Source of the DNA: Candidatus Dormiibacterota bacterium
GTDB taxonomy: Bacteria > Chloroflexota > Dormibacteria > Aeolococcales > Bog-877
Length of the DNA stretch: 50,079 bases
Assembly (NCBI GenBank): GCA_027313505.1
Contig: DAHVDN010000015.1
Coordinates: 1 to 50,079, forward strand
Direction of reading: 5' to 3'
The notes below the pieces were generated by a model. The model searched no databases. It was not told the DNA's origin and saw nothing but the letters and a program-made list of their open reading frames with translations. This document shows, piece after piece, positions 1-50,079 of this stretch; position 1 is the stretch's first letter, and the number at the start of each line of letters is the position of its first letter. The position numbers were made by a program, and so were the translations under genes.

Positions 1-103
1 GAAACTTGCCTGACACCTGCCCCACTGGCACCTCCTGGCCGCCTGACAGCGCGCAGGCGGCCACCTCGTGCAACGCCTTGGCATCCAGCAGGGTTCCGGG
101 CAC
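1..103 (-). CDS. Partial hypothetical protein running off the left edge
   Basis: On the minus strand an open frame runs from a GTG at 101-103 off the left edge, giving about 34 residues (MPGTLLDAKALHEVAACALS and onward). Third codon positions are strongly GC-rich, as in real genes here, and the composition looks natural, but no domain is recognisable in such a short piece. The frame also stays open upstream of the GTG, so the start is uncertain. It may belong to the same mobile element as the transposase or to a neighbouring gene. Low certainty. Confidence 0.25.
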   Translation of the reverse strand, partial: MPGTLLDAKALHEVAACALSGGQEVPVGQVSGKF

Positions 104-318
104 CCTGGCATGCCCCGCCCCTGACCGCCGTACACAGCAACCGCCGGAAGCGGCCACCAGCAAAGTCCTGCAAGAGCCCCGGTGAAACCCCAAGCCGCGG
201 TCCCCAGGCAACGCTGCCCCCAGCTCGCCCAGAGGTACGCCGACCTGCAGGCCTTTGCCTCCTGGGTCGGCGGCCAGTCCCCTGGTCCACGATTTCCTTG
301 GACACCTGGTTGGGATGA

Positions 319-552
319 CTGCGCATTCCGGGCAATTCGGGGTTCGAGGTCTCCTGCGTCCGGCTGCGCAAGGCCTGGCTCCTGGAGCAGATGGGCTCCA
401 TGACCGAGCTGCAGGTCTTCCTGCGGGGCGCCGGTTTGAAGTCGATGCATGGTCTGGAGGACCTGCTCGCCCGCTGCCCCAAGGTGGAGCCGGACGCTGG
501 ATGGGAAGCCCGGGTTCTGGGGGCGGTGGCAGCCGCCAAGAGGGGCTCCTGA
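319..552 (+). pseudogene. Short frame ending at the transposase start, possible tyrosine-recombinase C-terminal remnant
   Basis: After a TGA at 316-318 this frame is open to a TGA at 550-552, and that stop shares its last base with the transposase ATG (TGATG). The only ATGs are at 391 and 400, so the translated product would be about 50 residues. The peptide (VRLRKAWLLEQMGSMTELQV, then FLRGAGLKSMHGLEDLLARC) looks like real protein and loosely resembles the helical C-terminal part of tyrosine recombinases, but the catalytic H-x-x-R and Tyr are not visible. It could be a decayed integrase, or a small protein whose translation is coupled to the transposase. The overlap is seen; the family is a guess. 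Confidence 0.35.
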
Positions 553-2237
553 TGGACCCCACGTTGCTGTATGAAGTCGTCTCCCACTTGGGGAGGCGCA
601 CCTTCCCCTTCCTGAAGAAGTTGGACGGAAAGCTCAAGCCGAGGCGGGGCGCGCCCCTGTTGGAGAGCCGGGTCCTGGTGATCGGGGGCATCTGCCTGGG
701 GGAGGAGCCGGGTCCGAAGACCATCACTCACATGGCCAGGATGTTCGCCCGCGCCAGCCAGGGCCAGCTCCACATGCTGTACGGGAAGCCGGTGCCGCCA
801 GCCCACGAGACCCGCTCGGACCTGAAAGCCCCCAGCGAGGCCCAGTTGTACCGCCTCTACGACGCCATGGCGACCGTCCTGGGGAGGCAGCACCGGCCGC
901 GTGAGCTGAACGGGCTCGCGGGCCGGAAGTTGCGGGCGGCCCAGCGGTCCTGGGAGCGGCGGAAGAAGGAGGCCCGAGAACTGCTGGGCACCGACAACGA
1001 CCTGGACACCCAGATCAGGCTCTCCATCCAACTGCTTCAGGACACCGCCCCACCGCAACCGGAGGGTGCCGAGTACACCACCGACACCACCGATCTCCCC
1101 GCGGACTGCCGGCCCATCTCCCAGGCGAGGATCAAGCGGGGGGAGAGGGCCGCAGACCGGGATGCCCGCTGGCGGGTCAAGAAGGTGGGGGAGAGGGATC
1201 CCGACGCGCCGGGGGAACAGGAGCGACGTTCTGGCGGGGGTGAGTCCAGGACCAAGCGGGTCTTCGGCTTCGGGGACGACACCATCAGCGGCACTGCCGA
1301 GAATGCCGGCTACGTGTACGCCCACGCCCTGTTCGCCGCCAACGCCTACGACGTTCCGGTGTCGGTGAGGCTGGTGAAGCTGCTACAGGAGCACGGAGTC
1401 GGGGTGGCTGACCTCATCGCCGACCGAGGCTTCAGCCAGGACGGCAAGTGGCTGGCGGAGGTGCGGGCGCTGGGGGTCATGCCCTGCTTCGACCTGAAGG
1501 CGACCCAGCAGCACGCGTACCCGACCTGGAAGAAGTGCCTGATGCTGCCCAGCGGGGTGTATCTGCCGACGCTTCCTGAGCGGCTCTGGTTCATCGAGAG
1601 GCCGGGCCCCCAGGCACCGGAGGAGAAGAAACGGGCGTACCGGGCGGCGATCAAGGAGCGGTCTCTGTATGCCCTGGTGCCCCACGGCAAGCCGACCCCG
1701 GACCAGGTGCGGCTCAGCTCTCCGGTCCTGCGGCGCAAGGCGGTGAACGCTCTGGGGTGTCCCAAGGTGCCGGGGTCGATGAGGCGTCGGGACCCGAGGC
1801 TGGCCGTCTGCGACGGCAACCATGGCTACGACGAAGCCTGCTGCATCAACGCGGCCACCCTGAAGGCGGAGGAGATTCCGAGCATCTTCCAGTTCCCCTT
1901 CTGGGGCACTCCCGAGTGGGAGGAGAAGTACGCCAAGCGGACCAACGTGGAGCGCGGCTTCAGCTCCTTCAAGAACCCGGACGTGATCGGGATGACCAAG
2001 GGCCAGTTCCACTACCGGCACGTTCCCAACGTGGCCCTGCTGGCCACCTTCATGTGGGGCGCCCACAATCTGCACATCTGGCTGAAGCGGGCGAGGGAGG
2101 CCGCCTTGGCCGCCGCTGCGGCGTTGAGGAAGCACCGGCTTCGCCCCCGACGCAGCTCCCAGGTGGCGGTGGTGGTCGACCCGGGCTCCGCCCTCCTCGA
2201 GCAGCTGGCGGTAGCCGAAGACTCCCGGGCGCCGTAA
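552..2237 (+). CDS. DDE transposase of an insertion sequence
   Basis: A 561-residue transposase. An RNase-H-like DDE core is suggested by a first Asp in TDTTDLPADC (about residue 180), a second in LIADRGFS (about residue 290), and a late Glu in KRTNVERGFSSFKN (about residue 470) followed by an Arg/His-rich helix, as in IS4/IS1182-type enzymes; the exact IS family is not certain. The ATG at 552 is chosen because it overlaps the preceding stop (TGATG). The frame does extend upstream to 255, but that part has low-complexity, shadow-like composition. No frameshift or internal stop is seen, so the gene may be active. Clear terminal inverted repeats were not found, so the ends of the element are undefined. 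Confidence 0.8.
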   Translation: MDPTLLYEVVSHLGRRTFPFLKKLDGKLKPRRGAPLLESRVLVIGGICLGEEPGPKTITHMARMFARASQGQLHMLYGKPVPPAHETRSDLKAPSEAQLYRLYDAMATVLGRQHRPRELNGLAGRKLRAAQRSWERRKKEARELLGTDNDLDTQIRLSIQLLQDTAPPQPEGAEYTTDTTDLPADCRPISQARIKRGERAADRDARWRVKKVGERDPDAPGEQERRSGGGESRTKRVFGFGDDTISGTAENAGYVYAHALFAANAYDVPVSVRLVKLLQEHGVGVADLIADRGFSQDGKWLAEVRALGVMPCFDLKATQQHAYPTWKKCLMLPSGVYLPTLPERLWFIERPGPQAPEEKKRAYRAAIKERSLYALVPHGKPTPDQVRLSSPVLRRKAVNALGCPKVPGSMRRRDPRLAVCDGNHGYDEACCINAATLKAEEIPSIFQFPFWGTPEWEEKYAKRTNVERGFSSFKNPDVIGMTKGQFHYRHVPNVALLATFMWGAHNLHIWLKRAREAALAAAAALRKHRLRPRRSSQVAVVVDPGSALLEQLAVAEDSRAP

Positions 2238-2286
2238 GGGCAGCTCCGGCACCCTCCACCGACCGGGATCCACTCTTCCTGGATCA

Positions 2287-2329
2287 AACGCGCCCTGAGG
2301 CCGGCCCAACCGCCGTCCCGAGGCGCGTT
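2287..2329. repeat. 8-bp inverted repeat downstream of the transposase
   Basis: AACGCGCC at 2287-2294 is mirrored by GGCGCGTT at 2322-2329 with a 27-base loop. It lies just 3' of the transposase. It may be part of the element's right end or a weak transcript-end structure. No matching copy was seen near the left end of the window. Confidence 0.3.
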
Positions 2330-2381
2330 CTGCGTGTCATGAGGCCCTGATTTTCACTTCCAGGGGCCCAGAGGACAGCAA

Positions 2382-2409
2382 AACGCCCGGAGATTGCTCT
2401 CCGGGCGTT
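2382..2409 (-). terminator. Intrinsic terminator of nrdJ
   Basis: A perfect 12-bp stem, AACGCCCGGAGA (2382-2393) with TCTCCGGGCGTT (2398-2409), has a 4-base loop. Read on the minus strand it is followed by a short T run (the stem's terminal TT plus TT). It lies about 50 bp past the nrdJ stop codon and also separates nrdJ from the convergent transposase. On the plus strand no T run follows, so it should act mainly on nrdJ transcripts. Confidence 0.65.
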
Positions 2410-2420
2410 CGCTTCGCGAA

Positions 2421-2441
2421 AGTCGCAACCGTTTTGCGACT
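2421..2441 (-). terminator. Second hairpin 3' of nrdJ
   Basis: An 8-bp perfect stem (AGTCGCAA 2421-2428 with TTGCGACT 2434-2441) and a 5-base loop lies between the nrdJ stop and the stronger hairpin at 2382-2409. It may act in tandem with that terminator or protect the mRNA 3' end. Confidence 0.4.
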
Positions 2442-2461
2442 TATTCGCAAGACCCTCCCTT

Positions 2462-5287
2462 TCATGAGCAACCAGAAGTGCTGCCGCAATTCATGCACTT
2501 GTAGCAGGCGCCGTTGCGGACCATCAGCGCTCCGCAGTCGGAGCAGGATGGAGCGTCCTCTTGGTTCCGAAAGGTCAACTCCGCCGCCAATTGCTTGGCA
2601 TTGGCTTGGTTGGGGGCCGTTGTGAGATTCGCCACCGCCTGCGGAGCAATTGCCCCCAGGGTCACGGGCGGGTCTATGCCGCTGATCGTCTCCTCGCGAC
2701 GACTGATGATCCCGAGAGCGTCGCGGTCTTCCGCTGAGAGGAATCGAGCGGCGAGCCACCGGAAGATGTAATCCACAATCGACTTGGCGATCGGAATCTC
2801 TGGGTTTCCGGTGTACCCCGATGGCTCGAAGCGGCTGTGAGCGAACTTGGCGCAGAAGAGGCGCAGCGGGACCCCATACTGCAACGCCACGGAGACGGCC
2901 GTTGCGAACGAGTCCATCATCCCGCTGAGGGTGCTTCCCTCCTTAGCCATTTTGAGGAAGATCTCGCCGGGCTGCCCGTCCTCATAAAGGCCGACTGTGA
3001 GGTAACCCTCATGACCCTGGATGTCGAACTTGTGGGTTATTGCAGCACGCTCGGATGGCAAACGATGGCGAGCGGGACGGACCTCGGCGACCTCCTGCCC
3101 GGTATAGGTCGCCTGCTTGTGTGAGGTCGACAGCGGCTGGCTGCGTTTGCTCCCGTCGCGATACACCGCCACGGCCTTCAGCCCCAGTCTCCAGGCATCG
3201 GTGTAAGCCTGTTCAACATCGTCCGGGGTGGCCTCCTTGGGGAGGTTTACCGTCTTGCTGATGGCTCCTGAGATGAAGGGTTGGACCGCTGCCATCATTC
3301 GAATGTGCCCCTGCCAGCTGATGGAGCGTTGTCCATTGGCTGGAGGGAACGCGCAGTCGAACACCGCCAGGTCATCCTCACGGAGGTGAGGGGCTCCTTC
3401 GATAGTGTCGTGTTCGTTGATGTAGGCGGCGATGTCGGAGAGCGCCTCCTCCCCATATCCCAGCCGCCGCAGCGCCGCCGGCACGGTGCCATTGACCATC
3501 TTCAGCAGGCCACCGCCCACAAGCTTCTTGTACTTGACCAGCGCTATGTCGGGTTCGACTCCGGTGGTGTCGCAATCCATCATGAATGAGATGGTTCCGG
3601 TCGGCGCCAGCACCGTAACTTGAGAGTTGCGGTACCCGTGCATGGCACCCAACTCGTGGGCGTCGTCCCAAGCCTTGCGGGCCGCGGCCAGCAGGGGTGC
3701 GGGTGTGAGATCATCCGCAATCTTGTAAGCGGCGGCGCGGTGCTTTTCCATCACCCGCAGCATCGGCTGGCGATTGACCTCGTACCCGTCGAACGGTCCG
3801 ACCTCCTTGGCGATTCGAGCGGACTGCGCGTAGGCCTCACCACTCATGATGGCAGTCAGCGCCCCCGCATAGTCTCGAGCTTGGGGGCTGTCGTAGGGGA
3901 GCCCCAGCGCCATCAGCACCGCGCCGAGGTTGGCGTACCCCAGACCGAGGGGGCGAAACTTGTGGCTGTTTGCGGTGATCTTCTCGGTGGGATAGGTCGC
4001 GTAGCCGACCATGATCTCCATGGCAGTGAGCATCACGCGGGCGGTATGGCGGTAGCCGTCGATGTCGAAGCTTCCGTCCTCTCCGAGGAACTTGAGTACG
4101 TTGATGCTGGAGAGGTTGCACGCGGTGTCATCGAGATAGAGGAATTCCGAACAGGGGTTGCTGGCATTGATCCGACCGGAGTTGGGTGAGGTGTGCCACT
4201 CGTTTATGGTGGTGTCGAACTGGAGGCCCGGGTCGCCGCAGGCCCAGGCCGCTTCCGTTATCTGCGCCATCAGGTCGCGGGCCCGATAGGTCCCGATCAC
4301 CCGGCTGCGGTCGGTCACCGCGTAGGTGCGCCACTCCTTATCTTCCAAAACTGCGCGCATGAACTCATCGGAAACCCGGACGGAGTTGTTGGAGTTCTGA
4401 AAGAAGACCGAGGAGTAGGCCTCGCCGGTGAAGGAGCCGTCGTAGCCTGCCTCGATCAGAGCCCATGCCTTCCGCTCTTCGCGAACCTTGCAGTTGATGA
4501 AGTCGACGATGTCGGGGTGGTCGGCGTTGAGGATAACCATCTTGGCCGCGCGGCGGGTGGTGCCTCCAGACTTGATCACCCCGGCGAAGGCATCGAAGCC
4601 TTTCATGAATGAGACCGGGCCGCTGGCCGTCCCGCCCGAGCCCAGGTTCTCGACAGAGGAGCGGATGGTGGACAGGTTGGTGCCCGTCCCTGATCCCCAT
4701 TTGAAGAGCATCCCCTCGGTCTTGGCCAGTGTGAGGATGGCGTCCATGGTGTCGTCGACCGAGTTGATGAAGCAGGCGCTCACCTGCGGGTGCGGCTCGG
4801 CGCCAAGGTTGAACCAGACCGGGCTGTTGAAGGCGGCTACCTGATTGACCAGGATGGCACTAAGTTCGGCATGGAAGGTGTCCAAGTCCTCCTCAGAGGC
4901 GAAGTAACCGCCCTGCCAGCCCCAGTCGCGGATGGTGTCAGCAACTCGAGAGATCAGCTGGCGCACGCTGGTCTCTCGCTGGCCGCTACCTTGCAGCCCT
5001 CTGAAATACTTTGAGACCACCACGTTGGTCGCCAGCTGCGACCAACTGGCAGGGACCTCCACAGCCTCTTGGGTGAAGACTGTCTCTCCCTTCTCGTTGG
5101 TGATGGTGGCCGTCCGCATCTCCCAGGCGATGGCGTCGAAGGGATGGATGCCTGGTTGGCTGAAGTGACGCTCAACCTTGAGGCCCCGTGCCCCGGCCGC
5201 GGGCGGGGAAGTCTGGCGAGAGGGGGTGCGGGATTGCCCCTCGGATGGGTCGCCGGCCGGTTCTGGGTCGCTGGCGGATCGGTCCAC
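2462..5287 (-). CDS. nrdJ: Adenosylcobalamin-dependent (class II) ribonucleotide reductase
   Basis: A 941-residue cytosolic enzyme that reduces ribonucleotides to deoxyribonucleotides using adenosylcobalamin as radical source, so it needs neither oxygen nor an NrdB subunit. The start is GTG at 5285-5287, with AGGAGG (plus-strand CCTCCT at 5295-5300) 7 nt upstream. Family residues are visible: C172 in SACFIN and C390 in TACNLSS as the redox pair, and the N377-C379-E381 triad in NPCSE with C379 as the thiyl-radical cysteine. The C-terminus carries a Cys-rich zinc-ribbon tail (CSDCG, then CYKCMNCG) typical of long actinobacterial and cyanobacterial-type NrdJ. The gene stands alone, with candidate NrdR boxes upstream and a terminator downstream. 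It is consistent with the B12-dependent mutases elsewhere in the window. Confidence 0.96.
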   Translation of the reverse strand: MDRSASDPEPAGDPSEGQSRTPSRQTSPPAAGARGLKVERHFSQPGIHPFDAIAWEMRTATITNEKGETVFTQEAVEVPASWSQLATNVVVSKYFRGLQGSGQRETSVRQLISRVADTIRDWGWQGGYFASEEDLDTFHAELSAILVNQVAAFNSPVWFNLGAEPHPQVSACFINSVDDTMDAILTLAKTEGMLFKWGSGTGTNLSTIRSSVENLGSGGTASGPVSFMKGFDAFAGVIKSGGTTRRAAKMVILNADHPDIVDFINCKVREERKAWALIEAGYDGSFTGEAYSSVFFQNSNNSVRVSDEFMRAVLEDKEWRTYAVTDRSRVIGTYRARDLMAQITEAAWACGDPGLQFDTTINEWHTSPNSGRINASNPCSEFLYLDDTACNLSSINVLKFLGEDGSFDIDGYRHTARVMLTAMEIMVGYATYPTEKITANSHKFRPLGLGYANLGAVLMALGLPYDSPQARDYAGALTAIMSGEAYAQSARIAKEVGPFDGYEVNRQPMLRVMEKHRAAAYKIADDLTPAPLLAAARKAWDDAHELGAMHGYRNSQVTVLAPTGTISFMMDCDTTGVEPDIALVKYKKLVGGGLLKMVNGTVPAALRRLGYGEEALSDIAAYINEHDTIEGAPHLREDDLAVFDCAFPPANGQRSISWQGHIRMMAAVQPFISGAISKTVNLPKEATPDDVEQAYTDAWRLGLKAVAVYRDGSKRSQPLSTSHKQATYTGQEVAEVRPARHRLPSERAAITHKFDIQGHEGYLTVGLYEDGQPGEIFLKMAKEGSTLSGMMDSFATAVSVALQYGVPLRLFCAKFAHSRFEPSGYTGNPEIPIAKSIVDYIFRWLAARFLSAEDRDALGIISRREETISGIDPPVTLGAIAPQAVANLTTAPNQANAKQLAAELTFRNQEDAPSCSDCGALMVRNGACYKCMNCGSTSGCS

Positions 5288-5344
5288 GGAATTTCCTCCT
5301 GGCAGGACGAGCTGAGGGTGACTGAGGCTTTCTAGGTGGCTGCC

Positions 5345-5392
5345 GAACCATATGTAGCGGTTGTCGCAGGGCCTAGGCGCAATATCTTGGGC
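5345..5392 (-). promoter_or_regulatory. Two candidate NrdR boxes over the nrdJ promoter
   Basis: Two ATAT-centred imperfect palindromes lie at 5345-5360 (GAACCATATGTAGCGG) and 5377-5392 (GCGCAATATCTTGGGC). Against the NrdR consensus ACACWATATATWGTGT they match at about 10 and 11 of 16 positions. Their starts are 32 bp apart, about three helical turns, which is the usual NrdR tandem spacing. On the minus strand the upstream box covers a TTGCGC and the downstream box a TACATA element, so they could overlap the -35 and -10 of nrdJ, although the spacing between those two (20 bp) is long. The match was scored by eye. Confidence 0.45.
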
Positions 5393-5442
5393 CTTTGACG
5401 CCCAGGAGTCAAGCGGTTGCCATCTCTCAGGTTAACCTTCCC

Positions 5443-5448
5443 TAGAAT
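5443..5448 (+). promoter_or_regulatory. Candidate -10 element for the 2-oxoglutarate dehydrogenase operon
   Basis: TAGAAT matches the TANNNT box seen before many genes in this window. It lies about 74 nt upstream of the TTG start and would give a leader of roughly 65 nt. No convincing -35 was seen. An AT-rich TATATA follows at 5451. Confidence 0.35.
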
Positions 5449-5521
5449 CGTATATAGAAGTAACTGGGGTTGTGAGCTGCTGTTGTTCAGCTGCGCTCGC
5501 CCAGAAAGTCTTGGAGAAGCC

Positions 5522-8500
5522 TTGCCGAGTAAGACCCTTGCCGTGACGCTGCCGCAGATGGGGGAGTCGGTCACCGAGGGTGTGGTCGGGGCGTGGCGCA
5601 AGAAGGTGGGCGACCAGGTCTCATTGGGTGAGACCCTGGTGGAGATACAGACCGACAAGATCGACGCGGAGGTGCCGGCTCCAGAAGCAGGGGTGCTGGT
5701 ACGCATCGTGGCGGCCGAGGGCGAGGTGGTGATGGTCGGCGCCCCCCTGGCTGAGATCGAGGTGGGTGTTGGTGTCCCAACTGCTCCGGACCAGGATTCA
5801 CCAGCGCCGGCAGACCCACCGGCAGACCCACCTGCGGCGGCGCTACGCCAACCGGTGCCGGTTCCGCTCCCCGCCTTGGGGGAGTCGGTCACCGAGGGGG
5901 TGGTCGGGGCCTGGCACAAGAAGCCCGGCGAGCAGATCGCGGCCGGCGAAACGCTGGTCGAGATACAGACCGACAAGGTGGATGCAGAGGTGCCATCACC
6001 GATCGGCGGGACCGTCACGGAAGTGCTGGTTCCGGAAGGAGAGACCGTGGCCGTCGGGACGGTGATGGCGATGATCCAGCCCGGAGGGGCTGGCAGCTCG
6101 GCCCCGAACCCAAGGGCTGAAGCCATGCCACTGCCTACTGTCGGGCCGACGCTGCCCGCAGGCGGATCGCTGTTGGAGGCGGATGCCACTCCCATGGCCC
6201 GTCGGGCAGCGGCGCTCAATGGAGTGGATCTGGGCCGAGCCGCTGGGACCGGTCCCGGAGGGTTGATCCGCCGTAACGACGTTCTGAGAGCGGGAAACGG
6301 GGTCGCCGGGACGAGCCCCGCTCCGGATCTGACCAGTCAGATCAAGGGGTCCTCGGTCAAGCTGGTGGAGGCGATGGAGCGAAGCCTCACCATTCCCACC
6401 GCCACCAGTTTTCGCACCATTGAGGTGCCGGTCCTCGAAGCTCGGCGCCGGCAGATGAACGAGGCGCTGCGGGCGGCGGCGCGAGCCGAGCTCAAGGTCT
6501 CCTTCACCCACCTTCTGGCCTTCGCGTTGGTCAGGGCAGCCCGCGAGATGCCGACCTTTTCGGCCAGTTTCAAGGATGTCGACGGCAAACCTCACAAGCT
6601 TGTGCGGGACGGGGTGAACCTCGGCCTCGCTGTCGACGTCGAGCGCGCCGACGGCTCGCGGTTTTTGTTAGTGCCGGTGATCAAGCGAGCGCACCAGCTC
6701 GACTTCCCCGCCTTCCGAAAGGCGTATGAGGAGCTGGTTTCCAGGACCCGGTCGGGCGGGCTGTCTGTGGACGATCTGGCCGATGCCACGATCACCCTGA
6801 CCAATCCTGGTGGAGTCGGCACCGTGGCATCGGTGCCGCGTCTGATGGCGGGTCAGGCCGCGATCATCGCGGTGGGTGCGATCGGGAACCCCCCTGGCTT
6901 CTCCGGGCTCTCACGGGAAGCCGCGGCGGCGATCGGCGTTCGCCCGGTGATGACGGTGACCAGCACCTATGACCACCGGCTGGTCCAAGGGGTGGAGTCC
7001 GGGATGCTCCTGAGACGGCTGGAGGGGCTTCTTGCCGGAGACGACGGCTTCTATGAGGAGGTCTTCGCGAGCATCGGCCTGCCGGCTCCGGAGGCCACTC
7101 CGATAGCCGGCTCGACTGGGCTGGCGCTCCTGGCCCCTAGCTCTGGGGCGGTGCCGGGTGAGCAGCTCATGCGGGCGGTCGCAGCCGGCATGTCGCTGGT
7201 GAAGGCATATCGAACTCATGGGCACCTGGCCGCTCATCTTGACCCGCTCGGCAGCGAGCCGCCCGGGGATCCTTCTCTGGATCCGGACACGGTGGGGCTG
7301 ACGCAGACGCTCATGGCTCAGGTGCCGGCGGAGATCCTGAGGGTTGCGGTGCCAGGAACCACCCTGGCCGAAGCGCTTCCGCGCATGCGCCAGACCTACT
7401 GCGGCACGATCGCCTATGAGATAGAGCACATCAGCAGCCACGAGCAGCGCACCTGGTTGCGCAGCCAGATCGAGTCGGGAGCCCATCTGACCCCGCTGAC
7501 CTCTGAGGAGAAGGTTCAGCTGCTTCACCGGCTCGCCCAGGTGGACGCGTTCGAGCGGTTCCTCCGCAAGACGTATCTGGGGCAGCACACCTTTTCAATC
7601 GAGGGGGTGGATGCCCTGGTGCCGATGCTGGAGCATTTGATTGAACTTTTCGCCAAGGATGGGGCCCGGGAGGTCGTGCTTGGCATGGCCCATCGAGGGC
7701 GGCTCAATGTGACCACCAGGATCGTCGGCAGGAGTCTTGAGGACATCATCGCGGAGTTCGAGAGTGGCGCCTACCTCGGCGGTGCCTCGACCGGGGATGT
7801 CAAGTACCACTACGGTGCGGAGGGGGTCCTTCGCACCAGGGACAACCGAGACGTCGGGGTTGTCCTGACGCACAACCCGAGCCACCTGGAGGTGGTCAAT
7901 GCCGTGGTGGAAGGCAGGACCCGGGCCCGACAGACCGCAGACGGGACCACCACCCCGGTGCAGGACACCCGGGCCGCGGTCCCGGTCCTTATCCACGGGG
8001 ACGCCGCGTTCACCGGCCAGGGGGTGGTGACGGAGACCCTCAACCTGCAGAGCTTGGAGGGCTACCGGGTTGGAGGCACGGTGCACATCATCGCCAACAA
8101 CCAGATCGGCTTCACGACCGAGCCGACGGACGGGCGCTCTACCCGGTACGCCAGTGACGTGGCCAAGGGCTATGACATCCCGATCATCCATGTCAATGCC
8201 GACGACGTGGAAGCCTGTTTGCAGGCGGTCCGGCTGGCGGTGAGCTACCGGGCGACCTTCGAGCGAGACTTCCTGATCGACCTCATCGGATATCGGCGTT
8301 TCGGACACAACGAGGGGGACGAGCCAGCCTACACTCAGCCGCTGATGATGGCTCGGATCCGCAGCCATCCCACTCCGGTTCAGGTGTACGGCGCCCGCCT
8401 GATTGCCGAAGGAGTACTGGCCGGGCCCGACCTCGAGCGGGAGCAGGCCTCCGCCTATCAGGAGATGGTGGAAGCTCACACCCGGGCGATGGCTGACGGC

Positions 8501-9766
8501 TTGGAAATGGCGGCCGCAGCCCACCCGGCGGGAACAATGTCGGAGCCGTCGGGACTACCTCAGGTCGCTACCGCGATTCCTCTGAAGCAGCTGGTCGAGC
8601 TGGATGCGCAGCTGGCCGCACTACCGGAGGGATTCCGGCTGAACTCCAAACTCAACCGTTTCTTCGCCCAGCGACCGGCGGCCTTCCAACCAGGTGGCCG
8701 CTTGCTCTGGGCCCAGAGCGAGGCGCTGGCTTTCGCCAGCCTCATCGAAGAGGGGGTCGCCATCCGCCTGACTGGCCAGGACACAGAGCGAGGCACGTTC
8801 AGTCAGCGCCATCTGGTGCTGCACGACGTGGAGACCGGGTCCGCCTGGGCCCCGATTCAGCATCTGGCGGGAGCGCGAGCCACTTTCGAGGTGCACAACA
8901 GTCCTCTCTCCGAGGTGGCGGCGATGGGTTTCGAGTACGGCTTTGGAGTCACCAAGCCCCAGTCGCTGGTGATTTGGGAGGCCCAATATGGCGACTTTTT
9001 CAACAACGCCCAGGTCGTTATAGACCAGTTCGTGGCCGGGGGACAGGCCAAGTGGGATCAGGAGTCGAGGTTGACACTGCTGCTTCCCCACGGCTATGAA
9101 GGCAGTGGCCCAGAGCATTCCAGCGCCCGAATCGAGCGGTTCCTTGAGCTAGCGGCGGAGGGGAACATGCGCCTGGCCTATCCATCGACGGCGGCCCAGT
9201 ACTTCCATCTGCTCCGGCTCCAAGCGCTGGCCGGGGAACGTAGACCGCTTGTGATCTTCACCCCCAAGAGCGGGCTCCGTTTGCAGGCCGTGATGTCGAG
9301 CCCGGACCAGATGGCGGCGGGTTCCTTCCAACCTGTGCTTGACGACCCATCTGTTCCAGATGTAACCCAGGTGACCCGCCTCTTGATCGCGACCGGCAAG
9401 GTGGCCCATGAGCTGATCGCCCTCCGCGACCGGGAAGCGCAACTGGGTGTGGCCGTTCTGAGGCTGGAGCTGCTGTATCCCTTTGCCGGGAGCGAGGTCT
9501 CCCAGATGATCTCCCGGTACCCCCATCTGGAATCCATCTCCTGGGTTCAGGAGGAACCGCGCAACATGGGAGCTTTCGCCTACTTGGCACCTCACCTTCG
9601 GGAGCTGTTGCAAGGTGGGCCGGAGATTGAGTACGTGGGGCGTAGGGCCCAGGCTTCTCCGTCGGAGGGTTCGATGAGCGCCCATTTGGTGGAGCAGGAG
9701 CGGCTGCTCAGAGCAGCGGTTCTAGGCGCCGCAGCGCGTTCAGATGTTAAGGGGGGAGTCGCATGA
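5522..9766 (+). CDS. Fused E2-E1 2-oxoglutarate dehydrogenase with two lipoyl domains
   Basis: A 1414-residue TCA-cycle enzyme joining dihydrolipoyl succinyltransferase (E2) to the ThDP-dependent 2-oxoglutarate decarboxylase/dehydrogenase (E1). Domains: lipoyl 1 at about 5-78 (lipoyl Lys46 in TDKIDAEV); lipoyl 2 at about 111-184 (Lys152 in TDKVDAEV); E3-binding domain at about 222-257; acyltransferase core at about 277-518 (His485 in YDHRLVQG); E1 from about 545 to the end, with the ThDP motif GDAAFTGQG (from 826) through NNQIGF (859). The start is TTG 5522, because GGAG lies at 5513-5516 and the first lipoyl domain begins at once; longer starts add unnatural sequence. Mycobacterial and corynebacterial Kgd/OdhA share the E2core-E1 order but lack lipoyl and E3-binding domains, so this version is unusually complete. 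The stop overlaps the lpd start (ATGA). Confidence 0.93.
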   Translation: MPSKTLAVTLPQMGESVTEGVVGAWRKKVGDQVSLGETLVEIQTDKIDAEVPAPEAGVLVRIVAAEGEVVMVGAPLAEIEVGVGVPTAPDQDSPAPADPPADPPAAALRQPVPVPLPALGESVTEGVVGAWHKKPGEQIAAGETLVEIQTDKVDAEVPSPIGGTVTEVLVPEGETVAVGTVMAMIQPGGAGSSAPNPRAEAMPLPTVGPTLPAGGSLLEADATPMARRAAALNGVDLGRAAGTGPGGLIRRNDVLRAGNGVAGTSPAPDLTSQIKGSSVKLVEAMERSLTIPTATSFRTIEVPVLEARRRQMNEALRAAARAELKVSFTHLLAFALVRAAREMPTFSASFKDVDGKPHKLVRDGVNLGLAVDVERADGSRFLLVPVIKRAHQLDFPAFRKAYEELVSRTRSGGLSVDDLADATITLTNPGGVGTVASVPRLMAGQAAIIAVGAIGNPPGFSGLSREAAAAIGVRPVMTVTSTYDHRLVQGVESGMLLRRLEGLLAGDDGFYEEVFASIGLPAPEATPIAGSTGLALLAPSSGAVPGEQLMRAVAAGMSLVKAYRTHGHLAAHLDPLGSEPPGDPSLDPDTVGLTQTLMAQVPAEILRVAVPGTTLAEALPRMRQTYCGTIAYEIEHISSHEQRTWLRSQIESGAHLTPLTSEEKVQLLHRLAQVDAFERFLRKTYLGQHTFSIEGVDALVPMLEHLIELFAKDGAREVVLGMAHRGRLNVTTRIVGRSLEDIIAEFESGAYLGGASTGDVKYHYGAEGVLRTRDNRDVGVVLTHNPSHLEVVNAVVEGRTRARQTADGTTTPVQDTRAAVPVLIHGDAAFTGQGVVTETLNLQSLEGYRVGGTVHIIANNQIGFTTEPTDGRSTRYASDVAKGYDIPIIHVNADDVEACLQAVRLAVSYRATFERDFLIDLIGYRRFGHNEGDEPAYTQPLMMARIRSHPTPVQVYGARLIAEGVLAGPDLEREQASAYQEMVEAHTRAMADGLEMAAAAHPAGTMSEPSGLPQVATAIPLKQLVELDAQLAALPEGFRLNSKLNRFFAQRPAAFQPGGRLLWAQSEALAFASLIEEGVAIRLTGQDTERGTFSQRHLVLHDVETGSAWAPIQHLAGARATFEVHNSPLSEVAAMGFEYGFGVTKPQSLVIWEAQYGDFFNNAQVVIDQFVAGGQAKWDQESRLTLLLPHGYEGSGPEHSSARIERFLELAAEGNMRLAYPSTAAQYFHLLRLQALAGERRPLVIFTPKSGLRLQAVMSSPDQMAAGSFQPVLDDPSVPDVTQVTRLLIATGKVAHELIALRDREAQLGVAVLRLELLYPFAGSEVSQMISRYPHLESISWVQEEPRNMGAFAYLAPHLRELLQGGPEIEYVGRRAQASPSEGSMSAHLVEQERLLRAAVLGAAARSDVKGGVA
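5561..5923 (+). repeat. DNA-level duplication of the lipoyl-domain coding sequence
   Basis: The 45 bases from 5561 and the 45 from 5879 differ at only 3 positions, including third codon positions, and a further identical block around the lipoyl lysine codons follows in each copy. Identity this close at the DNA level points to recent tandem duplication or gene conversion between the two lipoyl domains. Confidence 0.8.
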
Positions 9767-11136
9767 CGGCCGCAAAGGTTGTGGTGCTCGGCGGCGGGCC
9801 CGCGGGGGACGTCGCTGCCCTGAGGGCCGCCCAGATGGGCGCCGATGTGGTACTGGTCGAGCGACGTGAACTCGGTGGTACCTGCTTGAACCGTGGGTGC
9901 GTGCCAAGCAAGGCACTGCTTGCCATTTCAGCCCTGGCGAGCAAGATTCAACGGGCCGACGAATTTGGTTTGGTCGTGAGCGGTCTGTCGTTTGATTTCC
10001 CCAGGATGCAGGCTCGAAAGGACGAGATCGTCCTCAAGATGAGGCGCGGGGTCGAGGCCGCGTGCCAGCGCCATAAGGTGCGGGTTGTGCCCGCGCAAGG
10101 GCACTTGGAGGGCGCTGAGGTAGTCGCCGGAGAGGAGAGGTTCGCCTACGACCAGCTGATCGTGTGCGTGGGGACCGAGCCATCCGGGCTTTCCGGAATT
10201 GACATGGCGCATCCTCGAGTCATCACCTCAGACGGTGTCTGGACTCTGACCGAGATCCCCCAAGAACTGGTGATCATCGGCGGCGGGGTCATTGGCTGCG
10301 AGTTCGCCAGCCTTTTCGCTCCGCTAGGATCCGATGTGACCGTGGTCGAGATGCTTCCGCAGCTCCTGGCTGGAGTGGACCGAAGGACCTCTCAGCAGTT
10401 CCAACGGCTGCTCGAAGCCCGGGGTGTGAAGGTGCATCTGGATAGCAAGGTGGAGGAGGTGCGCTACCGGGAGGACGCCGTGACCGCGGTCCTCAGCGGG
10501 GGGGTGGAGATCGACGCGGACACCCTGCTGGTCGCGGTTGGAAGGACTCCACAGACAGAAGGAATAGGGCTCGAAGAGGCTGGAGTTCTGGTGTCTCCAA
10601 GGGGGCACATCGAGGTCGACGAATATCTCAGGACCGCGAACCCTGCCATCTGGGGCGCTGGAGACTGTATTGGGGGCCTTCAGTTGGCACACCTGGCCAG
10701 TGCCGAGGCGGCGCGCGCGACCGAGAACGCGCTGGAGCCCACTCGGATGAGACCGATGGATCGGACAGTTGTCCCCAACTGCATCTTCACGAGCCCGGAG
10801 ATTGCCACGGTTGGTCTGACCGCGGATCTGGCGCGAGAGACCGGCCACGAGGTTCGGCTCGGGCAGGCGCGGTTCGTGGGCGAGGCCAAGGCGCTGGCGG
10901 AGGGGGAGCCCGAGGGGTATGTGCAACTGGTAGCGGATGCCGTCGACGACCGGCTCCTGGGCGCAACGATCATGGGTCCGCATGCGGTTGAGTTGATTCA
11001 TGAGGTTGGGGTTGCCATCAGCGACGGCTTCACCATGGCCGAACTGGGCGATGTCATCCACGCCCACCCAACTGTGAGCGAGGTGGTGATGGACGCCGCT
11101 CAGCAGGGTCACGGGATAGCTCCCTACCTGAGCTGA
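9763..11136 (+). CDS. lpd: Dihydrolipoyl dehydrogenase (E3)
   Basis: A 457-residue FAD flavoprotein that reoxidises dihydrolipoyl groups with NAD+. The N-terminal FAD fold (VVLGGGPAG) is followed by the redox disulfide C41/C46 in GGTCLNRGCVPSK. The NAD-binding GGGVIGCEFAS lies mid-protein, a second FAD contact is WGAGDC, and the C-terminal interface holds the catalytic pair H435 and E440 in HPTVSE. The ATG overlaps the stop of the E2-E1 gene (ATGA), so the two are translationally coupled and E3 is made with its own complex. It could also serve pyruvate or branched-chain dehydrogenases, whose genes are not in the window. Confidence 0.95.
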   Translation: MTAAKVVVLGGGPAGDVAALRAAQMGADVVLVERRELGGTCLNRGCVPSKALLAISALASKIQRADEFGLVVSGLSFDFPRMQARKDEIVLKMRRGVEAACQRHKVRVVPAQGHLEGAEVVAGEERFAYDQLIVCVGTEPSGLSGIDMAHPRVITSDGVWTLTEIPQELVIIGGGVIGCEFASLFAPLGSDVTVVEMLPQLLAGVDRRTSQQFQRLLEARGVKVHLDSKVEEVRYREDAVTAVLSGGVEIDADTLLVAVGRTPQTEGIGLEEAGVLVSPRGHIEVDEYLRTANPAIWGAGDCIGGLQLAHLASAEAARATENALEPTRMRPMDRTVVPNCIFTSPEIATVGLTADLARETGHEVRLGQARFVGEAKALAEGEPEGYVQLVADAVDDRLLGATIMGPHAVELIHEVGVAISDGFTMAELGDVIHAHPTVSEVVMDAAQQGHGIAPYLS

Positions 11137-11174
11137 TCAGCACCCCTGGAATGGGGATTGGGGGGACTCTGAGC

Positions 11175-11206
11175 GAGGGGAGGGTCGGGGCGGGGCCCTC
11201 CCCCTC
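11175..11206 (+). terminator. GC-rich hairpin after lpd, possible terminator
   Basis: GAGGGGAGGG (11175-11184) pairs with CCCTCCCCCTC (11196-11206) apart from one bulged base, with an 11-base loop. It lies about 40 bp after the lpd stop. Only a TT follows, so termination without a U tract is uncertain. Confidence 0.35.
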
Positions 11207-11239
11207 TTCGAGCCGGCGCCGCCGCATGGGAGTGGTCGC

Positions 11240-11455
11240 ATGGACACTTCGGCCTCTAACCCCGGTTCGGGGCGGCCACCCCGAGACCTATGGCCCAGCC
11301 CTGATCGGCTCTGGCGGGCCAGCGAGGAATCCGGCCCAGGTGTGCCGGCGGCCGACGATGCATCAGACGAACTTGAGCTATTCGGCTACCTGGGTTTGCA
11401 CCTCAAAACCGATCTGCTCATGGAGCGGCTGCGGGGTCCGGTGGACCAGCTTTGA
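11240..11455 (+). CDS. Putative antitoxin partner of the PIN-domain protein
   Basis: A 71-residue, acidic, Pro/Ser-rich protein ending in a predicted helical segment (ELELFGYLGLHLKTDLLMER). GGGAG at 11228-11232 lies 7 nt before the ATG. Its stop overlaps the TTG of the PIN-domain gene (ctTTGA), the usual arrangement of type II antitoxin-toxin pairs. No AbrB, Arc, HTH or Phd fold is obvious; the N-terminal half looks disordered and the C-terminal helix could wrap the toxin. The antitoxin role is inferred from position and size only. Confidence 0.5.
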   Translation: MDTSASNPGSGRPPRDLWPSPDRLWRASEESGPGVPAADDASDELELFGYLGLHLKTDLLMERLRGPVDQL

Positions 11456-11922
11456 TCACCGCCATCGATTCCAACATCCTGATCGACGTACTCAGCCCTG
11501 ACCCGGCACTTGCCAGCCCATCCTGGGAGGCGTTTCAGGAGAGCCGGAGCCGTGGTCCGGTAATCGCCTGCGACGTTGTCTTCGGCGAGGTTGCGGGCCT
11601 GTTCGCGACAGTGGAGGAGGCTAGACGGGTCCTGTCCCGATTCGACGTTCGCTATGAGCCGACCAGCGAGAGGGCGGCTCTCCAGGCCTCGCGCATCTAC
11701 CGGGAGTACCAGCGCCGGGGCGGCGACCGCCGACGGTTGGCCCCGGACTTCCTGGTCGGCGCCCATGCCCTGGACTCTGCAGATCGCCTTTTGACCAGGG
11801 ACAGAGGGTTCTATCGCGCCTATTTCCGTGATCTGCCGGTGGTTGAGCCAGCGCACATCCACCGAGACAAAATCGAACTCGGGCGCGGCCGGAGCGGGCT
11901 CACTCCACAGCGAGGCAGGTGA
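11452..11922 (+). CDS. PIN-domain ribonuclease, VapC-like toxin
   Basis: A 156-residue protein with the PIN acidic layout: D6 in AIDSNILIDVL, a Glu in DVVFGEVAG, and two later Asp residues in the APDFLVGAHAL and LTRDRGFY segments. This matches VapC-type Mg2+-dependent RNases that cleave tRNA or rRNA. The TTG start at 11452 overlaps the upstream stop and places the first Asp at residue 6, as usual for VapC. The last 23 bp overlap the 3' end of the convergent RAM-domain gene. Arg-rich composition in the middle fits RNA binding. Toxin activity is inferred from the family and gene pairing. Confidence 0.8.
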   Translation: MITAIDSNILIDVLSPDPALASPSWEAFQESRSRGPVIACDVVFGEVAGLFATVEEARRVLSRFDVRYEPTSERAALQASRIYREYQRRGGDRRRLAPDFLVGAHALDSADRLLTRDRGFYRAYFRDLPVVEPAHIHRDKIELGRGRSGLTPQRGR

Positions 11923-12130
11923 TCGTTCGTGCGACGCCGCTGAAGCTCTGGATGCGGTCCACGATCAGAGTCCCGATGCCCTTGACGTCTTCGGCCTGAA
12001 TCTGGGCAACCGCGTCGTATTCCCCGGTGATGGCGTCGACCTGAAGCACCCCAGCCTCCCTTCTCAGCCGTTGGACGACGTCCATCGCCTTGCCGGGTTC
12101 GAGCGTCATAAGGATGTACGCACGCACCAT
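11900..12130 (-). CDS. Stand-alone Lrp/AsnC ligand-binding (RAM) domain protein
   Basis: A 76-residue protein (MVRAYILMTLEPGKAMDVVQ and onward) with the alpha-beta fold of the Lrp/AsnC ligand-binding domain and no helix-turn-helix. The start is ATG 12130, supported by AGGAGG (plus-strand CCTCCT, 12137-12142) 6 nt upstream; the frame continues upstream but reads like non-coding sequence. Such single-domain proteins form ring oligomers that bind amino acids and can modulate full-length Lrp proteins. It sits divergently beside tdh-kbl, a pathway under Lrp control in E. coli, so a link to amino-acid sensing is plausible but unproven. Confidence 0.85.
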   Translation of the reverse strand: MVRAYILMTLEPGKAMDVVQRLRREAGVLQVDAITGEYDAVAQIQAEDVKGIGTLIVDRIQSFSGVARTITCLAVE

Positions 12131-12490
12131 CGCTTCCCTCCTCTTGACTTTCGCCACGCCACAGTAGGCGTTCTTGCGGCCACCATAGCCGATCTCTCGC
12201 TCCGAGGGAAGGGGCTGACCGCGGAGATTGGGCCGGAGGGGGTTCAACCGCCCACGACGTCGGGTCTCGCCATCCATCGCTTGGCCGTGGGCCAGCGGGC
12301 TCGCTGCCGGATGCGGAGTCTCAGGCGCGACAATTGGCGCAACGGTGGAGTCACCAGGGCGGACGGGCTCGGGGAGCGAAGGCCGCCATGTCCGCCCGAT
12401 CCCGGTCCTCAGGTTGGGCCAGCACCTTCGGTTGAGTCCCATCATTAGGCTTTCGGTCCGGCTCCAAAGGACCGTCAGGGAGGCAGATCA
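12131..12490. promoter_or_regulatory. Divergent promoter region between the RAM gene and tdh
   Basis: This 360-bp gap has no convincing gene. For tdh, TAGGCT at 12446-12451 is a candidate -10 that would leave a leader of about 33 nt carrying the GGGAGG ribosome site (12478-12483). For the RAM gene, TACTGT on the minus strand (plus-strand ACAGTA, 12161-12166) is a candidate -10 about 30 nt before the ATG. No strong operator palindrome was recognised in between. Confidence 0.35.
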
Positions 12491-13537
12491 TTGCGCGCAG
12501 TTCTGAAACGTCGTCCAGGTCCCGGGGCCGAGTTGTCGGAGGTTCCGGATCCCAGGCCGGGCGCGGGGGAGGCCCTTCTGAAGTTGGTGGCAGCCGGGAT
12601 CTGTGGAACCGACCTGCACATCTTTGACTGGAACCCGTGGGCTTCTGCTCGGGTGCTGCCGCCACGGGTGATGGGGCACGAGATGGCCGGACTGGTGATG
12701 GCGATCGGGGAGGGGGTTGATCATCTGGCGGTTGGGGAGATGGTCGGGGTCGAAACCCACGTGATCTGCGGCAGCTGCCCGCAGTGCCTACGAGGAGACT
12801 TTCAGGTCTGCCAGAACACCCGGATCTTGGGAGTTGACCTCGATGGCGCCTTTGCGGAGCAGGTGGTGGTCCCTGCCCGAAACTGCAGACCGGCTCCCTC
12901 GGGACTGGACCCGTCGGTGATCGCTTTTCAGGAGCCGATGGGCAACGCTGTGCACGCGGCATCGCAGGGGAGCCTCGGGGACCGGGTGGTGGTCGTCACC
13001 GGGTGTGGACCAATTGGGTTGGCCGCGGTCGGCATCGCAAGAGCGGAGGGTGCGCGTCGGGTGGTGGCGGTGGACCGGGTTGGGGCCCGCCTCAAGATTG
13101 CCGAGGAGATGGGCGCCGACCAGGTGGTGGACACTACCGGTGTCGTCGACCTGGCCGCCAAGCTCCGAAGTGCCTGCCAGGGGACTGCCGATGTGGTGCT
13201 GGAGATGTCGGGCCACCCCGCGCTGATCCAGGCCTCGCTCGAGGCCATGACGCCAGGTGGCTGGGTCAGCCTGCTCGGTCTCGGCGACGGCCCGACTCCA
13301 CTAGACCTCTCCACCTTGGTGGTGATGCGCGGGATCACCCTGTTCGGTGTAACCGGGAGGCGGCAGTTCGAGACCTGGGAGAGTACCTCGGCGTACCTCA
13401 GCTCAGGACGGGTCGACGTTCGGCCGATCCTCACCGACCGGGTGTCAATCACGGATTTCGAGCGGGCGGTGGAATTGGCCAGGGCCGGTGCAGTTGGCAA
13501 GGTGGTCCTATATCCTCCGGAGGGCGAATGGGCATGA
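12491..13537 (+). CDS. tdh: L-threonine 3-dehydrogenase
   Basis: A 348-residue zinc-dependent medium-chain dehydrogenase that oxidises L-threonine to 2-amino-3-ketobutyrate with NAD+. Catalytic zinc ligands C38, H63 and E64 fall at the same numbers as in E. coli TDH. The structural zinc loop uses C93, C96, C99 and C107. The Rossmann motif is TGCGPIGLAAVG. The TTG start at 12491 has GGGAGG 7 nt upstream. The stop overlaps the kbl start (ATGA), and that pairing makes threonine the likely substrate rather than another polyol or alcohol. Confidence 0.92.
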   Translation: MRAVLKRRPGPGAELSEVPDPRPGAGEALLKLVAAGICGTDLHIFDWNPWASARVLPPRVMGHEMAGLVMAIGEGVDHLAVGEMVGVETHVICGSCPQCLRGDFQVCQNTRILGVDLDGAFAEQVVVPARNCRPAPSGLDPSVIAFQEPMGNAVHAASQGSLGDRVVVVTGCGPIGLAAVGIARAEGARRVVAVDRVGARLKIAEEMGADQVVDTTGVVDLAAKLRSACQGTADVVLEMSGHPALIQASLEAMTPGGWVSLLGLGDGPTPLDLSTLVVMRGITLFGVTGRRQFETWESTSAYLSSGRVDVRPILTDRVSITDFERAVELARAGAVGKVVLYPPEGEWA

Positions 13538-14751
13538 CGGATCTCGACATCAGCCTGGGGGCGGAGCTGGAGCAGCTGCGGGCAGAGGGCCGCTTCCGAC
13601 CGCTGGTGGTGCTGGACAGCCCTCAGGACGCCGAGGTGGTGATCGAGGGCAGGCGCCTGATCAACCTCTCCTCCAACAACTATCTGGGGCTGAACACCCA
13701 CCCCCGGCTGAAGGAGGCCGCGATCGAGGCGGTTCGGGTCTGGGGTGCGGGATCGGGTGCCGTGCGGACCATAGCCGGGACTCAGTCGATCCACGAAGAG
13801 CTCGAGACGCGGCTGGCACAGTTCAAGGGGACAGCCGCAGCGCTGACACTCCAGAGCGGGTACACCGCCAATCTGGCGGTTTTGGGAGGGGTGCTGGGAG
13901 AGCAGGACGCGGTGGTGAGCGACGCCCTCAACCACGCCAGCATCATCGACGGGATCCGTCTGACCAAGGCCGGGCGCTATCTGTACCCCCACAGCGATCT
14001 GGATGGTCTGGAGCAGAAGCTGGAGGAGGCCCGCCGCGATGGCCGGCGCCGAGTGCTGGTGGTCACAGATGGGGTCTTCAGCATGGATGGAGACATCGCC
14101 CTCCTGCCGGCGATCGTGGAGAGGGCGGAAGCGGCCGGGGCTGCGGTCATGGTTGACGACGCCCACGCGTCGGGAGTCTTGGGAAGAGCAGGGCGGGGGT
14201 CGGTCGATCATTTCGGGCTGGAGGGTCGGGTAGCGATCCAGGTCGGCACACTCAGCAAGGCGGTGGGGGTCCTCGGGGGCTATGCGGCCGGCTCTCAGGA
14301 GCTCCGCGACGCCCTTATCCATCTCGGCCGACCGTTTCTCTTCTCGACTTCACACCCCCCTGCGGTGGTGGCGGCCTGCCTGGCAGCCCTACAGGTGATG
14401 GAGGATGAGCCCAACCTGCTGGAACGGCTGTGGGAGAACACTCACTACTTCAAGTCCGGGCTGCAGAGGCTGGGCTTCGACTGCGGCAACAGCGAGACCC
14501 CGATCACTCCGGTGATCGTGGGGGAGGCCAGGGCTGCGATGGCGCTCTCCGATGAGCTCAGAAACCGAGGGGTGTTTGCACAGGGAATCGGATTCCCGAC
14601 CGTCGCCCGCGATCGGGGCAGGGTCCGAACGATCGTGACCTCCAGCCACACCCGAGACCAGCTGGATCGCGCCCTCGACGCGTTCGCGGACGCTGCGGCT
14701 GCCCTCTCCCTCGATCTTGCTCCGCGCGGTGACGGATCAGGCTCAGCGTAA
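13534..14751 (+). CDS. kbl: Glycine C-acetyltransferase (2-amino-3-ketobutyrate CoA ligase)
   Basis: A 405-residue PLP enzyme of the alpha-oxoamine synthase family that splits 2-amino-3-ketobutyrate with CoA into glycine and acetyl-CoA, completing threonine breakdown started by Tdh. The Schiff-base lysine is K242 in VGTLSKAVG; the PLP-ring contact is the Asp in VDDAHASG, and SSNNYLGL marks the N-terminal substrate loop. ATG 13534 is preferred over ATG 13528 because GGAGGG (13519-13524) lies 9 nt from it but only 3 nt from the earlier one. It overlaps the tdh stop, so the two are co-translated. Related enzymes (8-amino-7-oxononanoate synthase) are less likely given tdh. Confidence 0.93.
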   Translation: MTDLDISLGAELEQLRAEGRFRPLVVLDSPQDAEVVIEGRRLINLSSNNYLGLNTHPRLKEAAIEAVRVWGAGSGAVRTIAGTQSIHEELETRLAQFKGTAAALTLQSGYTANLAVLGGVLGEQDAVVSDALNHASIIDGIRLTKAGRYLYPHSDLDGLEQKLEEARRDGRRRVLVVTDGVFSMDGDIALLPAIVERAEAAGAAVMVDDAHASGVLGRAGRGSVDHFGLEGRVAIQVGTLSKAVGVLGGYAAGSQELRDALIHLGRPFLFSTSHPPAVVAACLAALQVMEDEPNLLERLWENTHYFKSGLQRLGFDCGNSETPITPVIVGEARAAMALSDELRNRGVFAQGIGFPTVARDRGRVRTIVTSSHTRDQLDRALDAFADAAAALSLDLAPRGDGSGSA

Positions 14752-14753
14752 CC

Positions 14754-15437
14754 ATGGCCGGTGCCCCTGAATTGAGGTCAGTGCGGGGTGTGGAGTCAGG
14801 AAGGTCTGACTCCACACCCGTTGCGCCCCACCGGGGCAGCCGATCACCCGAGGAACTGGAGGAAGAGCGCCAGCTGGTAGAGGCGGCCAAGACTGACCCG
14901 GCCGCGTTCGCCCAGCTCTACGACCGCTATGTCGACGCAATTCACGCGTACGTGTACCACCAGACCGGCAGCTGGGAGCGAGCCGAGGATGTCACGGCCA
15001 CAACCTTCATGCGGGCCTACGCGGAGATCGGCAAGTTCGAGTGGCGCGGGGTTCCCTATTCCGCCTGGCTGTATCGGGTCGCTTCCAACCTGGTGCTGCG
15101 CGACCACCGGCGTCCTGGGTGGATCGAGCTTCCAGAAGGGCTCGTGGACCCTGGGGAGGGGCCGGAGGATGCGGCGGTCAGGTCTGAACAGGTCCGACGT
15201 ATTCAGGCGGCGGTCCGGCACCTCACCCCGGACCAGCGCCAGGCGATCACCCTGCGGTTCGGCTCCGGTCTGCGCAATGCGGAGGTGGCCCAGGTGATGC
15301 GCAAGAGCGAGGGCGCGGTGAAGCTGCTCGTCTTCAGGGCGCTGAACTCTCTGGAGCAGAGGCTCGGGCCAGAGCTAGAGGCCAACCTTCCCCCTGATCT
15401 GCGCCTGGCCGTCCCCGACGAGTCGGAGGGACTTTGA
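14754..15437 (+). CDS. ECF-type RNA polymerase sigma factor
   Basis: A protein of up to 227 residues with sigma-70 region 2 (about 41-118: AFAQLYDRYVDAIHAYVYHQ, ERAEDVTATTFMRAYAEI, FRAW-like AWLYRVASNLVLRDHRR) and region 4 (about 145-205: LTPDQRQAITLRFGSGL, HTH in NAEVAQVMRKSEGAVK). There is no region 3, as in ECF sigmas. The first ATG (14754) lies 2 nt after kbl but lacks a good ribosome site; GTG 14781 has GAGG only 3 nt upstream. The first 30 residues are poorly conserved in character and contain a perfect hairpin at DNA level. The next gene, 1 nt away, encodes a single-pass membrane protein that may be its anti-sigma factor. Confidence 0.88.
   Translation: MAGAPELRSVRGVESGRSDSTPVAPHRGSRSPEELEEERQLVEAAKTDPAAFAQLYDRYVDAIHAYVYHQTGSWERAEDVTATTFMRAYAEIGKFEWRGVPYSAWLYRVASNLVLRDHRRPGWIELPEGLVDPGEGPEDAAVRSEQVRRIQAAVRHLTPDQRQAITLRFGSGLRNAEVAQVMRKSEGAVKLLVFRALNSLEQRLGPELEANLPPDLRLAVPDESEGL
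14786..14819 (+). repeat. Perfect 14-bp inverted repeat at the 5' end of the sigma-factor gene
   Basis: GGGTGTGGAGTCAG at 14786-14799 and its exact complement at 14806-14819 flank a 6-base loop. In RNA this is a very stable hairpin right after kbl and within, or just before, the start of the sigma gene. There is no U tract, so it is not a standard terminator. It could limit read-through from tdh-kbl, gate translation of the sigma gene, or be a protein-binding site. Confidence 0.85.
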
Positions 15438-15438
15438 G

Positions 15439-15786
15439 ATGACCAGCAGGGAGGAGAAGCGGTTGGCCGGGGCGCTGGCCGGCTGGCTCGAAGGCGATCA
15501 GGCGATCACAGAAGCTGACTCGACCAATCGAGCTGTGGCCAGAACCGCGGTGCTGCTGGTGGACGCCCTGGCTCCTCGGCCGCTGCGGCCGGACACCAGG
15601 GCACACATCTACGAGAGGGCCCTCTCCGAAGCCCGAGAGCGGTCAACGGAGGATGGGCTGGCCGAGGTGCTGCGGGTGGCACGTCAACTGCCAGCACCGG
15701 CGTGGCTCGGGCTCGGTGGAGTAGCCGCCGGAGTGGTGGTTGGACTGGCGCTCTTTCGTCAGCGCGAAAGCCGGGTTGGCGCCTAG
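15439..15786 (+). CDS. Single-pass membrane protein, possible anti-sigma partner
   Basis: A 115-residue protein with a charged, helical N-terminal part and one predicted transmembrane segment near the C-terminus (WLGLGGVAAGVVVGLALF, about 89-106) followed by a short basic tail. GGAGGG at 15425-15430 lies 8 nt before the ATG, which is 1 nt past the sigma-factor stop. The position fits an anti-sigma factor, but no zinc-binding HxxxCxxC motif is present and the outer domain is nearly absent. The role is inferred from context only. Confidence 0.75.
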   Translation: MTSREEKRLAGALAGWLEGDQAITEADSTNRAVARTAVLLVDALAPRPLRPDTRAHIYERALSEARERSTEDGLAEVLRVARQLPAPAWLGLGGVAAGVVVGLALFRQRESRVGA

Positions 15787-15826
15787 GTTCGAGTTCGATC
15801 GGGGCTGAGTTCATGGCAGCCCCCTT

Positions 15827-15832
15827 TAGAAT
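15827..15832 (+). promoter_or_regulatory. -10 element for galU (leaderless start)
   Basis: TAGAAT ends 8 nt before the GTG of galU, so transcription should begin at or next to the start codon. No Shine-Dalgarno sequence lies before the gene. Confidence 0.55.
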
Positions 15833-15840
15833 CCACCTCT

Positions 15841-16716
15841 GTGAGTTCCGTGACCACGGTGGTGGTGCCGGCCGGAGGACTGGGCACCCGATTCCTGCCG
15901 GCGACCAAGGCCCTGCCGAAGGAGATGGTGCCAGTCGGGGACCGACCTGCAATTCAGTGGGGGCTGGAGGAGGCAGTGGCGTCCGGCGTTCGCCGGGCAG
16001 TGATCGTCACCGCGCCGGGCAAGGAGCTCATCCGAGCGCACTTCGCGCCCGACGAGGAGCTGGAGAAGACTCTCGAGGGCAGAGGCAGCGCGGAGCTGGC
16101 CCGGCGGATCCGGGAGATTGGGTCTCTCTGCAACGTTGAGTTTGTGGAACAGGCCCAGCCTCTGGGCCTGGGACACGCGGTTCTGTGTGCGTTGCCCACC
16201 ATAAAGGGCGAACCGGCGGTATCGGTCCTGCTTCCCGACGACCTTTTCTCCGGTTCTCCGCCGCTGCTGGCGCAGCTCATTGAAGCTCACACCTGGGAGG
16301 GGTGCACGGTGCTGGCGCTGCGCCGCTGCCCCAAGGAGCAGATCTCTCGCTACGGGGTAGCCGCGGTGGAGGGAGAGGGGCCGGTGTTCCGGGTTACTGA
16401 CGTTGTCGAGAAGCCGGCCGCCGAGGACGCTCCCAGTGACCTGGCCCTCATGGGCCGGTACGTGCTGACAGAGGATGTCTTCACCGCGCTGAGGACCACC
16501 CAACCGGGAGCGCTCGGGGAGATCCAGCTGACCGACGCAATTCGGGAGGTGGCTCGAGGGGGTCGGGTGGTTGGGGTGGAGTTCACCGGCGAGCTGTTGG
16601 ATGTCGGGACCCTGGACAGCTGGCTCGCGACAAGTGTGTCGATCGTCTGGAGGGATCCTGAATTGGGACCGGCGCTGCGGGCCCGAATCGCCGAGCTCGA
16701 AGCCTCCGAAAGCTGA
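15841..16716 (+). CDS. galU: UTP-glucose-1-phosphate uridylyltransferase
   Basis: A 291-residue nucleotidyltransferase that makes UDP-glucose from UTP and glucose-1-phosphate for envelope polysaccharides, glycolipids or trehalose. The N-terminal signature GGLGTRFLPATKALPKEM with its catalytic Arg and Lys is intact, as are QPLGLGHAVLCA, the metal-site LLPDDLF, the sugar-binding VEKP and the late GELLDVGTLDSWL. The length is typical. The GTG start follows a TAGAAT box by 8 nt with no ribosome site, suggesting a leaderless mRNA. It is transcribed separately from the sigma-factor pair. Confidence 0.94.
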   Translation: MSSVTTVVVPAGGLGTRFLPATKALPKEMVPVGDRPAIQWGLEEAVASGVRRAVIVTAPGKELIRAHFAPDEELEKTLEGRGSAELARRIREIGSLCNVEFVEQAQPLGLGHAVLCALPTIKGEPAVSVLLPDDLFSGSPPLLAQLIEAHTWEGCTVLALRRCPKEQISRYGVAAVEGEGPVFRVTDVVEKPAAEDAPSDLALMGRYVLTEDVFTALRTTQPGALGEIQLTDAIREVARGGRVVGVEFTGELLDVGTLDSWLATSVSIVWRDPELGPALRARIAELEASES

Positions 16717-16843
16717 CCCATGTAGAGGCGTGCCGTGGGACGCCGACCGTGGCGGGGTGCGGATACGGCGCTATACTGCAGGGCCAGATGTCAACAGAGG
16801 CGGAAATCCCCGTCCCCAGTTCCGAACTCCATCAGGTAGTGCA

Positions 16844-17128
16844 ATGGCTATGCAACGCCCGCGGCGCGGTGATGACCTTCTGCGCTACCGCAGCCAGGAG
16901 GGAGACTTCGAAGTAGAGGTCTCGCACACCCTTAACAAGTGGTGTGTTTCGGTGATGCGCCTTTCCGACTCCAGCATCGTCGCCCAGGACTTCTTTCCCG
17001 AGCGGTGGAAGGCGATGGCTCGCGCTCAGGATTTCCTGAGAATCCTCAACATGCGCAATCGTCCCGGGCAGGAGGACTCCGACAATCCCGACGACGACGG
17101 CGCAGGGACGAGGGGACCGGGTCTCTGA
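16844..17128 (+). CDS. Conserved-looking small protein of unknown function
   Basis: About 94 residues: a folded-looking core (GDFEVEVSHTLNKWCVSVMR, then SSIVAQDFFPERWKAMARAQ) and an acidic, Asp/Asn-rich tail. No family recognised. The ATG pair at 16844/16850 has only a weak AGG upstream. A TATACT box at 16772-16777 could serve as -10 with a leader of about 60 nt. A different frame beginning at ATG 16788 (42 codons, ending 16916) also has a natural-looking N-terminus, so the true reading frame of the first 70 bases is open. The gene ends near the start of the PHP gene. Confidence 0.6.
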   Translation: MAMQRPRRGDDLLRYRSQEGDFEVEVSHTLNKWCVSVMRLSDSSIVAQDFFPERWKAMARAQDFLRILNMRNRPGQEDSDNPDDDGAGTRGPGL

Positions 17129-17190
17129 GCGGCCAGGAGGCTCCATCGGCAAGTCCGCCAGGCAGGGCCATCATTCCAACCGGCCACGGC

Positions 17191-17919
17191 GTGGCTGACC
17201 CCCACGCCCACACCCTGGCGAGTGACGGGATGGTGGCATCCAGAGAGCTGGTGCGTGCTGCGGCAGCTGCCGGCGTCAGCGTCCTAGCCGTGACTGACCA
17301 CGATACCTTCGCCGGTGTGGGCGCGGCGTTGGAGGCGGGAGAGGAGTTCGGGGTGGCGGTGGTGGCGGGGGAGGAAGTGACCACGGAGCCCCGCGCCAAT
17401 GTCCACGTTTTAGGTCTCTTTCTGGAGGGCCCGGTGCGGATGGGCATGTCGGTGGCCGATACCATCAGCGCCATTCATGACCGGGGGGGGCTGGCGGTGC
17501 TGGCGCACCCGTTCATGCCCACCTACTTCGCTTCGATCACCCCCGGCGCCCTGAGCCGACTCATCTCCAGGGTTCCGGTCGATGGGATTGAGCTGCGCCA
17601 CACCGCGCTCACCTGGGCAAGTCGGGTGCGCCAGTTGGACGCCTTCTATGAGCTGCACTCCGACCGCTTGGGAGCGGCTCTGGGCTCGAGCGACAGTCAT
17701 TTCGGAGCCAGCGACCTGGCTCGCACCGTCACCGTCTTCCCTGGGAGAACCGCATTGGACCTGCGCCGGGCGATGGAGGCTCGTCAGACTAGACCGCTGG
17801 AGGGCTACCGGCGGCCCGCCGCTCCGGCACTGGGCACCAGGTTGCAGCAGCAGGCGCGGAGCATGGGCTGGCTGACATGGCAGCGGTGGCGTGGCAATAT
17901 CGGACGCGAGGGAGCCTGA
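17191..17919 (+). CDS. PHP-domain metal-dependent phosphoesterase
   Basis: A 242-residue protein with PHP motifs: H5 and H7 plus D12 in ADPHAHTLASDGM, then VTDHDTFAG, GEEVTT, VLAHPF, and SSDSHFGA near the C-terminus. These metal ligands match the YciV/TrpH-like group, which hydrolyses 3',5'-nucleoside bisphosphates or short RNA ends. GTG 17191 puts the first His at residue 5, as usual in the family, but no clear ribosome site precedes it; the frame is open upstream, and a rare CTG at 17125 overlaps the previous stop. Substrate is not predictable from sequence alone. Confidence 0.82.
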   Translation: MADPHAHTLASDGMVASRELVRAAAAAGVSVLAVTDHDTFAGVGAALEAGEEFGVAVVAGEEVTTEPRANVHVLGLFLEGPVRMGMSVADTISAIHDRGGLAVLAHPFMPTYFASITPGALSRLISRVPVDGIELRHTALTWASRVRQLDAFYELHSDRLGAALGSSDSHFGASDLARTVTVFPGRTALDLRRAMEARQTRPLEGYRRPAAPALGTRLQQQARSMGWLTWQRWRGNIGREGA

Positions 17920-17922
17920 TCG

Positions 17923-18294
17923 TTGAACCGGAACTTCCTGAAGCACGAGTGGGGTGCGGCGGCATTCATCGGAACCATCATCCTGGGTGGTGTCGTGGTG
18001 CTGGTCTGGCTGCTGTTCAAGGCGGCCTTTGCCGGCCCGGTCCCTCCAACCCCACCCTGCCCGAAAGAGACCCCGATAGTTATCCATGCAAATCCCAGTC
18101 CGAGTGCCGGGGTCTCAGTCTCGCCGACCCCCCAGGTCACCCTTCCCACAGTTCCCTTCGGGTGCTCCGAGCCGAGCGTCGTGGTGATCACTCCGACCCC
18201 CTCTCCCACACCCAAGACCAGCGCCTCTCCTTCGTCGTCCGCGTCGCCCAGCGCCTCTCCGACAAAGTCCCCGACTACTTCGCCGACCCCCTAG
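17923..18294 (+). CDS. Membrane-anchored Ser/Thr/Pro-rich protein
   Basis: A 123-residue protein: short basic N-terminus, one transmembrane segment (about 13-36, AAFIGTIILGGVVVLVWLLF), then a long outer region very rich in Ser, Thr and Pro (TPSPTPKTSASPSSSASPSA). The composition suggests an extended, perhaps glycosylated, cell-surface stalk. A TTG start lies 4 nt after the PHP gene with GGGAG about 10 nt before it, so the two are probably co-transcribed. The low-complexity tail makes homology assignment unreliable. Confidence 0.72.
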   Translation: MNRNFLKHEWGAAAFIGTIILGGVVVLVWLLFKAAFAGPVPPTPPCPKETPIVIHANPSPSAGVSVSPTPQVTLPTVPFGCSEPSVVVITPTPSPTPKTSASPSSSASPSASPTKSPTTSPTP

Positions 18295-18310
18295 ACGGGC
18301 GGGGGAGGGG

Positions 18311-18826
18311 TCAGGGCGGCTGGAGGCAGATACTGCCGTTGGTCGGGACGATATCCTGAACCGGCAGCGCCAGTTCGATCTCCGGAATCTCCTGGGAGCC
18401 GATCCTGACCGAGATCACGGCGCTGAGACGCAACCCCCCGACCCGAACGCAGTCCCGGAGGAAGGGAAAGGCGAGCGGGACCATCTGGTTCAGGAGCCGG
18501 TTCCGATATGCGCGGACGGGGTCTGATCCGGGATCGGAGAGGCTCCGATCCCGGAAAGCCATCACGATCACCTCGTCACTGAGGCTGATCGGTTCGGTCC
18601 AGCTGTAGGCCTCGCCAGTTCCGCTGCAATCGACCACGGACTCTCGGCTCGGGAAGCGTCGCAGCTGTTCTCCGAGCGGTGCCATGAGCCGGGCGTCTCC
18701 CTCGACGAAGAACGGCACATCGGAGGGGGCGGCATCCACTGCTCCGTACCGGACCGAGAAGCCCACGGTTTCCACCCCCCAAAAGGGATTGGGCACCTTG
18801 ATCCACAGGTCGGTCTGGCTGGCCAC
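18311..18826 (-). CDS. Hypothetical protein of unknown function
   Basis: A protein of about 171 residues from GTG 18826 (MASQTDLWIKVPNPFWGVET and onward), convergent with the Ser/Pro-rich gene. The alternative GTG at 18892 adds 22 basic residues. A TATGCT box (plus-strand AGCATA, 18838-18843) lies 11 nt before GTG 18826, favouring the shorter form. It has no transmembrane segment or signal peptide. Mixed beta-rich composition with two cysteines; no family recognised. Confidence 0.7.
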   Translation of the reverse strand: MASQTDLWIKVPNPFWGVETVGFSVRYGAVDAAPSDVPFFVEGDARLMAPLGEQLRRFPSRESVVDCSGTGEAYSWTEPISLSDEVIVMAFRDRSLSDPGSDPVRAYRNRLLNQMVPLAFPFLRDCVRVGGLRLSAVISVRIGSQEIPEIELALPVQDIVPTNGSICLQPP

Positions 18827-18955
18827 CTTGGGTATTGAGCATAGCGCAATCGACCTGGAATGGCGGCACAGGAGCGGTTTTGCGCGTCTCACCCACCGGC
18901 CGCGCTACGATCGAAACGGAGCCGCTCCGGCTTCTTGTCGTCAGGGAGGATTGAG

Positions 18956-19927
18956 GTGAAGGCAGCACTCTACGACCGCATGGGAAACGCTTCCGAGGTG
19001 ATCCGGGTGCAGGAGGTGGAGACACCAGAGGCTGGGCCGGGAGAGGTCAGAGTGCGGATGCGCCTCTCGGGAGTCAATCCCACCGACTGGAAGTCTCGAA
19101 GTGGGGTCACCCCAGGTCGGATGGACTCCTTCCAGATCCCCCACCACGACGGTTCTGGGGTGATAGATCAGGTTGGTCAGGGGGTGGACCCCTCGCGAGC
19201 GGGGCAGCGGGTGTGGCTCTGGATGGCTGCCTCAGGTCGCCGCTGGGGGACTGCTGCGGAATGGAGCGTAGTCCCGGAAGGTCAGGCGGTCCCGCTCCCG
19301 GCCGGAACCTCAGACGAGCTGGGAGCCAGCCTCGGAGTTCCCGCAATGACCGCCCACAGGTGCCTGCTGGCCGATGGGCCGATCGCGGGGGCGGATGTGC
19401 TGGTCGCCGGAGGCGCCGGGGCGGTCGGCCACTTCGCGATCCAACTGGCCAAGCACCTAGGGGCTCGGGTCGCGACCACGGTGAGCGGACAGGAGAAGGG
19501 GGAACTTGCAGCCCGAGCGGGTGCCGACCTGGTGGTGAACTACCGTGAGGATGGCGCCCTGGAGAGGCTCCGCGACTTCTCCACCGATTTCGCGCGGGTG
19601 GTGGAGGTCAACCTCGGGGCTAACCTCGCCCTCGACCTGGCCCTCGCCACCCCCCGCACGGTGATCGTGACCTACGCCGCCACCGGGCCCGACCCGAACC
19701 TTCCGGTGCGTGCCTGCATGACCGCAAACACTTCCCTCAGATTCGTGCTCCTCTATGGGGTGCCCCGGCCGCAGCTGGAGTTGGCGGTCTCCGACATCAA
19801 TGACGCCCTCCGCAGTGGGGCGTTATCGGAACTACCCATCCATCGGTTTCCCTTGGAGAGGTGCGCCGAGGCCCAGATGGCGGTGGAGGAGGGTGCGGTC
19901 GGGAAGGTCGTGGTGGAATTGCCCTGA
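18956..19927 (+). CDS. NADPH:quinone oxidoreductase-like zinc-free MDR enzyme
   Basis: A 323-residue medium-chain dehydrogenase/reductase of the quinone-oxidoreductase type. It has an N-terminal GroES-like domain (GVNPTDWKSRSG), a nucleotide-binding motif (VAGGAGAVGHFAIQLAKHLG) and a C-terminal GKVVVELP end. No zinc ligands are present, separating it from alcohol dehydrogenases. The substrate may be a quinone or an alpha,beta-unsaturated carbonyl. GTG 18956 has GGGAGG (18944-18949) 6 nt upstream, and TACGAT at 18906-18911 is a candidate -10. It is convergent with coaE. Confidence 0.87.
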   Translation: MKAALYDRMGNASEVIRVQEVETPEAGPGEVRVRMRLSGVNPTDWKSRSGVTPGRMDSFQIPHHDGSGVIDQVGQGVDPSRAGQRVWLWMAASGRRWGTAAEWSVVPEGQAVPLPAGTSDELGASLGVPAMTAHRCLLADGPIAGADVLVAGGAGAVGHFAIQLAKHLGARVATTVSGQEKGELAARAGADLVVNYREDGALERLRDFSTDFARVVEVNLGANLALDLALATPRTVIVTYAATGPDPNLPVRACMTANTSLRFVLLYGVPRPQLELAVSDINDALRSGALSELPIHRFPLERCAEAQMAVEEGAVGKVVVELP

Positions 19928-19963
19928 TTCGAACCGCGACGGTCGGAGGGGTCCGGTGCAGGG

Positions 19964-20593
19964 TCAGTCGGCCGCGGTTGCTCGGAGCTCGCGCCGCCAC
20001 AGCCGGTCCACTGCGGCGCGAGTCGCCTCCAAAGGTCCGCTGTTGTCGATGACCCAGGTGGCGCGCTCGGCCTTGGCCGCCAGCGGCAGCTGAGAGCCAA
20101 TGCGATCGAGGGCGGCCTTTCTGTCGAGGCCCGACCTTTGCATCAGCCTAGTCAGCTGCTGCGCCGGGTCGACCTGGACCAGAATCGATCCCGAGAACTC
20201 CCTCTCCCTGCCGGTTTCAAAGAGAAGCGGGATCTCATACACGACGAGTGGTGCTCCCTCCTTGAGGGCTTGCGCTATCTGCTCCTGACTCAGCTCCGCG
20301 ACCCTCGGGTGGACTATCGCCTCCAACCGTCGTCTCGCGTGCTGGTCCCGGAAGACGATCTCACCGAGCCGGCCGCGGTCCAGCTCCCCGTTCTCCCCCA
20401 GGAGCTGGGCTCCGAACTCTCTCAGCACCTCCCGAAGCCCGGAGGTTCCAGCGCCGACCGCCTCGCGAGCCAGCAGATCGGCATCGACGACCGACGCGCC
20501 AAGGTCGGAGAGCATTCGGGCCACCGTTGACTTCCCGCTGGCGATCCCCCCGGTAAGGGCAACCACCCGAGGGTCTGACCGCAGTTCAGCCAT
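19964..20593 (-). CDS. coaE: Dephospho-CoA kinase
   Basis: A 209-residue P-loop kinase that phosphorylates the ribose 3'-OH of dephospho-CoA, the last step of CoA synthesis. The Walker A motif is GGIASGKST (residues 15-23); the substrate-binding VVDADLLAREAV and the lid segment with IVHPRVAE and EIPLLFE are all present, and the length is typical. The start overlaps the end of the upstream coiled-coil gene by 8 bp, so both are on one transcript. A CoA-making enzyme suits a region so rich in CoA-ester metabolism, though coaE is universal. Confidence 0.93.
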   Translation of the reverse strand: MAELRSDPRVVALTGGIASGKSTVARMLSDLGASVVDADLLAREAVGAGTSGLREVLREFGAQLLGENGELDRGRLGEIVFRDQHARRRLEAIVHPRVAELSQEQIAQALKEGAPLVVYEIPLLFETGREREFSGSILVQVDPAQQLTRLMQRSGLDRKAALDRIGSQLPLAAKAERATWVIDNSGPLEATRAAVDRLWRRELRATAAD

Positions 20594-21227
20594 CCGCGGC
20601 TTTGGCGGCTGGCCCCCGACCGGTAAGGGGTCCGTCCTCGGTCTTCAGGCGAGCTCTCACAAAGCACTTCTCCGGCTCCAGGAGCCGTTCCAGGCGAGTC
20701 CCGGGGGTGTGGACCCTGACCCCGCGCCGGGCCGGGACCCCGAAGTCCCAGCCGAGGTGGAAGAGGCGCCTGGCCTCTTCCAAGCTGGCGACGGTGGCGA
20801 CCGCTGCGCCGTCGGTCATCTGCAATGTCGGCAACCGGCTCCCCGGGTATCCAAGAGCGATCACCCCTCCGGTCTCCAGCAAAAACTCCAGCTCGCCGAA
20901 ATTTCCCGGCTCAATATCGGTGGGCTCAGGAGACTCGACCAGCTGCTGGATGGACGGAGCGTCTCCCTCCTGGACCTGGGAGCGGACCTCTCGTCGTTTG
21001 GCCAGCTGCCGTTGTCGCTCTCGCCGACGGCGCTCGGTCGCGATGAGGGCGAGCCTTCCGGCCAGTTCCCGCTCTCTTAGCCTAAGCGGCGCCATCTCCA
21101 GCCTCAGCGCCCGTTCTGCCTCCGCAAGCCGGTCTGACTCGGCCGCCAGCCGCTCGTCGCTCAGCGCCGAGAGTTCGGCACCGCCTGGTCCACCGGAGTT
21201 GGGGCTAGTTTCGTTGGCAGTGGCCAT
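20586..21227 (-). CDS. Coiled-coil protein of unknown function, co-transcribed with coaE
   Basis: A 213-residue protein. Residues about 15-90 form a strongly charged coiled coil (ERLAAESDRLAEAERALRLE, then RERELAGRLALIATERRRRE). Residues about 100-200 look like a compact alpha/beta domain (FLLETGGVIALGYPGSRL, ATVASLEEARRLFHLGWDFG). No known family was recognised and there is no membrane segment. ATG 21227 follows TAGGCT (minus strand) by exactly 6 nt with no ribosome site, indicating a leaderless mRNA that continues into coaE. Confidence 0.75.
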   Translation of the reverse strand: MATANETSPNSGGPGGAELSALSDERLAAESDRLAEAERALRLEMAPLRLRERELAGRLALIATERRRRERQRQLAKRREVRSQVQEGDAPSIQQLVESPEPTDIEPGNFGELEFLLETGGVIALGYPGSRLPTLQMTDGAAVATVASLEEARRLFHLGWDFGVPARRGVRVHTPGTRLERLLEPEKCFVRARLKTEDGPLTGRGPAAKAADG

Positions 21228-21233
21228 CCCATT

Positions 21234-21239
21234 AGCCTA
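21234..21239 (-). promoter_or_regulatory. -10 element for the coiled-coil/coaE operon (leaderless)
   Basis: TAGGCT on the minus strand ends 6 nt before the ATG at 21227, the same layout as at several other genes in the window. Confidence 0.55.
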
Positions 21240-21283
21240 CAGTCAGTTCGGCCCCAGGCAGGGCCGGTTTGAAGGAGGGCTGA

Positions 21284-22060
21284 GTGGACGAGCTGGTTAC
21301 CCTGAGCAGACAGGGCCCGGTCGCGTGGGTGGTGATCGACCACCCCCCGGCAAATGCCCTGAACCGGGCGGTGCTCGGCGGTTTGCGCAGCTGCTTTGAG
21401 GAGTTGGAGCAAGACCCGGCGATCCGTGCCGCGGTGGTCACCGGCGCCGGTGACAGATTCTTCGTGGCCGGAGCCGACATCGGTGAGTTCGCTCAGGAGG
21501 GTCCGGAGGCGACGCGGGAGAAGATCGCCGACGGGCAGCGGCTGACCCTGGAAATGGAGCGGTCCCGGGTTCCCTTCGTCGCCGCGGTGAACGGGTTCGC
21601 TCTTGGTGGGGGGCTGGAGCTGGCGATGGCCTGTGACATCAGGATCGCCAGCGACTTGGCGCGACTCGGCCAGCCGGAGATCCTGCTTGGGATAATCCCC
21701 GGCTGGGGAGGGACCCAGAGGCTTCCGCGATTGATCGGGAGGGGGCGGGCGCTGGAGCTTCTGCTCGGCGGTGACCCCATCGACGCCGGGAGGGCACTGG
21801 AGATCGGCCTGGTGAATCAGGTGGTGCCGTCAGAGCGGCTGAAAGAGCAGGCGCAGGCTCTGGCGGAGAAGCTGGCTCAGCGGGCCCCGCTGGCGGCGGC
21901 GGCCATAAAGCGGTCGGTTGCGGAGGGGTTGGACGGCACCTTGCGGGAGGGGTTGACCGATGAGCTCGACGCCTTCGATCGGGTCTTCAGGAGCGCGGAT
22001 GCCGCAGAGGGTATCGCCGCCTTCCTGGGGAAGCGGGCTCCGAGGTGGTCGGGCCGCTGA
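21284..22060 (+). CDS. Enoyl-CoA hydratase (crotonase family)
   Basis: A 258-residue crotonase-fold enzyme adding water to 2-enoyl-CoA in beta-oxidation. Both catalytic glutamates are in place: E112 in NGFALGGGLELAMACD and E132 in GQPEILLGIIPGWGGTQRL, spaced 20 residues apart as in rat mitochondrial hydratase (E144/E164). The oxyanion-hole segment FVAGADIGEF is present. GTG 21284 has AAGGAGGG a few bases upstream. It lies divergent from coaE's operon and upstream of the EtfD-like gene. Some crotonase paralogues act on other substrates, but the two Glu residues argue for hydratase activity. Confidence 0.92.
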   Translation: MDELVTLSRQGPVAWVVIDHPPANALNRAVLGGLRSCFEELEQDPAIRAAVVTGAGDRFFVAGADIGEFAQEGPEATREKIADGQRLTLEMERSRVPFVAAVNGFALGGGLELAMACDIRIASDLARLGQPEILLGIIPGWGGTQRLPRLIGRGRALELLLGGDPIDAGRALEIGLVNQVVPSERLKEQAQALAEKLAQRAPLAAAAIKRSVAEGLDGTLREGLTDELDAFDRVFRSADAAEGIAAFLGKRAPRWSGR

Positions 22061-22091
22061 ACGGGCGTCGTCACGCCCTACCATCACCTGC

Positions 22092-22280
22092 GTGACCAGC
22101 TCGCAGCAGGGGCTTCCGCCCGCAGATGGGAAGCGAGCCTCGCGCCCCGCGTCCTCTATCGGGCGAAGGGTGGGGCCGTTCTGGATTGAGGAGCCCCCCT
22201 GGTACTGGCTGGCGTGGGGGCTGACCCTGGCCTTGGCTGTGGCTCTGCTCCTTCTGGCGCTGGGATTTGACCATCCGTGA
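22092..22280 (+). CDS. Small single-pass membrane protein overlapping the EtfD-like gene
   Basis: A 62-residue protein: a hydrophilic N-terminus rich in Ser/Arg, then WIEEPPWYWLAWG and one transmembrane helix (about 42-59, LTLALAVALLLLALGF). GTG 22092 follows TACCAT (22079-22084) by 7 nt with no ribosome site, so the mRNA appears leaderless. Its stop overlaps the GTG of the next gene (GTGA), coupling the two. Position and topology suggest a small accessory subunit of the EtfD-like membrane complex. Confidence 0.7.
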   Translation: MTSSQQGLPPADGKRASRPASSIGRRVGPFWIEEPPWYWLAWGLTLALAVALLLLALGFDHP

Positions 22281-24337
22281 TCTGGCTCAACAGCTTTGCC
22301 GCGCTGATTCTCCTGGCCGCGACCGGGTATCTGTTCTGGCGGAGGATTCGGCCCCTCCTGGATTCGATGCTCAGCGCCGAGCGTGAGCGCCGGACCGATT
22401 CACCCGGCGCCAGGATGCGGGGAGTTGTGGTCTTCGTCCTGGGCCAGAAGCGGCTTTTGCGCTGGCCGTTCTCCGGGGTCGCGCACCTCCTCATCTTCTG
22501 GGGCTTTGTCATCCTCAACCTGGAGATCCTCCAGGCCGGACTCGAGGCGCTGGTGCCTCCGCTCAACCTGGAGGAGCAGTACTGGTGGGGGCCGATCGCA
22601 TTCGTGCAGGACCTGCTGGCGGCGGCGGTGCTGGCCGGCCTGGTGTTGGCTGCCCTGAACCGATACGTCCTGCGGCCCCGCCGGTTCCTTGGGAGTCATC
22701 AGCGGGACGCGACCGTGATCCTTCTCCTGATCGCCCTGGTGATCCTCACCCAGCTCGGGATCTACGGAACGCAGATCGCCGCGGGAGCGGACCATGTGGT
22801 CAATATGCGGCCGGTCTCCGACGCCGTCTCCGCGCTCTTTCGCGGGGTCCACGGGGAGTCGATATGGGCCTGGCATGAGCTCTTCCTCTGGGCTCACCTG
22901 CTGCTGATCGCGGGTTTTTTGGTCTATCTGGCCCGCAGCAAACATCTCCACATCCTCACCGCTTTGCCCAACGTCTACTTTCGCAGCCTGGAACCGGCGG
23001 GCCGCCACCTCCCGATGCTCGACATCGAGGCGGCGGATCACTTTGGGATCTCGAAGGTCGATCAGCTGAGCTGGAAGCAGGAGCTCGACCTGGCGACCTG
23101 CACCGAGTGTGGGCGTTGCCAGGTCCACTGCCCGGCCTTCAACACCGGCAAGCCTCTGTCCCCGAAGCTGTTCATCACCGACCTCCGTGACGGCTGGTAC
23201 GCGCGGGCGCGCTCCGAGGAAGCTCCGAGGAGCTTCTGGGCGACCGGAGATCCTCCTGGACAGGCCCCGACGGACGGATCCCTCCTCGACTGGAGCGTCT
23301 TGGAGGAGACCCTTTGGGCCTGCACCACGTGCGGGGCCTGCGTGGAGCAATGCCCGGTGCTGATCGAGCATGTGCCCGCGATAGTTCAGATGAGGAGGTC
23401 TTTGGTACTGGAGGAGTCCCGGGTGCCCAAGGAGGCGCAGCGGGCGCTGGAGTCTTTGGAGCAACGCGGCAACCCCTACCAGATGGCCCAGTCCTCGCGC
23501 ATGCGCTGGGCCGAGGGGCTGGATGTCCCCCTGATCGCGGACCGGCCAGACGCCGAGTACCTCTACTGGGTCGGATGCGCCACCGCCTTTGACGAGGCCA
23601 ACTGGGCGGCCGCCCGAGCCACGGTCGCGATCCTGAAGGAGGCAGGAGTCAGCTTCGCGGTGCTGGGCCAGGAGGAGGTCTGCAACGGGGATCCCGCCCG
23701 TCGGCTGGGTAACGAGTATCTCTTCCAGACTCAGGCCCAGGAGGTGGTGGGCAGGTTGGCGGCCCGGGGAGTTCGCAAGATCATCGCCAGCTGCCCCCAC
23801 TGCTTCAACACCTTTGCCAGGGAGTACCCCGACCTGGGGGGGAACTATGAGGTGCTACACCACACCCAGCTGTTGAGCCAACTGCTTGACCAGGGCCTCA
23901 TCCACCTGACCAGGGAGATCGCCGATGGGCGTCTCACCTACCACGACCCCTGCTATCTGGGCCGCTGGAACGGGGAGTACGACGCCCCGCGCCGTTTGCT
24001 CCAGGCAATCCCCGGAGTCGAGCTGCTGGAGATGCACCGCAGCCGAGGGGAGGCGATGTGCTGTGGCGCAGGTGGAGGCCGGATCTTCATGGAGGAGACC
24101 ACCGGAAGCAGGATCAACCGGGTTCGCGTCCAGCAGGCTCAGGAGACGGGAGCTGCCCAGGCAGCGGTCTCCTGTCCGTTCTGCGCAACCATGTTCACCG
24201 AGGGGATCTCGTCGCAGGAGCTGGGTGGTCAGTTCGGCAGTGCCGACATAGCGGTGCTGGTGGCCGAGGCTATGGGGCTGGACTATCTACCGCAGCAGTC
24301 CATCGTGGGGTCACCCGAGGCTCCGCCACCCCCATAA
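22277..24337 (+). CDS. EtfD-like membrane iron-sulfur oxidoreductase
   Basis: A 686-residue membrane protein. The N-terminal third has several transmembrane helices resembling the NarI/HdrE-type cytochrome b fold, with His residues in hydrophobic segments. Two ferredoxin-like 4Fe-4S motifs follow (CTECGRCQVHCP from C275 and CTTCGACVEQCP from C349), then two CCG domains of the HdrD/GlpC type (second one at C595, MCCGAGGGRIF). This architecture matches mycobacterial EtfD (Rv0338c), which takes electrons from ETF and feeds the quinone pool during beta-oxidation. GTG 22277 overlaps the upstream small-protein stop. With two acyl-CoA dehydrogenases and a hydratase in the window this role is likely; etfAB themselves are not here. 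Confidence 0.87.
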   Translation: MIWLNSFAALILLAATGYLFWRRIRPLLDSMLSAERERRTDSPGARMRGVVVFVLGQKRLLRWPFSGVAHLLIFWGFVILNLEILQAGLEALVPPLNLEEQYWWGPIAFVQDLLAAAVLAGLVLAALNRYVLRPRRFLGSHQRDATVILLLIALVILTQLGIYGTQIAAGADHVVNMRPVSDAVSALFRGVHGESIWAWHELFLWAHLLLIAGFLVYLARSKHLHILTALPNVYFRSLEPAGRHLPMLDIEAADHFGISKVDQLSWKQELDLATCTECGRCQVHCPAFNTGKPLSPKLFITDLRDGWYARARSEEAPRSFWATGDPPGQAPTDGSLLDWSVLEETLWACTTCGACVEQCPVLIEHVPAIVQMRRSLVLEESRVPKEAQRALESLEQRGNPYQMAQSSRMRWAEGLDVPLIADRPDAEYLYWVGCATAFDEANWAAARATVAILKEAGVSFAVLGQEEVCNGDPARRLGNEYLFQTQAQEVVGRLAARGVRKIIASCPHCFNTFAREYPDLGGNYEVLHHTQLLSQLLDQGLIHLTREIADGRLTYHDPCYLGRWNGEYDAPRRLLQAIPGVELLEMHRSRGEAMCCGAGGGRIFMEETTGSRINRVRVQQAQETGAAQAAVSCPFCATMFTEGISSQELGGQFGSADIAVLVAEAMGLDYLPQQSIVGSPEAPPPP

Positions 24338-24344
24338 TCTGCAG

Positions 24345-24779
24345 GTGGGCATCACCGGAGCCTTTCCCCGATTCGATCATGTGGGGATCGCCGTGACCGA
24401 CCTGGATCGGGCGGTCGAAGATTTCTCCAACCGGCTCGGGGTCAAACCCGAAAGCCGCGAGGCGGTCCCGGCCGACGGGATCGAGGCGGTCTTCTTCTCC
24501 CTGGGCGCGCAATCGCTGGAGCTGCTGGGCTCGACCAGGACTGACTCCGCCATCGCCCGCTTCCTGGAACGCCGTGGGGAGGGGATCCACCACGTCGCCT
24601 ACGCGGTATTCGACATCGAAGCTGAGCTGTCTCGGTGGCGCTCCGGTGGCAGCCAGCTCATCGATTCGACGCCACGGCTGGGTTCGCGGGGGAGGCTGGT
24701 CGCCTTCATCCACCCCACCACCGAGCATGGGGTGCTGACCGAGCTGTGCCAGCTGCCGGGAGGCGACGGCAGTGAGTGA
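24345..24779 (+). CDS. mce: Methylmalonyl-CoA epimerase
   Basis: A 144-residue vicinal-oxygen-chelate protein that interconverts (2S)- and (2R)-methylmalonyl-CoA. Metal ligands are H12 in FDHVGIAV, a His in GEGIHHVAYAV (H82/H83) and E133 in GVLTELCQ, matching the family. GTG 24345 lies 7 bp after the EtfD-like stop; TAATCT (24335-24340) could be an extra -10 only 4 nt upstream. The end overlaps the mutase start by 8 bp, so epimerase and mutase are co-translated and form consecutive pathway steps. Confidence 0.93.
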   Translation: MGITGAFPRFDHVGIAVTDLDRAVEDFSNRLGVKPESREAVPADGIEAVFFSLGAQSLELLGSTRTDSAIARFLERRGEGIHHVAYAVFDIEAELSRWRSGGSQLIDSTPRLGSRGRLVAFIHPTTEHGVLTELCQLPGGDGSE

Positions 24780-26352
24780 GCAAAGGGCGCCGGGACCGCC
24801 CAGGACCGCCTCCGGCCTGCCGCTGGAGCCCTTCTATGCCCGATCTCCCACACGGCTCGACTGCCCCGACCCTGGCGAGCCGCCGTTCACCAGAGGTCTT
24901 CGACCAGGGGGTTACCGTGAGCGGCTGTGGACGATGCGGCAATATGCCGGCTTCGGCTCCGCCGAGTCCACCAACTCGCGCTTTCGGTATCTTCTGGAGC
25001 GTGGCCAGACCGGCCTGTCGGTGGCATTCGACCTTCCCACCCAGATGGGATACGACTCCGACGCCGAGGTGTCGGCGGGGGAGGTTGGCCGGGTTGGAGT
25101 GGCCATCGACCAGCTGGGCGACATGGAGATTCTCCTGAGGGATCTGCCGCTGGACGTCGTCACCACATCGATGACCATCAACGCCCCCGCCAGCCTGCTG
25201 CTTTTGCTCTACCAATTGGCGGCGGAACGCCGCGGGATTCCGGGGGAGAAGCTCGGCGGCACCATCCAGAACGACGTCCTCAAGGAGTACGCGGCCCGAG
25301 GCACCTACATATTTCCTCCCCGGCCCAGCATGCGGCTGGTGACCGACACCTTCGCCTACTGCCATGAGGAGCTTCCACGATGGAATCCGATCTCCATCTC
25401 CGGGTATCACATGAGAGAGGCCGGTGCGACCGCGACCCAGGAGCTGGCGTTCGCGATCAGCAACGGGATTGCGTATGTGGAGGCGGCGCTGGCTGCGGGA
25501 CTTAAGCTGACGGAGTTCGCCCCCAGGCTGAGCTTCTTTTTCAACGTGGACAACGACCTCTTCGAGGAGGTGGCGAAGTTCCGAGCGGCGCGGCAGCTGT
25601 GGAGTGGGATCATGACGCAGCGGTTCGGGGCCACCGACCCCAGATGCCGCCAGCTGCGGTTTCACGCCCAGACCGCGGGAGCGACCCTGACAGCACAGCA
25701 GCCGCTCAACAATGTGGTGAGGGTGGCGCTCCAGGCTTTGGCCGCCGTTTTGGGCGGTGCCCAGTCACTGCATACCAACTCCTTCGACGAGGCGCTGGCG
25801 CTGCCCTCGGAGCAGGCGGCGACCCTGGCGTTGCGAACCCAGCAGCTGTTGGCCCACGAATCGGGGGTGTCCAAGGTCGCAGACCCCCTGGGCGGCTCAT
25901 ACCTGGTCGAGGAGCTGACTGAGCGTCTGGCGGCCGAGGCGGCGTCGCTCATCCGGGAGGTGGATCGGCGAGGTGGAGCGGTGCAGGCTATCGAGGACGG
26001 CTACTACCAGGCCCAGATTGAGGAGGCCTCCTACCGTCACCAGCAGATGGTGGAGTCTGGAGAGGTGGTGATCATCGGGGTCAATCGCTTCCAGGACCAG
26101 CTGCCGATCGAGGTGCCGCTGCTCAAGGTGGACCCAGAGCTGGAGAGGGGTCAGATGGAGCGCCTACGCCAGCATCGTCGACAAAGGTCCAAGGCGCAGG
26201 TTGAGCGGACCTTGGAGAAGGTGCGACGGGCGGCCGAGGGGACTGAGAACCTCCTCTGGCCGATGCGGGAAGCCCTTCTGGTGGGAGCCACGGTGGGGGA
26301 GGTGTGCCAGCGCCTGGTCAACGTCTTTGGACGCTGGAGGCCAACAAGCTGA
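24772..26352 (+). CDS. Methylmalonyl-CoA mutase, large (catalytic) subunit
   Basis: A 526-residue TIM-barrel catalytic chain without a B12-binding domain. It isomerises (R)-methylmalonyl-CoA to succinyl-CoA once paired with a B12-binding subunit (a candidate is at 43645). Specificity residues are the methylmalonyl type: Y58 in TMRQYAGF (Tyr89 in Propionibacterium) and R176 in AARGTYIF (Arg207), 118 residues apart as in the reference enzyme; the active-site His lies in [11 protein letters not shown]. The GTG at 24772 overlaps the epimerase end by 8 bp. It is convergent with the GGDEF-EAL gene only 8 bp away. Confidence 0.93.
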
Positions 26353-26360
26353 CGGGTCGT

Positions 26361-28691
26361 TCAGGCGGTTCGGCGGTCCGCTGAGATGAGGTGGGGCCGG
26401 GCTCGGACCACCCGTCCGGCCCCGGGCCCCGCGGCCGGTACCACCTGTGGCGGAAGGCGGAGCCATGCCGTCATCGCATCGGCTCTCAGTGGCTTGGAAT
26501 ACCTGTACCCCTGGACCTTGTCGCAACCGTAAGCCCTGAGGGCGGCCTCCTGGGCCTCGGTCTCCACCCCTTCGGCGACGACTTCAAGCGCCAGATCTCT
26601 GCCCACTGAGAGGAAGGCCCTCACCACTGCGGAGCTGCGCCGATCCTGGGGCAGACCCATCACGAACAGTCGGTCCACCTTGAGGATCTGGACGGGGAGA
26701 TCCACCAGACGAGCCAGGTTGGACTGCCCGGCACCGACATCGTCGAGGGCGCTGAGCACTCCTCGACCCGCAAGGAGTTGCAGCGCCGCCGCGACCTTGG
26801 GCTGCATCTCAGGCAATAGGTCGTACTCGGTGATTTCGATCACCAGCCGGTCGCAGGGAACCCCGGCTTCCTCCAGGGCCGAGAGCGTCCGCTCGGCGAA
26901 CCTGGGGTCCGTCAGCTGTTCCGGGACGAAGTTGACCCCCAGCTTCAGCTCCTGCATTCCGGCTCGCATCCACTCCCTAAGGTCGGAGAGAGCTTGGGCG
27001 AGCACCCAGTCGCTGAGCCTGTCAAGCTCGTGGAAGCGTCTGGCAACCTCCACCACCTTGGGTGGCGGCACCGCTCCCAGCCTCGGGTTATCCCAGCGCA
27101 ACAGTGCCTCCACTCCGGTGCACCGCCCGGTGACCAGGTGGACTATCGGCTGGTACGCGAGATAGAGTCCGTTGGCTGCCGGGTCGTCCAGCGCCGCCTG
27201 CAGCTCCCCGCTCAGCCGCAGGTCGGCCAAGGCGGCGTCGTGAAGGTCCGATTGGTACGACCTCCAGCCGTTGCCTCCGGCGCGTTTGGCAGCGTACATG
27301 GCCGAGTCCGCCTCGCGAAGCAGGCTGGCAGGGTTGGACCCCGGCCTGCAGAGCGCAAAGCCTATGCTCGCCGAGAGCCGCACCGACTGACCATCCAGCA
27401 CGACCGGATCCACGAAGGTCTCGAGGAGCCGCTCCGCGAAGGATGGCGCCTCGGCCTCGGAGATCGGCTCCACCAGGGCGATGAGCTCGTCGCCTCCGTA
27501 CCGGGCCACCAGGTCACTGGGCCTGACCCTTGCCCTGAGCCGGGTGGCGATCACTTGAAGAAGCTCGTCCCCCGCCTGATGGCCCAACGCGTCGTTGACT
27601 GTCTTGGTTCCGTCGAGGTCGATGAAGTAGACCCCGACAGTCCCCTGGCCGCGTCCCTCCTCGGTGAGCTCGGTCAGCCGTCGCTGAAGCTGATGCCGGT
27701 TGGGAAGTCCGGTCAGGTCGTCATGCTCACTCTGGTGGCGGAGGCGAGCGATCCAGCGTGCCCGCTCGGTCGCGTCCCGGGCGGTGAGGATCCAACCAGG
27801 ACTGGGGCTGGCTCCGTACTCGAAGCTGTTTCGGGCCAGCGAGATCACCCGGGGGGAAAGATCGGAAGCCACTTTGGTAATGAGCTCCATCTGGTCGTTC
27901 TCCCAGCAGAGCTCATCCGCCGACACCGATGTCGTTCCCGTGGCCGCGGCGATCACCGAGTCCACAGACCTTCCGAAGAGGTGGGAGGCCTCCACCGAGA
28001 ACAGCCCGCCAAAGGCGGCGTTGGCGTAGAGGATTATTCCCTGGCCGTCCACCAGAGAGAGTCCCTCCCTGACCCTCTCGACCATGCTGGAAAGGAGATC
28101 CGCCCGCTCCTCCTGGATCCGACGGTCGGCAAGACTGTTGTACAGCTCCCGTTCCCGCGCCGTCGCGGTTATCGCGGCACCGGCGACGCCGGCCAGCAGA
28201 TTGAGGGTTCGGATGCTGCCGCTGCCGAACCGGTCCGGCTCTCGGGCGAGCGCTCCCAGCGCTCCCAGGAATGACCCGTCAAGCGGATCTCGGATCGGTA
28301 CGGCCGCCAGAGACTCCGTGCCCCGAAGCTGTGCCGCCGCGCGCATGGCGGAGCGCGGGTAGCAGCGCCCGCCGCTGACACTTCGCACCAGCACTGAGCG
28401 GCAGTGCTCCAGAACCCAGCCGCTCACTCCCTCGTTGACAGAGCGCACTTTGCCCCTGCCGAGGCCTGGCCGACCGGAGCCAGCCGCGACTTCGGTGGTT
28501 CTGCCGTCCGGGCTGAGCAGCACCAAGCGAGCAGAGTCAGCATCGGTGGCAGCTTGAGCAGCGCTTACGACCATCTGCAGTAGCGCCGCCTGGCGAGCGG
28601 CGCGAGAGGCGGGTTCGGTAGAGGCCAGGGGCGGCTCGGGGAGCCGGGCCCCTACTGGCGGGCGAGTCCTCCCATCCGCCTGCCTGGACAC
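26361..28691 (-). CDS. GAF-PAS-GGDEF-EAL cyclic-di-GMP signalling protein
   Basis: A 776-residue soluble regulator: GAF domain (about 35-185), PAS (about 215-330), GGDEF (about 340-500) and EAL (about 510-760). The cyclase signature reads GGDEL instead of GGDEF or GGEEF, so synthesis may be weak or lost. The phosphodiesterase side retains EAL in GVEALLRW, N in GVNFVPEQ, E in EITEYD, DD in ALDDVGAG, K in KVDRLFV and E in AEGVETEAQ, but with VGAGQ in place of the usual FGTGYS. GTG 28691 follows TACCCT (minus strand, 28698-28703) by 6 nt, so a leaderless start is likely. It has no transmembrane segments; sensing would be via GAF and PAS. Confidence 0.9.
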   Translation of the reverse strand: MSRQADGRTRPPVGARLPEPPLASTEPASRAARQAALLQMVVSAAQAATDADSARLVLLSPDGRTTEVAAGSGRPGLGRGKVRSVNEGVSGWVLEHCRSVLVRSVSGGRCYPRSAMRAAAQLRGTESLAAVPIRDPLDGSFLGALGALAREPDRFGSGSIRTLNLLAGVAGAAITATARERELYNSLADRRIQEERADLLSSMVERVREGLSLVDGQGIILYANAAFGGLFSVEASHLFGRSVDSVIAAATGTTSVSADELCWENDQMELITKVASDLSPRVISLARNSFEYGASPSPGWILTARDATERARWIARLRHQSEHDDLTGLPNRHQLQRRLTELTEEGRGQGTVGVYFIDLDGTKTVNDALGHQAGDELLQVIATRLRARVRPSDLVARYGGDELIALVEPISEAEAPSFAERLLETFVDPVVLDGQSVRLSASIGFALCRPGSNPASLLREADSAMYAAKRAGGNGWRSYQSDLHDAALADLRLSGELQAALDDPAANGLYLAYQPIVHLVTGRCTGVEALLRWDNPRLGAVPPPKVVEVARRFHELDRLSDWVLAQALSDLREWMRAGMQELKLGVNFVPEQLTDPRFAERTLSALEEAGVPCDRLVIEITEYDLLPEMQPKVAAALQLLAGRGVLSALDDVGAGQSNLARLVDLPVQILKVDRLFVMGLPQDRRSSAVVRAFLSVGRDLALEVVAEGVETEAQEAALRAYGCDKVQGYRYSKPLRADAMTAWLRLPPQVVPAAGPGAGRVVRARPHLISADRRTA

Positions 28692-28697
28692 TCATGC

Positions 28698-28703
28698 AGG
28701 GTA
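28698..28703 (-). promoter_or_regulatory. -10 element for the GAF-PAS-GGDEF-EAL gene (leaderless)
   Basis: TACCCT on the minus strand ends exactly 6 nt before GTG 28691, with no Shine-Dalgarno sequence. Confidence 0.5.
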
Positions 28704-28759
28704 TGTCCCCGGTCCGGCCCCGTAACCGTCATTCACCGGACTGCGACAGGAGTTCGGTG

Positions 28760-29641
28760 CTACCCGGTTCCGGAGGACCTCGATTCCCCGGCCGGAAGCG
28801 CTCCCCCGAGCACGCTCCGGAAGTGGATGTCGTGGAAGAGCTTGGCGGTGAGTGGACGTCTTTGGCCGGCCAGCTTCAAGAAGCCGAGAGCCGCCACCGT
28901 CGCCCCCAGGGGTGGTCCGACGAAGTAGACCCAGAGCAGCTTGTAGCTGCCGAAGACCACAGCGGGACCGAGGCTGCGGGCGGGGTTCAGGCTGCAGTCG
29001 GTGTAGGGGGCGCCCTGCCAGACCAACACCGCGATGAGGATCCAGAGGACCACAGGGGTCATGCGAGCGGTCCGCGGTGATGAGGTGCAGGTGAAGATCG
29101 CCAGGATGAGGATGGCTGTCATCAGTGCCTCGATCCCGGTCGCCGCAGCGGCCGACACCCCCTGCTGGGGTGCGGTGAGCCCATCTTGGACCGAATTCGC
29201 CACCGGCCCCCAGAGCAGGTGCAACACCAGGTCTCCAGCGATCGCGCCGGCGAACTGGCCGATCCAGTACCCGACGAGGTCGGCTCGGGAGATATGGCCT
29301 CCAACCCAGAATGCCAGAGTTACGCAGGGGTTGATGTGGGCGCCGCTCAGCCGTCCGAAGGGCGAGATCGCGACCAAACTGCCCGACCCAGCGAACAGCA
29401 GACCGGTGATGAGCAGCCGAAGGCTGGTCGAGGGCAAAAGGTGAGGGACCGGTGAGCCGACGCCGAAGTCGAGGCAGACCGCGCTGAGACCGACCAGGAC
29501 CAGCAAAAAGGTTCCGAGGAACTCAGCGCACCACTCTGGAAGGTGCCATCCCCCGGTGGGAGGATGCTGCAGCGAGGGGGGGGGCGCCGCCCGCCAGATG
29601 CCCTGCGCCCATGCCGGCCAGCGCTCGGCTCTTCGACTCAA
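28760..29641 (-). CDS. Aquaporin / major intrinsic protein
   Basis: A protein of up to 293 residues with six predicted transmembrane helices (for example EFLGTFLLVLVGLSAVC and LMTAILILAIFTC) and the two MIP half-helix loops. The first loop reads SGAHINPCVTL, so NPA is changed to NPC; the second, SLNPARSLGPA, is canonical with the selectivity Arg. It moves water or small neutral solutes such as glycerol. The TTG at 29641 is the longest start; the hydrophilic first 30 residues lie over the upstream region of the divergent carboxylase gene, so the true start may be nearer GGWHLPEW, where no better start codon is visible. Confidence 0.88.
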   Translation of the reverse strand: MSRRAERWPAWAQGIWRAAPPPSLQHPPTGGWHLPEWCAEFLGTFLLVLVGLSAVCLDFGVGSPVPHLLPSTSLRLLITGLLFAGSGSLVAISPFGRLSGAHINPCVTLAFWVGGHISRADLVGYWIGQFAGAIAGDLVLHLLWGPVANSVQDGLTAPQQGVSAAAATGIEALMTAILILAIFTCTSSPRTARMTPVVLWILIAVLVWQGAPYTDCSLNPARSLGPAVVFGSYKLLWVYFVGPPLGATVAALGFLKLAGQRRPLTAKLFHDIHFRSVLGGALPAGESRSSGTG

Positions 29642-29679
29642 GGTCGCCGTCGCGGTCCGCGATCGGAGAAGATGAGTCG

Positions 29680-31266
<1,587 letters not shown>

Positions 31267-31352
31267 AAAGGCCTTTCAAGCGCTGCCTGGCGTGAGTCCT
31301 AAACTCTTGTGGTCGCTCCCATCGCCGGTCACCCGGCTCACAGGAGGTGCCC

Positions 31353-32543
31353 GTGAAGCTCCTCGAACACCAGGCTAAGGCTCAGTTCCGCCAGGTCGGC
31401 ATCGATTGCCCCATGGGGCGAGTCGCCCACACCCCAGAGCAGGCGGCTCACGTGGCGAGGGAACTGGGCAGGGTGGTGATCAAGGCACAGGTGCCGATAG
31501 GCGGACGGGGGAAGGCTGGAGGGGTGAAGCTGGCCGGGAGCGAGGAGGAGGCTAGGCGAGCCGCCGAGCAGATCTTGGGGATGGACATCAAGGGTTACAC
31601 CGTCCCCGCAGTGCTCTGCGAGGAGGCGCTAGAGATTGCTCGCGAGCTCTACCTGGGAGTCGCTCTGGACCGAGATCGCCGCAGCCTGGTGGTGATGCTG
31701 TCCTTCGCCGGCGGAATGGAGATTGAGGAGGTGGCTGAGACCGCCCCTGAGAAGATCGCAAAGCTCTGGCCCGACCCCTTCGCCGGCCCCCAGCCCTACG
31801 AGATCCGCCGTCTGGCGCTGGATGCGCTGTCGGCGGTGGGCGGAGACGAGGCGATGCCCAAGTCCAGGCTGCTGGTGCAGCTGGTCCCGTTGGTGCAGAG
31901 CCTGTACGCCCTCTGCCAGAGGCTGGACGCCACCCTCTGCGAGATCAACCCGCTGGTGATCACCGCGACTCAGCGGCTGATAGCCGGGGATGGCAAGATC
32001 GAAATCGATCAGAATGCGGAGTTTCGCCACCACGACCTGGTCAAGGAGCTTGGGGATGACCAGGGCGCGGCCGATAGCGGGGAGGACAGGTTGGAGGTGG
32101 AGGCCAAGCGGCGCGGACTGACCTATGTCCACCTGGGGGGCGATGTCGGGGTCATCGGCAACGGTGCAGGCCTGGTCATGAACACCCTCGATTTGGTGAA
32201 GCAGCACGGTGGTGAGCCGGCCAATTTTCTCGACATCGGGGGAGGGGCCAAAGCCGAGGTGGTGCGCAACGCCCTGGAGATGGTCCTTCTGGACCCCCAG
32301 GTCAAGGGGATCTTCGTCAACATCTTCGGTGGGATAACCAGGGGGGACGAGGTGGCCAACGGTGTGATCGAGGCCCGGGATCAGCTGGGAATCAGGGTCC
32401 CGTTGGTGGTCCGGATGACCGGAACCAGGGAGGAGGAGGGTCGAAAGATCCTTGAGGAGGCGGGCATCGTTCCGGCGATCTCGGCCCCGGAGGCCGCCCA
32501 GAAGATCGTGGAGCTGGTCGCCAGGTCGGGGGAAAGAGGGTGA
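31353..32543 (+). CDS. sucC: Succinyl-CoA synthetase, beta subunit
   Basis: A 396-residue ATP-grasp subunit that with SucD converts succinyl-CoA to succinate with NTP formation. It begins [17 protein letters not shown], close to the usual MNLHEYQAKQLF start. GTG 31353 has AGGAGG at 31342-31347, 5 nt upstream, and is preferred over GTG 31347, which lies inside the ribosome site. ATP-grasp features include [19 protein letters not shown], the metal-site CEINPLV and the CoA-ligase end [18 protein letters not shown] near 31298 could be the -10. Its end overlaps sucD (GTGA). Confidence 0.94.
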
Positions 32544-33427
32544 GCATCCTCCTTAACCGGGGCTCCAGGGTTCTAGTGCAGGGGATGACCGGAAGCGAGG
32601 GCACCTTCCACACCCAGCAGATGATCGACTTCGGCACCAAGGTTGTGGCGGGGGTCTCCCCCGGCAAGGGCGGCACCGAGCACCTGGGCCTTCCGGTCTA
32701 CGACACCGTGGCCGAGGCGGTCTCCGCGACCGGCGCTGATGTGGCGGCGGTATTTGTGCCCCCCCCATTCGCCGCCGACGCCATCATGGAGGGATCAGCG
32801 GCGGGGGTTCGGCTGGTGGTGTGCATCACCGAGATGATCCCGGTCAACGACATGGTTAGGGCCAAGGCGATGATCCAGCGCCGCGGGACGCTGCTGGTGG
32901 GGCCCAACTGCCCTGGGCTGATGTCCCCGGGAGAGCGTGCCAAGGTCGGCATTATTCCCAACCAGAACGGGAAAGAGGGGTCAGTGGGGATCGTATCCCG
33001 CTCGGGCACCTTGACCTACGAGATCATGCAGGCGCTGGGGCGCTCGGGCTTTGGCCAGTCGACGGCCGTCGGGATCGGGGGCGATCCGATCCTCGGGCTC
33101 AGCTTCTCCGACGTTCTGGAGCTGTTCGCGGCCGATGGGGCTACCGAGCTGGTGGTCATGGCCGGAGAGATCGGTGGAGCGGACGAGGAGCGTGCCGCGG
33201 AGCTCATCGGGCGGGGCTACCCCAAGCCGGTGGTCGGCTTCATCTCCGGGAGGACCGCTCCTCCTGGCAAGCGCATGGGGCATGCCGGCGCCATCATCAG
33301 TGGCAACACCGGCAGTGCGAAGTCCAAGGTCGAAGCGCTGGAGCGTGCAAGGGTCGAGGTTGCGGACACCATCGAGCAGATAGTCGAGGTGGTGGCACGG
33401 CAGCTCCGGCCGCCGAGCGGGAGCTGA
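32540..33427 (+). CDS. sucD: Succinyl-CoA synthetase, alpha subunit
   Basis: A 295-residue subunit carrying the phosphorylated histidine, H248 in [10 protein letters not shown] (E. coli H246), and the CoA-binding Rossmann fold ([16 protein letters not shown], then GVSPGKGG). GTG 32540 overlaps the sucC stop, giving 1:1 coupled translation. It takes succinyl-CoA from both the 2-oxoglutarate dehydrogenase and the mutase routes present in this window. The downstream acyl-CoA dehydrogenase starts only 4 bp after it. Confidence 0.95.
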
Positions 33428-33431
33428 GCTC

Positions 33432-34628
33432 TTGGGCCTTAGCTTCGAGCTCTCTCCGGAGCAGGAGGCGATCCGGCAGACCTGCCGGGAATTTGCCGAC
33501 CAGGTAGTCGCCCCACAGGCCGAGGAGTCGGACCGGCTGTCGCGGTTCCCATACCCCGTCGTGGCCCAGATGGGAGAGCTCGGCCTGTTCGGGCTCCCCT
33601 ACCCGGAGTCGGTGGGCGGAGCAGGTGCGGACTACATCAGCTACCTCCTGGCGCTGGAGGAGATCTCGAGGGCGGATGCGGCGGTGGGCATAACCCTGGA
33701 GGCGGGGGTGTCGCTGGGGATCGCGCCGATCTACAACTACGGGACCGAGGAGCAGAAGACCAGCCTTCTGCCCGACCTCTGCGCCGGTCGCTCGCTCTGG
33801 GCCTTTGGGCTCACGGAGCCGGAGGCGGGGTCCGATGCTGGAGGCACCAGGACCAAGGCGATCAAGGCGGGAGATGAGTGGCTGATCGATGGCAGCAAGT
33901 GCTTCATCACCAACGCCGGAACCGATATCAGCGCCGGGGTGACGATAACCGCAGTCACCGGCGAGAGCGATGGCCGCAAGCAGATCAGCGCGATCCTGGT
34001 TGAGCGGGGAACGCCGGGATATACCCAGGCGCCGCCCTATCACAAGTTGGGGTGGCACGCGAGTGACACCAGGGAGCTCAGCTTTTCCGGCTGCCGGGTC
34101 CCCCAGGGCAACCTTCTGGGGCGCGAGGGGGGCGGGTTCGGCCAGTTCCTCAAGGTGTTGGAGTCGGGGCGCGTGGCCATCGCCGCTCTTTCGGTGGGTG
34201 TGGCCCAGGCCTGTCTGGACGCCTGCCTCGGGTACTCGAAGCAACGCCGCCAATTCGGCCGGACTCTGAGCAGGTTCCAGGCCACCCAACTAAAGCTGGC
34301 CGACATGGAGACCCAGATCGAGCTTTCCCGGCTCATGGTCTGGCGGGCCGGGGCTCTCATCGAAGAGGGCCGGCCGGCCGGCAAGTTTGCCGCCATCGCC
34401 AAACTCCACGCCTCTGAGACGGCCACCTGGTGCGCGAACCAGGCCGTCCAGATCCACGGTGGAGCAGGCTTCATGGAGGATCTGCCGGTCGCCCGCTTCT
34501 ATCGCGACGTCAAGATCAACGAGATCGGAGAGGGCACCTCCGAGGTCCAGCGGCTGGTCATAGCCTCCCATCTGCTGGGATTCGGCGGGTCGGTCAGCCG
34601 CATGCTCGACCCCAACCCTGAGAGCTGA
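33432..34628 (+). CDS. Acyl-CoA dehydrogenase (short-chain type)
   Basis: A 398-residue FAD enzyme that oxidises acyl-CoA to 2-enoyl-CoA and passes electrons to ETF. Signatures: FGLTEPEAGSDAGGTRTKA for FAD and substrate binding, KCFITNAG, the FGRTLSRFQ segment, HGGAGFMEDLPVARFYRD, and the catalytic base E367 in EIGEGTSEVQ (the position of SCAD Glu368). The TTG start has GGGAG 8 nt upstream and lies 4 bp after sucD, so it is part of that operon. Chain length or branched substrates cannot be told apart by eye. Confidence 0.92.
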   Translation: MGLSFELSPEQEAIRQTCREFADQVVAPQAEESDRLSRFPYPVVAQMGELGLFGLPYPESVGGAGADYISYLLALEEISRADAAVGITLEAGVSLGIAPIYNYGTEEQKTSLLPDLCAGRSLWAFGLTEPEAGSDAGGTRTKAIKAGDEWLIDGSKCFITNAGTDISAGVTITAVTGESDGRKQISAILVERGTPGYTQAPPYHKLGWHASDTRELSFSGCRVPQGNLLGREGGGFGQFLKVLESGRVAIAALSVGVAQACLDACLGYSKQRRQFGRTLSRFQATQLKLADMETQIELSRLMVWRAGALIEEGRPAGKFAAIAKLHASETATWCANQAVQIHGGAGFMEDLPVARFYRDVKINEIGEGTSEVQRLVIASHLLGFGGSVSRMLDPNPES

Positions 34629-34662
34629 TCCAAACTCAGAGAACGGGCGATCTGCCGCGGCG

Positions 34663-34668
34663 TAGGAT
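34663..34668 (+). promoter_or_regulatory. -10 element for the thiolase gene (leaderless)
   Basis: TAGGAT is followed by a 6-nt spacer and the GTG start at 34675. There is no ribosome site, so a leaderless mRNA is expected. Confidence 0.6.
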
Positions 34669-34674
34669 AGAGAT

Positions 34675-35868
34675 GTGAGCGATTTGGATCCGGTCATCGT
34701 CTCTTATGCCAGAACTCCCTTCGGGAAGCTGCGCGGCAGCCTCGGCTCGCTGACGGCGGTGGATCTCGGTGCGGAGGCGATCAGGGCCGCCCTTGGTCGT
34801 GCCGGGCTGGAGGGCGGCCAGGTGGACCAGTGCATCCTGGGAACCGTGATCTCCGCAGGGCTGGGGCAGGTGCCGGCCCGTCAGGCTGCGCTCAGGGCTG
34901 GCATCCCATCTCAGGTCCCAGCGCTCTCGGTGAACAAGGTCTGCGCGTCCTCGCTCAAGGCGATCAACCTTGGCGCAATACTCATACGCTCCGGTGACGC
35001 CGAGGTCGTGGTGGCCGGGGGCATGGAGTCGATGTCCCAGGCGCCGATGCTCTTGCGTGGCACCCGCGAAGGGGTGGCCATGGGCAACCTGACCATGTAC
35101 GACTCCATGATCTGGGATGGGCTCACCTGCCCGGTCGATGAGGTCCACATGGGGGAGCACGGTAGTGCGGTCGCGAACGAGCTCAACGTGCCCCGGGAGC
35201 AGCAGGACGAATACGCCTTGCTCTCTCAACAGCGATACGAGCGAGCCCGGGAACAGGGTTGGATCGCAGATGAGATCAGTCCGGTTGAGCTGTCCACCAA
35301 GAGGGGTCCGGTCATGGTTGAGCGCGACGAGCAGCCCCGCCCGGACACCACCGCCGAAAAGCTGGCCGCGCTCAGGCCGGTGTTCGGTGGGCCAGGGGGC
35401 AGCGTCACCGCGGGAAATGCGCCGGGTATCAACGACGGAGCGGCGGTGGTGGTGCTCATGAGCCGGCGGCGGGCCAAGGAGCTTGGCATAGAGCCTCTGG
35501 CAACCTGGCTCAGCTATGGGGAATCGGCCGCCGACCATCCCTACCTGGCGACCGTGCCGGCGCTGGCCATGCAGCAGGCCCTGGACCGTCGGGGCGGAGG
35601 ACTCACCACCGAAGACCTGCGCGTTGTCGAGATCAACGAGGCCTTCGCCTCTGTGGCGCTGACCAGCGCCCGGATGTTGGAGGTCGAGCTTGACCGGATC
35701 AATCCGAACGGAGGGGCGATCGCAATCGGTCATCCGATAGGTGCCTCGGGCGCTCGAATCCTAGGGGGGCTGGTGCTGGAGCTGAGGAGGCGTGGGGGCG
35801 GTTTCGGCGGAGCCACCATCTGCTCAGGGTTGGCCCAGGGAGAGGCGACTCTGGTTGAGGTGGCCTGA
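34675..35868 (+). CDS. Acetyl-CoA acetyltransferase (thiolase)
   Basis: A 397-residue thiolase that cleaves 3-ketoacyl-CoA with CoA or condenses two acetyl-CoA. The full catalytic set is present: nucleophile C90 in NKVCASSLKA, H353 in AIGHPIGASG and C383 in TICSGLAQG, plus NEAFA. The length and motifs fit the AtoB/PhaA/FadA group. GTG 34675 sits 6 nt after a TAGGAT box, so it has its own promoter despite following the acyl-CoA dehydrogenase by 46 bp. It is likely to serve beta-oxidation or acetoacetyl-CoA metabolism. Confidence 0.94.
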   Translation: MSDLDPVIVSYARTPFGKLRGSLGSLTAVDLGAEAIRAALGRAGLEGGQVDQCILGTVISAGLGQVPARQAALRAGIPSQVPALSVNKVCASSLKAINLGAILIRSGDAEVVVAGGMESMSQAPMLLRGTREGVAMGNLTMYDSMIWDGLTCPVDEVHMGEHGSAVANELNVPREQQDEYALLSQQRYERAREQGWIADEISPVELSTKRGPVMVERDEQPRPDTTAEKLAALRPVFGGPGGSVTAGNAPGINDGAAVVVLMSRRRAKELGIEPLATWLSYGESAADHPYLATVPALAMQQALDRRGGGLTTEDLRVVEINEAFASVALTSARMLEVELDRINPNGGAIAIGHPIGASGARILGGLVLELRRRGGGFGGATICSGLAQGEATLVEVA

Positions 35869-36334
35869 GGGCAGGTCGGTCCCACCGATCTGAAGGGGTC
35901 GGGGCTGTACGGGATTGGCGCGGTGGCATCTAAACCCGCCCAATCCTGGTCTGAGGGCTCAGAACTCACCGACGCCGGCGGCATCGGCGATCGGATGGTG
36001 TCCATGGCCGCGACCGTGAGAGTGCGGATCCGATCTGGCCCCGTGCGCTCTTCATCCCTGTGGTCTGGACCCTCCTGGACCTGGGCTAGGCCATATGGCT
36101 TTCCAGCCTGACGGGATTCACCCCCAGCGGCAGCTCAACTTTGAAGCGCCGTCCCTCCGCACCGCGCCGGGGATTGAGAAGGGGAAGCGAGGATCAGGGA
36201 ATGACCTCATTCTCAGCTGCCAGATCACCCCCATCAGCTTCGGATTCCTCATTCGCCAGCGCTGATCCCTCGGCCGGTCGGCTGAGGGCTAGAATCGAAC
36301 CGGGCCATCGCATCGGCCCTGTGGAGGATGGCTG
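35869..36334. other. Intergenic region, 466 bp, with possible decayed coding remnant
   Basis: No convincing intact gene. On the minus strand, around 36090-36190, a 35-codon stretch between stops encodes a natural-looking peptide (RRFKVELPLGVNPVRLESHM) but has no start codon, and may be the tail of a lost gene. TAGAAT at 36291-36296 is a likely -10 for the following acyl-CoA dehydrogenase. A weak 5-bp hairpin (TCGGT/ACCGA) lies just after the thiolase stop. Confidence 0.3.
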
Positions 36335-37474
36335 ATGGCAGTGGAGTTGGAAGTCGAGCGGGAGGCCATCCGTTCCAGCGTTCGAGAGCTGGCACGGGAC
36401 CGGATAGCGCCCCGAGCGGCCGACATTGACCGCAGCGGAGAGTATCCCTGGGACATCGTTCAGCTCTTTCGCGACCAGGACACCTACGCCGTGGCATTCC
36501 CTCCCCAGTACGGCGGTCTCTCCGGTTCGGCGCTCACCCTCTCCCAGGTCGTCGAGGAGGTTGCCAGTGTCTGCGCCACCTCGGCGCTCCTGCTGGCGGT
36601 GCAGGCGCTGGGTGGATATCCCATCCTTCTGGGGGGCAGCGAGGAGCAGAAGCGGACCCACCTGCCGGAGCTGGCCAGCGGCAGGAAGATAGCCGCCTAC
36701 GCCCTGAGCGAAGCCGATGCCGGCAGCGATGCCGGGGCAATGCGCACCAGAGCCAGGCGCGATGGAGAGGACTACATCCTGGACGGAAGCAAGATGTGGA
36801 TCACCAACGGCTCGGTGGCCGACTGGATCGTGGTCTTCGCCAGCACGGATCCCGGTGCCGGGACAAGGGGCATCACCGCCTTTCTGGTGGACGGTGACTC
36901 GGCTGGCCTGGAGCGCCGCCCGATCCACGGCAAGCTCGGGATCAGGGGGAGTGACACGGCAGAGCTGATCTTCTCCTCCTGCCGGGTGCCGGCGGAGCGC
37001 AGGCTCGGGCAGGAGGGGGATGGGTTCAAGATCGCCATGGGCGTCCTGGACCGTTCGCGTCCGCAGATCGGAGCTCAGGCGCTGGGAATAGGGGCGGGAG
37101 CGCTGAGGTATGCCCTGGGCTACGCCAAGCAGCGCCAGCAGTTCGGCCGCCCCATAGCCGAGTTTCAGGGACTGCAGTTCATGCTGGCCGACATGGGAGC
37201 TCAGCTCGAGGCGGCCCGCTGCCTGGTCCATGAGGCTTGCCGGGCCATCGACTCCGGTGACCAGCGCGCCACCGAGCTCGCCGCCATGGCCAAGTTGATT
37301 GCCTCCGACACCGCCATGAAGGTGACCACAGACGCGGTCCAGGTGCTGGGTGGCTACGGGTACGTGAACGAGTTTCCCGTCGAACGAATGATGCGCGACG
37401 CCAAGATCACCCAGATCTACGAAGGGACCAATCAGATTCAGCGGCTGGTCATCGCCAAACGGCTGCTGGCCTAG
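36335..37474 (+). CDS. Acyl-CoA dehydrogenase
   Basis: A 379-residue member of the same family as the gene at 33432 but clearly diverged. It has YALSEADAGSDAGAMRTRA, KMWITNGSVAD, FGRPIAEFQGLQFMLADM, LGGYGYVNEFPVERMMRD and catalytic E363 in QIYEGTNQIQ. This end is typical of butyryl-CoA or short/branched-chain dehydrogenases. The ATG follows a GGAGG by about 7 nt, and TAGAAT 39 nt upstream gives a short leader. Two different acyl-CoA dehydrogenases so close suggest different chain types, for example straight and branched. Confidence 0.92.
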   Translation: MAVELEVEREAIRSSVRELARDRIAPRAADIDRSGEYPWDIVQLFRDQDTYAVAFPPQYGGLSGSALTLSQVVEEVASVCATSALLLAVQALGGYPILLGGSEEQKRTHLPELASGRKIAAYALSEADAGSDAGAMRTRARRDGEDYILDGSKMWITNGSVADWIVVFASTDPGAGTRGITAFLVDGDSAGLERRPIHGKLGIRGSDTAELIFSSCRVPAERRLGQEGDGFKIAMGVLDRSRPQIGAQALGIGAGALRYALGYAKQRQQFGRPIAEFQGLQFMLADMGAQLEAARCLVHEACRAIDSGDQRATELAAMAKLIASDTAMKVTTDAVQVLGGYGYVNEFPVERMMRDAKITQIYEGTNQIQRLVIAKRLLA

Positions 37475-37806
37475 GTCCTCATGGCTACTGGCCCAAGCTC
37501 GCGTGGTAGAGCAAGGGGGGCACCGGGGTTCGCGGGCAAGGAGTCGAGGACGGCAGTTGGTACCTGGGTTGGGCATCATGCGGGGGCGGTCCGATCTGGA
37601 CCGACGGGGCAGGTGGCGACGAGGGGCAAACTCGATTCTGCCCAGGAGGTCGCGAAGCACAGGTTCCAGGCGGTGTCGGGAGGCTGCTCGGGACCCAGCT
37701 TCGGTGAGCTTCACCGGCTCTCAGCTTCCTTGGAGTGCTCTTCCAGTCCTCGGCGTCCGTGCGCCAATAGGGCAGTTCCTCGGGAATGCGGGGTTATGAT
37801 GCCCCG
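37475..37806. other. Intergenic region, 332 bp
   Basis: No convincing gene. A small hairpin (CGGTGA 37702-37707 with TCACCG 37711-37716) is present. TATGAT at 37795-37800 is the -10 for the small membrane-protein gene that follows. Confidence 0.4.
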
Positions 37807-37926
37807 ATGAAGGTGGCCGAGATCCGCCGCTGGCGAATCCTGGCGGGGGACGGGCGGGCAAGGTTCTGGCTGACTGTGCTGCTCTTGACTGGAGGCTTCC
37901 TCTTGGTCACCGCCTTGGCCGCATAG
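37807..37926 (+). CDS. 39-residue membrane protein
   Basis: ATG 37807 to TAG 37926 encodes 39 residues: a basic first half (MKVAEIRRWRILAGDGRARF) and one transmembrane helix (about 21-38, WLTVLLLTGGFLLVTALA). TATGAT at 37795-37800 ends exactly 6 nt before the ATG, the same promoter-to-start layout seen for leaderless genes in this window, which is the main reason to believe it is real. The basic N-terminus predicts an inside orientation. It lies just upstream of meaB but has its own promoter; function unknown. Confidence 0.6.
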   Translation: MKVAEIRRWRILAGDGRARFWLTVLLLTGGFLLVTALAA

Positions 37927-37984
37927 CGTCCAATCACCCACCCTCCCCGCTAGAACAGTGCCCCGCCAGCCCTACCATGTTGCC

Positions 37985-38991
37985 GTGGACCGAGTGGACT
38001 TCGAGGCGCTGGTGGGGGGGGACATCCGCTCCCTGGCCCGGGCGATCTCGCAGGTGGAGTCCGCAGGGGCAGGCACCGGGGAGCTGCTGGAGCGGATCTG
38101 GGCGGCCCGGGGTGCCGAGCTAGGGGCCCCATCCCACGTGGTGGGGCTGACCGGTCCACCCGGGTCGGGCAAGAGCACGATGGCCGACGCTCTGACCAGC
38201 CTCTGGAGAAGTGACGGTAGGCGGGTGGCGGTGCTGGCGGTGGATCCCAACAGCCCGTTCACCGGTGGTGCGATCCTGGGGGACCGGGTGCGGATGCAGC
38301 GCCATGCGCTGGACGCCGGGGTGTTCATCCGCAGCATGGGGGCCAGGGGCCACCTGGGCGGGGTGTCGCTTGCCACCCGCGGGGCGGTTCGCCTGCTGGA
38401 TGCTCTGGGCTGGGAGATGGTTGTGGTCGAGACCGTGGGAGTCGGCCAATCGGAGTTGGAGATTTGTGAAATCGCCGACTCGGTGGTGGTGGTCACAACC
38501 CCCGGCACCGGCGACGGGATCCAGGTGCTCAAGGCGGGTATCACCGAGATCGCCGACATCTTCGCGGTGAACAAAGCCGACATGCCGGGACTTGATCGGG
38601 TCGTAAGAGAGCTCCGGGATATGATCCGCCTCTCAGCTTCGAGGGCGCAGTGGAAACCCCCGGTTGTTCCGGCCACGGCCGCCGAAGGGCCGGAGGGAGT
38701 TCGGGCCCTCGCCGAGGCCATCGACCGGCACCGCCTCCAGATGCAGGAGTCCGGTGAGCTGGCCCAGCGGATGGTCAGGAGACTCCGGGACGAGGTGGTC
38801 GAGATCGTCGCTCTCCGAGCCCGCTCATTCGCTCGGGAGCAGCTCGCCGGGCAGGGCCTGGGACTGCCGGCAGCCGAGGCGCGCCGGGCTGATCCGGAAG
38901 CCGCCGCCGATCTGCTCCTGGAACGCTTCCGGCAGCAGGGGAGCAACATAGGCCAACAGGGGGCAGTGACTGCCGCACCGCGGAGGGACCG

Positions 38992-38995
<4 letters not shown>
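37985..38995 (+). CDS. meaB: MeaB/ArgK-type GTPase chaperone of B12-dependent mutases
   Basis: A 336-residue G3E-family GTPase that guards cofactor loading and repair of adenosylcobalamin mutases. P-loop GPPGSGKST at residues 57-65; the Mg and switch segments LAVDPNSPFTGGAILGDRVR, SMGARGHLGG and VETVGVGQSE, and the guanine-specificity NKAD are all present. GTG 37985 follows TACCAT (37973-37978) by 6 nt, so a leaderless start is preferred over GTG 37958, which would add nine residues. The stop overlaps the ATG of the next mutase large subunit, which points to that enzyme as its main client. Confidence 0.93.
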
Positions 38996-40658
<1,663 letters not shown>

Positions 40659-40683
<25 letters not shown>

Positions 40684-41213
40684 GGTCGTTGGGACCTACC
40701 CGTTGTTCGACTGGCGTTGAACTGACGCAGCCACGCTTCCGTGTCCTGCGTGGAGGGCGAGGGCTTATGAGTCGCCGGGACCCGGTCCCTATCGGACCTT
40801 CCCGACTGCATCGGTCGGCCCTCCAATCTGGCCAGCAGTTCCAGCGCACCCATGGTGGTCGCCCCCAGCGCACGCGCGGCATCCCGGAGGGCCCGATCGC
40901 TGCTGGCCAGTGAGATCCCGTTGCCGCTGTGTCGCCGCTGCCCGATCAGCTCCAAGATCCGGTCGTCGGCCGTCCTGCCGAAGTCGGGGTGGAGGACCAG
41001 CACACCTCGACTGCTGGACGGTCCGCCGGGCGTGGGCGCCCCGTCGAAGACGATCAGGAGCTCTTGGTGAACAGCTCTAAGAGGCGATTCCACCAAGGCT
41101 CTGACCAGCAGCATCTGGGCGGAACCATAATCGCGGCGGATCATGTGAGCTCGGCTGCGGGGCCACGCCCAGCTCACGTTGGTTCCGTCCACCACCAGGG
41201 CGCCGCCGGCCAC
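40659..41213 (-). CDS. NYN/PIN-like ribonuclease domain protein
   Basis: A 184-residue protein whose first 130 residues resemble the NYN (YacP/Rae1-like) nuclease fold: D9 and N12 in LVVDGTNVSWAW, IVFDGAPTPGG in the middle, DDRILELI and then SSDRALRDAARALGA. The C-terminal 50 residues are Arg/Ser/Gln-rich and probably disordered. Such proteins cut RNA, in B. subtilis at the ribosome. GTG 41213 starts 5 nt after the stop of the ADP-ribosylglycohydrolase-like gene, so they form an operon. The 3' end overlaps the convergent mutase gene by 25 bp. Confidence 0.75.
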
Positions 41214-41218
41214 TGAGA

Positions 41219-42112
41219 TCAGCCGACTCTGGGCGGCTGCACCCAGACGGGGGGGAGGGGGTCGGAGGCGTGCCGGCCGCTGAACTCCACCAGATCATGG
41301 GCGAGGCTCCGGAGTTGCGACCTGAGATCACCAGCCAGACCGTCGGCCAGCTCCCCGGTTCCCCAAACTGCTCCCGAGAGCGCCCCGGTCAGGAGCACGG
41401 CCTGATCGTCACCGCCCCCTCTGGTCGCCGTGGCAAGGACGGCATCCTCCCAATTTCGGCTCACGGAAAGCGACTGGACCACGGCCGACAGTATTCCGAC
41501 AGCGTCGTTGCCCGAAGGGACAGCCTCACCGGGGCCGAGCGGTTTAAGCGCCTGGATCAACGACTCAGGAGCGTCCTCGCGGAGCGCCTGGGCGGTTCGG
41601 GCCAATGCATAGTCCAAAGTCCTGCCCAGCAGGTCCTGGGACAGGCGAGCTACCGCGAAGGCCGCCATCTGCGAGAGATCATCGGAATGCGTCGCTGATA
41701 CGACGCTCCGGCACCATCGGCGGAGCATGAAGCCCTGGCCGATGCAGCCGATCGCCAGCGGGATGGTGCGGAGCAGTGGCGGGTCGTACTCGGGGCGAGC
41801 CGCGAGGCCGCTGGCGGCCCGCGCGACGGTCCCAAGTTGGTGACCATTTCTGGCCAGCTCAAGCGCCCGCTCTGTGACCGTGAATGGTCGTCTCCCGACC
41901 GGGACGGGGAGCTCGGACCAGCTCTTCAGCAGCTGCGTGCCATCCATACCGCCATCCGCCAGCAGGTGATTTGCGACGGGGATGACGAGCCTGGCCTCGG
42001 TGGGCCAGTCTTGAGGGTTGCCAGTCAGCCTGCCGCAGGCCAGCGCCAGACCAAAGAGCATCTCCTGTGACCTGGTCGCGACCGTCTCTTTTGCCACGGT
42101 TGGATTCAGCAC
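41219..42112 (-). CDS. Degenerate ADP-ribosylglycohydrolase-family protein
   Basis: An all-helical protein of about 297 residues resembling the DraG/ARH family: an N-terminal MLFGLALACGRLTGN where active members have GxxxGDAxG, DGTQL (57-61) where SDDTQ is usual, and GGGDDQAVLLTGALSGAVWG (232-251) in place of GGDTDT...GAL.GA. Several Mg-binding Asp positions are thus altered, so it may bind rather than hydrolyse ADP-ribosyl groups. GTG 42112 is chosen because AATAAT (plus-strand ATTATT, 42119-42124) ends 6 nt upstream; GTG 42097 is an alternative. It is followed within 5 nt by the NYN nuclease gene. Confidence 0.65.
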   Translation of the reverse strand: MLNPTVAKETVATRSQEMLFGLALACGRLTGNPQDWPTEARLVIPVANHLLADGGMDGTQLLKSWSELPVPVGRRPFTVTERALELARNGHQLGTVARAASGLAARPEYDPPLLRTIPLAIGCIGQGFMLRRWCRSVVSATHSDDLSQMAAFAVARLSQDLLGRTLDYALARTAQALREDAPESLIQALKPLGPGEAVPSGNDAVGILSAVVQSLSVSRNWEDAVLATATRGGGDDQAVLLTGALSGAVWGTGELADGLAGDLRSQLRSLAHDLVEFSGRHASDPLPPVWVQPPRVG

Positions 42113-42311
42113 CCCTCGATTATTGCCGCAGCTGCAGGGAGCGTGGCGCAACAAGACCGAGGGCCGAGATGTCCAAGCCTTGAAACGGTGGTCCACCGGC
42201 GCAGCGGGGTGACCGGCTCCTGCGGCTTTAAGACTCGCACTGCCGCGGACTGAGCCCTAAGAGGGGGACGGCGCGTGCCGCCAGACGCGCCTCGAGGGCC
42301 GGACTGGCGGC

Positions 42312-43460
42312 TCAGTCCTCCGAGTAGGCGCAGCCGGGGTCCTCTCCCAGTGGGTCACCGCTGGCCGCGAAGGCTCGAGATCGGGACCCACCGCAGAGGT
42401 CTCGGTAGGAGCACCTCCCGCAGCGCCCACCGAACTCAGCCGCGCGGATCTTGAGCAGCAGCCGGTCATTCCGATAGATGTCGGCGAGATCGCGTTGCTT
42501 TACATTCCCGAGCGTCTGCGGCAGGAACCCAGATGGGCGGACGGAGCCGTCGTGGCCGACGAACACCACGCCCATTCCGTCTCGGGTCGAGACGCTGGGG
42601 GAGAGGGCTCGATGGGGCGGAGGCCCCAACAACTCCGACAGCCGCTGCACCAGACTCGCGTAAAGGGGGCCGTGGGTGACGGAGTCGGGGCTTGAATCCG
42701 CGGTTGCCCGGGCGTTCCGCTGGGCAACGACCCGCCGAAAAAATGGGGCCTCCACCGTGCGGACCAGAAGCGAATACCGAGAGGCCTCGTAGAGGAACTG
42801 GCACACCCCCTCGTTCTCCTCCGCGTCCGGAGCCAACAGGAGGGTACCGCGCCCGACATTGACCAGGAAGAAAACCTCCCAGATGGGGACTGCGAGCCGG
42901 CGCAGGATGGCTGCGATATCAGCCAGCTCACCAACGTTGGCGCGCATCACGGTGGTGTTCACCTGAACCTTGAAGCCGGACTCCGTTAGCCACTCGAGGG
43001 CTCGAACCGTCGCTTCAAAGTGGCCCCTCACTCCACGCACCCGGTCATGGGTGGAGGAGCAAGCCCCGTCGAGGCTGATAGACACGCTGCGCACACCCTG
43101 GTCCGCGAAGGGCGCCAGGGACTCGGGGGTGAGATGGGGGGTGACGGAGGGTGAAAGGGCAACCACTATTCCAAGGTCCCGCGCCCTGGTCGTGAGCTGG
43201 AGGAGGTCCGGGCGTGCCAAACAGTCGCCACCAGTCATGACCAGGATCGGCGCCGGACGACCGAAAGCAGTCAGCTGGTCCAGGAAGCGCAACCCCTGGT
43301 CGGTGGTGAGTTCCCCCGGTAGAGCTGCCGACACCGCCGTCGCTCGGCAATGTCGACAGCTGAGGGAGCAGGCCTTGGTGGTCTCCCAGAAGACCAGGAT
43401 CGGGCGGTCATCGAACCGTACCGGGGATCTGGGGTGCTGGTTCCCAATTGCGGTTGGCAC
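42312..43460 (-). CDS. Radical SAM/SPASM protein (AhbD/NirJ-like group)
   Basis: A 382-residue radical SAM enzyme with C31, C35 and C38 in KACSLSCRHCRA binding the SAM-type 4Fe-4S cluster, a GGDCLARPDLL segment and VSISLDGACSSTHD. A C-terminal SPASM-type Cys cluster (CGRCSYRDLCGG, then DPGCAY) binds auxiliary clusters. The layout matches the heme-pathway enzymes AhbD/NirJ and the related TIGR04053 family, which modify tetrapyrroles or peptides. No precursor-peptide gene is obvious next to it. The GTG at 43460 lacks a ribosome site and a clear -10, so the start is tentative. Confidence 0.85.
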   Translation of the reverse strand: MPTAIGNQHPRSPVRFDDRPILVFWETTKACSLSCRHCRATAVSAALPGELTTDQGLRFLDQLTAFGRPAPILVMTGGDCLARPDLLQLTTRARDLGIVVALSPSVTPHLTPESLAPFADQGVRSVSISLDGACSSTHDRVRGVRGHFEATVRALEWLTESGFKVQVNTTVMRANVGELADIAAILRRLAVPIWEVFFLVNVGRGTLLLAPDAEENEGVCQFLYEASRYSLLVRTVEAPFFRRVVAQRNARATADSSPDSVTHGPLYASLVQRLSELLGPPPHRALSPSVSTRDGMGVVFVGHDGSVRPSGFLPQTLGNVKQRDLADIYRNDRLLLKIRAAEFGGRCGRCSYRDLCGGSRSRAFAASGDPLGEDPGCAYSED

Positions 43461-43632
43461 TTAGGTTCACTCTGCGGCCCGAGGCCGCTTCACACCTGCG
43501 TGATTTCGTCCGTTCTAAGGGGGTGGTATCCCGGTTGAGGGGCCTTGCCCCAACCGGAGAAGGCCCGACGGGGAGGTGCCTGCCAGCCAGTCGGATCGGC
43601 CTGTGCTGTGCTGTCTGACGCTCATGGCGCCG

Positions 43633-43638
43633 TAGACT
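43633..43638 (+). promoter_or_regulatory. -10 element for the B12-binding subunit gene (leaderless)
   Basis: TAGACT followed by a 6-nt spacer and ATG 43645, with no Shine-Dalgarno sequence. Confidence 0.6.
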
Positions 43639-43644
43639 GGGGCT

Positions 43645-44061
43645 ATGAGGAACAGGCCAGTCAGGATCCTCACCGCCAAGGTGGGGCTCGATGGCCACGA
43701 CCGCGGGGTCAAGATCATCTCCCGGGCCCTGCGCGACGCCGGAGTCGAGGTCATCTACACGGGCTTGCATCAGACACCCGCCCAGGTGGTGGATGCGGCG
43801 ATCCAAGAGGATGTCGACGGGATCGGAATCTCGCTCCTGTCAGGAGCCCACATGACCCTGTTCCCTGAGGTCATCCGGCTCCTCAAGGAGCACAACGCCG
43901 GGGACATCGTGGTGTTCGGCGGGGGGATAGTCCCACCCGAGGATGTCGCAGCCCTCAGAGCGATTGGAGTCGACGAGGTCTTCACGCCCGGCACTAGCAT
44001 GCAGGCGATCGTCGAATACGTTAATCGGAAGTTCGGCGCCGTACCCATCAGCGCCCGCTGA
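43645..44061 (+). CDS. B12-binding small subunit of an acyl-CoA mutase
   Basis: A 138-residue flavodoxin-like cobalamin-binding domain. D16-x-H18-x-x-G21 in LDGHDRGVK gives the base-off His ligand (H18); ISLLSGAH and VFGGGIVP complete the nucleotide-loop pocket. It is the free small subunit needed by a mutase large chain lacking this domain. Two such chains are in the window (24772 and 38992) and this is the only B12 domain seen, so it may serve either or both. A TAGACT box 6 nt before the ATG implies a leaderless mRNA made independently of the large-subunit genes. Confidence 0.94.
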   Translation: MRNRPVRILTAKVGLDGHDRGVKIISRALRDAGVEVIYTGLHQTPAQVVDAAIQEDVDGIGISLLSGAHMTLFPEVIRLLKEHNAGDIVVFGGGIVPPEDVAALRAIGVDEVFTPGTSMQAIVEYVNRKFGAVPISAR

Positions 44062-44074
44062 TCTTGCAATTTGA

Positions 44075-44097
44075 TAAGATCCGGCAGCACTTGCCGG
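44075..44097 (+). promoter_or_regulatory. Promoter and leader hairpin before the L25 gene
   Basis: TAAGAT at 44075-44080 is a plausible -10. It is followed at once by a hairpin, CCGGCA (44081-44086) with TGCCGG (44092-44097). The leader of about 50 nt ends with GAGG just before the ATG. The stem at the expected 5' end of the RNA could stabilise the transcript or act in regulation. Confidence 0.4.
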
Positions 44098-44139
44098 TTC
44101 ATTCCGGGCAGGTCAGTTTGCTCAAGAGATTGAGGTCAC

Positions 44140-44772
44140 ATGAGTCTGAAGCTTGAGGCCGCTCGCCGGTCAACCAGCGGGCGCCAGGTCGGTCAGCTCC
44201 GGCGCCAGGGATTGGTGCCAGGGGTCGTCTATGGGCACAAGGTGGCTACCATCCAGGTCGAGGTTCCGGTCAAGGAGCTGGCGCGGATGGTCCACACCGT
44301 TGGGAAGAGCCACCTGCTGCAGCTCAAGGTCGAAGGGGAACGCAATCTCCGACCGGTCCTGATCAAGGAGCTGCAGCTGAACCCGCGCACCAGCGCCGCG
44401 GTACATGTGGACTTCTTTCAGGTCAACCTGACCGAGAAGCTCACCGTCCAAGTGCAGATCGTGCTCACCGGTGAATCTCCCGCAGTGAAGTTCAACGTGG
44501 GAGAGCTTCTCCATGTGGTACACACCCTTGAAGTGAGCTGTTTGCCCAACGCGATTCCTGGTGAGATCGTGGTCGACGTCTCCGGGCTCGCGGAGGTGGA
44601 CGACGCCGTCCGGCTCTCTGACATCGTCCTCCCCGATGGGGTCGAGGTTTCGGCCACCATCGATCCCACCGAGATCTTGGTCAAGATCGCTCAGGCGCGG
44701 GTCGCCGTGGAAGAGCCCGTGGCGGAAGCGGTTCCGGCAACTGAGGAGCCTGCGCCGGTCGCTGCCGAGTAG
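44140..44772 (+). CDS. rplY: 50S ribosomal protein L25, general stress protein Ctc type
   Basis: A 210-residue L25 of the long CTC form: an N-terminal 5S-rRNA-binding domain (about 1-95: LEAARRSTSGRQVGQLRRQG, LVPGVVYGHK) plus the C-terminal TL5/CTC beta domain (about 96-190: AIPGEIVVDVSGL, SDIVLPDGVEV). It ends in an acidic, Ala/Pro/Glu-rich tail (VAVEEPVAEAVPATEEPAPV). GAGG at 44132-44135 is close to the ATG. Pth, its frequent neighbour, is not present here; rarA follows on the opposite strand, convergent with a 35-bp gap. Confidence 0.93.
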   Translation: MSLKLEAARRSTSGRQVGQLRRQGLVPGVVYGHKVATIQVEVPVKELARMVHTVGKSHLLQLKVEGERNLRPVLIKELQLNPRTSAAVHVDFFQVNLTEKLTVQVQIVLTGESPAVKFNVGELLHVVHTLEVSCLPNAIPGEIVVDVSGLAEVDDAVRLSDIVLPDGVEVSATIDPTEILVKIAQARVAVEEPVAEAVPATEEPAPVAAE

Positions 44773-44807
44773 GGATTCCCCTACTACGGGCCGATCTAGG
44801 AGCGCCG

Positions 44808-46208
44808 TCAGCTCGGTCGCTGATCCCCTTCCCCGTCGGATTCGAGCGATCTTCTCTTGGAGCGGGAGGTCTCCAACCTCGCCCTCATCTCGACCTCTAG
44901 GCCGTGGTCCGTAGGTTGGTAGTAGCGGTGATGCCCGATCTCCTCTGGGAGGTGCCCGTGCTCAACTAGTCCATCGTCGGTCTCGTGGGCGTACTGGTAT
45001 CCCTGCCCAAAGCCGCGGTCTTTGTCCCGGGCTGTGACCGCATTGCGCAGGTGCAGGGGAACCGCGAGCTGCAGATGCTCCGCGACGTCCTGGGCGGCCA
45101 GGGAGTAGGCACGATAGGTGGCGTTGCTCTTGGGGGCCATCGCCAGGAAGATCGCTGCCTCGGCAAGGGGGAGCCGGGCCTCTGGCAGCCCGACCACGGC
45201 CGTCGCCTGATGAGCCGCCATCGCGACCTGAAGGGCGAGGGGGTCCGCGAGCCCGATGTCCTCAGCGGCCAGGATCACCATCCGGCGCGCCGGAACCAGG
45301 GGGTCCTCCCCGGACTCCAACAGCCGCGCCAGCCAGTAGAGGGCGGCGTCCGGGTCACTTCCCCTCATGGACTTTATGAAGGCGGAGAGAATTTGATAGT
45401 GGAGGTCCCCCGCCCTGTCGTGTAGCAGGTGAGGGCTGTTGAGCGCCTGCCGGACGACGGCGAACGGGATCTCGCCACCGTCAATCACCCCCTCCGCCGC
45501 TCTCTCCAGCGCATTGAGCATGGCTCTGGCATCTCCCCCGGATCTTCGGACCAGAAGCTCTCGACCAGGGTCGTCCAGCTTCAGCTGTCGTGATCCCAAG
45601 CCCCTCACTGGCTCCGCCAATGCTCGGTCGAGCAGGCTGTTGAGGTCTTCTTTCGTAAGCGGCCTCAGATCCAGGACCTGGACGCGGGAGAGCAGCGCTC
45701 CGGTGAGCTGGAAGCTGGGATTCTCCGTGGTGGCTCCGACCAGAGTCAGCAACCCGGACTCCACGTGGGGCAGGAGAGCATCCTGTTGGGTTCTTGTGAA
45801 GTGGTGGATCTCGTCGAGGAACAGGAGGGTCCGCTGCCCCATCCGCTGGCGCTGACCGGCCTCGGTCACCACCCGCCGGATATCGCCTACACCGGCGCTC
45901 ACAGCCGACAGGGAGACCAGGTGAGACGACTGCGCGGCCGCCAGGAGCTGGGCGATGGTGGTCTTCCCCGTTCCCGGCGGACCGACGAGCACGAGCGACG
46001 GCAGCCGTCCTCCCGTTAGCGCGGAACGGAGCGAACCTGTCTGCCCCAGGAGGTGGCCCTGCCCCAGGACCTCGGCCCAGCCCTGAGGGCGCAATCTGGC
46101 AGCCAGGGGTGCGGCCCCCGGTCGGTCTCGAGCCGACTCTGGAGGCTGAGCATTCTTGCGATCTCCGTTGGGCACCGAATCAGGTGAGTCGTCGAAGAGC
46201 TCTCTCAC
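44808..46208 (-). CDS. rarA: Replication-associated recombination protein RarA (MgsA), AAA+ ATPase
   Basis: A 466-residue clamp-loader-like ATPase acting at stalled replication forks. Walker A is GPPGTGKTT, Walker B is LLFLDEIHHF, sensor 1 lies in LVGATTENPSF, an Arg finger segment is ALLSRVQVLDLRPL, and the C-terminal tetramerisation domain has KSMRGSDPDAALYWLARLLE and PKSNATYRAY. GTG 46208 (MRELFDDSPDSVPNGDR) is chosen since the longer start at 46274 adds atypical sequence. It opens with an unstructured stretch of about 35 residues before the core (LAARLRPQGWAEVLGQGHLL). It is divergent from the ThDP enzyme. Confidence 0.94.
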   Translation of the reverse strand: MRELFDDSPDSVPNGDRKNAQPPESARDRPGAAPLAARLRPQGWAEVLGQGHLLGQTGSLRSALTGGRLPSLVLVGPPGTGKTTIAQLLAAAQSSHLVSLSAVSAGVGDIRRVVTEAGQRQRMGQRTLLFLDEIHHFTRTQQDALLPHVESGLLTLVGATTENPSFQLTGALLSRVQVLDLRPLTKEDLNSLLDRALAEPVRGLGSRQLKLDDPGRELLVRRSGGDARAMLNALERAAEGVIDGGEIPFAVVRQALNSPHLLHDRAGDLHYQILSAFIKSMRGSDPDAALYWLARLLESGEDPLVPARRMVILAAEDIGLADPLALQVAMAAHQATAVVGLPEARLPLAEAAIFLAMAPKSNATYRAYSLAAQDVAEHLQLAVPLHLRNAVTARDKDRGFGQGYQYAHETDDGLVEHGHLPEEIGHHRYYQPTDHGLEVEMRARLETSRSKRRSLESDGEGDQRPS

Positions 46209-46390
46209 CCACCCATCTTGACGCCCCGTCACCCAGCGGCGGTGAACTCGTCGCCACTGGAAGGTGAATCCCACGCACCCCCGCCCGGTGGTTTCGCCCG
46301 TGCAGGGGTGGTACCCGGGAGCGCACGCTAACTGAGAGTCGAATGGAGCCGGGACGGATCGATCTGGAGTTCAGCACCCAGGAGGAGAGG

Positions 46391-48040
46391 ATGTCAGTGG
46401 AGATCAATACTGGTGGTGGTTTGGCGGCGAGGGCACTCACCGAGGTGGGGCTGAAGACCCTGTTCACGCTGCCGGGAAGCCACATCGGGCAGTTGTTGGA
46501 GCGCATCCGTGCCGAGGGCAAGCAGGTGATATCGGTCCGCCATGAGGAGAACGCGATCCTGATGGCGGAGGGTTGGGCGCTGGCGACCGGGATGGCAGGC
46601 TTTGCTGCGGTGACCGCCGGACCGGGTCTGGCCAACTCGCTGCCAGGGATCGCCGAGGCCAACGCCGCCGGAGTGCCCATTCTGGTACTGGCCGGCAGGA
46701 CCGCTCTGGCCAGGCGTGGTCGCGGTGCGGTGCAGGACATGGACCAGCTGGCAGCGGTTGAGCCGATCACGAAGTGGCGCGGGGAGTGCCTGGAGGCGGG
46801 GCGGATTGGAGAGCACATTGTCCGGGCTTACCTGCAGGCGACCAGCGGCAGCCCCGGGGTTGCGTACCTGGAGATCGCCGAAGACCTCTTGAGTGCTCCG
46901 GTCGGGGAGGTCGCCACGCCCCAGATGCTAAAGATCTCAAGGGCAGTTCCCGAGGGTGCTGCGCTGGCCGAGGCATTGCAGCTGCTGCGTGGCGCCGAGC
47001 GCCCCATCGTGCTCGCCGGCTCCGGCGCCTTCTTCTCCGGGGCCGGCCCCGAACTGGAGGCGTTCTGCGAGGTTTCTGGAATCCCCGTAACCACCACCAG
47101 CGCCGCCAGGGGCTTGCTGGATGATGATCACCCGCTGTGCCTCGGCAGCCTGGTTCATGGAGGTGCCGCCTTGATCAGCGCCGATCTGGCCCTGGTCATA
47201 GGATCGGGATTCAACGCCAACCTCATGTATGGCCGGCCGCCGCTGTTTGGCGAGGAGCAGGTCGTGATCCAGCTCGACATCGCGGCCGAGAAGCTGGGCG
47301 GTGAGCGGGTCCCCAACCTGGGCCTGGTCGGCGACGTCGCCGCCACCCTGCACTCCCTTTCCATGAGCTGGGAGGGGGATCCCGACCGGTACCGAGACTG
47401 GCGGGTTCAGGCCAAGGCGGTGTCCGCCACCAGCAGGGAGATCTGGACCGCGGAGACAGAGTCGGACGTGGCGACAGTGCATGCGGGCTGGTTGGCACGG
47501 GAGGTGGCCGAGCGCTTCGAGCAGGAGGGGAGTGGCATATGGATCTCGGACGGCGGCGACAGCGTCACCTGGGGGATAGCCTTCTCGAAGGGCCATCGGC
47601 CAGGATCGAACATGCTCATCGGATCGGCCATGGGCACCCTTGGGGTGGGACTCCCATTCGCAATAGCGGCGAAGTTGGCCAATCCCGAGGCGCTGGTCGT
47701 TTTATTCACCGGTGACGGGGCCTTCGGCTTCTCGGCTATGGAACTTCACACCGCGGCTCGGCAGGGACTTGGGCTGGTGGTGGTCGTAGTGAACAATGGA
47801 GTTTGGAGGGGACCTGGCTCCTCCAAAGAGGAGCCCGTCGGTGACGTCGACCACGCGGCGCTCGCCGTGGCCCTGGGCGGATGGGGGGAGCGCATCGCGG
47901 TTAGGGAGGAGCTCTCTCCAGCGCTGGCCCGGGCCCTCGGGGCAGCGAGATCAGGATTGCCCGCGGTTCTGGATGTCCGTTGCGATCCGCGGGTAGTGAG
48001 CAACCTACTTCGCGGTCTCGACGACCTGGGCCTGATGTAG
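46391..48040 (+). CDS. Thiamine-diphosphate-dependent enzyme of the acetolactate synthase/acyl-CoA lyase superfamily
   Basis: A 549-residue three-domain ThDP enzyme. The cofactor-activating Glu is E52 in VRHEENAILMAEGWA, and the ThDP/Mg motif runs from GDG (441-443) to NN (468-469) in the segment LFTGDGAFGFSAMELHTA to VVNNGVW. ATG 46391 has GGAGGAG just upstream; ATG 46343 would add 16 residues. No regulatory ACT subunit or other ilv gene is nearby, so biosynthetic acetolactate synthase is less likely. Oxalyl-CoA decarboxylase, 2-hydroxyacyl-CoA lyase or glyoxylate carboligase-like activity are alternatives; the substrate is not resolved. Confidence 0.82.
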   Translation: MSVEINTGGGLAARALTEVGLKTLFTLPGSHIGQLLERIRAEGKQVISVRHEENAILMAEGWALATGMAGFAAVTAGPGLANSLPGIAEANAAGVPILVLAGRTALARRGRGAVQDMDQLAAVEPITKWRGECLEAGRIGEHIVRAYLQATSGSPGVAYLEIAEDLLSAPVGEVATPQMLKISRAVPEGAALAEALQLLRGAERPIVLAGSGAFFSGAGPELEAFCEVSGIPVTTTSAARGLLDDDHPLCLGSLVHGGAALISADLALVIGSGFNANLMYGRPPLFGEEQVVIQLDIAAEKLGGERVPNLGLVGDVAATLHSLSMSWEGDPDRYRDWRVQAKAVSATSREIWTAETESDVATVHAGWLAREVAERFEQEGSGIWISDGGDSVTWGIAFSKGHRPGSNMLIGSAMGTLGVGLPFAIAAKLANPEALVVLFTGDGAFGFSAMELHTAARQGLGLVVVVVNNGVWRGPGSSKEEPVGDVDHAALAVALGGWGERIAVREELSPALARALGAARSGLPAVLDVRCDPRVVSNLLRGLDDLGLM

Positions 48041-48232
48041 CCAGGATAGACCCAGTCGCGAGAGGGGAGGTGCTGGTCCTGTTGCCGTCCGGCAGGCGGT
48101 GGAGCACTTGAAGGCCCGGTGACGAATCGCCGCTCGGTCGGGTAGGGACCGGCCGCTGGGCGTTTTCAGATACAGGCGGCCATCCACCGGCCGACGCATA
48201 GGCAAGGTGCCCATCAAGGAGGACTCCCCGAG

Positions 48233-48661
48233 ATGACCGGAATCGCACTGGGACTTCGAGCGCTGCTGAGCATGCTGGCGACCAAGGGCATCGCCATAGT
48301 GGCCGTCGGATTGGCGTTGGGGACCGGCGGGGCTGTGCTGGCTTCCAGGGAACTCTTCAGCCCTTCGTCTTCGACCCACGGCGCAGCAGTCGTGGCGGCC
48401 ATCCACGGCACCTGCGCTCAGTTACTTCCGGGTGCGAGCACCGCGGGGGCGGCGGCCACCGCTTCACCTGGCGCCTTCGGGCAATGCGTCAGTCGGGTGG
48501 CCCGCAGCAATCACGGCTCTCCACCAGTCGACGGGAATCAGGTCCGAGGCGCAAAGGCCAGCGCCGGGCGCGGGGCTGCTACCGGTCCACCGTCGTGGGC
48601 TAAGGGGCGCGGGAACGGACGTCATCGGGGCCCGGGCATGGCCCTTCCTTCGGCTCCGTGA
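48233..48661 (+). CDS. Membrane-anchored or exported protein of unknown function
   Basis: A 142-residue protein with an N-terminal hydrophobic helix (about 18-37, GIAIVAVGLALGTGGAVLAS) that could be a signal anchor, then Ala/Gly/Ser-rich sequence with two cysteines (GTCAQLLPG and FGQCVSRVAR) that might form a disulfide, and a basic Gly/Arg-rich tail. AAGGAGGA at 48216-48223 lies 9 nt before the ATG, a strong site. No family recognised. Confidence 0.6.
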   Translation: MTGIALGLRALLSMLATKGIAIVAVGLALGTGGAVLASRELFSPSSSTHGAAVVAAIHGTCAQLLPGASTAGAAATASPGAFGQCVSRVARSNHGSPPVDGNQVRGAKASAGRGAATGPPSWAKGRGNGRHRGPGMALPSAP

Positions 48662-48932
48662 CATGGCGTCTCGGGGTAGGAGGTACTGATCGCAGCGGGC
48701 TGTCCCGACTCCTGGATGCGCGTACGCCCTGGACTGTCGATCGGCGTGTCCCAGCACGAAGTCGGCTGGACCTAACTCCCGGACTGACTCCACCTCCGAC
48801 CCGCTCAGGAGCTCACAGTCATCGGTTGTCGCTGCCTCTATCGCCTCGTAGGGAACAGTCCCGGCCGCCCGGCACCCCCCCTGCCCTTCCGAGGGCTCTC
48901 GCTCCTAGGTTGGCGCCCTAGTGCGGCAGGAG
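48662..48932. other. Intergenic region, 271 bp
   Basis: No gene, tRNA or strong hairpin was recognised in this gap between the exported protein and the convergent GGDEF-EAL gene. Confidence 0.4.
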
Positions 48933-50079
48933 TCAGTAGGTTGCGCCACTCAACCAGAGCTGCTCGAACTCCTCTTCTGGAAGGGGGCGTGCCATGAGGA
49001 ATCCTTGACCTGCATCGCAGCCGAGCTCGCGTAGCACCTTTAGCTGTGCTGAAGTCTCTATACCCTCGGCGGACGCGGTGAGCCCCACCGCATGAGCCAG
49101 CTGTATCAGGCCCCCGACGATGGCCGCATCCTTCTTGTCGTTGGTGACCCCATCGATGAAGCTCTTGTCGATCTTGAGCTCGTCCAATTGAAAGCGCCGA
49201 AGGTGAGATACCGACGAGTAGCCGGTCCCGAAATCATCCAGAGCTAGGCGCACCCCCAATTCCCGCAGCCGCGAGATGCCAGACACGGCCGCCAGCGAGT
49301 CCGCCAGGACGGCGGTTTCGGTGATCTCCAGGCAGAGGCGTCGGGAGTCCAGCCCTGTGGTTCTCAGCGCCTCCTCGACTACCTGGTCGACGTTCTGGGC
49401 CAGCAGCTGTCTTGTGGAAAGGTTCACCGAAAGGGTAAGCTGCTCACCCGGGCGCAGGTCGCTCCAGCGCTTGCCGCACTGGACGGCCTGGCGAAGAACC
49501 CAAGCGCCGATTTCTATGATCGCGCCGGTCTCCTCCGCCAGGGGAATGAACTCCCCTGGCGGCACCAGCCCACGGGCCGGGTGGTTCCATCGGACAAGCG
49601 CCTCCGCACCGATTATGGCTCCGGTTCGCAGGTTCAGGCAGGGCTGGTAGTGGACTACGAACTCCTCCTGCGCCAAGGCGCGTCGGAGGTCGACCTCTGT
49701 TCGAACCCGATCTCCAAAGACCGCTCTCATGTCGGCGTCGAAGCTGACCGCCTGTCGTCCACCCGCCGACTTGGCGTGATACATGGCGATGTCAGCGTCC
49801 CGAACGAGATCTTCCGCGGTGGAATTGGGATTCTCGCAGGAGACGACCCCAACACTCGCGGTGACCACCACCTCCCGGCTTCCAGCCGGAATGGGCGGCT
49901 CTAGGGCCAGCACCAAACGGTCGGCCATGAGCAGCGCTGCCGCAGGGTTGTCGAGGTCGTCGGCGAGCACCACGAATTCGTCCCCGCCGACCCTGGCCAC
50001 CGTGTCGCTGGGCCTAAGGGTGTTGGTGAGGCGGGTGGCAACCGTCCGGAGCACGTCGTCCCCCACGGAGTGCCCCATG
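48933..50079 (-). CDS. GGDEF-EAL protein, N-terminus beyond the window
   Basis: The last 381 codons of a larger gene cut by the right edge. They begin inside a GGDEF domain (GHSVGDDVLRTVATRL, then RVGGDEFVVLADD) and continue into a full EAL domain. Both signatures are intact: GGDEF for di-GMP synthesis, and EALVRWNHP, SVNLSTRQ, EITETAVL, ALDDFGTGYSSV, LKIDKSFI and AEGIETSAQ for hydrolysis. Unlike the GGDEF-EAL protein at 26361, no catalytic motif is altered. The sensory part lies outside the window, so its input is unknown. The Met at the very edge is internal, not a start. Confidence 0.93.
   Translation of the reverse strand, partial: MGHSVGDDVLRTVATRLTNTLRPSDTVARVGGDEFVVLADDLDNPAAALLMADRLVLALEPPIPAGSREVVVTASVGVVSCENPNSTAEDLVRDADIAMYHAKSAGGRQAVSFDADMRAVFGDRVRTEVDLRRALAQEEFVVHYQPCLNLRTGAIIGAEALVRWNHPARGLVPPGEFIPLAEETGAIIEIGAWVLRQAVQCGKRWSDLRPGEQLTLSVNLSTRQLLAQNVDQVVEEALRTTGLDSRRLCLEITETAVLADSLAAVSGISRLRELGVRLALDDFGTGYSSVSHLRRFQLDELKIDKSFIDGVTNDKKDAAIVGGLIQLAHAVGLTASAEGIETSAQLKVLRELGCDAGQGFLMARPLPEEEFEQLWLSGATY

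What the first reader, a model, noticed from the sequence alone, without database searches (positions are those of the whole stretch)
5522..9766. Complete E2 (two lipoyl domains, E3-binding domain, catalytic core) fused to E1 of 2-oxoglutarate dehydrogenase
Seen: one 1414-codon frame with lipoyl lysines K46 and K152, an E3-binding domain, an acyltransferase core with H485 and a full ThDP-dependent E1, then lpd overlapping the stop. Known: actinobacterial Kgd/OdhA fuses only the E2 catalytic core to E1 and borrows lipoyl domains from the pyruvate dehydrogenase E2. Inference: this protein plus its coupled E3 could be a self-contained 2-oxoglutarate dehydrogenase on two polypeptides, perhaps with a different assembly from the usual 24-mer core or the OdhA mixed complex.
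Basis: partly seen in the sequence, partly recalled or inferred. Interest (0 to 1): 0.6.

Follow-up and report, generated by a model that had tools for sequence, protein, structure and literature searches.

The report
Self-lipoylated fused 2-oxoglutarate dehydrogenase (OdhA-like)
One long protein carries the first two enzymes of a central metabolic complex together with its own lipoyl swinging arms and a docking site for the third enzyme, so this complex probably does not have to borrow arms from pyruvate dehydrogenase as the related actinobacterial enzyme does.

Summary
Window 5522-9766 is one intact 1414-codon frame: lipoyl domain (K46), lipoyl domain (K152), E3-binding domain, acyltransferase core, full 2-oxoglutarate-type E1. 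lpd overlaps its stop by 4 bases (ATGA). It is not an assembly join: the same single-frame order, with one or two lipoyl domains, occurs in over 50 loci, in the window's own class (phylum inferred Chloroflexota) and in Thermoleophilia. I found no published description in the open-access library.

The interpretation needs one correction. The E2 core is not an ordinary SucB. It is the OdhA/Kgd-type core (His485/Gln489, Ser296/Tyr483, Phe510). In E2 trees all fused cores form one clade, apart from 36 stand-alone E2s. So an OdhA-like hexamer with added arms is likelier than a 24-mer. The E1 domain, however, does not group with OdhA's E1 (AU p = 9e-6).

lpd directly follows 26 of 52 lipoylated fusions and 0 of 33 lipoyl-free ones. 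Best reading: a self-contained 2-oxoglutarate dehydrogenase on two polypeptides, a new variant of the OdhA kind. Activity, oligomer and lipoylation are inferred. Whether the arms were gained here, or lost in OdhA, is unresolved.

The parts
5513..5516 (+). GGAG, probable ribosome-binding site of the fusion gene
   Evidence: read from sequence, 5 bases before TTG 5522
5522..9766 (+). fusion gene: lipoyl-lipoyl-PSBD-E2o core-E1o, 1414 aa plus stop
5543..5758 (+). lipoyl domain 1, lysine K46
   Evidence: PF00364 at G000:C66:5543-5758; AF2 beta fold, pLDDT about 93
5861..6076 (+). lipoyl domain 2, lysine K152
   Evidence: PF00364 at G000:C66:5861-6076; AF2 beta fold, pLDDT about 93
6185..6286 (+). 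E3-binding (peripheral subunit-binding) domain, aa 222-255
   Evidence: PF02817 8.9e-9; two helices in the AF2 model
6341..7033 (+). OdhA-type succinyltransferase core, aa 274-504; S296, Y483, H485, Q489; F510 lies just after it
   Evidence: PF00198; alignment to OdhA/KGD; conservation; E2 trees
7190..9721 (+). ThDP-dependent E1o, aa 557-1400; catalytic histidines H724, H763, H929, H1097
9763..11136 (+). lpd, dihydrolipoyl dehydrogenase (E3), overlapping the fusion's stop by 4 bases
   Evidence: TIGR01350 465 bits; ATGA overlap; PDB relatives
31347..33427 (+). probable sucC and sucD (succinyl-CoA ligase), which would use the product; context, not part of the complex
   Evidence: Pfam ATP-grasp_2, Ligase_CoA, CoA_binding

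Best explanation
This is an OdhA-like 2-oxoglutarate dehydrogenase that carries its own lipoyl arms. E1o decarboxylates 2-oxoglutarate and loads succinyl onto lipoyl-K46 or K152 of the same polypeptide or of a neighbour in the oligomer. The OdhA-type core (H485/Q489, with S296/Y483 holding the succinyl carboxylate) passes it to CoA. Lpd, made from the overlapping gene and docked on the PSBD, reoxidises the arm with NAD+. The E2 cores form trimers and the E1 parts form dimers, most likely giving an OdhA-like hexamer and not a 24-mer. Shown: domain order, residues, gene coupling, distribution, and presence of lipA/lipB. Inferred: lipoylation, activity, substrate, oligomer, and independence from the pyruvate dehydrogenase E2.
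For: Intact domains and catalytic residues. NCBIfam Kgd/OdhA model PRK12270 scores 1402 bits (cut-off 878), but only over aa 265-1400. Best solved relatives by sequence and by fold are hexameric OdhA/KGD. DHRxxQG is in every fused protein examined, and the Phe in all but one. All fused E2 cores form one clade against stand-alone E2s (100%). AF2 folds both lipoyl domains and the PSBD, joined by unstructured linkers 85-105 and 190-217, as expected of swinging arms. lpd directly follows 26/52 lipoylated fusions but 0/33 lipoyl-free fusions. No other 2-oxoglutarate-type E1 was found in the genome. lipA and lipB are present. Probable sucCD lies about 20 kb away.
Against: No biochemical data. The genome also holds three other E2 proteins with lipoyl domains, so lending in trans is possible. 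It also has a KorA-type ferredoxin-dependent 2-oxoacid oxidoreductase, so this enzyme may not be the only route. OdhA's interdomain Arg781 and the phosphomimetic Asp795 are not conserved (E963 and S977), so the hexamer interface and regulation may differ. The monomer model places E2 and E1 differently from OdhA (rmsd about 27 A over the whole chain), so it gives no support for the hexamer. lpd synteny is shared by related genomes, so the counts are not independent.
Confidence: 0.75

Rival explanations
1. The protein works as classic OdhA, with catalysis relying on lipoyl groups of the pyruvate or branched-chain E2; its own lipoyl domains are docking or auxiliary elements.
For: OdhA relatives without arms work this way (PMC10415282, PMC10581250, PMC7568260); three lipoyl-bearing E2s exist in the genome; L012's second lipoyl domain has lost its lysine.
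Against: Almost every lipoylated fusion keeps a TDK lysine motif; L012's first domain is intact; lpd coupling is seen only with the armed forms.
Confidence: 0.12
2. The complex builds a canonical cubic 24-mer E2 core with E1 hung on it.
For: Lipoyl-PSBD-E2 order is that of ordinary SucB.
Against: OdhA-type core with Phe510, the residue that in OdhA fills the trimer-trimer socket (PMC10415282); the C-terminal helix is not free because E1 follows; the E2 clade is separate from SucB.
Confidence: 0.06
3. The substrate is mainly another 2-oxoacid such as 2-oxoadipate.
For: Substrate cannot be read with certainty from sequence; the genome also has KorA.
Against: Succinyl-selective Ser/Tyr pair conserved; E1 scores over 2-oxoglutarate E1 cut-offs (TIGR00239 988 bits, cut-off 770); no other such E1 in the genome; probable sucCD in the window.
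Confidence: 0.05
4. Assembly join of separate sucB and kgd genes.
For: The source is a draft genome of 277 contigs.
Against: Same single frame in more than 50 loci from many assemblies.
Confidence: 0.01

Closest known systems
OdhA / Kgd of Actinomycetia (C. glutamicum, M. smegmatis; PDB 8p5r-8p5x)
   Same: E2o catalytic core fused in front of E1o on one chain; His/Gln dyad; succinyl-binding Ser and Tyr; Phe of the assembly-blocking insertion; E2 cores share one clade
   Different: OdhA has no lipoyl domain and no PSBD and uses AceF's arms; its E1 domain belongs to a different branch; Arg781 and Asp795 are not conserved here; lpd is not adjacent to the lipoyl-free fusions examined
Canonical 2-oxoglutarate dehydrogenase (sucA, sucB, lpd)
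   Same: Lipoyl-PSBD-E2 order, E1o, E3, and expected chemistry
   Different: E1 and E2 are separate; SucB has DHRxxDG and a free C-terminal helix for the 24-mer
OdhA-like lipoyl-free fusions of Gemmatimonadota and of Chloroflexota families f11 and f21
   Same: E1 domain in the window's clade, E2 domain in the shared fused clade
   Different: No lipoyl domain or PSBD; no adjacent lpd

Membership tests
OdhA/Kgd (two-in-one E2o-E1o) | E2o catalytic core N-terminal to E1o in one polypeptide | tested here: met
   (PRK12270 1402 bits, cut-off 878)
OdhA/Kgd (two-in-one E2o-E1o) | His316/Gln320 dyad and Ser129/Tyr314 | tested here: met
   H485/Q489 and S296/Y483 by alignment; residues named in PMC10415282
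OdhA/Kgd (two-in-one E2o-E1o) | Phe340 of the insertion that blocks trimer-trimer contact | tested here: met
   F510
OdhA/Kgd (two-in-one E2o-E1o) | No lipoyl domain and no PSBD; lipoyl supplied in trans | tested here: not met
   two lipoyl domains and a PSBD present
OdhA/Kgd (two-in-one E2o-E1o) | E1 domain in the OdhA E1 clade | tested here: not met
   all fused E1s as one clade rejected, AU p 9e-6
OdhA/Kgd (two-in-one E2o-E1o) | Arg781 interdomain contact and Asp795 on the OdhI-binding helix | tested here: not met
   E963 and S977 at the aligned positions
OdhA/Kgd (two-in-one E2o-E1o) | Homohexamer | not testable with these tools
   only a monomer model was made; E2-E1 placement not informative
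Canonical SucB (E2o) | Lipoyl domain plus PSBD plus catalytic core | tested here: met
Canonical SucB (E2o) | DHRxxDG active site, free C-terminal helix, membership of the stand-alone E2 clade | tested here: not met
   DHRLVQG, E1 follows directly, outside the clade; SucB models below cut-off

The most novel reading that the evidence does not exclude
The armed fusion is the ancestral form: a self-sufficient hexameric 2-oxoglutarate dehydrogenase from which actinobacterial OdhA arose by losing its lipoyl and E3-binding domains and becoming dependent on pyruvate dehydrogenase. The same E2 core is now found with two different E1 lineages.
Probability: 0.3. Interest if true: 0.68.

Novelty: new variant of a known kind. 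Interest (0 to 1): 0.52.

Why it matters
The OdhA literature treats the E2o-E1o fusion as needing borrowed lipoyl arms and as a signature of Actinobacteria, tied to a mixed PDH/ODH complex. A widespread branch with its own arms and docking site suggests that the fusion need not depend on PDH. It gives a natural comparison for why OdhA became dependent, and possibly a simpler two-protein system for structural study of a whole 2-oxoglutarate dehydrogenase. Lipoyl-free OdhA-like fusions in Gemmatimonadota, Acidobacteriota, Planctomycetota and Chloroflexota loci also weaken the 'signature of Actinobacteria' claim.

Tried and rejected
Assembly join: rejected by many same-frame loci from other assemblies. 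Ordinary SucB fused to SucA: rejected by E2 residues and E2 trees. Direction of lipoyl-domain change: the first E2 tree (97 rows) put lipoyl-free forms at the base and the second (62 rows) put lipoylated forms there, on a branch 1.7-2.4 long; left undecided. Two independent fusions versus one fusion plus later splits: fused E1s alone as one clade is rejected (p 9e-6), but one clade that also takes in the sister stand-alone E1s is allowed (p 0.44); undecided. KorA as a replacement that excludes the fusion: rejected, since nearly all genomes of the class have strong KorA-type hits, with or without the fusion. Relative placement of E2 and E1 in the monomer model: not informative. '0LD' labels of L096, L098, L105 and L106 are contig-edge truncations, not real losses.

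Full report
Observation. The frame at 5522-9766 is open over 1414 codons and holds, in order, two lipoyl domains, an E3-binding domain, a 2-oxoacid dehydrogenase acyltransferase core and a complete 2-oxoglutarate-type E1. The E1 catalytic histidines align to H724, H763, H929 and H1097. The lpd start codon overlaps the fusion's stop codon (ATGA, 4 bases) and has its own GGAG. AlphaFold on the N-terminal part gives two confident lipoyl folds and a two-helix PSBD, separated by unstructured linkers at residues 85-105, 190-217 and 262-272, as expected of swinging arms.

Reality and spread. One scan of GTDB genomes plus ORF parsing found the same single-frame order in L010 (79% identical; its genome corresponds to G671, same genus as the window) and in L011, L012, L013, L014, L015, L018, L036 and L050, mostly Solirubrobacterales/Thermoleophilia MAGs. 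In the window's own class, 43 of 81 genomes match the E2-E1 part: family f1 15/15, f2 16/17, f3 12/18, f4 0/31. Of those fetched and intact at the N end, f1 members have two lipoyl domains, f2 and f3 have one. In the class of the Solirubrobacteraceae genome G006, 58 of 149 genomes match over E2 and E1; all 30 fetched as loci carry two lipoyl domains. The phylum is inferred to be Chloroflexota because one same-phylum genome (G038) has the hit coordinates of the Dictyobacter genome. The class could not be named.

What the E2 part is. NCBIfam's Kgd/OdhA model scores 1402 bits but covers only residues 265-1400; SucB models fall below their cut-offs. Against OdhA/KGD (PDB 8p5r-8p5t) the E2 core carries the His/Gln dyad (H485/Q489), the Ser and Tyr that hold the succinyl carboxylate (S296, Y483), and the Phe (F510) that in OdhA fills the socket needed for trimer-trimer contact (residue roles from PMC10415282). 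The DHRxxQG motif is in all fused proteins examined and the Phe in all but one (L093, Leu). The stand-alone E2s have D or another residue at the Gln position, including the three in the window's own genome. In two E2-domain trees all fused cores form one clade with full support, apart from stand-alone E2s. So this is an OdhA-type core with arms in front, not an ordinary SucB.

What the E1 part is. In E1-domain trees the window's clade (lipoylated fusions, plus lipoyl-free fusions of Gemmatimonadota and two Chloroflexota families) groups with stand-alone E1s of Rubrobacter, Dictyobacter, Gemmatimonas and Bacillota. Actinomycetia-type OdhA E1s sit elsewhere. Forcing all fused E1s together is rejected (p 9e-6). 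A clade that also takes in the neighbouring stand-alone E1s is allowed (p 0.44). So either the same E2 core was joined to two E1 lineages, or one ancient fusion later split in several phyla. The data do not decide. Some Thermoleophilia have only an E1 of this clade (L167, L170; also L027), which fits occasional splitting or loss.

Mechanism. Most likely a self-contained 2-oxoglutarate dehydrogenase: E1o loads succinyl onto the protein's own lipoyl-lysines, the OdhA-type core passes it to CoA, and Lpd docks on the PSBD and reoxidises the arm. Supporting genomic facts: lpd directly follows 26 of 52 lipoylated fusions and none of 33 lipoyl-free fusions with at least 1 kb of downstream sequence (relatedness inflates the Fisher p of 1e-7). 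LipA and LipB are present. No other 2-oxoglutarate-type E1 was found. Probable sucCD lies at 31347-33427. Assembly is inferred to be an OdhA-like hexamer from the core type and Phe510. The monomer model neither supports nor excludes this.

Limits. The genome has three other lipoyl-bearing E2s, so arm sharing is possible, and a KorA-type oxidoreductase that could also make succinyl-CoA. OdhA's Arg781 and Asp795 are not conserved (E963, S977), so the regulation known from C. glutamicum and M. smegmatis should not be assumed. No experiment was possible.

Novelty. The papers read here state that OdhA lacks lipoyl domains, that lipoyl is supplied in trans by the PDH E2, and that an odhA-like gene is a signature of Actinobacteria (PMC10415282, PMC10581250). 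Searches of the open-access library found no description of a lipoylated E2o-E1o fusion; subscription papers were not searchable. I rate it a new variant of a known kind: widespread in databases and probably auto-annotated, but apparently not described as a self-contained form.

Noticed in passing
L016, L017, L019-L023, L025, L107-L116: OdhA-like E2-E1 fusions without lipoyl domains occur in records labelled Gemmatimonadota, Bacteroidota, Planctomycetota, Acidobacteriota and in Chloroflexota families f11/f21, so the fusion is not confined to Actinobacteria.
   Followed up: partly
L012:5118-6014: The second lipoyl domain has DADGSLIEI where the lipoyl-lysine motif should be, so it appears to have lost its lysine; the first domain is intact.
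   Followed up: no
L027, L167, L170: Stand-alone E1s from Actinomycetota/Thermoleophilia genomes nest inside the lipoylated-fusion clade, suggesting splitting or loss of the E2 part.
   Followed up: partly
L013: Record titled Bifidobacterium breve carries a Thermoleophilia-type lipoylated fusion; probably a mislabelled metagenome bin.
   Followed up: no
L024 and its genome G015: A bin labelled Cellulomonas has two OdhA-like E2-E1 fusions on different contigs (53% and 45% identity to the window).
   Followed up: no
L117 (G079) and G661: Fusion proteins of genus g6 (family f2) are strongly diverged (46% identity, end branch 1.2 for L117), unlike their relatives.
   Followed up: no
window 24772-26352, 29611-31266, 37958-38995, 38992-40683: Two methylmalonyl-CoA mutase genes, MeaB and a carboxyltransferase: a possible propionyl/methylmalonyl-CoA route feeding the same succinyl-CoA pool.
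   Followed up: no
window 2462-5287 (-): Class II (B12-dependent) ribonucleotide reductase divergently placed upstream of the fusion gene.
   Followed up: no
window 255-2237: 660-aa frame with a borderline DDE transposase match (4e-5).
   Followed up: no
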